Source of the DNA: Parelaphostrongylus tenuis
Taxonomy: Eukaryota > Nematoda > Chromadorea > Rhabditida > Metastrongylidae
Assembly: GCA_019055375.1 (NCBI GenBank)
Contig: JAHQIW010004073.1
Span: 1-64,000, forward strand
Direction of reading: 5' to 3'
DNA: 64,000 nucleotides
Part shown: piece after piece, positions 1 through 64,000 of the stretch
How positions within the stretch are numbered: the first letter of the stretch is position 1
Layout: each line of letters opens with the position of its first letter
Translations under genes and position numbers: made by a program
The notes under the pieces: generated by a model
What the model saw: only the letters and a program-made list of their open reading frames with translations
The model's database searches: none
Told to the model about the DNA's origin: nothing

Positions 1-154
1 TTGTAGAACGGTAAATCATTCGCAGATTTAGACTGCTGTTTTTGAGGTCTTAGAAAGAAATCTTTCTGTGCACTAAGTAGTACATGAGCTAGAAATATTA
101 CAGAAAAACTAGTTTAAAACATAAAAGTAGAACAGTGAAAAGTTTTGACTTTAC

Positions 155-1107
155 CTTGCTGACAAGGACAGCATGTTAGTCCCAATTCCATGAATGCCGG
201 CAACGTGCCTAGTCGCACTTTTCTCCAGTAGGGCCTCCAGTAGGGCCTCCAGTAGGGCCTCCGGTAGGGCCAGCTACGTACTGACTACCATCAGCTTGTC
301 CGCGCCTAGCCGAGCTCTCTCCAACTTTGTAGCCTGGAACATATCTTGTCCCGCTTTCTCCAGTTGGGCCCACTACGTATTGGCCCCCTCCGCCACCACC
401 TATTCCTCCATCAGGAACAAATTGCCCAAACAGCCAAGTGCCAGGAGCATCTCTTTTTGAACGCGGGACGCCGGATTTGTGTAGTACCTGCATTTCCACC
501 CATATGTCCCGAGCTCGAGTCTGAAAATGAGTTACTTGAATATTTTTGAAAATACTTTCACTTGGTTGCACGCTTTGCTTGCTTGAGTCAGAAGTTGCAC
601 TCAATCACAGTCTGTAAGATTACAATCTCCACAGGAATCACAAATAAATTTCATTGATAACCCTCGTTAATATTCATGGCGTTCTAGATATGAGGGTTTT
701 GTTAACTAAATGAATCTTTATGATAGAGTAACTTAGGAATTTTGGCAGAGTATTGAGTGAGCACAAAGCTTACTATGATTATCTATTCGAAGCTTATTCA
801 AAGTTGGGGTAGCCTTTTTCACTTCAAATAAAGGGTTTTTACATGATCATTGGCTGGCAATGATTTGAGCTCAATGGTGTTGTCGTAAAATGGTAGCAAA
901 CTTTGAAACAAATGAACCAATTTTTAGAAGCACAGTTACCTTGCAGTACTCAGTTTCAACTATAAGGTGGCTCTGGAATGACTGGACATAGCAGTACAGC
1001 ATAGGTAACGTGACAACACTGGCAATAACGGCGACGGTGGACATGACGACGGCGAAGAAGGCGACGCGCCGCATTTGGCGCTGCTCATCTGTCTCTTTAT
1101 GGTCCAT
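155..1107 (-). CDS. Cuticle collagen, 5' part; gene continues off the left edge
   Basis: Structural protein of the nematode cuticle, secreted by the hypodermis and assembled as trimers. Exon 1 (1107-940) begins MDHKETDEQRQ and carries the nematode cuticle collagen N-terminal domain: a conserved VAFFAVV block and a hydrophobic signal-anchor (residues ~15-40) ending with LPMLYCYVQSFQ. The donor after 940 is GTAACT. Exon 2 starts at 520 after TTTTCAG and is in phase 0. It has a subtilisin-type cleavage site RSKR, then WLFGQFVPDGG, a Gly run and GPTG repeats. A CCPCQQG motif ending at 155 with a GTAAAG donor matches the junction before the Gly-X-Y exon of the neighbouring collagen; here that exon lies outside the window. 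The GPTG frame meets TAG at 211-209, and CCPCQQG lies in another frame (see findings), so the gene may need an extra intron or be frameshifted. An in-frame upstream GTG at 1131 is less likely than the ATG at 1107. Confidence 0.85.
225..272. repeat. 12-bp tandem repeat inside collagen exon
   Basis: Four consecutive 12-bp units (ccagtagggcct, the last with one change) encode repeated Gly-Gly-Pro-Thr on the minus strand. A 12-bp unit keeps the frame, so copy-number slippage would change collagen length without a frameshift. Confidence 0.9.
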
Positions 1108-2155
1108 CGTGCAGACCACTGACGGATTCACATCCTTACATGCAATCGTTTTTATAGTCGAACGGCGCTCGTCGTAAGTTAAGATCGGGAATAACTGGTA
1201 TCACCAGCCTGACGAGCACCGCCCAGACAATACTCCGGATGAAAGAAAAGTGGTGAGAGCTGATATCTAATGATATACCAGCGAAAGAAGAAAAAGAAAA
1301 CTCGAGTGTCGCGTCGCTACGATTGACTTCATTAGCGTCTTATTATAAAATGGTTCTGTCGGTTTGAACGGAAATTTACACGTTCAGAATGTCGACACAG
1401 AAAGTTGAGATTAGGGTAAATAAGGGGCGCCGTCTCTAGTTCAACATTCGCCTTCATGTTTTGTGTATTCGTTGAATTGTCGGCCCTGTAAGTCTAAAAA
1501 ACTATGGATTTGATCTTGTGTTAAAATGCTGGGCTAATAATCCAAAGATTTCTATCCTAAATCTGTAAGATCTTGATTGGATAATTAGTGAATCAGAAGC
1601 AATTTCTGAATTGAATTATGAGAAAAGAACTCAGTGTCTTCAAAGTTTGAGACTTACTAGATATGAATAAAGAAAAAACTGCTCATTTACTACTATTTTA
1701 AAACTCTCGATGTTCGATTTTCGAGAGAGTTTTCTCTTCTTAACTAATTTTAAAAGGAGAGTTCGAACAACTTAGGAAGTTATTTAAATCAATAGAGTCT
1801 TGCTTTCTAGAACTATACACTCGTCGTATGCTAAGCTTACTTGAATTACGAATGTGGCAATTTTTGAGTTTCTACTATTTTGTATAAGGAACTTCAAAAT
1901 TAATAACCTCTGCCCATTTAGTTTCGTTGCTGGGTAATGCAATGGAAACAATGGGCTGCTGGTTATTTTTTTCTGATCTTAACCTCCATTATAATGTCTC
2001 AATCAGCAATGTTTCAAATGTTTTAGGCAATTTGAATCATCAAAGAAATGACATTCTTAGATATTACAGTGGCAGCAAAGTAATATATCGCGATTGTCCA
2101 CCATCGTGACAATTTCTGCCCTAATTATCGCTGCCCCGAAAATAAATAGAATAGA
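1108..2155. other. Intergenic, 5' flank of the left collagen
   Basis: AT-rich. No exon, RNA gene or clear repeat seen. It should hold the promoter of the left collagen, but I see no element I can name. Confidence 0.5.
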
Positions 2156-2350
2156 CTTTCATGTAGAGTGGTATTCAAAAACACTTGCGTCGGTTGAGAT
2201 TCGAACCCAGATCTCACTCTTTTCGGGAGCGCATAGTGAACCCCGCACGTTGGTAGTGGACGGTTTCAGCACACGCTCCCGGAAAGAGTGAGATTTGGGT
2301 TCAAATCCCAGCTGACGCATGTGTTTTTGTATACCACTCTACATTATTGG
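2156..2350. repeat. Foldback (MITE-like) element with tRNA-like interior
   Basis: The left arm (from about 2159, atgtagagtggtattc) and right arm (to about 2345, gtataccactctacat) are inverted repeats of roughly 70 bases. The arms contain a B-box-like stretch (ggttcaaatcccagc on plus, its inverse at about 2200) next to an agagtgag block. The same ends recur at 23.50-23.59 kb. Confidence 0.75.
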
Positions 2351-2588
2351 GCACAGTGTAAGATCGTACCACCGCAATATCGCGATCAAATAAAATGAAT
2401 TCTGAGCGTTCATGACTCTTTCATTGTTATCATGTCAAGTAACACACTGTTAGACAGTCATACTTTTTGACACAGGAAATCTCTGCACATATCATTGCAT
2501 TTGTGAGATGTGAAAATTAAAACTTATTGCTAGATTTATTGCACATAGCCGAATAAAAAACACTTGAGTGTTTTTTCGCAACTCCATT

Positions 2589-4350
2589 TTAATATCCAGG
2601 TGGAGTGCGAGGAGTGGGACAGTGGCTGCATTCTCCGTCGGGTCCTTTCGGTCCGACTGGTCCTTGCCCTCCGGGTTCTCCTCTGCGTCCTGGACGTCCT
2701 TTCTTTCCTTGATCTCCCGGTGGTCCTTGTGGTCCAGGGATGACAGACCCGGTACGCCCCTTGGGCCCACGTTCTCCCTTTCGACCTTGTGGTCCAGGTG
2801 GCCCAGGTGGTCCAGGAGGTCCAGTGACATTGATGACGCGACCATCCTCTCCTTTCTTTCCTTTAGGTCCCTGCACTCCTGGCTCTCCACCAGGCCCAGC
2901 GGGTCCAACCATTCCAGGCTCTCCACGACGACCATCGACTCCAGCAAGACCAGGTGAGCCACGAGGTCCCTGAGGTCCTTTCGCACCAGGGTTTCCTGGA
3001 GGCCCAGGTGGACCGGGTGGACAAATTATGCACGGCTCTCCTTGAAGTCCATCAGATGGCTCAATACCACCGTCACGTCCAGCTTTTCCATCGTGACCTT
3101 GGTCTCCATCACGACCGTCTTTGCCATCATCACCAGGTGGTCCAGGAGGTCCAACAGGCCCTTTTAAAAAGATTTAGAAGCAACAAAGCGCAAACAAAAG
3201 CTTGAAATATGTCTCATTACCTTGCTGACAAGTACAGCATTCGGGAGCGGGCTCTGGATTGACAACAGGTCCATACCCACTTTGGGGAGGAGATGGATAG
3301 TTAGACTGAAAATTTACTCTGTTATAGTCTTTAGAGTGTAGTTTCCAAGTAAGAAATCTATTTGAATTAAGCATGGTGCACTTGCCTCAGGATACTCGCC
3401 GCCGCCACCTGCACCACCGTCGGGCACCCACTGCCCGAAAAGCCATCCCCTTTTAGCACGTCCTTTAGGTGCCATTTGGTACATGCTGACGAGCATATCT
3501 CGAGAACGCATCTACAAACAAATTTGTTCGATAAACTATGTATTCAAACCGTCTTAAAATTGAGATTTTATGTTTTATAAATAACTTTACGTTGATGTGG
3601 AACAAATTAGTCAATCATATAAGTGGACTGCAACTATTTCATCATGCACACCTATCGTTAGTCTGTTGTTATGAAGCAGAAATGAGAAAAGTTTTGTGTA
3701 CTCACGCGGCAGAAGTCGGTTTCTGCATTGACCTGGCTCTGTAGAGTTTGTACGTAACTGTAAAGCATCGGAGTGGTGATCGCGGAAGCGATCACGGCAG
3801 CCGTCGACACCGCGACGGCGACGAATGCGATCGAACGCAAGCTGAACGAGTGATTTGGCAAAAATAAATTACCGTTCTAGCTGATTTGAAGTTAAGCTCA
3901 AAATTCTGTGTACGGTGTTCTTAGGTACGTGTAAGTAGCAACATTCTGTAGAATTGGCCATGAACTTCAGTGCGAACCTTGTCCACTAAAGCGTCTTTCA
4001 ATTAAGCTGGTAAAAATTTTACGGAAATCAAATAGCAGTGGTCGTCACACTTCAATAAGGCTTTTCTTAACGTTCAAGGTAATCGAAAAGCTAACATTTA
4101 AATCTTGAAAGCTGTTTAGTTTTACTCCTTCTTCTCAAAATGTGTCAGTTTTAACTAATTTTTTTTTTTAAAATGAGTGTCAATGTCCAAATATAACCTT
4201 CTCTGCGCAATGCGGCCGAACAAAAAAAATTCATTTCCTTATAAGATAGCGAGTGTTATTAGAAAGATATTAGCACCATTGTCAACAGTTCTTATAATAA
4301 TAATCCTATCCGAAGGAAACATACCGCTGATTGTCTTCCTTGTCGTCCAT
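2589..4350 (-). CDS. Cuticle collagen, complete, five exons
   Basis: Structural cuticle collagen, 314 residues, the usual family length. Exons on minus: 4350-4325, 3841-3706, 3511-3386, 3305-3221, 3160-2589; total 945 nt and every junction in phase. Exon 1 encodes MDDKEDNQR, matching MDHKETDEQR of the upstream paralogue, with donor GTATGT. Exon 2 gives the signal-anchor ([23 protein letters not shown]). Exon 3 has the RAKR cleavage site (about residue 75) and [11 protein letters not shown]. Exon 4 ends in CCTCQQ. Exon 5 is the Gly-X-Y domain, about 190 residues with a few interruptions (a PCIICPP cysteine pair, VINVT) and a C-terminal CSHC pair before GY-stop. The third intron (3385-3306) uses a GC donor; the nearest GT donor gives an immediate stop. 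Same orientation as the left collagen, hence a tandem pair. I do not assign a specific col/dpy name. Confidence 0.92.
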
Positions 4351-7300
4351 GGCAAAGCAGGATGGCGACTGTTGATTTTCAGCTGCTTATATGCGGTCGT
4401 ATGCGATAGTGTCCTTGAGATTTAGGTCGGGATCGGTTCCATCACCTTTCAAACGACAATACAGGAGAGATATGAATATGCAAATGCGACGAGAACGAGT
4501 TGCTGCACAATAACAGGGGGGCGATTCTAATTGAATGGTCTTTGTCTATTATAATGACGACTTCTCGACCATTATAGTGCCTTATACAAAAAGATAGTGC
4601 TAAAAACAGTAGTTCTATGACTATGCAGCCTTTAAGATTAGCACTATGATTAACTTAAGGAAGATTATTTGGCTGTTTGAATGCGTCTGTCTTATAACTT
4701 AATTTTCATCATGAATTGAACACTTTCATTTTCAAAATGTTTCGAGCTTCCTTCTGAAAAGGCAGAATTATTTGATCATGCAATGAAATACTTTCCCTTT
4801 TTATCTTACTCAAGTGAATTTGTCTATCTTAATCAATTGACATACTATCTCACAGAGATTGTTGTCTTGCTTTAGGAGGTGGATCCTGTTAAACTCGTGA
4901 AAGGTCACATCACCCTGTGTGTCCTCATTCTGATACCAATTCGGAGAAGTTGAACACATAAGTGATAAATAGTCATCAGTTTTACTTGAATTAAATTACA
5001 ATTGAGCGAGGTTTTCGATATGAAACTATGCGAAAAACCTGAAACATTCCACAAGTCAATGATTCACTGCTGCTCGAAGACAAAACTTGGAAAACGTTTC
5101 TATTCTGATCACCATGAGGAGTTCCACCAAATTCGAATTTTTTTAGATTTGTTGAAATCATATCTAAAGGTGCTTTTCGACTCATCAAGAAGGAATGAAT
5201 TGTCGCAAAAACGCATTTACTCTCGTTCTATTTCAGATTCAAGTACAGAAAGAATAGTTACTACTTTCCCCAAATTTAAATCTTTGGAAAACAAGGAACG
5301 TAACGGCCTCACATGTGACACAATATAAAGCACATATTTCGGCTGTGTAAACTCGCATTGTTTTTCGTAGAGTAGGTTAATCACCCACGTTGAGGAATTT
5401 GTCATTTTCGGCGGAACACCTTCGCAACATTAGTCATGATGTGTGTTTGTGACCCTGCCAACAGAAACTTGTATGCGAAGTTTCAAATTTCTCCTATCTA
5501 CAAAGATGACGACTGCTCCCAGTGAGAGTCTGAGGACGAATGGGTTATTTGTGAAAATGTGTCGTCAAACATATAATAAAACCAGTCCAAGAAAGACGAC
5601 TAATCTATTCAACGTAAAAAAGGACCTCGAAGTAGTGTAATGAGATACGTGACGCGCTTTCAAATAGATGGTGGGTACCCTTGAGGCAGGCAAGCAAGGG
5701 CACCGTCATCTCGAGTGTGCTGAATTATCAATACAAATCCGTTTATATGTAGGGTGCATTTACCTTGCACTGAACTGACTGAATAAAAATATCTGTAGGG
5801 TGCACATATCTTAACATTGAACTGATGGAATAGAAAGACACCGTCTTACAGTTGAGGTTGAATGGCCGAACACGTGTCTAGCACTTTATAAATGCCATAA
5901 TAGATCTGATGAAAGGCTCAAAAAGTGCTGCCAGGATGTGCGACCTATCCTAATACTTCTCCTTGAGTGTAATGATCTCTACACGAGAGATATTTTTGGT
6001 GTATACAGATTTACTTCTAAAACGTTTGTCGAATAAAGCCAAATATGTAGGAAATGCATAAGAACAGTTGTAGGATCACACTCAATAAATAAACTATACG
6101 TGTATTCTAGCCCGTGATCAGTAGGCTCTCAGCAGGCTTTGACTTGCCAAGCAGTAGGAATAGTGGGTAGTGTAATGCTCTCTGTATCCTTCGAAAAAGA
6201 GCCAGTGGATTCACCTAGATCGCCACAGGAACAACTGAAAACATATTGTTGCCGCCTTAGTAAGTTCAACACGAGATCAAGAATGGACAGATGCTTATGC
6301 AAAATTGTAAATTGCTAAAGAAAAAGTAGCAGGTATAATCTCACTTGTGCAACATTTTTTTCGAACCACTGTGGATTGCTACCGTGAGAAACCATTGATT
6401 TTTTCAGTTTATGTACACCACGTCACTCTACGGAGTACAGTCACACAAAAGAAATGATGACGTATCAAGAGATCGATCTTCGTAAATTTCTGAATCAGAA
6501 TCAACATACGTAAATCTCCTAAAATTTTCCTGTCAAGTCAATGCAAGGTTCGTAATTGTGGTAGTATTAGCAGAAAGAGCAGTGTTGTTCACTGTTTGAC
6601 GTTACGGCCACTTAACTTTCTTTAAATCTGAGTGTACGCTGTTTCAGGCTATTTATATGAAATGTGATGATGACATTTTTCCATGAGCATTTATAGATAT
6701 CGGTGGTAAAAAACTTAAGTACAATAAGTTGATCAACGCGCCTAATGCTTAGATCGTCAGGATTAACAAAATAGCAATTACGCATCAACCGATCCACTAG
6801 TTGACTTCTCGCGGTGATTCTAAAAAGAAGAAAACACTGGAGCTTTTCTTGTTTCATTGAAGAAACGATTGTGGATCGTGTGGCGAATAAAAGCACCAAG
6901 TAAAATTTTTTTGCACTCTCAGCCAAGCCATTTGTTTTTCCTAGATCTTCTTTTGTCCCGCCTACTACCTTCTTAGTACAAGCCACTAGAAGATTCTTTA
7001 AGAACAATAGTGCACGAAATTAATATCTATTCTGTTCTTCTCCATCAATTCGAAAGTCCGGGGAAATCTCCAGTTTCGATAAAACTCCCGCTCTTATGTT
7101 GTCTAGGCAGGAACCACGCTTGAGAGATAATTCTCATGAAACGCGCTATGCCCGCGATAAGGCGATCAGGCGATAGAAAACTGACACCAGTTGGTTATGA
7201 CCAATGCTGCATGTTCTCTTCTCTACACGAATGGAGTGAACGATTGATACGTAGGCTGCATTCACAACACTTTTATAACACCACTGGGTATCCTGCTCGT

Positions 7301-7924
7301 AATGTAATAGCAGAATTACTACGGAAACCTTCTACCAATAGTCTGTTCCATGTGATCTTTATTTTCTACAATCTATGCGGAATGAGTTTACTCTGAGCTT
7401 TTTGCTTCTAAGAGAACTGCAAATAATCGGCTTTACCAATCGTAACAGCTTATTATTTGGCAGTGAACTGCTATACTAAACTAAGCTTGTTTCTCAACGT
7501 ATATATGCTACCAAATCACTAATTTTAATGGGCGTTAGAGAAGCGACTGTATGATGCTAAAAAATGAACGGAATTTGATATTTCTGAAAAATCAAGGTTT
7601 TTGGGGGTTTTCAGTGTATATATTTTGTTATTAAAATAAAATGCTTTGATGATGAGGTGTTCTATGAGGGCAACCATAGCTCGAATTGCTCCATTAGGAA
7701 TGCGATCGGACTAATGCGCAGAAATTAAGCAAATTAATGGCAATAACTGGCTTTATTTGATAATACACTGGCAGTCATTACAACCACCTTTGAGACATGG
7801 TGTAGACAATTCACTCCCCCAGGAAATCTAAATCGATGAGAATCATAATAATAAATCATTTATCACAATAATAATAAGTCATTCCCATTAGTTTCTACAC
7901 TAAAGTAATGAACACCAAATTTAT
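4351..7924. other. Long intergenic region, no supported gene
   Basis: ORFs here (for example 5002-5328 plus, 6612-7007 minus) show no recognisable domain, compositional bias or splice context. A 46-bp unit is duplicated in tandem at about 5749-5840 (gtagggtgca and gaactgactgaata blocks). The region includes the 5' flank of the complete collagen. Confidence 0.5.
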
Positions 7925-8590
7925 TAAAAACTTGCTTAACAACACCATTGAAAATATGTGCCATCAGCCTTAACACACTTTGTCATCTCTCAACAATTCA
8001 TGTTCCGCTCATAGAATTCGTCATCCTTAAATTCAAAGAAAGTTGTCAACCATCAACGCAAATAACTGATGTCTCGGATCTTCTTCTTGCTCAGGAAGCG
8101 ACGGAAGAGATAATGGTCAGACGGCGACAAGTCAGGATTGCATAGCACATGATCCAGCAACTGCAGCACGGTTGATTTGTCGAAGGCCGTTTGTGCATCG
8201 CATCCCAATTCCTACTTATAAAGCAGCAAATTGTGACAAAGGCTTCGTTGAGCGACCATGATGCGGCAAGTGGACAAATCTGGTACCAAAAGATAGCTCA
8301 GAAAATTCTGCACAAAGCGGTAATGATTTATTGTCTGAGAGAAGACAAAGAATGTAATCAGGTTGATGGCGCATACTTTAAATAGTGTTGTTAAGCAATC
8401 TTGAATATTTCTGGTTATTGAATTCAGTGTTCATTGCTATAGTGCCAAACACATGAGAAAACCTAATACGGTCGGTAATTGCTCTACTAGAAATACTTCT
8501 GTGGAAGAAGTATTCTGCTGCCAAAGTTGTAACAGGATTTACTTGAAGTTCAACTTCACCGGAATTACAAGACTTGAATATCACTCAAAA
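7925..8590 (-). mobile_element. Mariner remnant, internally deleted
   Basis: DNA-transposon relic. Read on minus, 8160-7930 gives a degraded mariner C-terminus (FLSKKKI..., TTFFEFKDDEFYE-like, ending near GTYFQW). 8590-8210 resembles the outer part of the related copy at 43.88-44.60 kb, with which it shares many blocks (cttaacaacaa, gaaagttgt, aaattctgcacaaagcgg). The catalytic middle is missing and stops are frequent. Confidence 0.65.
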
Positions 8591-8889
8591 GCAAGAAAAA
8601 CAAATCATTCCACTTGAGGAAACAGCATAAACAACTACGAGTACCCATTTCACGAGTATTTCTTTGTTTCCGTGTAATCCCGGCTTATTCTTTTCGTACT
8701 GCGTTTGCACATAAATTCGCTAGAATGGCACGTATATTAATTACTTCAAACTTTTTCTTTTAATTGTTACAATTATAATAAGGAAATTTTTACAACCCAA
8801 TAACATGAACTTTTTGAGGTGCTTTCCACAATATGTTTTATAATTTTGATAAAGCAATAGAAGTATAATATGTCTTATATCATGCCTTG

Positions 8890-9150
8890 CTATAATATAT
8901 CACCTGTACCACCTGTCGTCGCGTTGATCGTCGAGTGACTCAAGCGAGTACTAGCAACATTTCCATTTTTCCTTATCGCGTGCAAGAGTAGCCTAGGGGT
9001 CTCCCTCGCTATAAGGATTCGCTGAGCATCATATATTTCTTGTATAGTTTTCGTGAAAAAATCGGCCCAACGGGTCGGTGGTCTTCATGTAGAGCTCTTG
9101 ATGTTTCGAGGAATCCAGTCGGTAACGGCTCCCGTCCATCAATTGTCGTT
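8890..9150 (-). mobile_element. RTE-type LINE 3' fragment
   Basis: On minus, translation gives a degraded RTE reverse-transcriptase C-terminus: WTGAVTDWIPRNIK, then RPPTRWADFFTK, YDAQRIL and DDQRDDRW. These motifs also close the longer RTE fragment at 13.43-14.76 kb. Dead copy. Confidence 0.75.
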
Positions 9151-10589
9151 GTATATGTGCGTATCTTCTACAAATCATTTTATGGCAAGTGAGTTAGCTA
9201 TGCGGCCGTATTTTACAACTTATACAGGATTAACTACAAATCTGGCAACAAAACCTGAATTAGGAACACAACGATTACTCTACTTTCAGTCAGTTTTGAA
9301 CTTAAGATGCCCTGAACAATCGATAAAGTTTCAGTTGTTTCAGCCACAATGAATCCACGTGCGGATTATCTAAAGAGTGAGGTGTAAGTCATCTAAGACT
9401 CATGTGAAACGTGCACCTTTCAATATTAACCGTAGGCTTCTATGCTACAATATCTGTGCAGAAAGCAGGGAGTGGCTATGCTAAAATCAGAATAAACAAT
9501 TCCAGTTAAAAAAATTTTTTATGAGCTATATCTGTAGGATTCAATTTTTTTCGACGCCTGAAGAAATCCGTTGTGTGAATGGTTAATGCACAAAAAATGA
9601 GTAGTCATCTCTTCAGAGATAAGTAAAGTGGATTGCACTCATTATAGGTGCAGCAAGGCGTAGGTAGTTGTCCCTTGGGGATGTTTTCGCTCTCATATAG
9701 TTTCCTCTTCACTTTTCGCCCATTTGCTACCTGTTCTTCTGGCAGCTATACTAAGTAGCATGCACAGGCATATAAGAATCCGATCAAATTCAAGAGTGTT
9801 GAGTAACATGCAAACTTTGCCCTATGAAGCAACCGTCAAAGCAATACGGATGGAATTCCAAATTCCAAAGGCGAGCTGCGCGGAGCAATTGATCTTTCAC
9901 ATTATCTATGACTGGATTTTAACGTGAGAGTAGCACGTTTCCACTCAAGTTTAGTTTGTGCGGTTGATCTCTATGAATAATCAAGATGCCTATGGAGAAC
10001 AAAACGATGGATGTTTCCAAAAAGAAGTGGTTTCTCTGACGATTGCAACTCGGGTGTCGGGTTTTTTTTTTGCTGAGGTTACGAAAGTGCTCATTTGACC
10101 AAAGTGAAATCGGCCCGCTTTTCAATAAATCTGCAGAGAACAAAAACCATCGAAACTCCATCTATTCTCATGTTAATGAAGCTCTTTTTCTAATTATTTC
10201 CTTTGAAAGGTTGACAAAACGTTGTTGCTAGGAGCTCATTCGCAGGAATTCTTGCTGCTAATTTACTTTACACTTTATTCTAATTCACAGCAATCACCCT
10301 AATGGCGAGTTCCTTAGCCGTTCATTGCTAGTCAGCTTAGGTTTGCAAAGCATATTTATATTATAACTTAAGCTTTCTTTTACTTCTTCATTTCATTTGG
10401 TGATTCTGAGGATATCCAGATTCTATAGTGTTCACAGCCTTTTGAATTGATTGTACGTCGACAAAATTTCAAGTCGTTTGATAATCAGCTCATAATCTTT
10501 AGTCGAGTTATTTTCGGCATATTGTTCTCATCAATTAGATAGGAGATCTCATTCGCGAAGTTCCCGTCAGATTCTACCTTAACTCTTCT
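9151..10589. other. Intergenic, no gene seen
   Basis: Short ORFs only (9724-9927 plus and others), with no recognisable domain or repeat. Confidence 0.4.
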
Positions 10590-12110
10590 GTTTGAGCAAT
10601 GAATAGAGTTCCTCCCTGTCTATCGATCAAAGGCCCTATAACGATGGCATACTCAAATTCTCTGTGAGATATACCATCGGTTATTTACAAGAATTTTCAA
10701 TCCTTTAAGGACAACACGTTTCTCCCTTCAATGAAGCTCTAATAGTCATTTGATAATTTAAATCTTAGCAATCCCAATGTTATACTGTAGCTCTAAATAG
10801 ACCTTTTGGATACGCTATAGCACCAAAAAAATAAGATTACACTCGACGTGTGGACTACCAATTTCGTTATAAAGCTTAAATAAAATTGCACTCGACGTGC
10901 GGAGTTCCAATTTCGTTATGAAGTTTAAATCTCGTTCATTTTGATTGGTATATATGACTTTCAAACGGGCTTTTGAAGAGCACTCTGCAGTGCGCTGTAG
11001 CAGTCAGAAGAAAATTGGATTATGCACCCAGCGCACTTGTTGTCGCCTAACGTATGTGAGTGGCTATGTAGTAATCGCACGGTTAATCGAACGCGTAAAT
11101 CGATTCAAGTCGAGCGCGATTTTTGTCATTGAATTTGGAATTTTTTTCTCCGTTTTCAAAAGATTACACTCTTCTGTTAGTTCCTTCCTGTTTTGTCCTT
11201 TGGAAAAAAAGTGTTTCTTGCTTAAGCAAAACGTTTTTGTAGTCATTTGATAACTAAAATGAGGTGAGTTTGATCATTATGTTTTATACTTAAAATGGTC
11301 TGTTTTTTGCACTGTAACAACCTTAATAAAATGTTTCACATTCAAGCAATTCTCGCCGGTAGAATTTTTTTCCGTAAGCAATCAACAATCATTGGATAGA
11401 GCAAATCTTATCACCTTTAAAAGTGTACGTGGTTTCTGAAGAGAACTTTTTAGAGCGTTGTAGCAGTCAAAAGAAGAATAGGTTTCGCCAAATTGAAACA
11501 CTTTTAATGTCCACATCCTGCTTTGACCTCTTAAAGAAAAGCGTTTTTCTGATTTTTCCCGAAGTGTTGATATCCATCCAAGAGCTAATGTCGTGAAAGT
11601 TCTGAAAGTATACTTGTTCATCAGAATACTATCCTTAGTGAGCTCTAACACCGAAAAAAAAAGAATATCTTTCACACTCAAGCATTTTTCGCTGGCAAAA
11701 GCTTTTTCGCTAGACTTCTGATACATTCGTTAGCGCAAATTTTGAGGATTCCGAAAAAGTAATTGGTTTTTGGAATGAAACCTCAAAGCGCTGCAGCAAT
11801 GAAAAGAAGATTGCGCTTTGTACATAACTAATATGTTGCAAAACTGGGGGCCACTGTTGCAGTTCACTTTTTGGAGTGCAAAACCCGATCTTCTTTTGCT
11901 GCTACAGCGCCCTGAAAATTCCTCTGAATACTCTACTGAAAAGCAACTACATCTCAAAATCGTTGAGATCTGTGCCATCGAATGATTATCGACCGCTTAT
12001 AGAAAAGACTTCATATGGCGAGATTTCTTTGAATGTAGAACGAAATTTCATTTCGACTGTTACAGAGCAAAAAAAAATGAGCCATTCGGGAAATAATACA
12101 CAGTTCGAAT
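10590..12110. repeat. Palindromic satellite-like repeat, copy 1
   Basis: Subrepeats of roughly 200 bases recur: a tcatttgataa / ctttcgaatgatta block, a gctgtagcagtcaaaagaagatt block, a tttcacactcaagc block and a ttttcgctgg-aaagcttttt block. About 11850 the orientation flips (gctgcagcaatgaaaagaagattgc before, gatcttcttttgctgctacagc after). The same composite recurs at 21.4-22.34 kb. A 49-bp tandem duplication (actcgacgtg blocks at 10841 and 10890) lies within. No protein evidence. Confidence 0.7.
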
Positions 12111-12739
12111 TTACCTTCTTTTGGATATCAGATAGCCATTTACAATTCAAATAAAGCAAAATTGCGGTCTATCACAAGGATCAAGCAGGGTGGAGATAAC
12201 GGAAAACGCCGAGAAACTCATGATGTAACATACGATTCCGATGATTCAACATTTCCCTTATACGAATTATGCGTTTTGCTCAGGTTATGCTATTATATAT
12301 TTCAGGTTATGCTATTTATTATTATGCTAATTATGCTCAGGTGTAAGTTTTTGGGCGTAGGCTGAGCCGCGGCTCTATTCGGCAATCAGAATGAATATGA
12401 AAAGTCCAAGTTCATAGAGCGATACAACAAAGTTTCCTCTACAATACAATGAAAAAACCTAGGAATTTTACAAACGGAGGGAAAATTTTGAATGAAAAAG
12501 AAATACATTTGAAAACTCGTTAGTGTAAAATATAGTTTATTTTACTGCGACTTTTTATTACTCTACCGGTCCGTCTTCACAGTGTTTTTTTCACCTGCGC
12601 ATCCCAGCACTTTTTAGCAATCAATTCGTTGCTTCGTCTTCTTCTTAAACGTCATTGAATAGTGGTTGAACGAGTCTCTTTCTAATCTCCGGTATATCCT
12701 AGGTGTGGCGTTCCAGAAAGCGTTGTTGTTGACTGTCGG

Positions 12740-12815
12740 AATGAGCGAGGGTGGACCTCAGCTCTAGTCGTCGATTAGCATCACAACCACTCGGCCACGG
12801 CACCCCCATTTTACT
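12740..12815 (-). repeat. tRNA-like sequence (SINE or tRNA relic)
   Basis: The minus strand reads GTGGCCGAGTGGTTGTGATG, an A-box and D-arm as in tRNA-Ser/Leu, but no good B box or acceptor stem follows. Probably a decayed tRNA-derived repeat. Confidence 0.4.
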
Positions 12816-13429
12816 GCTACAGACCAACAAAAAGGCCTTTTCAATGCAACATCTTAAATTTCCTAGATTTATACCATCAAATGGCTACCGCGCTTCAGAA
12901 AATCCAGAAAACACTTTGTTCATAGAAGGTTAAAAGTAGTTACAAATAGCAATAAATACCGAAGTATCTGCTGGATCATTTTACCAGTAAAAAACATTCA
13001 GAGATAAAGTTTCTAACGCTGGTCATTTACTCACAATGGGCTAATTCATTTAACCTTATCAACAGCGCTGAAGGCGTTTGAAGGTGGCTCCAACAATGAT
13101 TTCGATGGTCTGTCAATGCATTAATTGAGCACCACTATATTCATGAACAAGTATGGTACTAATTTGCTTACTCCGAAAGGGAGGGAAGGTCGATGACGTT
13201 GGGGCGCAGGGCGAATTATCGACTCCGTCTCTACTGTAGTACACCCGTAACCACTGTGTAATGCGATCTCTACTTTGTGCAATGCTCTAGGTTGTTTAAC
13301 AATAATGTTGTACTACATTAGTCAAAAATGACAGTATGCTGATTAACAACCTTGTGAGGTCAAGTCACAGCGACAAAGGCTTAGGCCCGAAAAGGATAAC
13401 TATCAAGCATGAAATGGTTGTAGAATAAC
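12816..13429. other. Intergenic, no feature seen
   Basis: AT-rich sequence with no coding signal or repeat that I can identify. Confidence 0.4.
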
Positions 13430-14760
13430 AAAGGGTCATCTCATGAAAAGAAAGCAGAAAGCCGTATGATTTGGACTTTCATTGAAAGCAGGTGTATGAT
13501 CAATTCTCTTCAATTGAAGAGCTAACACTAGATTGGCATAAATCTTTATCATGGCTAACGTTTATTCTCTTTTACTATCATCAAGGTCACGATAATTAGA
13601 CTCTAATGCTGCTGCAGCTGCTTTTCTGCTATGGTGATATTTGTAGACGTCCTTTCGATGGATTATTATGATCGCGCTCATAAAACAGCGTCCTTAACGC
13701 TTTAACTATGCAATGCTCTAATCATTACTATGCAATACTCTATTCTCGTTGTGAAATCACCTGACCCTCACCCGACAGTAATGTGTTACACGACGGTCCT
13801 TGGGACACCGTGCGTGGAAATTGTTCTTTCCCTTCGTGAAAATCTATTTTGCACTGGTCGATCCGCCATAGGCTCGTAAGTTGTAGAATAAGCGTTCGGT
13901 GGCGACTGTTTTTGACAATTGGCATGGATAACCTGACATAGTCTCTAGAACACCAAGCTTCAGCCAAGCGGAACGAATGTTGACCGATTTTGGTGACGCT
14001 TCTGGAAAGATTGACCTTCAACTCAATATGACAAAAACGAGGTTTTTTGAGGAACGGATCGGTTTTGAATGCCCCATTCACACTCAACAAAACGAACATC
14101 TCCGAATGCTCCAGTTACGTCTATACAGGTCGTGAAATCAACATTATGAACAACCTAGCTCTACAGTTGAGTTTCAGGAAACGAACGCCTTGGGGAGCAT
14201 TCAAGAGCATCGAGGACGCAGTGAAGAAAACGGAGAACCATCGACTCCGCGCCCACCTTTTCGACTCGACGGTTATCGCTACCCTAACGAATGCAGCAAA
14301 GCTGGTCACTACGTAAGCTGGATGAGAGAATACTTGGCGTTATTCAATGTGCACTCGAGAGATAGATGTTGGGAGTATCCCGTATATTACAAATGAGAGA
14401 AAGGATCTGAAGGTCTGACCTACGTCATCTGCCGAAAGTCAAGGATGTCGTTCCCAACGCCAGACTATTGAAAATAAGGTAGTTTGGACAAGTGATGCTG
14501 TCCAACGATAATCGATGGATGAGAGCCGTTACTGAATGGATTCCCGGGATATCAAGCATTCCACAATAAGACCACCGACTCGGTGGTCCAATTTTTTCAC
14601 GAAAAGCTTAGAAGAGAGATACGATGCTCAGCGAATTACTAGAGCTCGGAGGACTCACTGGGCCACTCTTGCAAGCATTAGGAAAAAATGGAAATGTTGC
14701 TGGTGCACGCTCAAGTCACTCGACGATCAGCAGGAAGATAGGTGGTAAAGGTGACAGGTG
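13430..14760 (+). mobile_element. RTE-type LINE, reverse-transcriptase C-terminal half, degenerate
   Basis: Non-LTR retrotransposon relic. The plus strand shows the end of the RT domain and the RTE C-terminal region across several frames: QAERMLTDFGDASGK, LQLNMTKT, ECSSYVYTGREIN, WGAFKSIEDAVKKT, LRAHLFDSTV (14047-14316), then a TRWSNFFTKSLEERYDAQR block and HWATLASIRKKW (14536-14748). Frameshifts and stops separate the pieces. The stretch before 13900 aligns with 16.39-16.90 kb and is a more decayed RT-core region. 5'-truncated and dead. Confidence 0.85.
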
Positions 14761-15039
14761 ACCATTGGATTACTATGATATATCAAGGATTAATACCTTG
14801 GCTACAAACCAAATGAAAGTCAAAGGTTTTCAATACCTTAACTGGCTGACAAAATTTGTGAGACCGACCTAAGGGTGACTATTTGCGAGAAAGAGACAAC
14901 ATGAGAGGTCGTAACTTATAACTAAGGTCACTTTGATATAAATTAATAAAAATTTAGGAAATCACTTCAACATTCGGACATAAATCTTTCTTTGTGTATA
15001 CACAAGTGATACTAAGATTTACAGAGAGTTTCTTGGTCA

Positions 15040-15800
15040 TTTTCACAAATTAAGCTGCATTCAGTGTTCACAGTCAAGTGAGGAAACTCTGCGATCTTCT
15101 TAAACAACTGCTTCGCCGTTATAAGATAATCCTTCCTGAAAAAGAGCAAGATAATTCATTCAAACCACAGGAAGTGACATAAATTGAGTGAAATGATTGG
15201 AGAGCCTTCTTGCCGAAACCTTCTTCTGCCCCATAGGCAAACGTGACAGTTTGACGAGAAATTCTGTGGTCATCTAAGATTCGAGATCGTTACGAAGAGT
15301 TATTTCATTCTAGATATTTCTGAATAATTATGAAAACAAAATTCCATAATAGTTGGTACAAAACCTAAAAATGAAGACGTAGAGTTGCACGATACTCCAC
15401 AAATTCTTATAAAAGTGCAATCAAATTCTAATAAAATGAAGTCTTAGTTAAATACTTCGATAAATGGCTTAAAGAGAAAGCTTCCTGTGTCTCTGACTTT
15501 GCTAGCTTTCAGTAAACAATGTATATAGAAAAATTACACTTTTTCAACATGCTTGAAGGCTCTATGAACCTTCATGGAATAAAGGTGCTCAATTATAGTG
15601 CTAGCCTGATAAGATGTTGTATGATTAGTGAGATTACCAGTAATGGCAAAATTACTCTTGATGCTTCCCATAACAGTTTTACTATGAAAATAGTCCCTTC
15701 GCTTTCAACTGCTTGAAAATGGCTCACTAATGTTCCTCAGGAAAGGATGTGTGAAAGGTTTTCAAGCATAACCTTACACGATTATAAGATTCAGCTGATA
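15040..15800 (-). pseudogene. Decayed duplicate of two dyf-13 exons with introns
   Basis: The minus strand aligns with 48.85-49.57 kb of the dyf-13 gene. 15140-15060 corresponds to the exon that starts KDHLKTAEHFF (here KDYLITAKQLFKK), and 15330-15190 to the exon that ends LAYWGQMKES (here with frameshifts and in-frame stops). Intronic sequence between and beyond also aligns (gtctctgactttg at about 15490; cataacagt and tcactaatg at about 15665-15735). This is therefore a genomic, not a retro, duplication. Non-functional. Confidence 0.8.
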
Positions 15801-16389
15801 GAAAAAGTGTCAGCGTAAAAATGTCTCTTATTTCCTAGACAGTCGTTATAACAGAAACATTCCGACAAGCGCTAATGGCGGAGCTTAATCAGAGCACCCG
15901 TTCTAATGCACTGTAACCCATAACGCACTGCAGGTATACTGGAATGCCCGCGGGTACGATGACAGTTTTAGTAGTCATTCGACATCTTAAAAGGAGGCAA
16001 TTTTGCGGCTCAGTTACATTTTTAAGAAGACCGCGCTTAGCAAAGACCAAGAGAGATTTACTCTTCACACTTGCGGCACATTTATCTCTCCATTAGAATT
16101 CGTGCTTGGCTTTTCAGCAGCTTTGGAACTCCTTTAGGATTTATTTGATGGCTTGAGTTTTTCTAAATTTCGAAAGTATATTCAATCTGTGATTGTTCCT
16201 ATAGAGGTTGTAAGGGTTATCCACAGCTCCTAGTCGAACAAACGGCAAGACCGAATGTGAAACACGTTTCTGTTTCCATTGTTACAGTCCTCAGAAGGCG
16301 TTTATCACTACCAAGTAAAGTTCTGGAACGGGAAAAATCTACTGATTAATTATGAGAAGTCAGTAGATTCCTTTCCAAGCAAAAAAGGC
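15801..16389. other. No gene seen
   Basis: Follows the dyf-13 duplicate. Alignment with the dyf-13 intron is lost after about 15800. No other feature recognised. Confidence 0.4.
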
Positions 16390-16900
16390 CGGCCGCGGCA
16401 GTAACTGTCAAGTTTGAAATGGTTCCCAAGAAATGACAAAGGGATGCCTCATAGAAAGAAAAAAGAATACCGTACAACTGAATTTTTCAAGCATGGATGT
16501 AGATGATCAAACTTCTGCTTTCATTATAAAGCTGGCACTAGATTGCTATCTATTTTTATTATGACTAACGCCTCTGCCTATTCGCCTTCATAAAAGTCAC
16601 GATGATTTGATCCGAGTGTTCACACCAGTTGTTATCATGGTGGTCTTGGTAGACCTCATGTTGAGATGACACTAGGTGTTAACAAAAAAGCGTTCTCAGC
16701 CCTTTGCCCTTATGCATTACTCTGACCTTGACGAAGTCACTTAACCTCCGATAAATCCCCGTATTAAAGACGGTCTTAGAGGATTACCAGCTGAGATTAT
16801 TCTCTTCCGTCAAGACAATCTATCTTGCACCGATCGATCTAACATAAGCTCCAAGTTCCAAAACAAACTGTTCCCTTTTTTTATTCAAAATGGGATGCTC
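16390..16900 (+). mobile_element. RTE-type LINE core fragment, highly decayed
   Basis: Aligns block by block with 13.43-13.90 kb (gaaatggtt, acaaagg, ctagattg, atgactaacg, gtcacgat, caccgatcgatc). It is the same segment of the same element but lacks the C-terminal part. No open frame. Confidence 0.55.
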
Positions 16901-17289
16901 ACTCAATGTTATGGTGTGACGAAGAGCTAACACAAAGCAGTCCTAAATCTGATATATAACTGACGTTTTGGCGACTTCTCTTTCACCGGTGTGACTGTGA
17001 TTCGAATAGAGTGTTCATGGCATTTATGCAGTAAGGAATGCTGTGAAAGAAATTCTCTGTTTGATTACAAGTGAAATATTCGGTCAACACTAGAGCAAGA
17101 AAGGGAAGCTAGTGTTTAAGCAGCTCAAAATTGTGGGAATTATCATACAGTTGAAAACTCAAGAAGTTTAAGGGAGATATTCGCAACTTCAAGTACACTA
17201 CATGTGTTGAAGAGGTGACCAGACACTGGACTATATTTTCAACACACCTCTACGACCGCTCTTTTACTGACCAGCTCAAAATGATCTAA

Positions 17290-17540
17290 TCTGGTAGGAA
17301 TATGACATGTTTTGAGCCGATAGAGTAAAAATTGTTAATTTCATTATAAAAGCGAGAGTACCATCATTCAACTTGGAGTGATCAATTTTTACTCGGCGTC
17401 AATTCCTTTAAAGGATTTTCAAACCTCAGGGTATCGAAAGAACCGAGGGAGGGTGCTACTGATGAGTCCCAATAGGACGAAATATGCGCCTATATAGCGC
17501 TAGATCTACTGGCTCAAAACATGTCATGTCCCCGCTTCAA
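17290..17540 (+). repeat. Short inverted-repeat element carrying a hammerhead motif
   Basis: Ends are inverted repeats: gacatgttttgagcc near 17304-17319 and ggctcaaaacatgtc at 17511-17525. Inside, gagtaaaaattg (17323-17334) pairs with caatttttactc (17383-17394). The ribozyme core lies in the right half. About 150 bases of the right half (from tcggcgtcaa) recur at 49.66-49.81 kb. Confidence 0.65.
17453..17500 (+). ncRNA. Hammerhead ribozyme motif, type I, short stem III (family 1, intact core)
   Basis: Self-cleaving RNA motif. Stem I: 17453-17458 (GTGCTA) with 17495-17500 (TAGCGC), six pairs including one G-T. Core CTGATGA at 17459-17465. Stem II: GTCC 17466-17469 with GGAC 17475-17478, loop CAATA. 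Core GAAA at 17479-17482. Stem III has only three pairs (17482-17484 with 17491-17493). The cleavage triplet is ATA, with cleavage expected after 17494. All invariant core positions are present. The CTGATGAGTCCCAA-TAGGACGAAA arrangement closely resembles known metazoan repeat-borne hammerheads. Short stem III usually implies activity as a dimer or in a multimeric transcript; that is inference. Confidence 0.85.
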
Positions 17541-18139
17541 CATGTTTTACCTAGACGGACTAGCAATCCGTAGCTAGCGAATTTATAGCAATTGCCGTCG
17601 TAACAATTAGAAAAAGGTCTCGAGGGAGTTACTAACAAAAACATTTAATTACCGTTTATTAAGGTGATTAACAATACGCTCTATTAACCACGCCGTTCAA
17701 TTCACCCTTTCTTTTGGCAAGCAGGCTCCAGGTTGCTACGGCATTGTGTACTCACAATAGATGACGTTTCAACGGATTTCGTTTACTCCAGAATCTCAAA
17801 CGTTCAAGCTGTTTTCGATCTGATCAGTTGAGCACTTTCGAAGCCTCCTAAGCACTGAATAGTCAACAAGTATGAGTCACAAGAGGAACAGCAACTTTAC
17901 AAAAACACTCTCCGTTTTGTTAGTAATATGACTATAAGTTATTGGTGATGACCAGGCCCGTAGATTTTACATGGGTGGTTAAGTGCCTTACCTACGCTAA
18001 GACTCCAATCTAAGATATTGTGTGAATTATCCTTACTGGGTGTCCTTCTCACGCGTGTTCTATCTCTATCCTGTCATATGAGGTCTCCAATTGAATTTCC
18101 GAACTTTATCCAAAAGTTCAAAAATTCATTTTTCCAAGT
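17541..18139. other. No gene seen
   Basis: No ORF, repeat or RNA signal that I can support. Confidence 0.4.
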
Positions 18140-18530
18140 AGTCGAAAGTATCAAATAACATTAGTTGAAATATTCTTCCTTTGCCTGGATGCATTTCTGC
18201 CAGTGCTCCGAAAACAAACAATTCTGCGCTCATAAAACTCATCATTCTTAGTTGCAAATCAACCAGTCACTCTCTACGCATCGCTTCAGTAGCTTCAATG
18301 ATTGCTTCTCACTAATTTTGCGCGGTCTTCCGGATCTTAGCTGATCGGCCAAATTAACATCTCCATTGCAAGACTTTGTAAGCCATTCATACGCCATAGT
18401 TCTACCCACTACTTGGCGGCCTTCTGCACGACTGATGTTGTTAAATGCAGTTTGAAAATTGTGCACCAATTGAAACTCGTCAACCACTAAGTTGCAAATG
18501 AATTCCCGTGACTGCTCCATTGTTGGACGA
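18140..18530 (-). mobile_element. Mariner-family transposase remnant, N- and C-terminus joined
   Basis: On minus, 18520-18248 encodes a mariner/SETMAR-type HTH region: REFICNLVVDEFQ at the start, GRTMAYEWLTKSCNGD, then LADQLRSGRPRKI. The sequence then jumps to a mariner-like C-terminal tail (FMSAELFVF, LAEMHPG, FQL) in 18240-18145. The catalytic DDD domain is missing, so this is an internally deleted, non-autonomous relic. Confidence 0.8.
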
Positions 18531-19177
18531 GTATATGAAAGACCAATACCAAACGATGCGCACGAAGCTTGTACATAAAATTGGCAAGGGAAAAATTTTC
18601 TTGAGCGAAAATTTGTATTTCCTGGATCAAGTTCGGGAGCTTACTTGGATACCTGATTTACAATAACCTGTTCATGAGAATGATCTGATGTGCACAAGTC
18701 GGCATCGCACCTAGTTAAGTCGGAGGTAACTTCAGAATCGTAATGCACAACTTCTATTTGCTGTCTATTCTTTATTCATGGAAAGGTGCGATGTAAAGTA
18801 CAATCGCAAGAATGCTGAAATACGAACAAACCTCGTAACTTCAGTTGGGCTTTAAACCCGCAATTAGCCTTTCCGGGCCATAAATTAAGTTGATTCAACG
18901 CATCTTTGCTCCCCAATGACTATCATTGAAGGATGGTCATTCAAACGCATGTTAAGCTAGAAAATGGCTTGGAGTAAGGGAACGCAGGAACCCCGTTGGC
19001 GCTGTGTAAAATAGCGAATTCGCGCGGTGATTATCGCTGTTTCGAAGCCCTCTGAGGTTCTGAAATTTAGTCGTATCTCAGCATTGTGGTTGTGTTCCAC
19101 ATCATATTACGCCTGACGCCTGCTGACGCTCGTTTCAAAATTTTCAGAAAATTGAATTGAGAACTACCAAATAAGAC
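18531..19177. other. 5' flank of the chemoreceptor gene
   Basis: No coding or repeat signal that I can support. Confidence 0.4.
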
Positions 19178-19178
19178 A

Positions 19179-19189
19179 TTTTATTTTAG
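19179..19189 (+). promoter_or_regulatory. Possible trans-splice acceptor before receptor ATG
   Basis: The sequence tttattttag matches the nematode 3' splice consensus and sits 9 bases before the ATG at 19199, the position expected for spliced-leader addition. It could also be an ordinary acceptor of a 5'UTR intron. Confidence 0.4.
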
Positions 19190-19198
19190 GCAGCAATA

Positions 19199-22100
19199 AT
19201 GAACGTGTGCGACTATCTGTTTCACGACCAATTCTTCACCTTCTACATATTTTTAGGATCTATACTCCTGTTGATGAATTTGCAAATGGTTCTGGTGAGA
19301 AGTTGAACATTGTCACCCCAATATTTTTGAGGCTTTTTTCAACAGTTCCCTCTAATCTTCTTAACACTCTATCCTGACCGCGTCTGTGAGGTAGAAGAAA
19401 GTTTTCAAACATCATTATTCAATAGATGTTTTGAAACTTCCTGTAAGCATTCAGTACTGTTTGTGAGGATGTTTAAGGTCTTTTCGAGCTTGTCACGTCA
19501 GTAGTTTGCGTAAGTTCAGACGGCTTCGCCAGCTTCACAAGAGCGACATGCCTCACATTGACCCCTACTTTGTAGCAGGGATGGGAAGACGTTTCTGGTG
19601 ATATCACGTAAAAAAAGCTTTTCAACATTTCTGCGATGTATTCATTGCAGATTTTCAAAGTGTATTCTACAATTTACAGGTTATTCGACGATCCACATGT
19701 CTATGGTTTCTTTCTGGCTATCGTATCATCTTTTTTGGATCTGTTGCTGATGCTGTGAACTGTGGAGTCCAAGTGACCACTGTGGCTCTCACCCTCCGGA
19801 CTAATGTCATTCATCCAACGACGAACATGGTGAGAGCCCATAAGTGTAGGCCATTTCGAACTCTTGGCAAAGCTCTTATTATCGAATTTGTGACAATTTT
19901 TCCATGCAGCTTGGATTTCTTTCTATTCTTTCCTTCGGGCTAGAATCTCATACTGAAGCATCCACATTAGTGGGATGACGTAATTGACTACGTACCGCGT
20001 GTAAAAGGTTTTTCTTGATTGATAGGTGTCATCCCTAAAATTTTGTCGTGATCAAAATCGCCCTATGTACACCTCTATTTTTACCTTTGCCAACAGATGC
20101 TCTAAAAAAACCTGGTAAGAATGAACCAAAAGATGCAAATTAGATATTGAGATTGGCGTGATAAGAAAATTCCTTAATTCTTCCCCCTTCTAATGAAGAT
20201 AGTTTATTTCTTTGTTGATCAAACCTGTAGCATAAGGTGTTTAGAACAGTTCGTTTCTATTCGGCTAACGTTTCGACTCGTCTCGTCTTCTTTAGAGCCA
20301 TGGTTCTAGTTGATCGTCCACTGTCATTCGTCCACGTTGTGACACTTCGCCTTCGTCTCGCTCTGATCGAAGCTCTTCTTCAAAGGAACATCGCTCAATT
20401 GAAGGGCCTCAAGCGGCCAGTTCTATTGCAGGATGAATCGTGTGTTAATTAGCCATTTGTATTGCTGTTTAGCCAGCTAATAGTGCTAACACATTTGTTT
20501 CCTCCAAGTAATCTATTCCGCAGAAGCTTTTAGTCTTAATGGCTAATTAGCATTTTTTGCCGAGGTAAAAGGAAAAGCGGATCAAGATATTTTGGCACAC
20601 TGTGCAAACCACTGGATCGTCATCTGCTGGATGAATCTCCTAGAGAAAACAAGAGTATTATCACCATCAAGCGGTAAATAATTTACTAGCGAAACGCATA
20701 GCTGATAGGCATAGGATTCGTGCTATAAGCAGAGGAGCTCAACGACTGAGCTACCTCATTCGCGCAATACCTCACTAAAGGATCTTCGACTTCAGCGAGA
20801 CAAAGGAGAAGATCCATAATAAGAACGTACGACAGTGGACTGTTTGAATCATGCTCTGAGAAAGACGAGGAAAGTCGAACTTCAGCCAAATAAAAAATTA
20901 TTATAATAATCGTGATATGGCAAGTTTAATCAGATGAATTATTAATAACTGATTATGTCGAGAGTAAAAAAAGTTGGTTTACTTATATTACAAAGACAGT
21001 TTAGATTTTGGGTGCTCTCTTCCAAGCATCCTGCGCCGCCGAATGTCTAACAATCCTTCTCCTCTCTGTGAATCGACTCGTGGCAGTGATTGTTCCAAAA
21101 AAGATGGATCTAATATTTGGCAGAAAAAAGACTACGGTGCGCGAATTGTCAGAAAGTGCCATATCCCTTTGCGGACGGCACCATTTTCGGCTGGCGTGCA
21201 GCTCGGACGACTACGAAGACAGCCTGCCGGCGCTTGTTCCAAGCTTAATGTGGTAGTTGTGGGAGTTCGTCCGTCAAAAATAGTGCTGCTTAATGCATGC
21301 GATCCCAAAAAATCAATAACTCTCGATATTTTCTTTCGATTATTATTGCAGTTCAGATTCCCATTTCTCAAATCAATGCATAATTTCATTTGAATTCTCT
21401 ATTCATAGCAAAGAAGCGATGGAACTATAGCGGTTCTTTCCCGTTCTCTCCACCCTGTTACCCTTTGGTAGAAACGTATAGAATGTCTTAATAGTTATTC
21501 GATAGTTAAAATCAAGAACATTTGAACGACGTATGTTATTGTTCAAATGGTCTGTTTTCTTCGTTGTAGCAGTTGGAAGGATATTTTGTTTAACATTCAA
21601 TTTTCTCGCCGGATAGAGGTTTTTTCTTTGATAGTTGAAAATCATTAGAGAAAAGGGATCTTAGCAATTTCAACGATGTACTTGTTTTTGGGAAAAAACT
21701 TTTCAGAGTGTTGCAACAGTCAAAAGAAGTTTAGACAAATCTGGATCATCTTCGATGGACGCATCCTGTTTTGACCTCTTGGGAAGAACGCGTTTTCTTA
21801 TTTTTTCACAGAGTTATAGTGGCCATTTAATAGCTCAAATCTGGGAAAATTCGATGGTATGCTTCATTTTTTAAATTGCTTCGGTACGCTCTAATACTAA
21901 AAAAATAAAAATATCTTTCACACTCAAGTATTTATTCCTCAATAAAGTTTTTCGCTGGACGTCTAATAATTTTTGGATAGCTTGGATATTCACAAAAACT
22001 TTGTTTTTGAAAATAACTCCTTATTGTACTGTAGCAATCAAAAGAAGATTACGTTTCGTAGTTAGTTTACATGCTGCTAAAAACAGGTGATTTGGAGCCA

Positions 22101-25100
22101 GTGTCGCGAAATCCAACCCTTTGGAGTGCGAAAATCAATATTCTCCTGGTTATAACATTCTCTTTGAAAATAAAAAACGTCTTTGTAATTGCTGAAATTC
22201 GCACTATCGAATGGTTATTAATTGCTTAGAGAAAAAGCTTTATCCGGCGAAAAATCCTCAAATGTGAAACAAAATTTTATTTCGACTGTTACGGCGCAAA
22301 AAACAAGCCATTTGAGAAAACATAGTATACATTTGGGCAGCATTAACGTTAGTGATCAGATGATATTCGTTTTCCTTAACCGCTTATAGCGGATGATGTT
22401 TTGAATATATACCCATTGATGTAGGGCAATGTGCAAAACTTTCAAGTATGGCGGGATATTTGAAACATCATACCACCGCTAGAAGAGGTTAAATAAAACG
22501 AATATCATTCGATCTTCAATACCCAGTATCTGCCAGCGTGACTGAGTTCAATGTGGAGACCCACTACGCGGGCCAGGCCGTTGACGGCTGACGGCTGGCG
22601 GATAGGTGTGCTGAAGCGTGGAAAGAGCGATGTGCAAAATGGGTGTCAGTAGTGTAACGGATAGAGCACGCAATCCCGGAAAGAGTGAGGTGCGGGTTCT
22701 AGTCCCACCTGACGCGAAAGTTTTGCACATTGCTCCACATCAATTAGCATTAATTTTGTCAAAATCATTCATACAGGTGTCCTATAAGTGATATTTCATC
22801 GTTTTTTGCTGACAGTGCTCCTCTGAGAACTTTGAGATCCCGAAATTGTATTGGAGTGCCCACCACTCTTCGTAGTTCGTCCGAACAGCGCGCCCAGCTG
22901 AGGGTCATATTGACCCTTATCGTTCGCAAAGGGATATTGGATTTGCTTCATTTCTTCTATTATCTCAGAGTTTGGACAAAACAATGCATAAATGACTTTA
23001 GTTTAATTCAGACGGCTTTGATATTGTGCTGCCTCTTTGGTGTTTCAAATGGCGCTATTCTCCTTTCTGGAGAAATCCAGATGTTATGGGATCCGTGTAT
23101 TCCATCATTCTACTATACAAGTGAGTTTAACTACTTGGCGACCAAGTTGAGTCTGGGCGCGGCACGCGACGTGGTCGTGCGGCGAGCGCGGCGAGCTAGT
23201 CTCACGATGCGGTAGTCTTCTAATGAAATTTCTTCTTTTATCGTGAGTAAAAGGATTGTATTCGCAAACAAATCTAGGAAGTGATAGAAGAGGGGTTAAT
23301 AAAGCTATTTGCAATTAGAATATTGCCGATCCTCCTCCCTAGAACCCCGCGTTCTAAGGGAAAAGCCAGATGCTCACAATAATGGGGTGTTTCATAAAAT
23401 ATTTTCATGCTGTCTTATCCACCTTCATTCATAAGTCAATCATATTTATCTTCTATTCGTGTTATGTGGGGTGCATGATGTTGCAGTAAACCCAATAATG
23501 TAGAGTGGTGTGCAAGAACATTTGCGTCAGCCGTGATTCGAGATTTCACTCTTTCTGGGAGCATGTGCTGAACCGTTGCACCACTTTACATGATAACCAA
23601 ATAATCAAGCACTTCATCAATTTGTTTTTTTTTGAGTCAGAAATTACGATAAAGATCTTTCAGGTTTGAAATTATATCATCTCATGAAATACACCGAAGT
23701 CATGATAATGACTGAAAATGAGAAACCGAGCAACTGCTTATCAAAAATCATGGTGCACACTTATGCTATGCCACCTCATCAATAATTCTCAATAATTTCT
23801 AGATTCTCAGTAAAATTAGAGTTGGAACCTAAAAAAGCTTTGACCTATCGATTCATGGGTACTAACTTTTTTATCCGCGTCTATTCTGTAAGCTCCAATG
23901 TGCCCACACCCAGGTGGTTAGACGCTCAACAGTATAACAGAGACCTCCATGTTGCCCAACTGCTTCTGATAGGTATCGTTTTCTCCGGTGGGACTAATCC
24001 CTCCACTGCATTCTTTGTTTCAAGCTTTATTCAACCCTTAGCTAATGATAGAGTTATTCACACATTGGCCTTGTTAATTTCTACGAATATAGTTCACGAA
24101 TGCTACGAGGAATTGGGTACTTTTGCGTCACGGAACAACTCCCGGCCTAGAGCCAATTGTGTCTAAATGAACAGCAGAAAGATATCTGTGTCGATCGGAG
24201 GGACGATGGGATAGAAAAGGGGATCTTAGTCCTACACGTATCACACAGCAATGGCCAGTAACTAGAAGTAAATTCAATTTTGTTGCTCTCCTATTACACG
24301 CGGATTCTCAGGACACGTTGGCGTACTTCGTACTAAAAGTGCCTATGGAAATTTCGTTTGCAACATGTCGCTCCCTTGTGATATTGAAGTGTCCAGACCA
24401 TCTAAATTCCGCTACATAACTGTTAATAAACCCCCGGCGAAGCTCAAGCAATGGGATATTCCGAAGACGAAGCATATTTTTCTTCGCGCTGGTACTACTC
24501 AAAAGAAGCCTTTCTAAAAACCAAGTCTAGTACTAAAGTCTCTAACTTATCACCTATCGAATGGATGCTAGTAGTGTACTTAAAAAGGAAGGCGTATAGT
24601 GTATGAGTGCTTTTCTATTGAGGTGCTCCAAAATTTGATCAGTGCGAGCACTGTCGATGATAACTTCGGCCACAAACTAGAATTCCCTCCATATGTTTCT
24701 TTTACAGGCTCCACATTGCGGGACATGTGTTTTCGAGTCAAATACTTATAGAATAGGCAATAGAAATGCGCAGTGAGGACTAAAAGTATGGTTCTCCCAA
24801 CGATATACCTTTCGAAATACAAGATGGAGATTATTGAAACACGTGGGAATTCTCTATGCAAAAAATACGTTTCTCCAATAAATGATCCACCTTTTCATAA
24901 CAATTAGTTTGACTAAAAATCACAATTCATTTACATAAGTGCCCAAAAGGTCGCAGATCAGACAACGGGGCTATTTAGCCCAAAAGCAAAGCGTAATTCT
25001 CTTACTTATTACAGCGCAATAAGAAGGTTTTTCTATAAATCAAACCTAGTACAAAAATCTTCATTTCTCAAGCTACCGATTGATTACTAATAGTTTAGTG

Positions 25101-27046
25101 AAAATATCCTCTATGTAAAAAATGCAGGGAAACAGAAACACATTTCACAGTATGCCACTTCACTTTCCACATTTCGTACTGAAAAGTGAAAATTTTTCAA
25201 ACTGGGTGCTCTTTCTATCAGAACAAGTTTATAGAAATCTCCCCCGTAATATCCAGTACTTTATCGCAAAAATTTTTTCTGAGATCAAAATTTCTTTATA
25301 AAAAATCAAAGAATTCCTTGTGAAATTGAGAGAGAACTGCGATTGCGAAACGTTACCATTCTTTAAGTTGGTAGAAAGTACTATGATGGTCTTTTCACAA
25401 AGCAAACTCACTATGGCAACCTATATTTCTCAACTATCGAATGACTGCAAAAACATAAATGAAAAAGGAAGGAACGAGTGTTATACAACAGCTCTTCTGT
25501 AATATTTTATCAAAATCAAAGTTTCTCGGGATAGAAATTCACGATATAATCCCAAAAATTTGCTCAAAAGTTGATACAGCTTACTCCAAGCGCAAAACGT
25601 AATTCTCTCTTTCGCTGTCAGTCCTAATTTCAGAAATCAAGCTATTGCTAATTTCTCCAGTTTTCAAACTACCGAATTATTACTAATAATCTAGTGGAAA
25701 AGCTCTTTCCGGAAAAAAGAAGAAAATAGAAGTATTAATCATAAAATGGTATAGTACTCCACGCACTTCTTCATAGAAACTCAAGGCTTCCAGAACCAAC
25801 TAAATGTTCTTTCTACTAAAAATATGTTTACAGAAGTCCATCTAGTGACAGCTGATTTTAAATAGCGAAAAGGTTTACTTAGCATCAAAATTCTACTATG
25901 TAATAGCAAAAAATCCGTTGTGGAAGTGGAACAACGGCTTTCAAAAGCAGAACCATATCTTTTTTTTTTCGTTCGTAAAATGTGATACACAAGTCCTCCA
26001 ACAAATTGAACTTAGTCTAAAAATCGGCATCTTTCGGTCCATCATCTGAGTACAAAATTGTAGTTCAAAAAGAAAAACAAAGTGTCATGAGACAACGAAA
26101 AATAAGTTTGTTCTCCAAAAGATGTGGTTCATACGTCGAATCATAGAATAGTTCCCGGCAGACGGAGGTTTTTCTTTCTACCAAAAAACCCTCTATAGAA
26201 GTCTCTTTTGTAATTTTTCATCACTTAACGTTGACAATGTGCTCTCAGAACCTCAATCAACAAATAAATTTGTGTTTCATGAGAGTGCGTGATGTTACGA
26301 ACCAAGCCAGCCCTCCTAGTCCGCCGCCGCCGCCGCGAGCGCGGTGCACGCTATGTACCGGAAACGGTGCATATGGTCGTCAACGAGTTGAAAAGATTGC
26401 TTTTGGATTATAATTAATTCCATAGTTATTCAGGATATCAGTTCCCAAAGCATTCTAACGTAGACTTATGTGCAACAGTTCTTTCTTTCCATTCTTCTCA
26501 GACAATAAAAGCAAATCAATTTCTACTACGATACCTAAACTTCGAGATTAGCTCACTTAGAGTATTCGGAAAACAGTGCTCATATTTGTAGTAAAGACTT
26601 CCTAATCAAGTAATCTTGAATTTCTTACAGATGAGTCATCTTTTACTGCCGTCTTTGTGCGTGACTATTTAGACTTTTACTTCACTGAATTTCTGAGCAT
26701 TACAAGTGTCATCATATATTTTATCATTATCGTGTTCTTACTATGCAATGTACGTCGATACCATATTCATCCACTCATCGAGTTTTTAGCCATTCATTCT
26801 ATAATACTTCTAAGAAAAGGAATGTCTGAATCAACATTTATTTTTTAGCGACAAGTGATCAGTTCTGCCCGTGCCGAACTTCCGCTACTGTTCCACTCTT
26901 TGCATATAATAACGTTTTCGGCGGTCTTGCTTTATTTTTGGTTTTCTCCTCTTTCCGATTCCGCACACTACAATCACTTCATAAATTCCCTCGTCGTTTT
27001 CCGCTTTGGTGGAGCACCTGTTTCACTATTACTTACAAACAGGTAA
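19199..27046 (+). CDS. Seven-transmembrane chemoreceptor-like GPCR, six exons
   Basis: Probable nematode serpentine chemoreceptor at the surface of sensory neurons; ligand unknown. Exons: 19199-19294, 19680-19829, 21005-21136, 23012-23120, 26631-26749, 26849-27046; 804 nt, 267 residues, all phases compatible. TM1 about residues 11-32 (FYIFLGSILLLMN), TM2 about 42-65 (SGYRIIFFGSVAD), TM3 about 83-106 ending LLLSVNR, where NR takes the place of the DRY motif. Then PKKMDLIFGRKK, TM4 in exon 4 (LILCCLFGVSNGAILL) followed by a Cys in the second extracellular loop, TM5 in exon 5 (SVIIYFIIIVFLL), TM6-7 in exon 6 (ITFSAVLLYFW; PVSLLLTNR-stop). The cytoplasmic tail is very short. I cannot fix the subfamily (srt/srx-like features). 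Introns of 1.2, 1.9 and 3.5 kb are filled with repeats. Whether it is transcribed cannot be judged from sequence. Confidence 0.8.
20705..20765 (-). repeat. tRNA-like relic
   Basis: The minus strand shows an A-box-like GGTAGCTCAGTCGTTGAGC followed by CACGAATCC as a poor B box. Lies in the second intron of the receptor gene. Confidence 0.35.
21400..22340. repeat. Palindromic satellite-like repeat, copy 2 (receptor intron 3)
   Basis: Shares order and blocks with 10.6-12.1 kb: gtagcagt-aaagaagttt, cctgttttgacctcttgg, atctttcacactcaag, tcgactgttac-gcgcaaaaaacaagccattt. The orientation switch is near 22085. Confidence 0.7.
22360..22740. repeat. Nested foldback elements with tRNA-like segment
   Basis: One inverted repeat of about 45 bases spans 22363-22510 (gatattcgttttcctt versus its inverse ending acgaatatc). 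A second joins 22419-22445 (ggcaatgtgcaaaactttc) to 22712-22736 (gaaagttttgcacattgc). Between them the plus strand reads gtgtaacggatagagcacg (A-box-like) and gcgggttctagtcccac (good B box), a tRNA-like module at about 22645-22712. Confidence 0.7.
23498..23594. repeat. Short foldback element, same family as 2.16-2.35 kb
   Basis: Ends aatgtagagtggtgtgcaa and ttgcaccactttacat are inverted repeats matching the ends of the element at 2156-2350. The interior has the tttcactctttctgggagc block. Confidence 0.65.
23822..24166 (+). other. 114-codon open frame in receptor intron 4
   Basis: Open frame without an ATG start (it opens on TTG) and without a family I recognise. It lies within the 3.5-kb intron between TM4 and TM5 of the receptor. 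Could be chance or a relic exon. Confidence 0.15.
24540..26230. repeat. Satellite-like repeat, copy 3, strongly diverged
   Basis: Blocks such as ctaccgattgattactaatag (25070 and 25660), tctttccggaaaaa and ctatcgaatgactgc belong to the same subrepeat family as 10.6-12.1 kb. Lies in the fourth intron of the receptor gene. Confidence 0.55.
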
Positions 27047-27464
27047 AGTGCACTTCAATGCTTTTCAACAGATTTTCTGTTTGCTGTTGGTTCGAATTCT
27101 GCTTGTAACATTTCTATATCTATTTGTTCAGCTGAATATTCGAGTTACCCATAGTCGCCAATCGCGAAGGGGTGCGGAGCCCAATACCACTTTCCTTTAA
27201 CCACTACCGCTGTATTATAAGACTCTCACTACTACTTTTTTAATTCTACACGACGCGTCATCACATTATATTGCGCGGATTCCAGCACTTCTTTAGTTTT
27301 TTCGCATGCATCCTCTACGAAGTTAAACGTTTCGCATGTTATTTTGACGGCTGTTAAGGATTTCGTCTTCATTATGAACGGCATAAAATCCAGTTTTGAC
27401 ATAAACTTTGCAGCCACGGGAAAACCTAAGCTAGGGCGCTGTTGTTGATTGCAGGGGGGTGATA

Positions 27465-27535
27465 AAGTGGGAGTCGAACCGGTGCTTTGCTTTTTGATCG
27501 CCCGTATTACTAACTACTGGGCCACATTCCATCGT
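27465..27535 (-). repeat. tRNA-like sequence
   Basis: The minus strand has an A box (TGGCCCAGTAGTTAG) and an exact B box (GGTTCGACTCC) at tRNA spacing. The acceptor stem does not pair and the T stem is mostly mismatched, so a tRNA pseudogene or SINE head is more likely than a working tRNA. Confidence 0.5.
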
Positions 27536-27539
27536 TCCT

Positions 27540-29330
27540 CCTTGGACTACTACTTAGAGGAGGGATATAATAAAATATGTAGAAGTCACTAGAGCTACAT
27601 CATCTCATTTTCTAATATCAGAAATCATAATAAAGCACAGCATTGTGGGGAGAGGACGAAGTGCATAAAAGGACATGGAAAATACGTGAAACATAACAAA
27701 CAAGAGTGAAAGCATTATTTATTTTGAATAAAAATAGCTCTTACCTCTAGGTGACCATAACAAAAAATCAGAAGAAAGTTGTCGCCATGCATTCGACCAC
27801 AATGGGGCATAACATGAAAGCTCTAAGGAATAGACTCTCGGCGTTGATTAACCCCTGAGCTGATGCGCCATGCATTCGCCTTCAGTTTTTAACTTCGTTT
27901 TAGGTGCTTGAATGCATATCTGAACTTTACAATGACTCGCGGTGACCTCCCACTGCATCATGTCAGTGCTGCTCATATCCTCCCAGACAAATCTGAAACC
28001 CGATCTGGTAGCAATTTAGCTATCCGAAGGGATGAATATCTTAGTGAGCCATGAGTTCGAGATTGAACCACCGACATTGTGTGCGACACAGAGCACCTTT
28101 AACCACTTGCGAAGACATAAAATGTTGTGCAACAAAACATTTCAAATTACGATTATTATATACTTAATAGGAGGACGAAAAAACGTTAGAAGAAATCGCT
28201 CCGTGGTTCCCTAATTGTGCAGACATCTTTACGTACGATTTGCAATTCGGTTATTGCTACATTTATGAACTAATGACCGTTGATTACACGATGTGATTTG
28301 GAGGATGAGTGGCTCTCAAAGTGCCATATGAATACGAAGTGTACAAAACGTGCGATGTAAGCAAAACTTAAGATATTCAGAATTTGGGGTAGTCGTAAAG
28401 CTTTGAGATCAAAAATAAATACATAGTGGATAGATAATTTCAAGGTTGCACTTCCGAAAATAAGGTAAATACAATGCTCATCAACGCCTCCCAGAATATA
28501 TGGGCACACACTACAGAGAGAGAAAAGATTATGTTATGCCGATGTTCTCTATAAATTGAAGAGTATGCGATTACTTCACTCAGAGCAGTCTTTGGCTTTT
28601 TGCTTCAGAACATATCGCCGCCAATTGTTCACATGCAATCACTATCTGCCGTGTTGGACGACCGCCGCCAAAGGCTGGACAAGACAACCGAAGGCGAACG
28701 TGCAAGTAAAAAACATCAAAATTTTTCAAAATTGTCTAAGTTCAATTCGTTGAATCAAAGATAGATTCCATTTGTTAATCTGTGCAAACATTATGAAGTG
28801 AACTCATTCGCCGCATGTTTTTTGGTCGAGTAGTAGAGACATCTCCACTTCACAAAAACAATTTTACTGTGGCTCTCAAATTTACGGTGATAAACCTTTG
28901 TATGGATAATCAAATAATGGCGAAATGGCGACGCCAGCCACAACGGTTTGATAAATATAGCGTTAGATTGTAAGAACTGGAGAACATAACGTAAATGACT
29001 GCAAAATACATAGAATCTCCCAATAGAATGGTGACAACATTCGTTATAAGTCGTAATATCTGCAGAGAGGCTAATTATATGCTTGAGGAAAAGTCCTGTT
29101 AGAAACGTTTTCGAGTTAGGACCATCTGAGAAAGCTGTTTCACAGTTTGGTTGCGTTGGCTTGCGAAATTAGCTCAGGTAAACCGTATACCTTAACGTAA
29201 ACAGTAGTTTTAATAAATGCTAACATATTTTGACTCACACCGATAGTTTACCATATGAAATCAAAGGTTTTACCTTAGAAAAAAGGGTAGAATGCCACTG
29301 TTCAAGAAGATTAGAGTTCATGTGCATAAG
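27540..29330. other. Intergenic with one tRNA-like relic
   Basis: At about 28035-28105 the minus strand reads CGCAAGTGGTTAAAGGTGC and GGTGGTTCAATCTCGAAC, an A/B-box-like pair. Otherwise no supported gene. Confidence 0.4.
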
Positions 29331-29334
29331 GGGT

Positions 29335-30215
29335 TAGACAGCATTCGCGGACCATATCTCAGCAAATCGAAGTTTCTACCTAACCGATGCCGCTGATGTT
29401 CCTGAATTTCAAACGGGATCAGACCATCGCCTTCTTCGTGCAACAACCATTTTTAGCAGAAAGGAGATAAAGCTGTTAAATTTGAACAACGAAGTCCCGC
29501 AACTGCCGCAAGCTATGATGTATTCGAATTCTTAGTCGCCTATTAAGAAGATAACGTCGTTAACAACATCGACAAAGAATACGAGCGGCCCCCAACATCT
29601 TCACGTTAGCGCCATAGAACCAAAAGTCTTATAGTCGCTAAGAGACGCTGTTGCTTGGGGAGAGTTTTAGAATACCGAGGACAGTGAAGAGGACGAAGAA
29701 CATCTGACTCCTTGCCCACCTTTTCGACTCTACGGTTTTTCACTCCCTAACGTACGCAACAGAAACCTCGTTGTTGCGTAAGCAGGATGAAGCATCACTT
29801 GGCGTTATTGGACGCGCAGTCGAGGGATCGATGCTAGGAGTATCCCATGTCCCACAAATGAGCGGATCGTTCAAAAGTTCAGATTTTTATTAACTATCGA
29901 AGATGAAATATGCCGTTCTAGACGCCAGACTATGGTGATAAATGGGATCGGGCACGTAATATGCGCTTTAGCGACAACTGGTAGACAGTCGTTACAGGCT
30001 AGATTTCTCGTTATCTAAAGCACTCCACAGGAACACCAGCCACCAGATGATCCGATTTCTACACGAGAAGCCTAGAAGAAAGATCTAATGCTCCACGAAA
30101 TCTTAGAACAAGGAGGACAGGCTAAGTTAATCTTGATTACTCTTTTACGTGGCAGGAAAAATGGAAGTTTTAGTGGTACCCGTTTACGTCATTCCACGAT
30201 CAACTGGTCGACAGG
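29335..30215 (+). mobile_element. RTE-type LINE, endonuclease end fused to 3' end
   Basis: 29335-29520 encodes the C-terminus of the apurinic-like endonuclease: ADHISANRSFYLTDA, then PEFQTGSDHRLLRATT with the catalytic SDH motif. From about 29640 the sequence is a degraded RTE C-terminus (equivalents of SIEDAVKKT, RAHLFDST and TRWSDFFT-KSLEER). The reverse-transcriptase core is deleted. Confidence 0.75.
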
Positions 30216-30985
30216 TGATACGGGTTATGGGAGGTGAGTGGTCGCTAGTCTCATGGTTGTGGAGTATGCGGATTATGCGCAACATCTTATATTGAAGCAA
30301 ACATTTTACCCTTCTACTTAATTCTTGTGTCAGAAGCCACCTCAGTTTTAAGTAGTATAAAGAAGCAAATAACTCTTGAACTAGGAATATTGGTGTCACA
30401 GGAATGTTTGAAAATCACTGTCCGAGTTTCCAGGTCATCATACAATTGTTCTTACTATCCTTATCAAACAGAATGGAATTCCTAGAAAAAATGAAAAGCC
30501 TGTGAAGGTTTTTCTAACGTTGTGACTTTCCTAAACAACGTTTAGGTACGCTGCTTCTCAAAACCTTGGCATCTTTTGAAAAGAATTCCAATATTCCACC
30601 AGTAAACGTCGACTGAAGCATTCTTTTCAAGGAAACAGTATGAAAAACTACGCCTATCCCTTCCACGACCATCCATTTATCTTTTATATATTCTTAGGCT
30701 TAATTCTAATTAGGCTAAATTTACAGACGACGCTGGAAGAACATGTACTTTGTCACACCGATTTATTCAGAACTTCTCGTAGTCATTACATCACAACACT
30801 CCAACTTATGTTAGTCTGCAATGTGCAAAAAAGTTTCACAAACTACTACCATGAATTTTTGTGATCATTCTTAATATCTGTTCTATAGAAAAAATCGCAC
30901 CACAGACGTTTAAACTCTGTAAAACCTCCGTTGCCCTAGCATATAAACGTGACGAATCGAGTATAGCATGGTAAATGTATCTGAT
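30216..30985. other. No gene seen
   Basis: Nothing recognisable beyond short open frames. Confidence 0.4.
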
Positions 30986-30987
30986 AT

Positions 30988-31415
30988 TAGGTTGGAAAGA
31001 AAATTTCCATCGTTTGGATGGAAATGCCGTTTTTTGCATGAATTGTGTGTGATTTTCCTCTCATTTCAAAGGTCTACTTCTTGTCCATCTATTGATATAT
31101 AATTTGTGTATATCTGCTGCGACACCGCAACAAATGATCGATGCAACACTTTTTAGAAGGTCGCCGATTTGAATCTTTTGATGAAGTTGAAGAAGCATGT
31201 CAACAGTTTTTTGACAAAGCCGAAAGAGTGGTACCCCGATCAGATCCGAAACCTAGCGGACCGATAGCAAAAAGTAGTGGATGATGATGGCCTGCATTAC
31301 GAAGAATAGTTGTTGTTGTTTGCTGTTTGAACGGATGCTTAAATTTTGAATGTTTCATGAAAGTCTGGAGACTTTCTTTCCGACTCGGTAGAGCAATTAG
31401 ACCAATGTATCAGAA
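30988..31415 (+). mobile_element. Mariner element with terminal inverted repeats, internally deleted
   Basis: The left end taggttggaaagaaaatttcc and right end gactttctttccgactc form inverted repeats. The plus strand keeps the transposase C-terminus (FLEGRRFESFDEVEEA-like, WYPDQIRNLADR-like) but not the catalytic part. Same family as 40.64-41.19 and 37.96-38.38 kb. Confidence 0.75.
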
Positions 31416-32700
31416 CACAGCGCTTAGCGCAGTGTAGTGTCTTTTTTTGAGTCACTAGATGGCACCAATATCACTTGATGCAATCAAAAAGCTCCTCATC
31501 GTAAGGTTATTCACGAGAGACCTTTTGTCGTTGTCACAAAGCAGATTCTCAGAACTGACTTAGATATCTTATAAAAACAGTAACCGCATAGGCTTGGCTG
31601 ATACAAGAAGATTTCTCTTCTTTGCGAATGTCCTCGAGCATAAGTCAAATCAACTGGGCCAAGTAGCTAAAACACCGTCAGATAACGAAATGACTAACAA
31701 ATAACAGCTGCTGAAAATCTTCTTTGAAGAACCTATGGATTCAGAAATATCGGCATCCTGCCCTTCGAGAATCATACGATATTAGTTAACCAGAGTGCAC
31801 TGCTCTGCCTGCTCAAAATCGTCACGCTGTCGCCACACCGAATACCCCGGAATTGCATTTCAGAAATTGAGGTTAGCGGTACACCCACAAGTGAAGGATC
31901 GCATCCTCAAAACCTTGTGGTACTAGGTTCAAACCAATACGGGTGAGATGTGGGTTCAACAGCCGACTGGACATTTAACCCTCTGACACCTCAAAGTTGC
32001 AGCGTATTGCAGGGTGGGTTTAAAAATCGTTTACATTATTACATAAATGAGGCTCACAACACGTAGCACAACGCGGCTCGATTGGTTTGCATAATATTCA
32101 TGAGACCGCCAGCCTCAAGAAGCGCGTTAAGATTGGCCTGCGAAGTCAATGTACTAGAGTTATGGATGCAGAGCAAGAACATGTTAACGGCGTGTCCAAT
32201 CTGTTCGTTTCCAACGTTGTCTTGTGCAAAGCGAGGGTTGTCTCACCAAGCAATTTCGTAGGAGAAGCACCCACTGACTGCGTGCTGAGGTTTGCAATTT
32301 GATGGTTTAGCCATTGTGATTCCCTGCAATCTGGGATCAGTCTAAGCAAAGCTTATCTTTGATCATTACCACGGCGAGCAGTCGTCGGTCTTTGTGGATC
32401 AGAGTTTGATTAGCCACCTGGCTGCTGGCTGATATCAAGACGATTGTAATTCTTAGTATTGGTATACTCTTAGTTGTTCTTTGGATGTGAAAGTCGGGCT
32501 CCGTCTCAGCCCAGGAAAATCGTGATGGGAGATGAACCACCCACTATACATCGCTGATTGCCACTCATAAACACCTCTTTGCCAGGATAAAGTCGTAAGA
32601 TTTTGGAAGAACTTTTCATCTGCTCGGTATAATATCTCGTTCAAGGCGTAAAAGATGCTGTTGAGAACATATCTACCGATCAGACGATTGTTGATGAGGG
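31416..32700. other. Intergenic with tRNA-like fragment
   Basis: About 31870-31965 has two B-box-like stretches (ggttcaaacc, gggttcaac). Open frames at 32087-32302 (+) and 32146-32746 (-) have no family I recognise. Confidence 0.35.
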
Positions 32701-32744
32701 AGTATGGGTAAAGTCTGCGAAGTATTTTTACACTATATTTCAAC

Positions 32745-32975
32745 ACTCAGAATCAAGCATTGACCAAGGCAAGATGGTAAATAATTGACGAAAGACGACG
32801 GGTACCTGCCCGGCTGACGAGTCTGTAAGGACGAAACACGTGTATCGGGCTGTATAAGAGCCCTTACCAGACCACATGACAAGTTGGCTCAAATAATAAT
32901 GAAAGGATATATTGAAATTTGAGCGTGGTCTAAACAAAGCACCCGAAATAAACGTATAATTGACGAGATTTATAC
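32745..32975 (+). repeat. Hammerhead-bearing repeat, family 2, copy at 32.8 kb
   Basis: Shares agacgacgggt, the ribozyme core, then accagaccacatgaca, ggctcaaataataatgaaa and tgaaatttgagcgtggtct with copies at 62.72-62.94 kb (same strand) and, inverted, at 39.65-39.88 and 62.51-62.66 kb. No transposase or RT is encoded. Confidence 0.8.
32808..32850 (+). ncRNA. Hammerhead ribozyme motif, type I, short stem III (family 2)
   Basis: Stem I: GCCCGG 32808-32813 with TCGGGC 32845-32850 (five Watson-Crick pairs and one G-T). Core CTGACGA 32814-32820; the position-7 base is C instead of U, a tolerated position. Stem II: GTCT-GTAA-GGAC 32821-32832 with a GNRA-like GTAA loop. GAAA at 32833-32836. Stem III is ACAC/GTGT with no loop. 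The triplet is GTA, cleaving after 32844. Outer bases GGG (32800-32802) and CCC (32861-32863) could extend stem I across an internal loop, as in tertiary-stabilised hammerheads. Confidence 0.85.
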
Positions 32976-33924
32976 AGATGAAACTAGGTGAACATATATA
33001 CATCGGAGTGCTTCGGCATTCACACAGTATGTGTTCATCACATTGGACCTCTTTTTGAAAGCAGTTCTTACCTATCATTACGTTCATGGACGACTTCATA
33101 TCTGTGTGCCCAAAACCACATACTCTCAACGTTTACTGAACTGTCAATGATAGCGCATTGTAGAGTCTTTGTGTTCACAAAAATTTTTCTTATTCAGAGC
33201 TTCCAATAGCTTAACGAGATTGCCAAATGGACAGGGCATATATCGTGGACATCTTAATAATAACCGTTTTGTATTTCCATGCTTCCTCTCTAAAAACTTC
33301 TAGCTATCCGTCCTTCAAATGTCAATGGTATTCACACAAAGATTACTACGAAGAGCGAAATCATCGATGCAAAGCGTTCTTATTCAGATCGAGTAGCGCT
33401 GTGAATAATGACTGAGTATATCAAGAAGCTAGACGATTGGCATAGCGATGGTTTGATCCCTTCTCCCAAAGCCTCCTTACAATCAACTTTGAGCTTCTTG
33501 GCTCGATTACTCTAAGAAAACAAGGACAATAATCTAGACTAGCATTCTATGAGAATCAAAAAAAAAGACGAAATCCTCCACCAGCAATAGATGCAACACA
33601 TGAAGTGTTCGACGACCTGTGCACGATGGCTGCGATCATGCGATTCGAATGAGGGTGCTAAGATTTACACTGGAATTTGAAAGTTATTAAATGGAAAAAA
33701 TTGCTATTTATCACAGAGAATGAGGGATCACATAGTACTACGACAATGGCACTGCAGAGAAGAGTTTCTCCACACGCGCTCGAAGTTTTCAGCCTCTCAA
33801 ACACTTTCATTTAATTTGTAATCAAGCTTAGAAAGTCATCAAGAGTTATCAAAAAGGTAGCATCAAACATTTGTGCAGTTCAATTCCAGTCACTAATTGA
33901 CTGTAATTTCACTTTCTACCGCTA

Positions 33925-34175
33925 CGATGATGTTGAATATCGTGCAAAACTTGCCGGTAGTGGGTGTAGGATAAAAGCTTTAGCTTCAAAGGATCGGGTC
34001 TTGAGGTTGTTTCATGCAAATCAGTTTAAACCTGAGATAAGTGAGTGGTCAGCATAAACACGATCTCAAGCGGGAATCAAACCAGCGTTTCGATTCCCAT
34101 CCTATCCGGAAAAGCGTGCTCTACCACTATACCAGCGAGACACATTTGCGCCACCACTCATTCTTCAACATCTCT
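33925..34175. repeat. Foldback-like element with tRNA-like interior
   Basis: Ends gatgttgaat and ttcaacatc are inverted. The minus strand at 34140-34055 reads CGCTGGTATAGTGGTAGAGC (A box) and GGTTTGATTCC (B box) separated by about 40 bases. The acceptor stem is not convincing. Confidence 0.55.
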
Positions 34176-34559
34176 ATATTAGCTATCATCTAGTGATGAT
34201 CATTTGGTCAATCATCGCAGGAGTAAGTCAATGTTTGCCTGTCCAACATAATGATCCTCGCTGGTTCGATAATATAATATATAATGATCCTCGCGCTATC
34301 AGTGATGTATCAAGGCCTCCCTACGATTAGCCTCGACAAGTCAGGTCCCAATTTGGCAAGCGCAGAGGGAGGGAAGGCTTGGTGAACTTCAGGTGTGTGA
34401 TTGATTCAACACGCGTGTATTTCAGGAAAAAACGGCAGCGCTACACCCTCCTCGGTGTGATCTCTTATAGATATGACAAAACGAGCTCTAAGACGGAGAA
34501 GGCTGAGGCTCGGATTTATCGCCAAGTCGCCTTTTTTTTTTAAAAATCTCATGTATGAA

Positions 34560-36420
34560 ATTGTGTTTTTTATATCCCTGAAGAATAAACATATACTCGT
34601 GTAGTTTTTGTGCTGCCATTGCTTAGTATAGCTACACTCTGTGTCGCTGCTACTGAGTCTACTTCAGTGATAAGAATTATGGCTATGTGAATGATTACAC
34701 ATAGGCCCTGAACAACTGGCCTAACCGGAATTTCACCGTAACCTGCGATTGCATGCGAGCTTTAGCTTGTGGTTTGTCTGGTGAGAACTCGTGCGGCTAA
34801 GCATTAGTCTTTTGGGAACCGCTCAGTGTCGGGTGGGTGCGAAAGTAATGGCGGCTTATGCGTTGTTGAAATTTGCCATCATCTTAGAACTAGAAAAAGG
34901 TGCTTTCCCCTCAGACGGTGCCAAACGTATATTTGACCACATTCGCTGGAGAACTTTTCATATGTGTGATAGTAGTCATTTGAAAGCTCAGATTGCTGGC
35001 TAACGCGGTATATGGCCGGTTTTTCAGGGTACCATTAATAAGGTTGCCAAATTCAAAAGAAAATTATGTTGTACATCGGCCAAGGAACTAAACTATTACT
35101 TCACTGAAAGTAAGAAAAGCACATAAACGTGTGGAGAAAACCTTATAGTGTCAGAGTCCAGCGTTTAATCTGGGCATTCTTTTAATGAGAAGAAATTTTC
35201 TAATCGGACGACTAAAATCGCTTTTTCATACGACGAGAAGACCTATATCGATTGATCGATCATAGGACCCGCAGCATCAAATCCGCAATCACCACGCACC
35301 TCGACCGTAGATTATGCGGTATACAAGTACTCCAAGGGTGTGAAACTCAATCTTAAAATGCACTGCAGAGAAACTGCCTTTTCAGAAAATAAGCACACAG
35401 CTGGATACGCTACCAAATGATTACGAATAATCTGTTGGAAGAGCTCTGTCTTGCGAAGAGAATGCGTGTGTGAAAGACAGATATTTTGCTCTCTATGAAG
35501 CGTTATTATGAAGACTTCCCTGAAAAACCGCCGCGAGCCTTTGTATCCATAGCTTTAAGCTTCCGAATGGTTACTGAGAGTGTAATGGAAGACATTTGTC
35601 TATGGAAAGAGGTCATTTCGTCATTTGTTTACCAATAACAGACAAGATCCCATTTATAAGATTATGCATTTTATACTCGTGAAGAATAAATAGGTACTCG
35701 AGTGGTCTTTGTGCTGGCATTGCTTGGCTGAGCCGACATTTAGTGATACGAATTATGGCAATGTGAACGTTTACACATGAGACCTGAACCACAGGCCTAG
35801 CTGGAATTTTACCGTAGCCTGGGACTGCATGCGAGCTTCACCTTGTGGTTAGCCGTGAGAACTCGTGCGGTTATGCATTACTGTTTTGGGAACCGCTTGA
35901 TGTAGGGTGGGTTTGTGCGTTGTTGATATTTACTATCATGTTACGAAAAGGAAAAGGTGCTTTTCCGTTAGACGGTGAAATTGATATTTGACCTCGTTCG
36001 CTGGACAATAACTTTTCATAAGTGGGTACTAACAGTAATCATTCGAAAACTTAAATTTCTGGCAAGCGCGATGCATGAGCGGTTCTACAAAACACCTTCT
36101 AATAAAGCTGTCAACATCAAAATGAAATTATGTTGTACATCGGCCACGCAAATCAACTATTGCTTCTTTGGAAGCATGAAAAGCGTATGAACGTGTAGAG
36201 AAGACCTTTTAGTGTCAGAGTCAGACGTTCAATCTGAAAATTCTTCCAATGAGGCGAGAAGAATTTCTAGTCGAATGGCAAAAAATGCACTCTTTCTGTG
36301 ATGCAAATTTCAAAAGTGGTAACGGTTTCACCACGGCCTAAACCGCAATTACTAGGAAGATAACTCCAGACATCAAGTGAGTGCTGAGATCTACATTTTT
36401 TCAAGCTGGAAAATGATTTC
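34560..36420. repeat. Tandem duplication of a ~1.09-kb unit
   Basis: 34.57-35.16 kb and 35.66-36.25 kb align throughout (cctgaagaataaa / cgtgaagaataaa, gagaactcgtgcgg, gggaaccgct, ttatgttgtacatcggcca, gtgtcagagtc) at an offset near 1,095 bases. Each unit ends in sequence of the satellite-like family. A third, partial copy is at 46.83-47.70 kb. Confidence 0.75.
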
Positions 36421-37440
36421 GGCCTTTCGGCCTTATCAGCAGCACGGTGCCTTGTGGTTCATTTAGTTCCTTGCAACTAGATAGGCCTTTTACATATAGA
36501 AGAATTGATATCGACTTAGTTTCACGGCCCGCGTGGTGAAAAGATCACGCGATGTGCAGTGTCTTACAGTGGCATTTTCGTGGCTGGTAAAATCTTTCTT
36601 GTAATACTTTGTTCGACTGTTCTTTTCAACCAAAGACCTGTCACTATATAAGATCAACAGACCTCAAAAAACGCTTAAGATGCTAACAGATTACGTATTG
36701 TTTTGAGCGAGGTCTTGAAAGAAAAAGTCGAAAAGAAAAGTATCGAATGATTGTTGCCATTGAGAAAGCTCTGTTCAGTAACAAAAAGGCAGAGAAGTGC
36801 GCTCACATTCCATAGAATTTGACTGTGTTGCTCACATTTCGTAATGAAGAGCTGAAATTATTGAAAGAGCTGATTCTCTTAGCATGAAATGTGTTCATAA
36901 ACGACTCTGATATCCTACCGTTCCTTGGCGACAAGTTGACACAGAAATCAAGGTTACATTCTACAGGCACCCTTAAAGCAGCGGTAAAGTCTGAACACAC
37001 AATGGCTATTAAATTTGAATACGAATCATAATCTTCTTTTTGTGTTAGTGAGATATACTATGTGAAGGCCTTCCCAGAAAATAGGCTTAGCATCAAAATC
37101 TGCACTTTTCCAGCCATTCAATTACTAGAAAGACACAAATAAGTATGAATACTAACAGTATAAAGAAACAGCTCTGTCCTGTGAAGATAAGGCCCGTGTG
37201 AAACACAAATGTTTTCCTGTCGCTGTGGCCTTATAAAAAACTTTTTAGAGACCGCCATATAGCGCAGTATCCGGCGATTTAAGCTTTCGTATGATTATTA
37301 GAAATATAATACAAAGTCTTTGCCTAGAAACAGAGATCGCTTCTTCATGCGTTCTTCGTTAGCAGAAAGGGACGCAGAATCTCTTATTTGCCCTGCGTCC
37401 CGGAGCCTTATGCCGAATGTGAGAATCCGATGCAAGAGTA
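36420..37440. repeat. Satellite-like repeat, copy 4
   Basis: Contains blocks of the family seen at 10.6-12.1 kb (tcgaatgattgttg, agctctgtcctgtgaag, gtgtgaaacacaaat, atttaagctttcgtatgattatt). No coding signal. Confidence 0.5.
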
Positions 37441-37446
37441 TTTGCG

Positions 37447-37860
37447 GTTTTAGACGGTGCTGAAATATAGACACTTCGGTAATTTTTTCGAAATTGCGGG
37501 AATGGTAGAATGGTCAAAGATGAGATTTTTCACAGCATCCTGTGTAGCTCCGAATGTACTCGCTCTGACGATTGCTTTTCTTTTAACCCTGATGAGGATA
37601 ATAGAAAAAGTATTTGCTGCTTCATTGTTGAAATGCGTCTTCTCTACAAAACCCCTTGAACCATCACTGCGCTGTAAGTTCGCTAGCAGTTCCAAGGCAA
37701 AATTCGTTGATGATGTTGTTTCTACTGCATTACAACTTATTTTGAAATCACGATCTGAAACCGGCACCACTTTTGCTCCTACCACATCCTTTCCATAGTC
37801 TGAAGTAGGCTGGAAAAAAGTTCTGGGGTACTTCAATTGGGGTGAAATACTCCCATACAT
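37447..37860 (-). CDS. Hypothetical single-exon ORF, 136 codons
   Basis: Starts with ATG at 37860 and ends in TAA after KCLYFSTV. The protein is Ser/Thr-rich with a basic stretch (RVKRKAIVRAS) and no signal peptide or transmembrane segment. I recognise no family. It sits between a satellite-like repeat and a mariner relic, has no visible splice partners and overlaps a 113-codon plus-strand frame, so it may be a chance ORF or an unknown exon. Confidence 0.25.
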
Positions 37861-37959
37861 ATCATGGGAATATTAGTTTTCTATGTTGGTTTCACTTACT
37901 GAATTCTGATATTATTCTTATTTGATTCCACTCTGCCACGAGCCTCCGCCGCGTCCAAC

Positions 37960-38380
37960 GATACAATTGAAGTTCGTGTTTTATGCTTCATTACTGAACA
38001 AAGGGTCTCTCACAGCGACTAATGAAGACGTGGGGCAAGGCACAATAAGCAGATCTGCTGTGAACATTAATTTCAACGCTTCTCAATGACGTCGGAGGTT
38101 TTGACCCGAAAACAAGCCTCATTCAGGACGTCCAACAATGTTGAACAACGACGACTTGATCGCTACATGGGAAGATGAACCGTCGTCAGGTGCTCACAAA
38201 CTAGATTCGACCAGATCCGAAACTTAGAGTACGAATCGATAGCACAGAGTCGTAGAAAACGATGGCCTTTATTTTGAAAAATAGTTGTTGTTTTCTCTGG
38301 AATTCACGCATAAATTTCCAATTTTTCACAAGTGACCCAAAACTTCCTTTCCACCCTAATGTTAGAGAAACAGCAAGTGA
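37960..38380 (+). mobile_element. Mariner remnant, N-terminal HTH joined to the 3' end
   Basis: The plus strand gives GTISRSAVN, KPHSGRPTMLNNDDLIA and EDEPSSG across frameshifts (HTH region and linker of a mariner transposase). It then switches directly to the terminal part shared with 31.2 and 41.1 kb (DQIRNL-like; aatagttgttgtt; tttccaccct end). The catalytic core is missing. Confidence 0.7.
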
Positions 38381-39644
38381 TACGTCATTAGCAAGAAAAC
38401 ATGAAGCAAAAATACACTTCAATATCATGTTAATCATAGCCGCATCTAGTTAACAATATAATCAAATATCAAATGGCAAATTTCGACAATGTACAACCCC
38501 ATATCTTTTGCACCAACGCGATGCCGACCAATACTCAAAGGATCAACGCATAGCCACACCAATTTTCACTTGAAAAACCACAAGATAAAGTTCGGTGTGC
38601 TGTCGCAGGTTACGGCGAAGCCCCGGCTACGCCAGTGGTTCAGTGTCGATGAGTAATCTTTCACTTAACCATACCTCATGTCACCAAGAGTCGACCCAGT
38701 GGCGACGACAGTGAGTAGCTCTATGTAGCAATGACAGCACAAAAACAACTCGATTATAGGCGGCAGGGAAGCATTTTAGGAGTGAAACATAAACTTCTTT
38801 CCACTTTTGAAGCGATATATGGCAATCTTTCCATAAACGAACTTTATCATCAGAATTCTCGAGATTTGGGTTATCCAATGAGTATTAAAACTTTAGTGAA
38901 GAGCCATATAACGGCCCCCGTCGATGAATGAAGGAAATTGAACTGAAAAATAATTTTGGTTTCGTTGTTACAACGTGATTAAAAGCTTTTCCTAGAGTTA
39001 AACAGGTCTTACAAATCTCAGAGTTTAAGCTTTCGACTGATTAATAAATGTTAAGAGAAAACCCTTCTGCAGCGATAAAGGCCTTCAAACAATCGTGTAC
39101 CTGAGGTAATACACGACGGCCCTTGAAGGTTAAAGTGGGGATGTATCATCTATCAATAGGTCAAAATATCCAAGTTTGAGGTTTAATCTGTAAAAATGTA
39201 GAAGTCTCCCGCCTGGCAAACGAGAAGACAAGCAATCTGTATTCAGCTAGCAGTACACAAAGTCATTTTTGAGAATATCACTGAACAAACACTACGATCT
39301 TCGGCTAATGCACATGCTATATGGAGAATTCTGCAAAACTGCTCAGTCGCAATCAAGTTGATAAGATGGAAAGAAAATTCTAAAGCACTTGTAAAAAATT
39401 CTAAATTTATGCATAACAAAAACAATAATAAATATTCTTCAAAACAAAGGATCGTTCTACGACTTTTTGCCATCGGTCCGGTCCGAGTTCCGAATTTGGT
39501 CAAAGTACCACCATTCTTTCAACTTTGCTGTGAAAATTTTTTCTTCAATAAAGACGCAATGAAACACGAGCATCGATTGTATCTTCTGACATGGCGAGGC
39601 TTGTAAAAAGTGAAAGTAAAGAAGAAAACCTTTTGTTCAAATGT
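38381..39644. other. No supported gene
   Basis: About 38990-39080 contains another short stretch of the satellite-like family (agtttaagctttcgactgatta). Nothing else recognised. Confidence 0.4.
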
Positions 39645-39885
39645 TTTCTGAGACCACGCTCAAATTTCAGCATATCTCGTAATTATTATTTGAGTCAGCA
39701 TGTTATGCGGTCTGTTAAATGGGCTGACTTATAGAGCGCGATACACATGCTTCAACCTTGATAGTCTCGTCAGTCGGGCGGTACCCTTCGTCTCTAGCCA
39801 ATCCTCTCGGGGCGCTCAGTCCCTTTTGCTAAAAGTAGGCGGCGACGAACATTTTACACTGTATGCCAAGCGAAATTATCACTGA
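39645..39885 (-). repeat. Hammerhead-bearing repeat, family 2, decayed inverted copy
   Basis: The minus strand retains CTGACGA (39773-39767) and flanking arms, but the second core strand reads GAAG and stem II has lost complementarity. The flanks (gaccacgctcaaattt, ttatttgagtca) and the upstream 110 bases align with 62.72-62.94 kb, which extends the family's length. Confidence 0.7.
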
Positions 39886-39954
39886 ATACACAGTGTTGTA
39901 TACTCGATTGTTCTTGGCTGGTATCGTTAGTACATCATACCTTTTATTTCAAGT

Positions 39955-40060
39955 GTTTTCTTATGACCACGCTCAAATTTCGACGTAACTGGCAATTATT
40001 ATAAGTCAGCCGATTCAACAGATTGCACGACATGTTGGCTCAAAAATTAACCACGAGATA
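39955..40060 (-). repeat. Family 2 hammerhead repeat, 3' fragment only
   Basis: gaccacgctcaaatttcg and gacatgttggctcaaaa match the 3' part of the family; no ribozyme core is present. Confidence 0.6.
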
Positions 40061-40330
40061 TAAAGAAGAATAATATCCAGGTCTTTAGTGGGACATATGG
40101 AGCCGTGATATTCCCATGATACATATTCATGGAAATTATCTCATGCTTAATAAATGCCCAAGAACTTCCTTTCCAATCTTATACTGGGTCGGTCATCTTC
40201 GACTGCCTTAGAGGAGATAGTTCTGGTTGCGTATCACAGTACGATCGCGAAATGAGTCGTCTTGGTTGAACGGAGGAATCCCTACAGTACTCCAAAAAGC
40301 AATGCTTTTGACTGTCATCCATTTGTTCGT

Positions 40331-40527
40331 CATTCATTCGTCAAGCTCTTCAATCTTGTGTAGTTCTTTCAATGCCTCAAAACACTCGAACTGCATATAC
40401 AAAGCTCTTCTATAAGTTGTCGACCTTTCATGTACTATCTGCTCAAATGGAAGCTTCAAATTCAACGTTGTGGAAAGCAAAAGCTTGTAACAACCTCTCA
40501 TCTTTGAGGTGATATTCACCGCATCAA
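40331..40527 (-). CDS. Candidate terminal exon of an unrecognised gene
   Basis: After a good acceptor (CCTTTTTAG, minus) an open frame of about 65 codons runs to a stop: KFDAVNITSKMRGCYK, LPFEQIVHERSTTYRRAL, then ECFEALKELHKIEELDE. Amphipathic and charged, more protein-like than its neighbours, but I recognise no family. Upstream (40.64-41.19 kb) a mariner element occupies the place where a preceding exon would be expected. Confidence 0.3.
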
Positions 40528-40637
40528 ACTTTCTAAAAAGGTGGCAAATTGTGCATTACTCAACACTTGTCCGGTTCCACCCCGTATCGTTGATGCCTAG
40601 GAATGTTTGGAAAAAAATTTAACCTATTTCAAACTTT

Positions 40638-41190
40638 TAGGTTGGAATGAAAATTTCCATCGTCTAAATGGAAATGTAGTTTTCTCGCATTATTCGCGTG
40701 TGATTTTTACATCATTTGAACGGTCTCTTCATGCTCATCTATCAGTATATAATTTATCTATATCTGCTGCAGAATGAAGTTGTCCACGGAAGTACCCAGA
40801 AGTTGTTCGTCGAAAGAGCGCTTTGTTTCAGCAAGACAACGCAAAACCACACACAGCCGAAAAGTCCAAGGCAAAGTTTGAGGAATTGGACGGAGTCGAG
40901 ATTCTACCACATCCGTCCAATAGTCCTGACGTTGTTCCATCTGATTACGGCCTTTACCGATCAAAGCAACACTTATTGGAAGGTCGCCAATTTGAATATT
41001 TCGATGAAGTTGAGGAAGCATGGTCAAGATTTCTTCAATTCGAAGACGAAGGAGTGGTACTTCGACCAGATCCGAGACCTGGCGAATCGATAGCAAAAAA
41101 TAGTAGATAATAATTTTCTCTATTTTGAAGAATAGTTGTTGTTATGTTATCTGAATATATACAAAAATTCTGAATGTTTATCAAACGATC
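40638..41190 (+). mobile_element. Mariner transposase, C-terminal half, with inverted-repeat ends
   Basis: Starts at taggttggaatgaaaatttcc; the right end near 41187 is the inverse (ccgacctagc). 40823-41110 encodes FQQDNAKPHTA (second catalytic Asp), then about 34 residues on PDVVPSDYGLYRS (third Asp of the DD34D triad) and FDEVEEAWSRFLQ, WYFDQIRDLANR-type ends split over two frames. The N-terminal half with the first Asp is deleted, so it is not autonomous. Confidence 0.9.
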
Positions 41191-41259
41191 CGACCTAGCA
41201 CAAATGCAGGTCTCTTCACCCTTCGAGGACGATGAAGGTTATTTTGACCCTCAAACATT

Positions 41260-41745
41260 CAGAATTCCTTTTTTACTGAACAATGATTCTTAGTCAATCG
41301 AAAGCTTAATTCTTGGAAACCCCGGCGTTTTGCATGGTTTTTAGAAAGACGTTTGTAATACGTTGTAGCAGCTAAAACAAAATTATGTTTCACACTCGAT
41401 TTGCTTTACCTGTTCCTTAAGGTAAAAACTGTGAACTGTTTTTTATTGGACTACACTAAGCTCATTCGATAAGCAAAATCTCGGTACATTTGAACCTTAA
41501 ACTGGTTCTTGAAAAGGTTTTCATAGCATACTACAGGAGCGAAAATAAATTTATCTTTCACATAAAGGGTTTTCCTGCATTTAGGAGTTATATATGCACA
41601 AAGAGTACGCAAGTTTGTAGAAAAGATAATGTCCTATCGGACCGATACAAATTATTATCCCAAAACAAAGGGAAATCCTCGTTGAAGAACGAAAATCGCG
41701 CGTCACTAGCGATATCGATTATGCCGCCGTCCTCAAAGGGTTAAC
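41260..41745. repeat. Satellite-like repeat, copy 5
   Basis: tcaatcgaaagcttaattcttggaa, cgttgtagcagctaaaacaaaatt and gtttcacactcgat blocks follow the order of the family at 10.6-12.1 kb. Confidence 0.55.
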
Positions 41746-42396
41746 AAGCCATACTGAATGAATTGAAGATGCAACAATGTGCCTGAATCAGGAAGCAATA
41801 ACCTAAAAACCCTAAGACAGTGTGAGTTTATGATGCCATGAATGATCGATGAGTTTTATGCAATTCCAGCTACACCGAAACCACGTCTGTACAGTCTACA
41901 AAGATTTATGTGAGTCATATGAGACTCACTTCAGGCCAAATAGCACCATGATTAGCTCCTGTGCTACCGTATCAATTCGCCTGATCGTCGTCCGACACAA
42001 CGCGCCGTGTGTCGGGTGAAGACGTCCCATTAAAAAAAGGCGGCACGCATGACGTCCACTTTGCGCGTTTTCCTTTCGTAAAATATTATTCGAAGGCTTC
42101 CGTATTCCAGTATTTATACAATAAATAAAATACCTATAAGATCCATTGTAACAATTAGTCCCATCTCACTCAAAATTTCTCTAGAACGTAATGTGTGGAA
42201 TTACACTTTGCACTCTGTGGTTGTAAAAAATTTATGTATGGAGTGGCTAATGCAAAAGAACTTCGTAGTTCCATCTATTGCAGGCGTACCAATGAAAAGA
42301 TGGCCGTCCTTTGGAACGCGTGCATCCTCGTTCAGTCCAATCCAGAGTTCTATTCATCACCCTGATGCCTATTTCTCAGATAACTAGAACATACGA
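41746..42396. other. No gene seen
   Basis: Short open frames only (42193-42387 plus); no domain or repeat recognised. Confidence 0.4.
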
Positions 42397-42400
42397 ATAG

Positions 42401-42432
<32 letters not shown>
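42397..42432. repeat. (AT)n microsatellite
   Basis: Uninterrupted alternating AT of about 34 bases at the edge of a Tc1/mariner-superfamily relic. Confidence 0.9.
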
Positions 42433-42434
<2 letters not shown>

Positions 42435-43580
42435 CATAAACAAATAAATTTATTCAACTGAAGAAATAACTACATTTACTAATTCAGCAATTATAACAAT
42501 GGACGAAAAAGTTCATAACATAATCTCAAAAACGCCTCCTTTGGTCTCCATACATTTGCGAAGTCGTTTGTGGAAATTTTCAACGATGCTCGCGTTACCA
42601 CCGTAATTTCGTCTCAAGAGCGCGTCCAATCCATTTAGGCGCGTCTTCGCTAATGCAACGAGTAGCCGAGACCTCTTACTCTAATATGAAATAGACAGTA
42701 ATCTGTTGGGATGAGATGTGGCAAATTTGACGGCCAAATGTCCTTGTCCCAAACGGGTCTGGAAGCAGCTCTTGACAAGCAGTAATCGTTGAGAAGGTTG
42801 AATGCGTGGGAGCCCAGCCTTGCTGAAGCGTAAATCCGTCGAACTTAAAGTGTTGAGCAATTCAGGGCTCATATGCTCGTAAAACTTGCTGCTGATATTT
42901 GTCGGCGCTGATAACGGACTCTTTCCGGTGGCGGGATTGTTGGCTAGACCATCACAGAAGCCAGAAGATGGCTGTGGCTCATGGTTCCTGCCACTGCAGA
43001 CTTTTGCTGCTCTTTCTTGAGAGGTTGACGTCGATTCTGGCGATTGGGGAGTGGTTTGATCATGAATATCTTTTCATCCGTAGAAGCACCTTCGACAAAC
43101 GAACAACAGCGATCAAATGAATCGTTTGACGAGCCTTAGAAAGCCTTTCCTCTTTCATTTCCTCGTCCACAAGTGAACGCGACACATCTTGTAGCTGCGC
43201 AGCATCTGCTTATTTGTGATATTGTTTCGGACACTCCACTTGCTGATCCCGACCTTCCCGATCCATTTTGCCCATCGAACGCTTCTAATTTTCTTTAAAT
43301 TTTAGATTTTTCAGGTGTAGACGAAGTGGTTGGACAACTTTCCGAGGATGGTCCACAATCCCTCCACTCTCTTCAAAATGTTTCACAGCTCTTTAGACGC
43401 ATGATGGTTTGAAGCAGTCGAATTTGGCAGTGTCGCTCGTTTTCATTCCCCTCTTGTGTAACTCAGCTACTGTGATACTCAATTCTTGCGTTTCCTAACT
43501 TAAGTTCAATTGAAGAAGCAAAGTAAATAAAACAGATCCTCGAAGAAAATTGACAATGAAGTCAATAAAATTATCACCAT
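42433..43580 (-). mobile_element. Tc1/mariner-superfamily (DDE) transposase relic
   Basis: On minus, order and motifs follow a Tc1-like transposase: an HTH/GRP-type block (RDCGPSSESCPTT region), a KARQTIHLI... helix, then a DEKIF-like catalytic segment (MKRYS), QQGWAPTHST in place of QQDGAPAHT, a PSNLPHLIPTDYCLF block and the C-terminal CMETKGGVFE. Frames shift repeatedly. It is a different family from the mariners nearby. Non-functional. Confidence 0.65.
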
Positions 43581-43644
43581 CATTAAAAAAATGTTATATT
43601 ATTGCGAGAACTAGCAGAATGCAGAAATGTCAGAACTTTTTACG

Positions 43645-43724
43645 CACCCTATGATAATATATATATATATATTATATATATATATATGTATACATACACA
43701 TATTTGCATATAAATATATACTTG

Positions 43725-43757
<33 letters not shown>

Positions 43758-43830
43758 GTGTGTGCATATACACACATATTTGCATATATATACATGTATT
43801 TATATATATATATATTATATATATTTGATC
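43645..43830. repeat. AT/ATAC-rich microsatellite tract
   Basis: About 185 bases of tatata interspersed with tacata and tgtgtgca, largely self-complementary. Open frames across it are low-complexity artefacts. Confidence 0.9.
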
Positions 43831-43879
43831 TTCTCATATGTTTTGGCACAAAGCAAGGGCCATCAATTTATTCACCACA

Positions 43880-44600
43880 AGTAATTAAATTTGCTTAACA
43901 ACAATACTCAAAGTACGTGCTATCAGCTGAGCACATTTCTGCCATCTATTAGGCAATAAATCAAGAGCGTGCTCATAGAAGTCATCATCATTGGATTTAA
44001 AGAAAGTTGTTACTCCTCGATGCAAATGATTGATGTTACAAAACTTCTTGCTCAAAAAGTGCTCCAGCAACTCGGAAGAGGTGATAGTCAGACATCGATA
44101 GGTCAGGAACATAGAGCAAATGACCGAGGAACTCCCAACCCAGTTTGGCCGATTTCCTCTTTGTCAGCTTGACGACATGCAACCTTGCGTTGTCTTAAAG
44201 CAGGGTGAGATTGCGGCGACGTCTACGTGACAGGGCCCATGTGCAGCGGTCCAGGTGGTCCAATATTCTGCTGATTGTCACATAAGCACAGTCAAAATCG
44301 TTAGCCAACTCCTTGATAATCAAAGCCGGATTCTCCTCAGTTGCTTCGATGACCGTCCCTTGATCAGCTTTGCGTGTACTTCCGGAGAGCAGGTGGCCCT
44401 CAAAGCTGATATTGTTGGTGCGAAACTCAAACAGCAAACGAAACGCTGTTTTCCTGGGCATAAATCCCTAAGTTTTTGCACGATTGATGCTCTCAAAGGC
44501 GGCCTGTGCATCGCGTACCAATTCGTACTCGTAAATTATCAAATTGCGCTAAAGGCTTCCTTGAGAGGTCATGATTAGGCAAATATGGATAAAATATTCA
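43880..44600 (-). mobile_element. Mariner remnant, internally deleted
   Basis: On minus, 44461-44195 encodes an N-terminal HTH region (STRKADQGTVIEATEENPA, CAYVTISRILDHLDR) after an ARKLRDL-type start. 44112-43885 encodes the C-terminus (LLEHFLSKKFCN, TTFFKSNDDDFYEHALDLLP, RWQKCAQLI). The region with the catalytic Asp residues between them is almost wholly gone. Related to the copy at 7.93-8.59 kb. Confidence 0.85.
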
Positions 44601-45306
44601 TGAAAAGAGAACTCAGTAAATTCTGCACAAGCGGCATTGATTTGCTGTATTATGTCAGAAATGTCTTCAGGATAAGGATAAGCAGTTTTGGTTACCTCAG
44701 GCTGATAAATCTGGTGTTTATTGCTCTAGTGCTAAAACATATGGGAAGGCCTGTTGAAATATGCAAGTTCCTTGATTGGATAGCTACCACAGCTATTCTC
44801 CGGAGTCACCAAATTGGTTCCACACTGTATGCTCTGACGCACGTAAACTGGTAAATGATTTCGCTGGTGATTTAGGAATAATCTAAAGAGTTATTCCTGC
44901 AAGACGAAGAGAATCAACTCGGTCAGAGCTCAGAGATGTTCATAGCAAGGACGTCCGCAAAGTTGAGGTCGAACTCTACACAAATATGGGCACTTGCATG
45001 AAGGTTAAGCAAAATAAAGATTCGAATGAATGAAGGAAGTCCTAAGATCCATCCAGTACGAGATGTTGCGTCATTCAATCAAGAAAATTATCCGAACTGA
45101 ATCTTCACCGTCTTACTTTTACATTTTTGCTAAGCAAGTTTATAAAATCTGATGAGTACCTTTGTCGCGATAAAAATTTCCACTTCATTGCTAGAAAATA
45201 ACAAATGAGATAAGATACATATGAATCATCCATCTCCCGATATATATCACCTTGAAAAACATTTCCTGTTCTTTTAAGATTACGATAGCTCTTCGCCACT
45301 ACTTAA
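44601..45306. other. 3' flank of dyf-13
   Basis: No feature that I can support. The 45105-45299 minus frame lies just past the dyf-13 stop and is likely 3'UTR. Confidence 0.4.
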
Positions 45307-48300
45307 TCATTCCAAATTGATGTCATTGTCCTTAGCCCACTTCCGTATCGTTGATGTGACGAAATCCGCTTGAGGATGATTTCCACGATCCAACATTTGT
45401 AGAATCTCCGCCATCTGCTCACTTAAAAAACAGTGTTACATGAATGAATCAGAATGATTTGCCAAATTTGCAGACCACAGAAATGGAACAAGCTGCTTTG
45501 AAGTATACAAAAACTTAATCAAAGAGATCTATTATTAGGTTGACGAAAAAGTTCCGTAACACCCGCTAAAAATTCAATACTCCGATATATGAAAATAGCA
45601 ATAATTATTCTTCAAAGTAAAGACCATCACTATCCACGATCTTCTGGCAACGACCTGCAAACTTCTGGATCTGCTCGAAATCGCCATTTCTTGGGATTGG
45701 AATCATGATACTCCTGACATGACTCTTCAATTTCGTTAGATGTCTCAAATCGGCGCACAAGCAGGAAATGTTACGTTAGGCGGAAACGAGACCATAATCG
45801 GACGCCGCAACATCTGAACTGCAGGTTGGGTGTGACAAGACATTGTCTCCCCCAATTTTCTTAACATTTCCTTTGTCTTCTTTGCGGTGCGAGGTTTGGC
45901 ATTGTCTCGCTGAAACAGTGCGCGTTTTCGACGAATCAATGTCGGTACTGTTCCTTCAACGCATAGCGGACCCGGTCCAGATTCTCGGAGTAAAGTCGGC
46001 GCTGATGGCACGATCACTCGGAACAAGTTCGAAATGCAAAACACCTTCAAAATTCCACCAATCGCTGTTCACGACTTTTTTACCAAACGGATTTTGATGT
46101 GCAACTGATGGCGGAGCTTGACTTTTCAAGCTCAGCATTTGCTCTGATCATGATTGATCAGGTGGACCCAGTTCTCGTCCAACGTCACGATACGCTTCCG
46201 AAATCCACAGATGTTCTCATGAATTCACAATAACCGAGGCAATGTGTGATACAAACATATATCTTGAATATTTTGAGGGTGTTAAGAACCTTTTTCCTAA
46301 CATATTGATATGTACGCTGCTAGACATTCCCGTACAATTTGAGTTTAACAATGATGCTTTCTTCCATCTTACTGCCCAATGCAGACCTTTTCTGCCGAAC
46401 TTCTGCAGTCAATCGATAGATGGTCGAGCAAAGGTTTTTATACAAAAGCTGGCACATGGAGACCTTTCTGTGCGCTGCACATACAAAAAGAAAATACACG
46501 CAAACTATCACGGGAAGCCATGCGAAAAGCAAGTATCAACGTAGTTGGATAGTAAGCGACTTCTTTCTCATCACATACAATAGTTGGCCAAGAAAATGGA
46601 ACACGCACTCAAGGGCGTAGTTAATATTTAGGAGTTAGGGACACACGGCAATTATGTTAGGCTACTGGGTAATAGAGTGGTAACTAAGAGAACGCGGCGC
46701 CGTGTCTCTTGCTCTAGCTTACGAACTCGTATATGCTGGATTCGCTACGCATACAGATCGCACGCCATTTCATGAGTTCTCATGGGCCTACTACTTGAAA
46801 ATGGCTGCGATCGTAAGAGTGTTTTAGATACTGGTTCTTTTACGTTAGACGGTACAGAATGAATAAATGACGCCTTTCTTTAGACAAAGAATTTTTGTCA
46901 GAGTTTTAGTGATCATTCAAAAGGTAAATCTCGGGCTACTACGCTATATGATCGATTTCAAAAACCTTCTCACAGTGTTTCGGTGTTCAAAATTAAATTG
47001 TGTTTTACACAAGCTCACCATTTTATAATTACCAAGCTTATAGTTCGCTGTACAAAATTCTTTCCTTTGATTTCCGGTAATGGTTCGCTAGCTCAAACGT
47101 CGAAAATAGAAAATGTGCTCGCCTTTCCAAAAGCTTCTTCACAGTGCTATAGAGAAAAAATGTTTTGTGTCTCACACAATCGTATTTTTCGCACAACAAG
47201 ACTCTTCCTCGAAGTATACGTAACTTTACGATAACACGAAGTTCGACGATTCAACGATGTGCTTATTCTCTAGAGAGGACGTTTCACTACAGTGTGTAGC
47301 AATGAAAATATTGAGTTTCATATGTGCTGAGCACTTACGTGTTAGCTAGTGCGTGGGGCTGAATGTGTACAGGCCGTGAATCGATATTCATCGTGGTGGT
47401 AGACTCATATGTGGGAGTGCGATTTTTGCCCTCGAATTTAGGATACTTCTTCGTTCTAGAAAGAACTCCAGATGAAACGCATGGCTCTGGTACTCGGAAA
47501 ATCGTGCATACGCTCATATACTTTTCGTGCTACCAGCAAATCATAAGCGTATTAAAAATGATAGCGAGCGGTGGATGTGAAACAAAATTCAGATTGGAAT
47601 GCTACAGTGCTATGAAGAGGTCTTTTCGAAAAACGAACGCGCAGCGTAGTAGCCCGAGATTTAAGCTTTCGATTGATTACTGAGATTTCCATGGAAAGTT
47701 ATTGACCAGCGAAAGTGACCATTTCTTCTTTCAGTACCATCCTATAGAAAAGTACCGAGGTACTCTATGTTTGAAGAATGCTTTGAAAGCTCTAAATGAT
47801 TTTATTAGAGATCTCTGGTTAGAATTGACATGTGTGCATCAGTTCCAAACAAATATTCAACATTTTGCCGACAAATTTAGTACAGTTAGGTAATTTATAA
47901 GCTAATAAGTGATAACGAGTAATATTGAGTTTTTGTCTCTCACTCGGTCTGAGAAAAGACGGGTTAAAAAAAAAAAGCATTCCATGGAACCCACTTCGTT
48001 GCTTTTCCTTGAGCAAGCATCCTGAACAAACCACAAGCAGCACCTCGTTTCCCTTGCCAATTTTCAGGTGATGGGTCGATTTTCTCGAGGCCATCAAAAG
48101 CCTTGGCAGCGTAGTAGAATTCTCCAACCTGGCACATTTATTTTATCGTATAGTTCAGATAAGGTTTTTTGATTTACACTACCGTATAGCAATCCATGGC
48201 GATGATTCTTAAGATGTTGAATGATTCTTTGGGATCCGTCGATCTCGTGTACATATCCCAAGCCATTAGGGGCTTACGGTTCCTAATCACTATAACAAGT

Positions 48301-51300
48301 AAAATATCATATTCTTTAAGAGAATTCGAACTTTTATATGGAAGTGAATTATTTGAGAATAAAACACAGTACATGTTTTTGTCAGCATGTACTTGAAGGT
48401 TGGTTTGTCTCGATCGGCCCCTGCAATAGCGAGAAAATGTTCCTCGGCTTCCTTCCACATCCCACACTGCATTTCGGCTTGAGCGATATTGAACAAGAAC
48501 ACGTCATCGTTGTGATGATAAGCCCAAAACAGAAAGTTCGAAATGAGCAGCAAAACAAACAAATTTTTAGGAAATTAGCAAACACGAAAGAAAAACCTGG
48601 ATCGAGTTTAAATAAACTAATGCATCATCGTATTGGCCGCTGAGGAAGAGCGAACATGCCATGCTCTGACGACCAGGTATCGTATCTATGAATAATCATT
48701 CTAAAATCCGTAAATTAATCACTCTTTGACTCTCTACAATTAACAGAAGCATTTAGAGTTACTATAATTGTAGCTGGTAATACGAAGTTTACTTCCAGGT
48801 TAAGATCTGCTGAGAATTTGTTTGGGATGTTATTACAAGCTAAGCTATGTTCAATGCTCACCGGTATCATAAGGTGACTCTCCGACCATTTTGAAGAAAT
48901 GTTCGGCCGTTTTGAGGTGATCCTTCTGAAGAAAGGGGCAATATAGTTGATTTCCCACTACAAGAAGTGATACGATTAGAATGATTTGACTGTGGAGCCT
49001 TCTCACCGATTCCTTCATTTGTCCCCAATAGGCAAGCGTGACAGCCTTGACGAGAAACTCAGTGGTAGTCTGAGGCTCAAGATCGTTGCAGAGAGTCATT
49101 GCACTCTCGATGTCTTCTGAATAATTATGGGGAAAAACATCCACATTTGTTAGATATGAAAGTCAAAAAAGAAGATGTAAGGTTATACGAAATTTGATGA
49201 GTTTTCTCAATAGCTGTGGCACTTACCGTTGGAAAAATAAATTTCTTGTGAATCATTTTGATAGTGGTTTGTGAAGGAAAACTTCATAATGTGTCTGACT
49301 TTGTCAACTTTCGATTCACTATGCATTTGAAAATTACATGCTTTCAATAGTTTCAAATGACCTAAAAATCTGCTTAGAATGAAGGCGCGCAATATCTAGT
49401 GTTGGCCAGACAAGTTATCGTATGATCGGTGGTGATACTGCTGGTATGAAGAAATTATTCTAAACATTTTTCATAACAGTCTTACAAGAGAGATGGCCCC
49501 TTTGCATTAAATGCTTAGAAATGACTCACCAATGATCCTCAGTAGACGACATGTGGAATGTTTTTCAGATACTAAAGAAGTAGAGGTATGACTCATTCTA
49601 AGAGCTATAAGCTCGGCTGCCGATCACCACAGCGTCAGGTAATTCCATCATCTGACTTGCGGTGATTTTTTAATCGGCGTCAAATCTTTTATAGAGGATT
49701 ATTTAGCTTCAAGAGGTCGGCTGAACTTAGAGAGAGTGCTGATGAGTCCCAATATTGCGAAACAGGCGCCTGTATAGCACTAGATCTAGCAGCTCAAAAC
49801 ATGTTATATTCTTAACTGGAGAAATAGATATAGGGATTAAATGATAGGAAAAGCCAACGTGATTACGCTTGTTATTCTCTAGACAACCGTCACACTATGA
49901 ACGGCTGAATATGCCCTGCTGGCCAAATTCAATAAGCGTACCCCTTTAAATGCATGCATGATCATACCAAAGCTGCTATTTTGTTTTGAAATCATACCTT
50001 CATTGATCGTAGGCAGATTTCGATGAAATTTCAAAAACTTGATCGCTGACATTGACAGAATTGAATGAAAATTTCGAAATAGCAGAAAGGGTTTACCTTG
50101 CTAATCAGATCACTGCTCATCATTAACCCTATACGGCAGTGTTCAATAGTAAAACTTCGTTGATACCCAGCCGTACCACAAACTCTTGTTGAAATTTGAC
50201 ATTTTGTAAGCGATGATTGTCTATGATAATATAGTAACCGTCTTGATAATCGTCTCTCAGCGGTAAGACTAAGAGGACAAGATTGGCATCCGACAAGTTT
50301 ACCATCGCGCTCCACTCAGTGCCTAGTGCTTATAGGAAAAAGATAATGAGATTGGCCGATACACAGGTAAGGTTCTTTTCGCAGCCTCTTCTGCTCAAAT
50401 TGAAACTAATAAAGAACAACTATCAGTTCTTCAGAGTTAACGCTAAGATTTGAATTCAAATAAAATTTACAAAGATGAATTGGTTTAGGTCAAGTTAATA
50501 ACCACAGCATCCACCCTCTTGCTCTCAAATGGCTACCCATTTGCGTTACATTACTCATTATTGCTTGATTTTACAAACCACTAATAATTGAGTGTCATCA
50601 ATCCATCAAAAATTATATTTTCAAAGAATTCAAATCAAGAATAAATCGTAACACATTTATCCTTTTACTCAGAATACTCTTACCTCTCTTCAAATGGTAC
50701 AAAATTAGATTGATCCCCGCCTCTGGTAGCGTATCCATCAATCCGGGAAACACCTGTAGTGCTCCATCACCATCGTTGAATACCACCTATGGAAATAACT
50801 ATGTGCTAATGTTCTTGCAAGTGCACTCTAGCGTTTTCTGGCTTGTAATACTCGTAGAACAAAAACATACTTTTCACAACTTGTTAGGTTGCCCACAACT
50901 TCTTTCGCATCTCGACACTTTCGTTAGTTCAATTGTTATTTATTCGAAGAAATCAAATTAGCGATCTAATCAGCACCGTGGCCAAAGACATGCAGCCATT
51001 TGCTGGGCAAATATTTGATGCTTTACTCTCAGGAAAATTGGGGTTGGCAATCAAGGAAGTCGGTGAGGTCACTTTTCAGCACGTTGTAGTCTTTGAACTT
51101 TCTTTCGCAGATGCCGCTTTAGAGATGATACTTCGATAGTGTCCGTATCAGAGCCATGTGGTGGATTTGGAAAGAGTGGTCCAGCCTAGTTTCACCAAAA
51201 CGTGGCGAATCGACTTTACAGTGTGAGGTTGAGTGCTATCCTGGAAAATGACAACACTAAGTTTTTATGGACGCTCCTCTCGCACAAGTGTGGCCAACTT

Positions 51301-54300
51301 CCGCGTTGTTACTGGTAGACGTCGCGCCGGCATTGATTGTCTGCTTGCTATCGAGCAGTTTTCAGAACACCATATTGTGCCAATCCCAGAAAACTAAAAG
51401 CATAATCTTCCGAGCATGGAACATTGGCTTTGTCTGAGCATTGAGCATGTTTGTCTTATTTGATTCGCAGTTAATCATTCCCGCCGCGTGTATCACTTTA
51501 TATACCTCTCTGACTAATGTTACTAGAACTTTCTCCGACATATCTCAGACTTTTAGTAATAAGCATTTGAATGAGAAAAAATCCAATAAACAATAATGTG
51601 AGAAAGATTATTGGGCAACTCAATAGGTTGAGAAATAATAAAAAATCATAGTAGATTTACTTGATTATGACGAAGTAGCTCTTTGGCAGCCGGATATAGA
51701 CTCACTCGTTGAAGGACATCGACCTCAGGCTTAAAACAGTGAAGAGTTTTCTTTCCTCATTTTGTAACATGCATCTTGATCTTTAAGCCTCAAATAAACA
51801 AAGGGAAAATCGATTACCAAAGCAGCTTTTCCATTGTAGGTTTTGAAAGTGATGCAGGCTTTCAAATTCAGAGCTGCTGGGCTGTTTGGAAATGATCGAA
51901 GGTATACACTGAGAACCTCCTGAATGATGGACTTCATCCATTGTAAAAAGGACTGAAATGGAAAAGAGAAGAACTATGTAGATAAAAAGATAGGTTAATA
52001 CTTCAGCACAAAAAAGTTGTAATGAAGTAAGGAAAGAGTCAAATAAAAAGAGTAAAGAGTAAATAAGCAAAGTCTATGTCATCGAGAATGCGGAATTACT
52101 GGAGAAGAGTTTAAAGTAAGGATCCCAGAACGTAGAAGGTGACTCAAAGAAATCAGAATGTGGAAGAAAAAAGTGCTTTATGTCGATTTTGAATTATATC
52201 GACATGGAACTAATTTTGTGTAGACTTTCTCGACTAGTCCAGAGGAATAAAAAATCAAAAGATCTTAAATTGAACAGATAAGCCTCCAAAGTGGAAGTAA
52301 CACAACTTTGTTGTCCGCATTGATATTTTTTGCACACAATCTGTTGATATGTCGCAAAGAGTTCTTTGAGCAGATTTGCTGGCAACATTTTGCAAACATC
52401 ATAAAAGATTGTCTTGCAGTTGTGAAGAAACCAGGCAAAAGTTTGACAATGAATTACGATTTTCATGTAAAACTACCTGCGCCACATCGAAGAAGTCCAT
52501 TTTGTAATAACACATCGCCATGTAAACGTTCAGCGCAATCATATTCCTGATGGTAACATCTATTTTCTTCATCAATCAATCAATAAAAATTAGTGTACTT
52601 CTGATTTTTATGGAAACCAAACATTTTTTTTCTAGTCATTCAATATGTTCGAAAAAATTGATGAAATAAGTGGTTCTTGTTCTAGAGAAGATTTCCCATC
52701 ATTATTCAGTCAATTGAAGATTTTTGAACAATTTGCCTAAGAAGATATGATTTTTGAGCTTATTCAAAAAACATATATTCTTGAATACGCTCATTTAAAA
52801 TACACTTTATAGGCAAGAAAAACATCAAAGTAAATCGTGATACTTGTTTTCATATGCAGTACAGAGACTGCACAAAATATAGGAATTGATTTTCGCCATC
52901 ATTCGATCAATAATGCTACTAAACGCAGCTCGCTTTGAGTACAGCGCGTCTGATCAATGCAGATGATTACGATTACTTATATTGTAAAAATAACTCACGT
53001 GTGTTCTTGAAGAATGCTCTTATAAATTTCGATAGCTTCTGTGTAATGCATACGCATGTAATGAATGGATGCCAACGATAACTGATCCTCCATGGTATTC
53101 TGAATTTTGATTTGAAAACGTGGTGCTTCAATGGGTTTATGGCAAACATTTTCATTATTGTCTGTGAGAATGTTTGGAGCCTTTAAAGAAAGGCTCTAAA
53201 CATTCTTATAGACTATATTGAATATATAAAGTGAGGTTCTAAAACCGTCGAATTCTACATGTTCACACTTTTCGTTGATATTTTTACAATAATAGCAAAA
53301 TTACTACTATGACTACTTCTACTATCTTTAAAAACTATTATCTGCCAAGTTCATGAAAAATAAGGATACCTCGATGGAATTAATTTCTTAAAAGCATGAA
53401 TAACAACAACGCACGCTAAGTAGTTGATGATGAGTCATCAGCCTCTTTTCATCTCCGAGTTTGTGCGATACATGGAAGAGTAGCCTATTCTGAAGAGGTG
53501 TTCGCTCGGCTACAATAGTCATTGGATTATCAACGAGCTGCCAGATTACGATCAAAAATGATTAATTCCATAGGATTCCTTCATCTTATAATGGCTTGTT
53601 CATTAGCGTATGGGAATAATAAGCTAACAAGCCGGTTATCATGTACTCCTTTTATTCACACCACATTCTCCTATCTTTGGGTCAGCACATGACCGCACTT
53701 TTTCTGATCTTTATTTATTGCCAAAATTTCAATACAAGATAGCCTACATAAGAGCGAAATTGAGAGCTCGCGGTAATCTCAGCCTATGAGCACCCTTTCC
53801 AGAGACTTCTTGAGTTTCCACTACGCTATGAATACTGCCAACTAGCTTTTCTCTCAGCCGCTTTTTCTCCCATTAGGTTAGCAATGACCCATGGAAAAAT
53901 CAATTTAGGGAGCAAAATTCGAAATAAATCGTGCTTAAGCCGAATCCCTGGTTGAATGCAGCTATGACTGAGAAATTAAATAAAGTACAGAAAATGTAAT
54001 TTCAACCACGGCTCTAGATTGATTCGTGTTTATGTCGATGTGAGCTTTTAGATCAATCCCGTACACTGCTAATTGCTGACAGCCACCGAATGGATTGGAG
54101 CACGCCCGAGAAAAAGTCGGAGCCATGTCTCGATGAGAAAGTGGACAACACGTGAGCCCCAGAAATGGTGTGGGCTCGTAGCCATCTCGAGTCTCATGCT
54201 TTTCTCAATCGAAGACGTAAAGAGACAAGTTATCGACGCCGACAGTGGAAGAAAGAAAGGGAGGAAGTGGCTTACGGCACCCATAACATGTGCAGGATGT

Positions 54301-57072
54301 CCATCTATTCCTATTTTGAACATTTTTTGTGGGTCCATCATCACATTCGCTAAAGAATCCCAATACTTCCTGCAGTCGAACAGTTTCATCGCATTCGCAG
54401 TTCGTGAAGATCTTTCAAAAGTTGACATATTGTCTTGGCTCCTGTTTAAGGATTCCCTGTTTATTGTAAATGTCGTAGCGTGCTGGTGAAGTGGATTCCC
54501 TTTTCAATCTTGGCAGTAGACTGAAATATTCCAACATGGATTACAAGAGTAAGACAACATCGCAAACCAGTTTGCTATTCGTCTCGCTCATATATCAAAA
54601 GAATAAATGAACAAATAAAGATGTGTTCCATCGACAACGATAAATGCACCTTTTTCTTTCTTTCCTACAATGGACTATGCCAAATTTATTGTCAATGCCG
54701 TAAACTGGCTACTAGAATCAGCCAGTTATTAAAAACGCATAGCTTAGAGAAGCACTCCTAGCTGGGCTAAAAAATTCTCAAGAGATAGAGTTGCAGTGCA
54801 ACTTTTGGTGTAGTGCCTACGATAAAGCAGTTGAGCACGAATAGGTGTTTAATCTGAGACACGACTAAATCTGAAAGCTTCTGAAGGAGTGAAGCTGCAA
54901 AATAAGTGTATCAAATTATCGTCACCTTTTTCAGCGGCGTGTTTCGCGTCTTCGTACATTCCAAGATAAAAGAAGCATATACCAAGGTACACTGGAAGAT
55001 CGGGGTTGTCGATTCCATTGTTTTTCATCTCCTCATACACCTGTGATAATCTTCTGATTGAAAGTTCGTTTCGCCACAAATATACAGAACAGAGAAATCA
55101 GTTCAAAACATTGTTTCCGGCACTCATGTACATAGTTTTTTTTTTTATCAAGACTGCCCTATCCAAATGTGGCATTGTTTGTGAACGTTACTCTTTCAAG
55201 CATTGAGGCATTTCAGCAATGAAACAAATATCATTTTTCATAAATAGTCTAAAAGTAAATTAGACTTTAGAAAGCGGCTCTTTCAACACATTGCAAACAA
55301 TATATCCTTCGTTACATGTCGTACAAAACCAAACATTGTAGCTAACATACGGAAAAGTTATTTTCTATTATTCTCATTTTCCTCCTAAGTTTCATATGCT
55401 TTGCTGCGTTGCAGCACAACTGCATTGAGTTTTTGCTTGTGGAGCACACATGATATGCAAATGTTCCAAAAAAAGTGGTAAGAAAGTCACCATCTCAGCT
55501 ATCAAAATAGAGCAAAAAAAACAAATAAAATTATAAAAAACAGTCTACGGCATGTAATTTTTCAAATTATATTCGATGTATCTTGGAATCTGCAAATTAT
55601 AACAAGAAATGAATAAAAATTGCAATATATCTATACAATCTATTTCCTCAAGTCATATTTAATGTATTCAAAGTCTTCACTGCACTCACGTCGAGAGCTT
55701 TTTTGTAGTCACCTGATCTGAAGTAACAATGCCCGAGCCACAGATCTGTTGACTCATTTTTCTCACCGTTCTTCTGTTTGAACTGAAAATGAAAGTCTGA
55801 CAAAAATTCTCGTGCACATCTGTGATTACGAAAGCACTACTCTCGGAAACTGGAATTACAAGAGTAATGATTTTTCAATCTTGTACGCTACAACTGCGAA
55901 AGAAAGAACTCTATGGCGGCGCCATCGGGTTGCCGATGCCTGTATCGCCTTTCCCATTATTAGGGCTACCAATACCGGAGTCACTATTCCCACTAAGATT
56001 GCCAGTGCCGATATCACTACTCACGCTTCATTTCAAACAGACATTATCGCATACAACAACCACGCTGGAGACGCTGTGCGACAAGAATTTTCGTCAAAAA
56101 CATTCTTGCTATTACCGTTCTCTGAAACCTTTTTTAGAAATCTCTATTTCTTCTCATTCACACTCTCAACAATGCATTGAACTGTTGAAAAAGTGAACAT
56201 GAATTATAAAAAACGCAGCTATAATTTTAGAAGTCCACCCGCGAATACTAGCGTTTTTAGAACGACGGGGCACGAATAAGAAGCAGTAGTGATCTGGGGC
56301 GGTCTCCATTTCGCAATTTTATTGCTAAGAACTTCGAAAAATTTGTGCTCGCCAGATCACCCGTTGAAGTCTATGGCCAAGCTATTTTACATAATTAGTA
56401 AATCAAATTGACCTGAACTATGCTCAGATAAAGGCTTCCGTAAACTGACGGTAAGCTTGTTTGTATAATAAGGCTGAATTTATACAAAAAATTCGCAATA
56501 GAAAGTCACGTAATGATGCTTTTTTTTCAGTCTATTCAGGATCACCACGGTCTCCCTGCAGGAGAAGAAAAAAAACTAGGTAGTAAAGTAAGAATCCAGA
56601 AATAAGTATTTCCGTTATTAAATAAACCGCTTCAGCCAGCTGGAATAATCACAAGATTTTTCATTCTTCTGAAAATCATGATACTTGATGTAGTCCTCTA
56701 TGCAATTATTTCAAAAATTCAACAGATTTTTGAAAGGGAGCTACTGAGGCTTATTGATATTGCTAATGAATTAGTCCATGAATCATAGCTGAGCAAGTAA
56801 ACCGGCTCAGTCTTAGCGATTATCTGAGTTTATGTAAACCTGATAAAAAATTGTGGGAAAAACTTTGTGAAACTTCCAAAGTTAAGCTTTTGATACATGA
56901 TGCTAATTATTTAGAAAAGAAATAATGTCGAGAGAAATACCTCCAATAGTGAAATAGCGGCCGAGTAGTCCCTTTTGAGCAAGAATTCATTCAGATCTGG
57001 AATTTGTTGATGAACTCGAGGACGTGGCGCTGTTGGTTGTTTTTTCTTTGCCGGTCGTAATCGTGACAGTAG
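45307..57072 (-). CDS. dyf-13: Intraflagellar transport protein 56 (TTC26/DYF-13), TPR protein
   Basis: Subunit of the IFT-B train needed for cilium assembly in sensory neurons. Coding exons on minus: 57072-56941, 55782-55690, 55040-54926, 53509-53415, 53099-52999, 52546-52477, 51919-51818, 51729-51661, 50786-50684, 49116-49007, 48925-48862, 48685-48597, 48523-48373, 48289-48183, 48128-47995, 45421-45307. They sum to 1,650 nt with all phases compatible; 549 residues plus an initiator Met (animal TTC26 is about 554). The exons follow the known protein from end to end: LLSRLRPAKKK, DLNEFLLKRDYSAAISLLE, LGICFFYLGMYEDAKHAA, LQNRLLFHVSHKL, EDQLSLASIHYMR, ALNLKACITFKTYNG, DDVFLFNIAQAE, GEFYYAAKAFDGLE, IRKWAKDND. 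The first exon here has no in-frame ATG; Met must come from upstream. One intron (48596-48524) has no AG at its 3' end. Introns host mariner relics and a hammerhead motif. Confidence 0.93.
45536..46260 (-). mobile_element. Mariner relic in the last dyf-13 intron
   Basis: The left edge is taggttgacgaaaaagttcc (element 3' end). On minus: RKRIVTLDENWVHLINHD (first catalytic Asp), FRTCSE... ENLDRVRYALKEQ, then FQRDNAKPRTAKKTKEML (second Asp), with C-terminal sequence nearer 45600. Nearly full length but with many frameshifts and stops; same strand as dyf-13. Confidence 0.85.
46830..47700. repeat. Partial third copy of the 34.6/35.7-kb unit plus satellite-like subrepeats
   Basis: ttttacgttagacggta, agtgatcattcaaaagg and accttctcacagtg match both units of the 34.56-36.42 kb duplication. 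It continues into the satellite-like family (aagctttcgattgattactg). Lies in the last dyf-13 intron. Confidence 0.6.
49665..49812 (+). repeat. Family 1 hammerhead repeat, second copy (dyf-13 intron, antisense)
   Basis: Aligns with 17.39-17.53 kb from tcggcgtcaa to gctcaaaacatgt. Lies in the 1.6-kb intron between the exons at 50786-50684 and 49116-49007, on the strand opposite to the gene. Confidence 0.7.
49736..49780 (+). ncRNA. Hammerhead ribozyme motif, family 1, decayed copy
   Basis: Core CTGATGA 49739-49745 and GAAA 49759-49762 are intact, stem III is better than in the 17.45-kb copy (ACAG/CTGT, loop GCGC), and the 3' half of stem I (TAGCAC) is intact. The 5' half of stem I has lost three bases (GTG remains of GTGCTA), and stem II pairs GTCC with TTGC, which fails at two of four pairs. 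Cleavage is unlikely. Confidence 0.7.
50940..51500 (-). mobile_element. SETMAR-like mariner C-terminal relic in dyf-13 intron
   Basis: On minus: NMVF...LLDSKQTINAG, then VIFQDSTQPHTVKSIRHVL (position of the second catalytic Asp), SLKRHLRKK and a degraded C-terminal NICPANGCM block. Shares the order of mariner transposases. Stops and frameshifts throughout. Lies between dyf-13 exons 51729-51661 and 50786-50684. Confidence 0.6.
53560..54880. other. dyf-13 intron 3, unassigned open frames
   Basis: Overlapping open frames of 119 codons (54069-54428, minus) and 138 codons (54073-54489, plus) share the same DNA. Neither shows a family I recognise. Confidence 0.25.
55915..56025 (-). repeat. Imperfect 33-36-bp Gly-rich repeat in dyf-13 intron 1
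   Basis: The minus strand reads about three units of the form GTGNLSGNSDS / GIGSPNNGKGDT / GIGNPMA, interrupted by stops on both sides. It may be a relic of a Gly-rich protein or chance low complexity. Confidence 0.35.
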
Positions 57073-59643
57073 CTGAACATCATACAGGTTTTCTTTTACG
57101 TCCAAAACATAGTAGCTTTCATTAGTCACCCGCCCATGCACGAATGATGACTTCCACTCTGTTCCTCTTTTTTAACAGACTGTTTATGCAGGTTAGCTTT
57201 GCCTCAATAGCTGCCTTTTCTCTACGTCGGGTGAACTCGATAGTTCTCCGGGTGTGACTGCCCGCACCCGTATTGAAGCGGTTTACCAAAATAATCGCGA
57301 TTGGTCTCTCGTCAAAAGGCAATGAAATAGGACGGGACGGATAACGCTCTTATTGTTTCATAGGAAGGCAGAGGAAGTTGGGTAGTTTTGATTAAAACCA
57401 GTGTGCGTGGAGACTGTAGTGATGCCGTACAAGTAAAATAACTTAGTAGTTAAGGTTATGCGTTAGATAGATAACAATTCTCAAGTACTTTCTAACGCCG
57501 TATTTTTTCGCTTCGGTACAATACCAATAGCTATACACATGCTCACAGTCTGTTTGACATTACAATGCTCCTTCAAGGAAGCTATGATAAGAAATTACTC
57601 TTCCGGCATTGGCTTTCTTCCATTGAAAGAGCAGAGATCAGTTTTATAAGAAAAATTGAGGGTCTAACACGTTCATATATCATTGAATTCTTGGTTTTGC
57701 TTCGTTCGTAAATTGCTGTAGTTCCAATGCACACCAGATATTGCAATAATGTAAGAAAATTACGCAATTCCACATGTAAACATGTTTAAAAAATTATCAT
57801 TCTCTTAGACAGTAACAGATAAAGTTATTTGAAAATTGAGGTCATCAACTTATTCGTAATATGGGTTCAAGCAAAAAAGAGTAGCTTGCTAATTTTGTAA
57901 TGAGAGGAAATGAGGTTATTGAGAAGATAATCCGGTACAAAACCTGCTGACGTTTTGACCGATTTGCCTCTTTTTGAGACTGGGAGAGTCAAATTGACTC
58001 GAAGTGTCCTCAAAGAAGCGCTTTCATGGACTATGCAAATAAAACTCAATACATAAATCTTTGATAGCTTTGTGTACAACAGAAGCACGCCACCAGTCCT
58101 GCCTCGCCGCGCGCGACGAGTAAACGTTAAATTTCGAGTCCTGTTGATCTCGGCATAGACAGTCCATGCTTTGCTTTATTGCTAATCTACCACGACGACG
58201 ATCATCGATCGACATTCTGATGGTCGTGTTGGCTCCTCAATAAAACTAGACATGGATTATCTAAACCGACGTTCAATGAAAGTCGGAACTGAATGTTTAC
58301 TATGCTATATGTCAGTTAATACTGATCCATCCGCCGTAGGATACCTTTTCATCAGAGAAACAAACAGTATCGGTCGACAATGGCCGAAGGACGTCTTGTC
58401 TCCTGGAGAAACCGAATTATGTTAGGTCATTTCAGCGCGACTCAGGTCTCGAAGAAAAGGGCAGCGTTGACTGAGAACGCTGCTTTATCCGTACAGTGAT
58501 TCAATCTGCTCGATTCCTCTCGATGTGACAGAGGAGCAACATTCCAAGTAGAACGATTGCTGTGGTCACTCGACTTGGCACAAGTGTAGTGTTGATGTAA
58601 GCGAATCCTCGAAATATCAGCCAATACTATACTGTATTATATTGAAGAAGCACTGATTGCTAATAACATCTCATCTGATTATCAATTGTTTCAAGAAGTG
58701 TCAGCGGCATACTTCTAACTCGTCAAAGAAATCCTGTTACTAAGAAATAAGTTTACCTTAGCTAAACAGAGGATAAATTTTTCTTCGCCATGTCTGAAAC
58801 ATCAGGTTGTACCGTACTACATAAAACGAATACGACTACACGACTTGCGCCGCCTACCAAAGGTCAGCCACTGAATACTGTACAATAAACTATTCTACCC
58901 CGCGCCTCTTTTCAGTACATACAAGAGAAGATGTATGTATGCTCAACTAAGAATGTGCGGGACGGAAAACATCGTTATGTTCACGTTTGCAAGATCACCT
59001 TTAGAGAATGAGCGTGGGCTCTGAAGAATGAGATGCTGCCGAAACATCAGCCACAATTATTTTGCTAGACTGCAAGGTACGAAGTTTACTCTTTGCAATA
59101 TCGTATCTGATCATCGCAAAAATCACTGATGAAGCGAGTGATACCGCTGAAATGTACGCATGGCTCTGACGTACCAATCTCGGAAATCTTTAAACATTCT
59201 GATAGACTGTATCAAATGTTTGAAGCGAGGTTTGAAAACAGCCGATGAGATGAAAGCTATTAAAATATCAAAACTATGCTGAGGTTAATAGATATTTGGT
59301 TGTGAGATTTGCTACTTGATGAAATACTTCCGACTGCAAAAATAAGTTCTGTCACTGAGACGAAAAATTGTCAAGAGATCAAGTCAAGGAATCGGCTGAA
59401 CCGAAAGGCAGTGCTCTGGTGATAAGCTTGCATAGACTAAACAGGCCATTCTAGTAGTACTGGATAAGAGTCATACCAGACTTTATACAAGGCTTAAAAT
59501 ATGTTAACAGTTTATTAGATTATTAGTGTTTTTTTTTTGCGAGGGTCTCCATAAATTGTCGAAAGTAGAGGTACGAGAGATGGTCCTAGCTAGACGAGCG
59601 ATGTATTTTCTCCGTCACTGCCTAGAACATCGTCCCGAACTTC

Positions 59644-59881
59644 ATGAAAAAATGCGAATATTTCGCACCTCGTTTCAATGCAAGCGAGGCATTTAGAAAT
59701 ATTCTCACTAAGATAACGAGTGTGCTTGAATATCAGCTCTTTTCTCTCAAAATTCTTACAAAAGATTTCATAGAAAACTCGTTGCAGATGCGCATAAATG
59801 ATTGTGGAGAAATAGATTCAAGAAATGCTGAGAATCTCACAGAGAAGAGCTGGCTCACAGACTTGAAAACAGAAGAAGAGA
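59644..59881 (+). CDS. Candidate exon of an unrecognised gene
   Basis: An open frame starting ATG (MKKCEYFAPRFN) runs 79 codons to a strong donor (GAGAG|GTAAGAG at 59881). It is rich in Glu, Lys and Asn, with helix-forming stretches (NILTKITSVLEYQL, NLTEKSWLTDLKTEEE). No partner exon was found and no family recognised. Confidence 0.3.
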
Positions 59882-61180
59882 GGTAAGAGCGCATTTGATT
59901 CATGCGGAGTGCAGATATGAGTAGGTGTAATATTCCACTTTTTCCATAAATTTGGCATGGTTACGGAAGTGTTGCTATTAAATTCATTGAGGGAAAAATT
60001 TCATCTCGGCTCTTGTTTTTTTTTCAAACGTTCATGGGTTAAAAACATATCTGCCTAGGTTAAGAAAGTGCTTGTCTGAGCAGATTGCGTGACAGTTTGA
60101 CTCTCTTATTCTCAAAAGGGAGACAAAGCCGCTGAAACGGCAGCAATTTCTATGCTGAATTAATCTTTATGCAAGTTTGTCTATGCTCATCAAAAAAGTA
60201 GCAAAATACTTTATTTTTATTTCAACCTATTCTCCAAATAAGTGGAAGAATTGCGGAAGTGAAAATTGTGCTTGATGTTTTTTTCATCTGGAAAGAAGAG
60301 AAATTATTATGCTAAACACTTCTCACTTTCATTGGAAGTGTAACTAAAAACCAGTCTAAAAGCTCACCTATCAAAAAAAAATGTTGTTCAAATTTTGAAA
60401 TGGGAAAAGGTCACCGGTGTTTTTATTACCTATTAGTAATGATCGCACTCAATGACCGAAATTTCAGCCATTGTTTCTGAAGGAAATATACCAAAATCGT
60501 GAAATCTCAAAAAATAGTTTTGATTATTCGTCAAATTAGCGATATCTTTGTACTTTCAGCAAGAGTTAGAATCTCTGCCTCACTCGGCCTGTATAGCATG
60601 CAAGAAATCGCTATATAGTTTCTATTGATACTAAACTATGAGAGAATCCTCACCCTTGTTAAAAAAAAATAGCTATTCCTTGACCACGCTGGTTACAGCA
60701 TCAGTGAAAAAGTTATCGATCCCAACAAAGCGTGTGGCAAAAAACTCCGTTGTAATAGACATACTTTGTTTATAACTCATATTATCGTTAAAACCATGAG
60801 AACCTAGTATACACTAAATCAAAGCATGAAGTAAGTCTATATATAAGTCAATCGAGGTGTGAAAAGTTATCTACTGAAACATCTCTCCTGGCAGTAACTG
60901 AAGCACAGTGGATTGTAGCATAATTTTGTGATGATCAGGCGAATGAAAATAAGTTATCTACATCATTGCAATTCTACTTAGTTGGAAGATAACTCCATGA
61001 TAACAATATTATGCTACTGATGAATAATATTTAGCTCTACTGAATTGTGATCAATCTAAATCAGTTATGGTTATAGAATAGATACGTACCCATTTCTGTT
61101 TTCAGTCCTAATTAACCTCAGAAAAAAATCTATATTTAATAATATATGCATCTTTTAAAGTCAAGTCGAAGAAATCTCAC

Positions 61181-61362
61181 CATGTTGATAAAAGCTGCAG
61201 TTGAATAACATAAGGCCGTATAATTCGCTGCGCTTTGTTCGCCATGACAACGCTCAGCAACGCCGTCCACCGAAATCACTGTAGTGAAGGAGTCTCGATT
61301 GCTCAAAAAAGTTGCCATCAAAGGATAAATACTAAAGCTCTCATCGCTGATCAATCTCTGAG
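61181..61362 (-). other. Exon-like segment ending ATG|GTGAGA, possible 5' exon of dyf-13
   Basis: Bounded on minus by an acceptor-like ATCTCTCAG and a strong donor GTGAGA immediately after an ATG (61183-61181). Spliced in phase 0 to 57072 it would give M-LLSRLRP, as expected for the TTC26 N-terminus (family start close to MMLSR). The open frame upstream of this ATG (ending TAAFIN-M) is not recognised and would be 5'UTR in that model. Confidence 0.3.
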
Positions 61363-62507
61363 AGATGTGTCATGCACGCCACTTCATTAAGCTTCCTTAA
61401 AGATGACTAAATGCATATCTGGCCTTTAAGACGACCTGTGATAGCTTACTCAGATACATAGGATTACCTTCCCAAAGAAATGTACCAAATTGTCGAGCAT
61501 GGAGAGAGGAGAGGTCGCTTAGCTTGGAACGCGGGATTAAGCCAATGAGCGCGGATATACAGCACGGCATCTGTGACCACTGCTCTGTACAAGCCCCACT
61601 TAATTGTGCATACATATTTATTTAGAGTACTTTCGAGCATGTACATCGCATTTTCTATTCAGAGGATAAGCTTCATGTTTATGGCGAACCGAAATGATGA
61701 TCACATACGTGGCATAGCATGCATATACAGATATGGCCCAATAATTGTGCGTGGTCGTAGCGTATACCGACCTGAATGTTTCCAAAAATTTGTGGTCACG
61801 TGGGACAGCAGTGCATGAGAGCGGGATTCAGAGCGGTCACCGACAAATAAGTCAAATTTCTACTACACCAAAACCTAACAACTCACCTATGAATACGCTT
61901 TTCTACTCAAAGCAAAGTCACCGGAGGTACTCAATGCTACCCTTTCGTCAGAAGCAATTTGATAGGTAATTCTCAGCAGTCACAATTGTTTGGCGGCATA
62001 AGACGATGTCTAATTTCATGCTGAGTATTGGGCAGTACTGTTTTTCAAAATAAACACTTCTTTTTTTGATAATGGTGGACATGAGATAACCACAAAACTA
62101 GGGTGATTATAGAAAGAACATTACCTCATTACTTCAGATATTTTCAGTATTTTTCAGTATTCCAGTATTTCTAGTATGTGTTATTAGGCTCCATACCTAG
62201 TATTGCCAGCAATCGGGAGTGTCCTGCAACGTTAAAAGAATTCTGGTGTTTCCTCAAGTATCCGTTTCATACCATGACCATGTTCATCATACTGATTGGA
62301 AATGAAATAGCAATTCTCTAGTGGTCAGAAATTAGACTGTGCATGCTGTTAGATGATGCTAGTCTTTCGCCACACATGCGAAGCACACAGCATGGATATA
62401 TAAATTTGAGAACTAAAAAACTTCTAGAACATTTCGTTCCGTCATTCAAATCTTTATTTTCATAATACTTTGACAATTCACTCATCGTTTGGAGATAATT
62501 TACTTTT

Positions 62508-62662
62508 CCTTCGAGTGCTTTATTAAGACCACGCTCAAATTTCAATAGATCCTTTCATTATTATTTGAGTCAACATGTCATGTGGTCTGGTAAAGGCTCT
62601 TGTACAGCCCGAGACACGTGTCATGTCATGTGGTCTTAATAAAGCACTCGAAGGAAAGGTAT
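62508..62662 (-). repeat. Family 2 hammerhead repeat, truncated, within inverted ends
   Basis: Ends ccttcgagtgctttattaag and its inverse (62635-62658) flank a minus-strand copy of the family's 3' part, which begins after the ribozyme core (ACACGTGTCTCGGGC is retained, CTGATGA and GAA are lost). Confidence 0.7.
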
Positions 62663-62717
62663 AATATGATAAAATACCAGCCAGCTAGCAATCGAGTGCG
62701 AAAACGCTCTGTGTTAG

Positions 62718-62945
62718 GTGAATGTTTCACCTGACATAGAGTGTAAAGCGTAGGTCTGTCGATAACTATATATAAGGGGTATGACGCTCCCGAGAGAACT
62801 GACTATGAAAAGATCGACAGACGACGGGTTCTGCCCGGCTGATAAGTCTGTAAGGACGAAACACGTGTCTCGGGCTGTACAAGTGCCTTTACCAGACCAC
62901 ATGACATGTTGGCTCAAATAATAATGAAAGGATAATTTACTTGTC
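62718..62945 (+). repeat. Family 2 hammerhead repeat, longest copy
   Basis: Aligns with 32.75-32.97 kb downstream of agacgacggg and with the inverted 39.65-39.88 kb copy also further upstream (catagagtgtaaa, cgctcccgagag). The element is thus at least 220 bases. A minus-strand open frame across it (SQHVMWSGKG, DTCFVLTDLSAGQ) is shared with the 32.8-kb copy but is best explained as read-through of the repeat. Confidence 0.8.
62833..62875 (+). ncRNA. Hammerhead ribozyme motif, family 2, with G8-to-A change
   Basis: Stem I GCCCGG 62833-62838 with TCGGGC 62870-62875. Core CTGATAA 62839-62845, where the essential G8 is A (62844). Stem II GTCT-GTAA-GGAC 62846-62857, GAAA 62858-62861, stem III ACAC/GTGT, and the strong GTC triplet cleaving after 62869. 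The G8 change should abolish activity of this copy, but it shows what the consensus looked like. Confidence 0.8.
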
Positions 62946-64000
62946 AAGAATAGAATCTTGGTCAATCTTACCTCACAACCGGCAGTTTTCATAGGGCATT
63001 AAGGCCACGTCGAGCATAAATATAAATCAAAATCAAGTTTGACATAAACAAGTTCCCTCAATAATCCTATTGGAGCAAACTGGTTATTTTAGGTGCTCGT
63101 CTTCAGTTTCGAAAGCGATAGAGACATCGTCTTGACTTTTTTTGAGTATTCTCTTTACCAGTAACAGCCTACGCTCCGAAATTATTGAATGTACATGATA
63201 ACAGTTCTTGATCGAAGTCTTGCGCAACATTTGTCTTGTATAAGCTAATGACAAAAGTGCAGCAAAAAACTTTGCATTGTGAAATTGATCGCTAAAAATC
63301 TCTCTAAATTTACTTGGCTCTTAGATGAATTGAACTTTAGAAAGCATTGAAATACTCTAAGTTAGCCAGGAGAGTTTAGGAATGTGTTGAAACTTACTTC
63401 AGTCTTAGTGACAGCTTAAGACAGGGTACTTATCTCAGCTTCTATAGCCCCATATGCAGTGCCTTGGTGCAGGTCCGATGCTCTACACTGTTAATACGCT
63501 CGCAATATATACCTCTATGGAGATCGAGCATAGTTTGGGCATTTCCCTGCCTTTGCGCCATTTCGAGGAACCCGCTAATCAATTGGCTCAACGTTTAGAA
63601 CAGAATACAAATATTCTTGTTCATGACCACTTTGCAATACGAACGAAGAACGATGTTCTCAAGAAACCAGTTCTTGTATGTTTCCTGGTCACTGTCCAAT
63701 AAATAAATACTGCGGTACACATGAAAATAGCACTCCATTAGCGTGCAATGAAAGACCAGCCAACTGTTGGATGGGATGGAATGAGTGTAAGTCAAGTGTG
63801 GAAGCAATGAAAGAAGAAACTAGCCAAATGAAATATGGTCAAAAATGATATTTGGACCACTTCACTTAATCTCGCAAATGCATAAAAATTTGAGATAGGC
63901 GAATTTTCTGGAATAAAAAAATTTCTAATGACGACATTCTTCATGTCTCTTTCTTCTTATGGCAGTTCTCAAAACACTTAAGATACGTTCAAATCCTTAA
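62946..64000. other. Right flank, one unassigned open frame
   Basis: 63454-63702 (+) encodes 82 codons (LRHFEEPANQLAQRLEQNTN, HDHFAIRTKNDVLKKPV) with no family I recognise and no clear splice sites. It may be an exon of a gene extending beyond the window. Confidence 0.25.

Follow-up and report, generated by a model that had tools for sequence, protein, structure and literature searches.

Hammerhead-bearing insertions in the window

The 64,000-nucleotide stretch of Parelaphostrongylus tenuis DNA analyzed here (the window) contains three insertions of a short repeat that carries a type I hammerhead ribozyme (Table 1). Other features include a cuticle collagen gene at 2589-3173 on the minus strand (best relatives in Caenorhabditis, 81% over 87%, in keeping with a rhabditid or strongylid host) and two frames, at 18248-18640 (-) and 40778-41110 (+), which we take to resemble fragments of mariner-type transposases. 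Two copies of a sister hammerhead family are found at 17361-17527 and 49645-49807 on the plus strand (about 17.36-17.53 and 49.65-49.81 kb), and the unit of this family differs from that of the repeat described here.

Table 1. Insertions of the repeat in the window and their parts. S and T are the two usual 3' ends of arms, described in the text.
Feature	Position	Strand	Description and basis
Insertion A	32792..32955	+	One arm, 5'-truncated just upstream of the hammerhead, ends at T; recognized by a blastn match with the unit and a duplication of 11 bp at the target site
Left target-site duplication of A, ATAATTGACGA	32781..32791	.	Right copy 32956-32966, exact match
Type I hammerhead of A	32808..32850	+	Core intact; RF00163, 30.4 bits
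Outer stem I extension of A	32800..32863	+	GGG 32800-32802 with CCC 32861-32863, enclosing the hammerhead
Tail of A	32887..32955	+	Hairpin GCTCAAAT..ATTTGAGC whose loop contains the S site, followed by T where the element ends; from the fold of a related copy's tail and end positions over 59 loci
Insertion B	62506..62930	+	Minus-strand arm from 62506 (T end) to ~62621, head to head with an arm on the plus strand that has its end at S (62930)
Left target-site duplication of B, GATAATTTACTT	62494..62505	.	Right copy 62931-62942, exact match
Hammerhead of B	62833..62875	+	Core broken at G8 (CTGATAA); RF00163, 27.8 bits, E 0.012
Insertion C	39627..40060	-	Arm on the minus strand with its end at T (39627), which meets head to head, near 40000, a short arm on the plus strand with its end at S (40060)
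Left target-site duplication of C, TAAAGAAGAA	39617..39626	.	Right copy 40061-40070, exact match
Hammerhead of C	39736..39779	-	Diverged: stem I mismatch, A15.1 changed to G; included in the covariation alignment

The initial annotation placed hammerheads at 32.81 and 62.83 kb, and both are full-length matches to the Rfam model RF00163 (Hammerhead_1), though below its gathering score of 34. Using cmscan with permissive thresholds, the copy in insertion A covers model positions 1-45 of 45 with an E-value of 0.0016, and that in insertion B also matches over its whole length. A weaker match (22.6 bits, E 0.63), likewise below the gathering score, falls at 17453-17500 in the sister family. Because of their scores, the hammerheads of insertions A and B are omitted by a default Rfam scan. 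The two copies are 93% alike (32806-32909 compared with 62831-62934). The sequence of the first is GCCCGG-CTGACGA-GTCTGTAAGGAC-GAA-ACACGTGT-A^TCGGGC, where ^ marks the predicted cut between 32844 and 32845. Its core is intact, as had been proposed, with CTGACGA...GAAA and the cleavage triplet GTA. In the second copy the core is broken by a change of G8 to A, and a third, weaker hammerhead lies within insertion C.

Stem III was originally described as a loop-less pairing of ACAC with GTGT. Taken literally this reading fails, since 4 bp without a loop cannot close as a hairpin, and the stem is better read in the monomer as a 2-bp helix closed by ACGU, a palindromic tetraloop, or alternatively as 8 bp formed between two copies. 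A nearest-neighbour thermodynamic model gives helix III of the monomer a pairing probability of ~0.01 and favors a fold other than the hammerhead (-20.6 vs -16.8 kcal/mol; -22.8 vs -17.4 kcal/mol with flanks). Given a rival fold favored by about 4 kcal/mol (5 with flanks) and the low probability of helix III, the model makes it plausible that a dimer or a protein would help the ribozyme. The suggestion that an outer GGG/CCC pairing could prolong stem I is supported by a helix of 7 bp that extends the stem beyond a 6-nt bulge on the 3' side, with 89.7% of cells paired in an alignment of 35 sequences. Presumably the GUAA loop 2 and this bulge could form the usual tertiary contact.

Pieces at 39.7, 40.0 and 62.55 kb had been counted as partial copies, for a total of at least five in the window. 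These pieces are the arms of insertions C and B, and the window thus holds three insertions in total. Exact target-site duplications of 11, 12 and 10 bp flank A, B and C, respectively. The arms of C were recognized from blastn pairs (39672-39733 with 40061-40000, minus; 39628-39699 with 39939-40010, plus), and their ends were placed by eye.

The repeat family and its conserved ribozyme

Full units of the repeat recur with a period of 319 nt. The reference unit has a GC content of 44%, and we noticed no long coding frame in the unit. The expectation of a dispersed family is confirmed by searches of the P. tenuis genome (481.5 Mb in 5105 contigs), which gave 3060 first-look candidates with 62630-62934 as query, 2902 with 32784-32961, and 3172 with a member of a third subfamily (L019:2107-2373). 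In each case the best 40 were scored, so that the loci studied are the best-scoring 40 of approximately 3,000 per search, and the three candidate sets may overlap. Tandem units and target-site duplications, both features that the initial annotation proposed to look for, are present, the former with the 319-nt period and the latter as the 10-12-bp duplications of the three window insertions. Outside this genome, the ribozyme pattern occurs 0 times in viral contigs and 0 times in GTDB contigs, neither of which is expected to contain nematodes.

The arms range from a fraction of a unit to slightly over two units, and their 5' ends are varied. Their 3' ends fall mostly at two places, here called S and T, approximately 47 nt apart and both downstream of the ribozyme. 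Counting from the predicted cut after unit base 239, S is mostly at +61 to +73 and T mostly at +108 to +120. In the fold of a related copy, S lies in the loop of the tail hairpin formed by GCTCAAAT and ATTTGAGC. Many arms are preceded by an inverted arm with a head-to-head junction between the two.

Automated classification of 59 loci yielded 64 clusters, 42 with two arms and 22 with one; L016, L051 and L055 are split into several clusters in this classification, and L019 is mis-joined to a neighbour. In 37 two-arm clusters one arm ends at S and the other at T, two clusters are T/T (L039 and the decayed L051), three have one atypical end (L010, L033 and L058), and none is S/S. If ends were chosen independently and evenly, at least 37 mixed clusters among the 39 classifiable would arise with a chance of about 1e-9. 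Sixteen one-arm clusters end at T and six at S, the second set of loci being biased toward T because its queries included the T end. The window insertions agree with this pattern, A having one arm that ends at T, and B and C two arms that end at S and T. Target-site duplications of at least 10 bp are found at 30 of 65 clusters (60 loci), compared with 2 of 1000 mismatched flanks, and the commonest length is 12 bp (15 clusters); in this count L024 repeats L008, and the narrow search misses some duplications, for example at L007 and L017.

The 5' end of a one-arm cluster coincides with the predicted cleavage site in 1 of 22 cases (L055, unit base 241), and cleaved linear RNA is therefore not the evident template. 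Units of one element are no more alike than units of different elements, with divergences of 3.2% within the same arm, 2.7% between opposite arms and 2.9% between elements, figures derived from only six informative sites. At one locus, two opposite arms of the family are separated by an 890-bp spacer (L016:1835-2724) that is itself dispersed-repeat sequence. By eye, a single flanking duplication may enclose both arms and the spacer, which would look like the capture of foreign sequence, and a reading of the spacer in six frames found no clear long frame.

The ribozyme core pattern is kept in 86 of 109 copies from the fetched loci and the window, a count from which L001, L024 and L031 were left out as duplicate views. 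The pattern demanded A, C or T at position 17, and a copy with G at this position was scored as broken. The sequence ACACGTGT is retained in 75 of the 86 copies with an intact core. To assess covariation we used an alignment of 35 sequences chosen for diversity, mainly out of 86 distinct ones. In this alignment 93.2% of cells pair, compared with a mean of 91.4% after shuffling, and 10 cells are changed on both sides, compared with a shuffled mean of 3.1; neither value was reached in 500 shuffles. Two of the five covariation measures fail to exceed the shuffles, namely the number of pairs with a change on both sides (4; reached in 102 of 500) and the number of further pair types (21; reached in 176 of 500). 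The clearest compensatory change is a stem II pair that goes from U-A to A-U in six rows, which represent fewer than six independent events because the rows are related. Between subfamilies, the hammerhead region is 69-92% conserved and the unit body 61-81%, and the hammerhead region is the higher in all five comparisons. The core elements GAAA and CTGANGA, whose loss across the family would have told against the initial annotation, as would a lack of structural constraint, are thus retained in most copies, and stem II covaries. We reject a chance hammerhead on the conservation of the core together with the covariation.

Autonomous Penelope-like elements of the same genome

Elements of the Penelope type with a GIY-YIG domain are abundant in P. 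tenuis. A search for this domain returned 1723 candidates, of which 150 were scored; all 150 were above the cut-off, with frames of up to 902 amino acids. One stretch of 608 amino acids includes both RVT_1 (2.8e-11) and GIY-YIG (5e-8) in a single frame. Named relatives are from strongylid nematodes: Ancylostoma (62% over 97%), Angiostrongylus costaricensis (78% over 51%), Necator and Haemonchus. Many head-to-head pairs occur among these elements, to which loci L061-L090 belong. At the 5' end of one element (L096) the order is hammerhead, S, start codon (ATG), T, and then the ORF. The Penelope hammerhead is minimal, with ACGU as stem III.

In 30 fetched Penelope loci, S and T are the places where the ends of copies cluster, although some ends fall at other positions. 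Six of these loci have two arms, and by eye five (L064, L071, L073, L077 and L083) are S/T, the sixth (L072) having one atypical end. A duplication of 12-13 bp is present in three of five two-arm loci tested, compared with at most 6 bp in 20 mismatched pairs. We also fetched, as 181-nt ends, 10 of 20 head-to-head pairs from the GIY-YIG search. Nine are S/T, and the remaining one combines T with an atypical end. Duplications of 12-13 bp flank seven of the ten pairs and one of 8 bp flanks another, compared with 1 of 90 mismatched pairs at 8 bp or more.

Measured from the predicted hammerhead cut, S in these pairs is at +61 to +72 and T at +104 to +110. The spacing is thus close to that of the repeat family, but not exactly the same, since T is mostly at +108 to +120 in the latter. 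The two tails have GCTCAAA in common (at +39 and +43) and little else. Searches with blastn of the unit against the 30 Penelope loci gave only short, chance-level matches to the pseudo-LTR; the strong matches in these loci are separate copies of the family nearby.

Affinities and probable mobilization of the family

The family shares a type I hammerhead, tandem units of a few hundred base pairs, and a helix III of 2 bp with a tetraloop with the metazoan non-LTR retrozymes, as these are presented in the available text of PMC7229834 and PMC7761336. It has the multicopy tandem units of ~150-450 bp, the GC content under 50% and the target-site duplications over 4 bp by which such elements are recognized. 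The family differs from them in that its copies are short and dispersed, with double ends of the Penelope type and arms joined head to head, features that the available portions of those papers do not describe. The corresponding text of PMC7229834 lists retrozymes in cnidarians, molluscs, rotifers, platyhelminths, annelids, crustaceans, insects, 'among others', and amphibians, without naming nematodes; it gives invertebrate hammerheads a helix III of 2 bp with a tetraloop, and amphibian ones palindromic tetraloops and dimeric action. We found no report of nematode retrozymes in the literature searched, whose coverage leaves out most subscription journals. Schistosome Sm-alpha, Sj-alpha and W-elements, called putatively mobile in PMC8490949, are likewise short helminth hammerhead repeats. 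However, their hosts are flatworms, and Penelope-type ends are not described in the part of that report available.

The available text of PMC7229834 and PMC7761336 leaves open the enzyme that mobilizes animal retrozymes and treats Penelope elements as strong or likely candidates. In the portions of PMC11167929 and PMC3846280 at hand, Penelope-like elements resemble the family in having two internal 3' ends that delimit a tail, inverted arms of which one carries the tail, target-site duplications, and a hammerhead just upstream. Specifically, in Anolis both strands are cut and extended by the Penelope protein, whose two start sites are internal, lie next to each other and bound the tail (PMC11167929, in part), and one of the inverted pseudo-LTRs of Adineta elements may or may not include the tail (PMC3846280, in part). 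The family differs from Penelope-like elements in that its unit has no reverse transcriptase or endonuclease, its hammerhead is fuller, with an outer stem, and no match to the pseudo-LTR sequence was found here. It is not an autonomous Penelope element, which has an ORF with a telomerase-like reverse transcriptase and GIY-YIG; the 319-nt unit is far too short, and these domains occur in separate elements.

We conclude, with a probability of about 0.8, that the repeat is a short hammerhead retroelement (a non-LTR retrozyme) with Penelope-type insertion ends, for which the Penelope-like elements of this genome likely provide copying and insertion in trans. The scars left by its insertions match those of the resident Penelope elements, from which we infer that the repeats likely spread via the Penelope enzyme. 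The initial annotation also raised the possibility of tRNA primer-binding sites, an idea that finds no support, judging from the Penelope-type ends. From its sequence, RNA of the family would be cleaved, circularized and mobilized in trans. The unit may be transcribed as a multimer that then cleaves itself, probably better when two ribozymes pair through the palindromic stem III. The tail of the RNA would be bound by the Penelope protein, which would cut both target strands approximately 12 nt apart. Reverse transcription would start at S from one strand and at T from the other, with a head-to-head junction then made between the two cDNAs.

It is possible that the repeat is instead simply a Penelope element without autonomy, of which internal deletion has left no more than the pseudo-LTR, and the name retrozyme would then add nothing. 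The ends, the duplications and the pairing of arms are alike in the two, and the hammerhead is equally placed relative to S and T. However, the chance-level blastn matches between the unit and the pseudo-LTRs of the 30 Penelope loci, and the fuller hammerhead of the family with its 7-bp outer stem compared with the minimal one of Penelope, make this explanation the less likely one. Since 150 of the 1723 GIY-YIG candidates were scored, a Penelope family with this tail may exist.

Less probable still is that the hammerhead is a passenger with no catalytic role and that the tail alone moves the element. The available text of PMC11167929 reports that hammerhead mutants of the Anolis element left insertion in vitro unaffected, and that the Anolis ribozyme required protein. 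These results, like the single one-arm 5' end (of 22) at the predicted cleavage site in the family, speak against a need for cleavage. The predicted rival fold and the 23 of 109 copies without an intact core pattern would also fit a passenger, but preservation of the core in the other 86, the compensatory changes in stem II and the greater conservation of the hammerhead region between subfamilies (5 of 5 comparisons) all argue against this reading. A MITE or other DNA transposon, with the inverted arms as fixed terminal inverted repeats, would account for these arms, the target-site duplications and the lack of a noticed long frame, but is very improbable, being contradicted by the single arm in 22 of 64 clusters, the unequal arm lengths, and, in 37 of 42 two-arm clusters, a difference between the two outer ends in the unit position at which they stop.

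The presence of the tail on one arm only is a habit of Penelope already described; the present data add a count of it and show that it also occurs in a ribozyme element that lacks a reverse transcriptase. In the Anolis work no difference in start site was seen between the strands (PMC11167929, in part), whereas in P. tenuis the arms of a given insertion mostly have different ends. The pairing of one S with one T constrains how a Penelope enzyme handles its two target strands. More broadly, the data provide sequence evidence for the partnership between retrozymes and Penelope that PMC7229834 and PMC7761336, in the parts available, call likely, and identify an abundant nematode repeat. The matching scars (spacing of ends, length of duplication and pairing of ends) turn the question of the mobilizer into a direct biochemical test. 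We suggest tentatively, at somewhat less than even odds, that the hammerhead and the ~110-nt tail are a portable priming cassette that would make any carrier RNA a Penelope substrate, that at least two ribozyme families here became Penelope parasites in this manner, and that each double-primed insertion is the work of an asymmetric dimer of the enzyme, with priming at S on one target strand and at T on the second.

The second of these families would be the sister family noted above, for which a search of the genome gave 1601 first-look candidates, 40 of which were scored. In the four pieces read it resembles the family described here in having a hammerhead with a palindromic stem III, a tail hairpin with GCTCAAA, head-to-head arms and a duplication. 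Its stem III is a 12-nt palindrome, ATAGGCGCCTAT, in all four pieces, compared with 8 nt in the other family. The tail hairpin pairs GCTCAAAA with TTTTGAGC, and the 3' strand TTTTGAGC is present in three of the four. Two of the four pieces have head-to-head arms, and one (L093) has a duplication of 13-14 bp by eye. The initial annotation regarded the two families (the sister family being at 17.4 and 49.7 kb) as distinct, which holds for their sequence, but not for the anatomy that these four pieces have in common with the family described here.

Two further features were observed in the window. Related tRNA-like matches at 2247-2319 and 22643-22716 on the plus strand (34.9 and 37.1 bits with Rfam), which lie in repeated DNA and are 76% alike over 68 nt, are possibly a tRNA-derived short repeat. 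A near-perfect hairpin at 53144-53229, which matches a MIR1120-type model below the gathering score, is probably a MITE-like palindrome.
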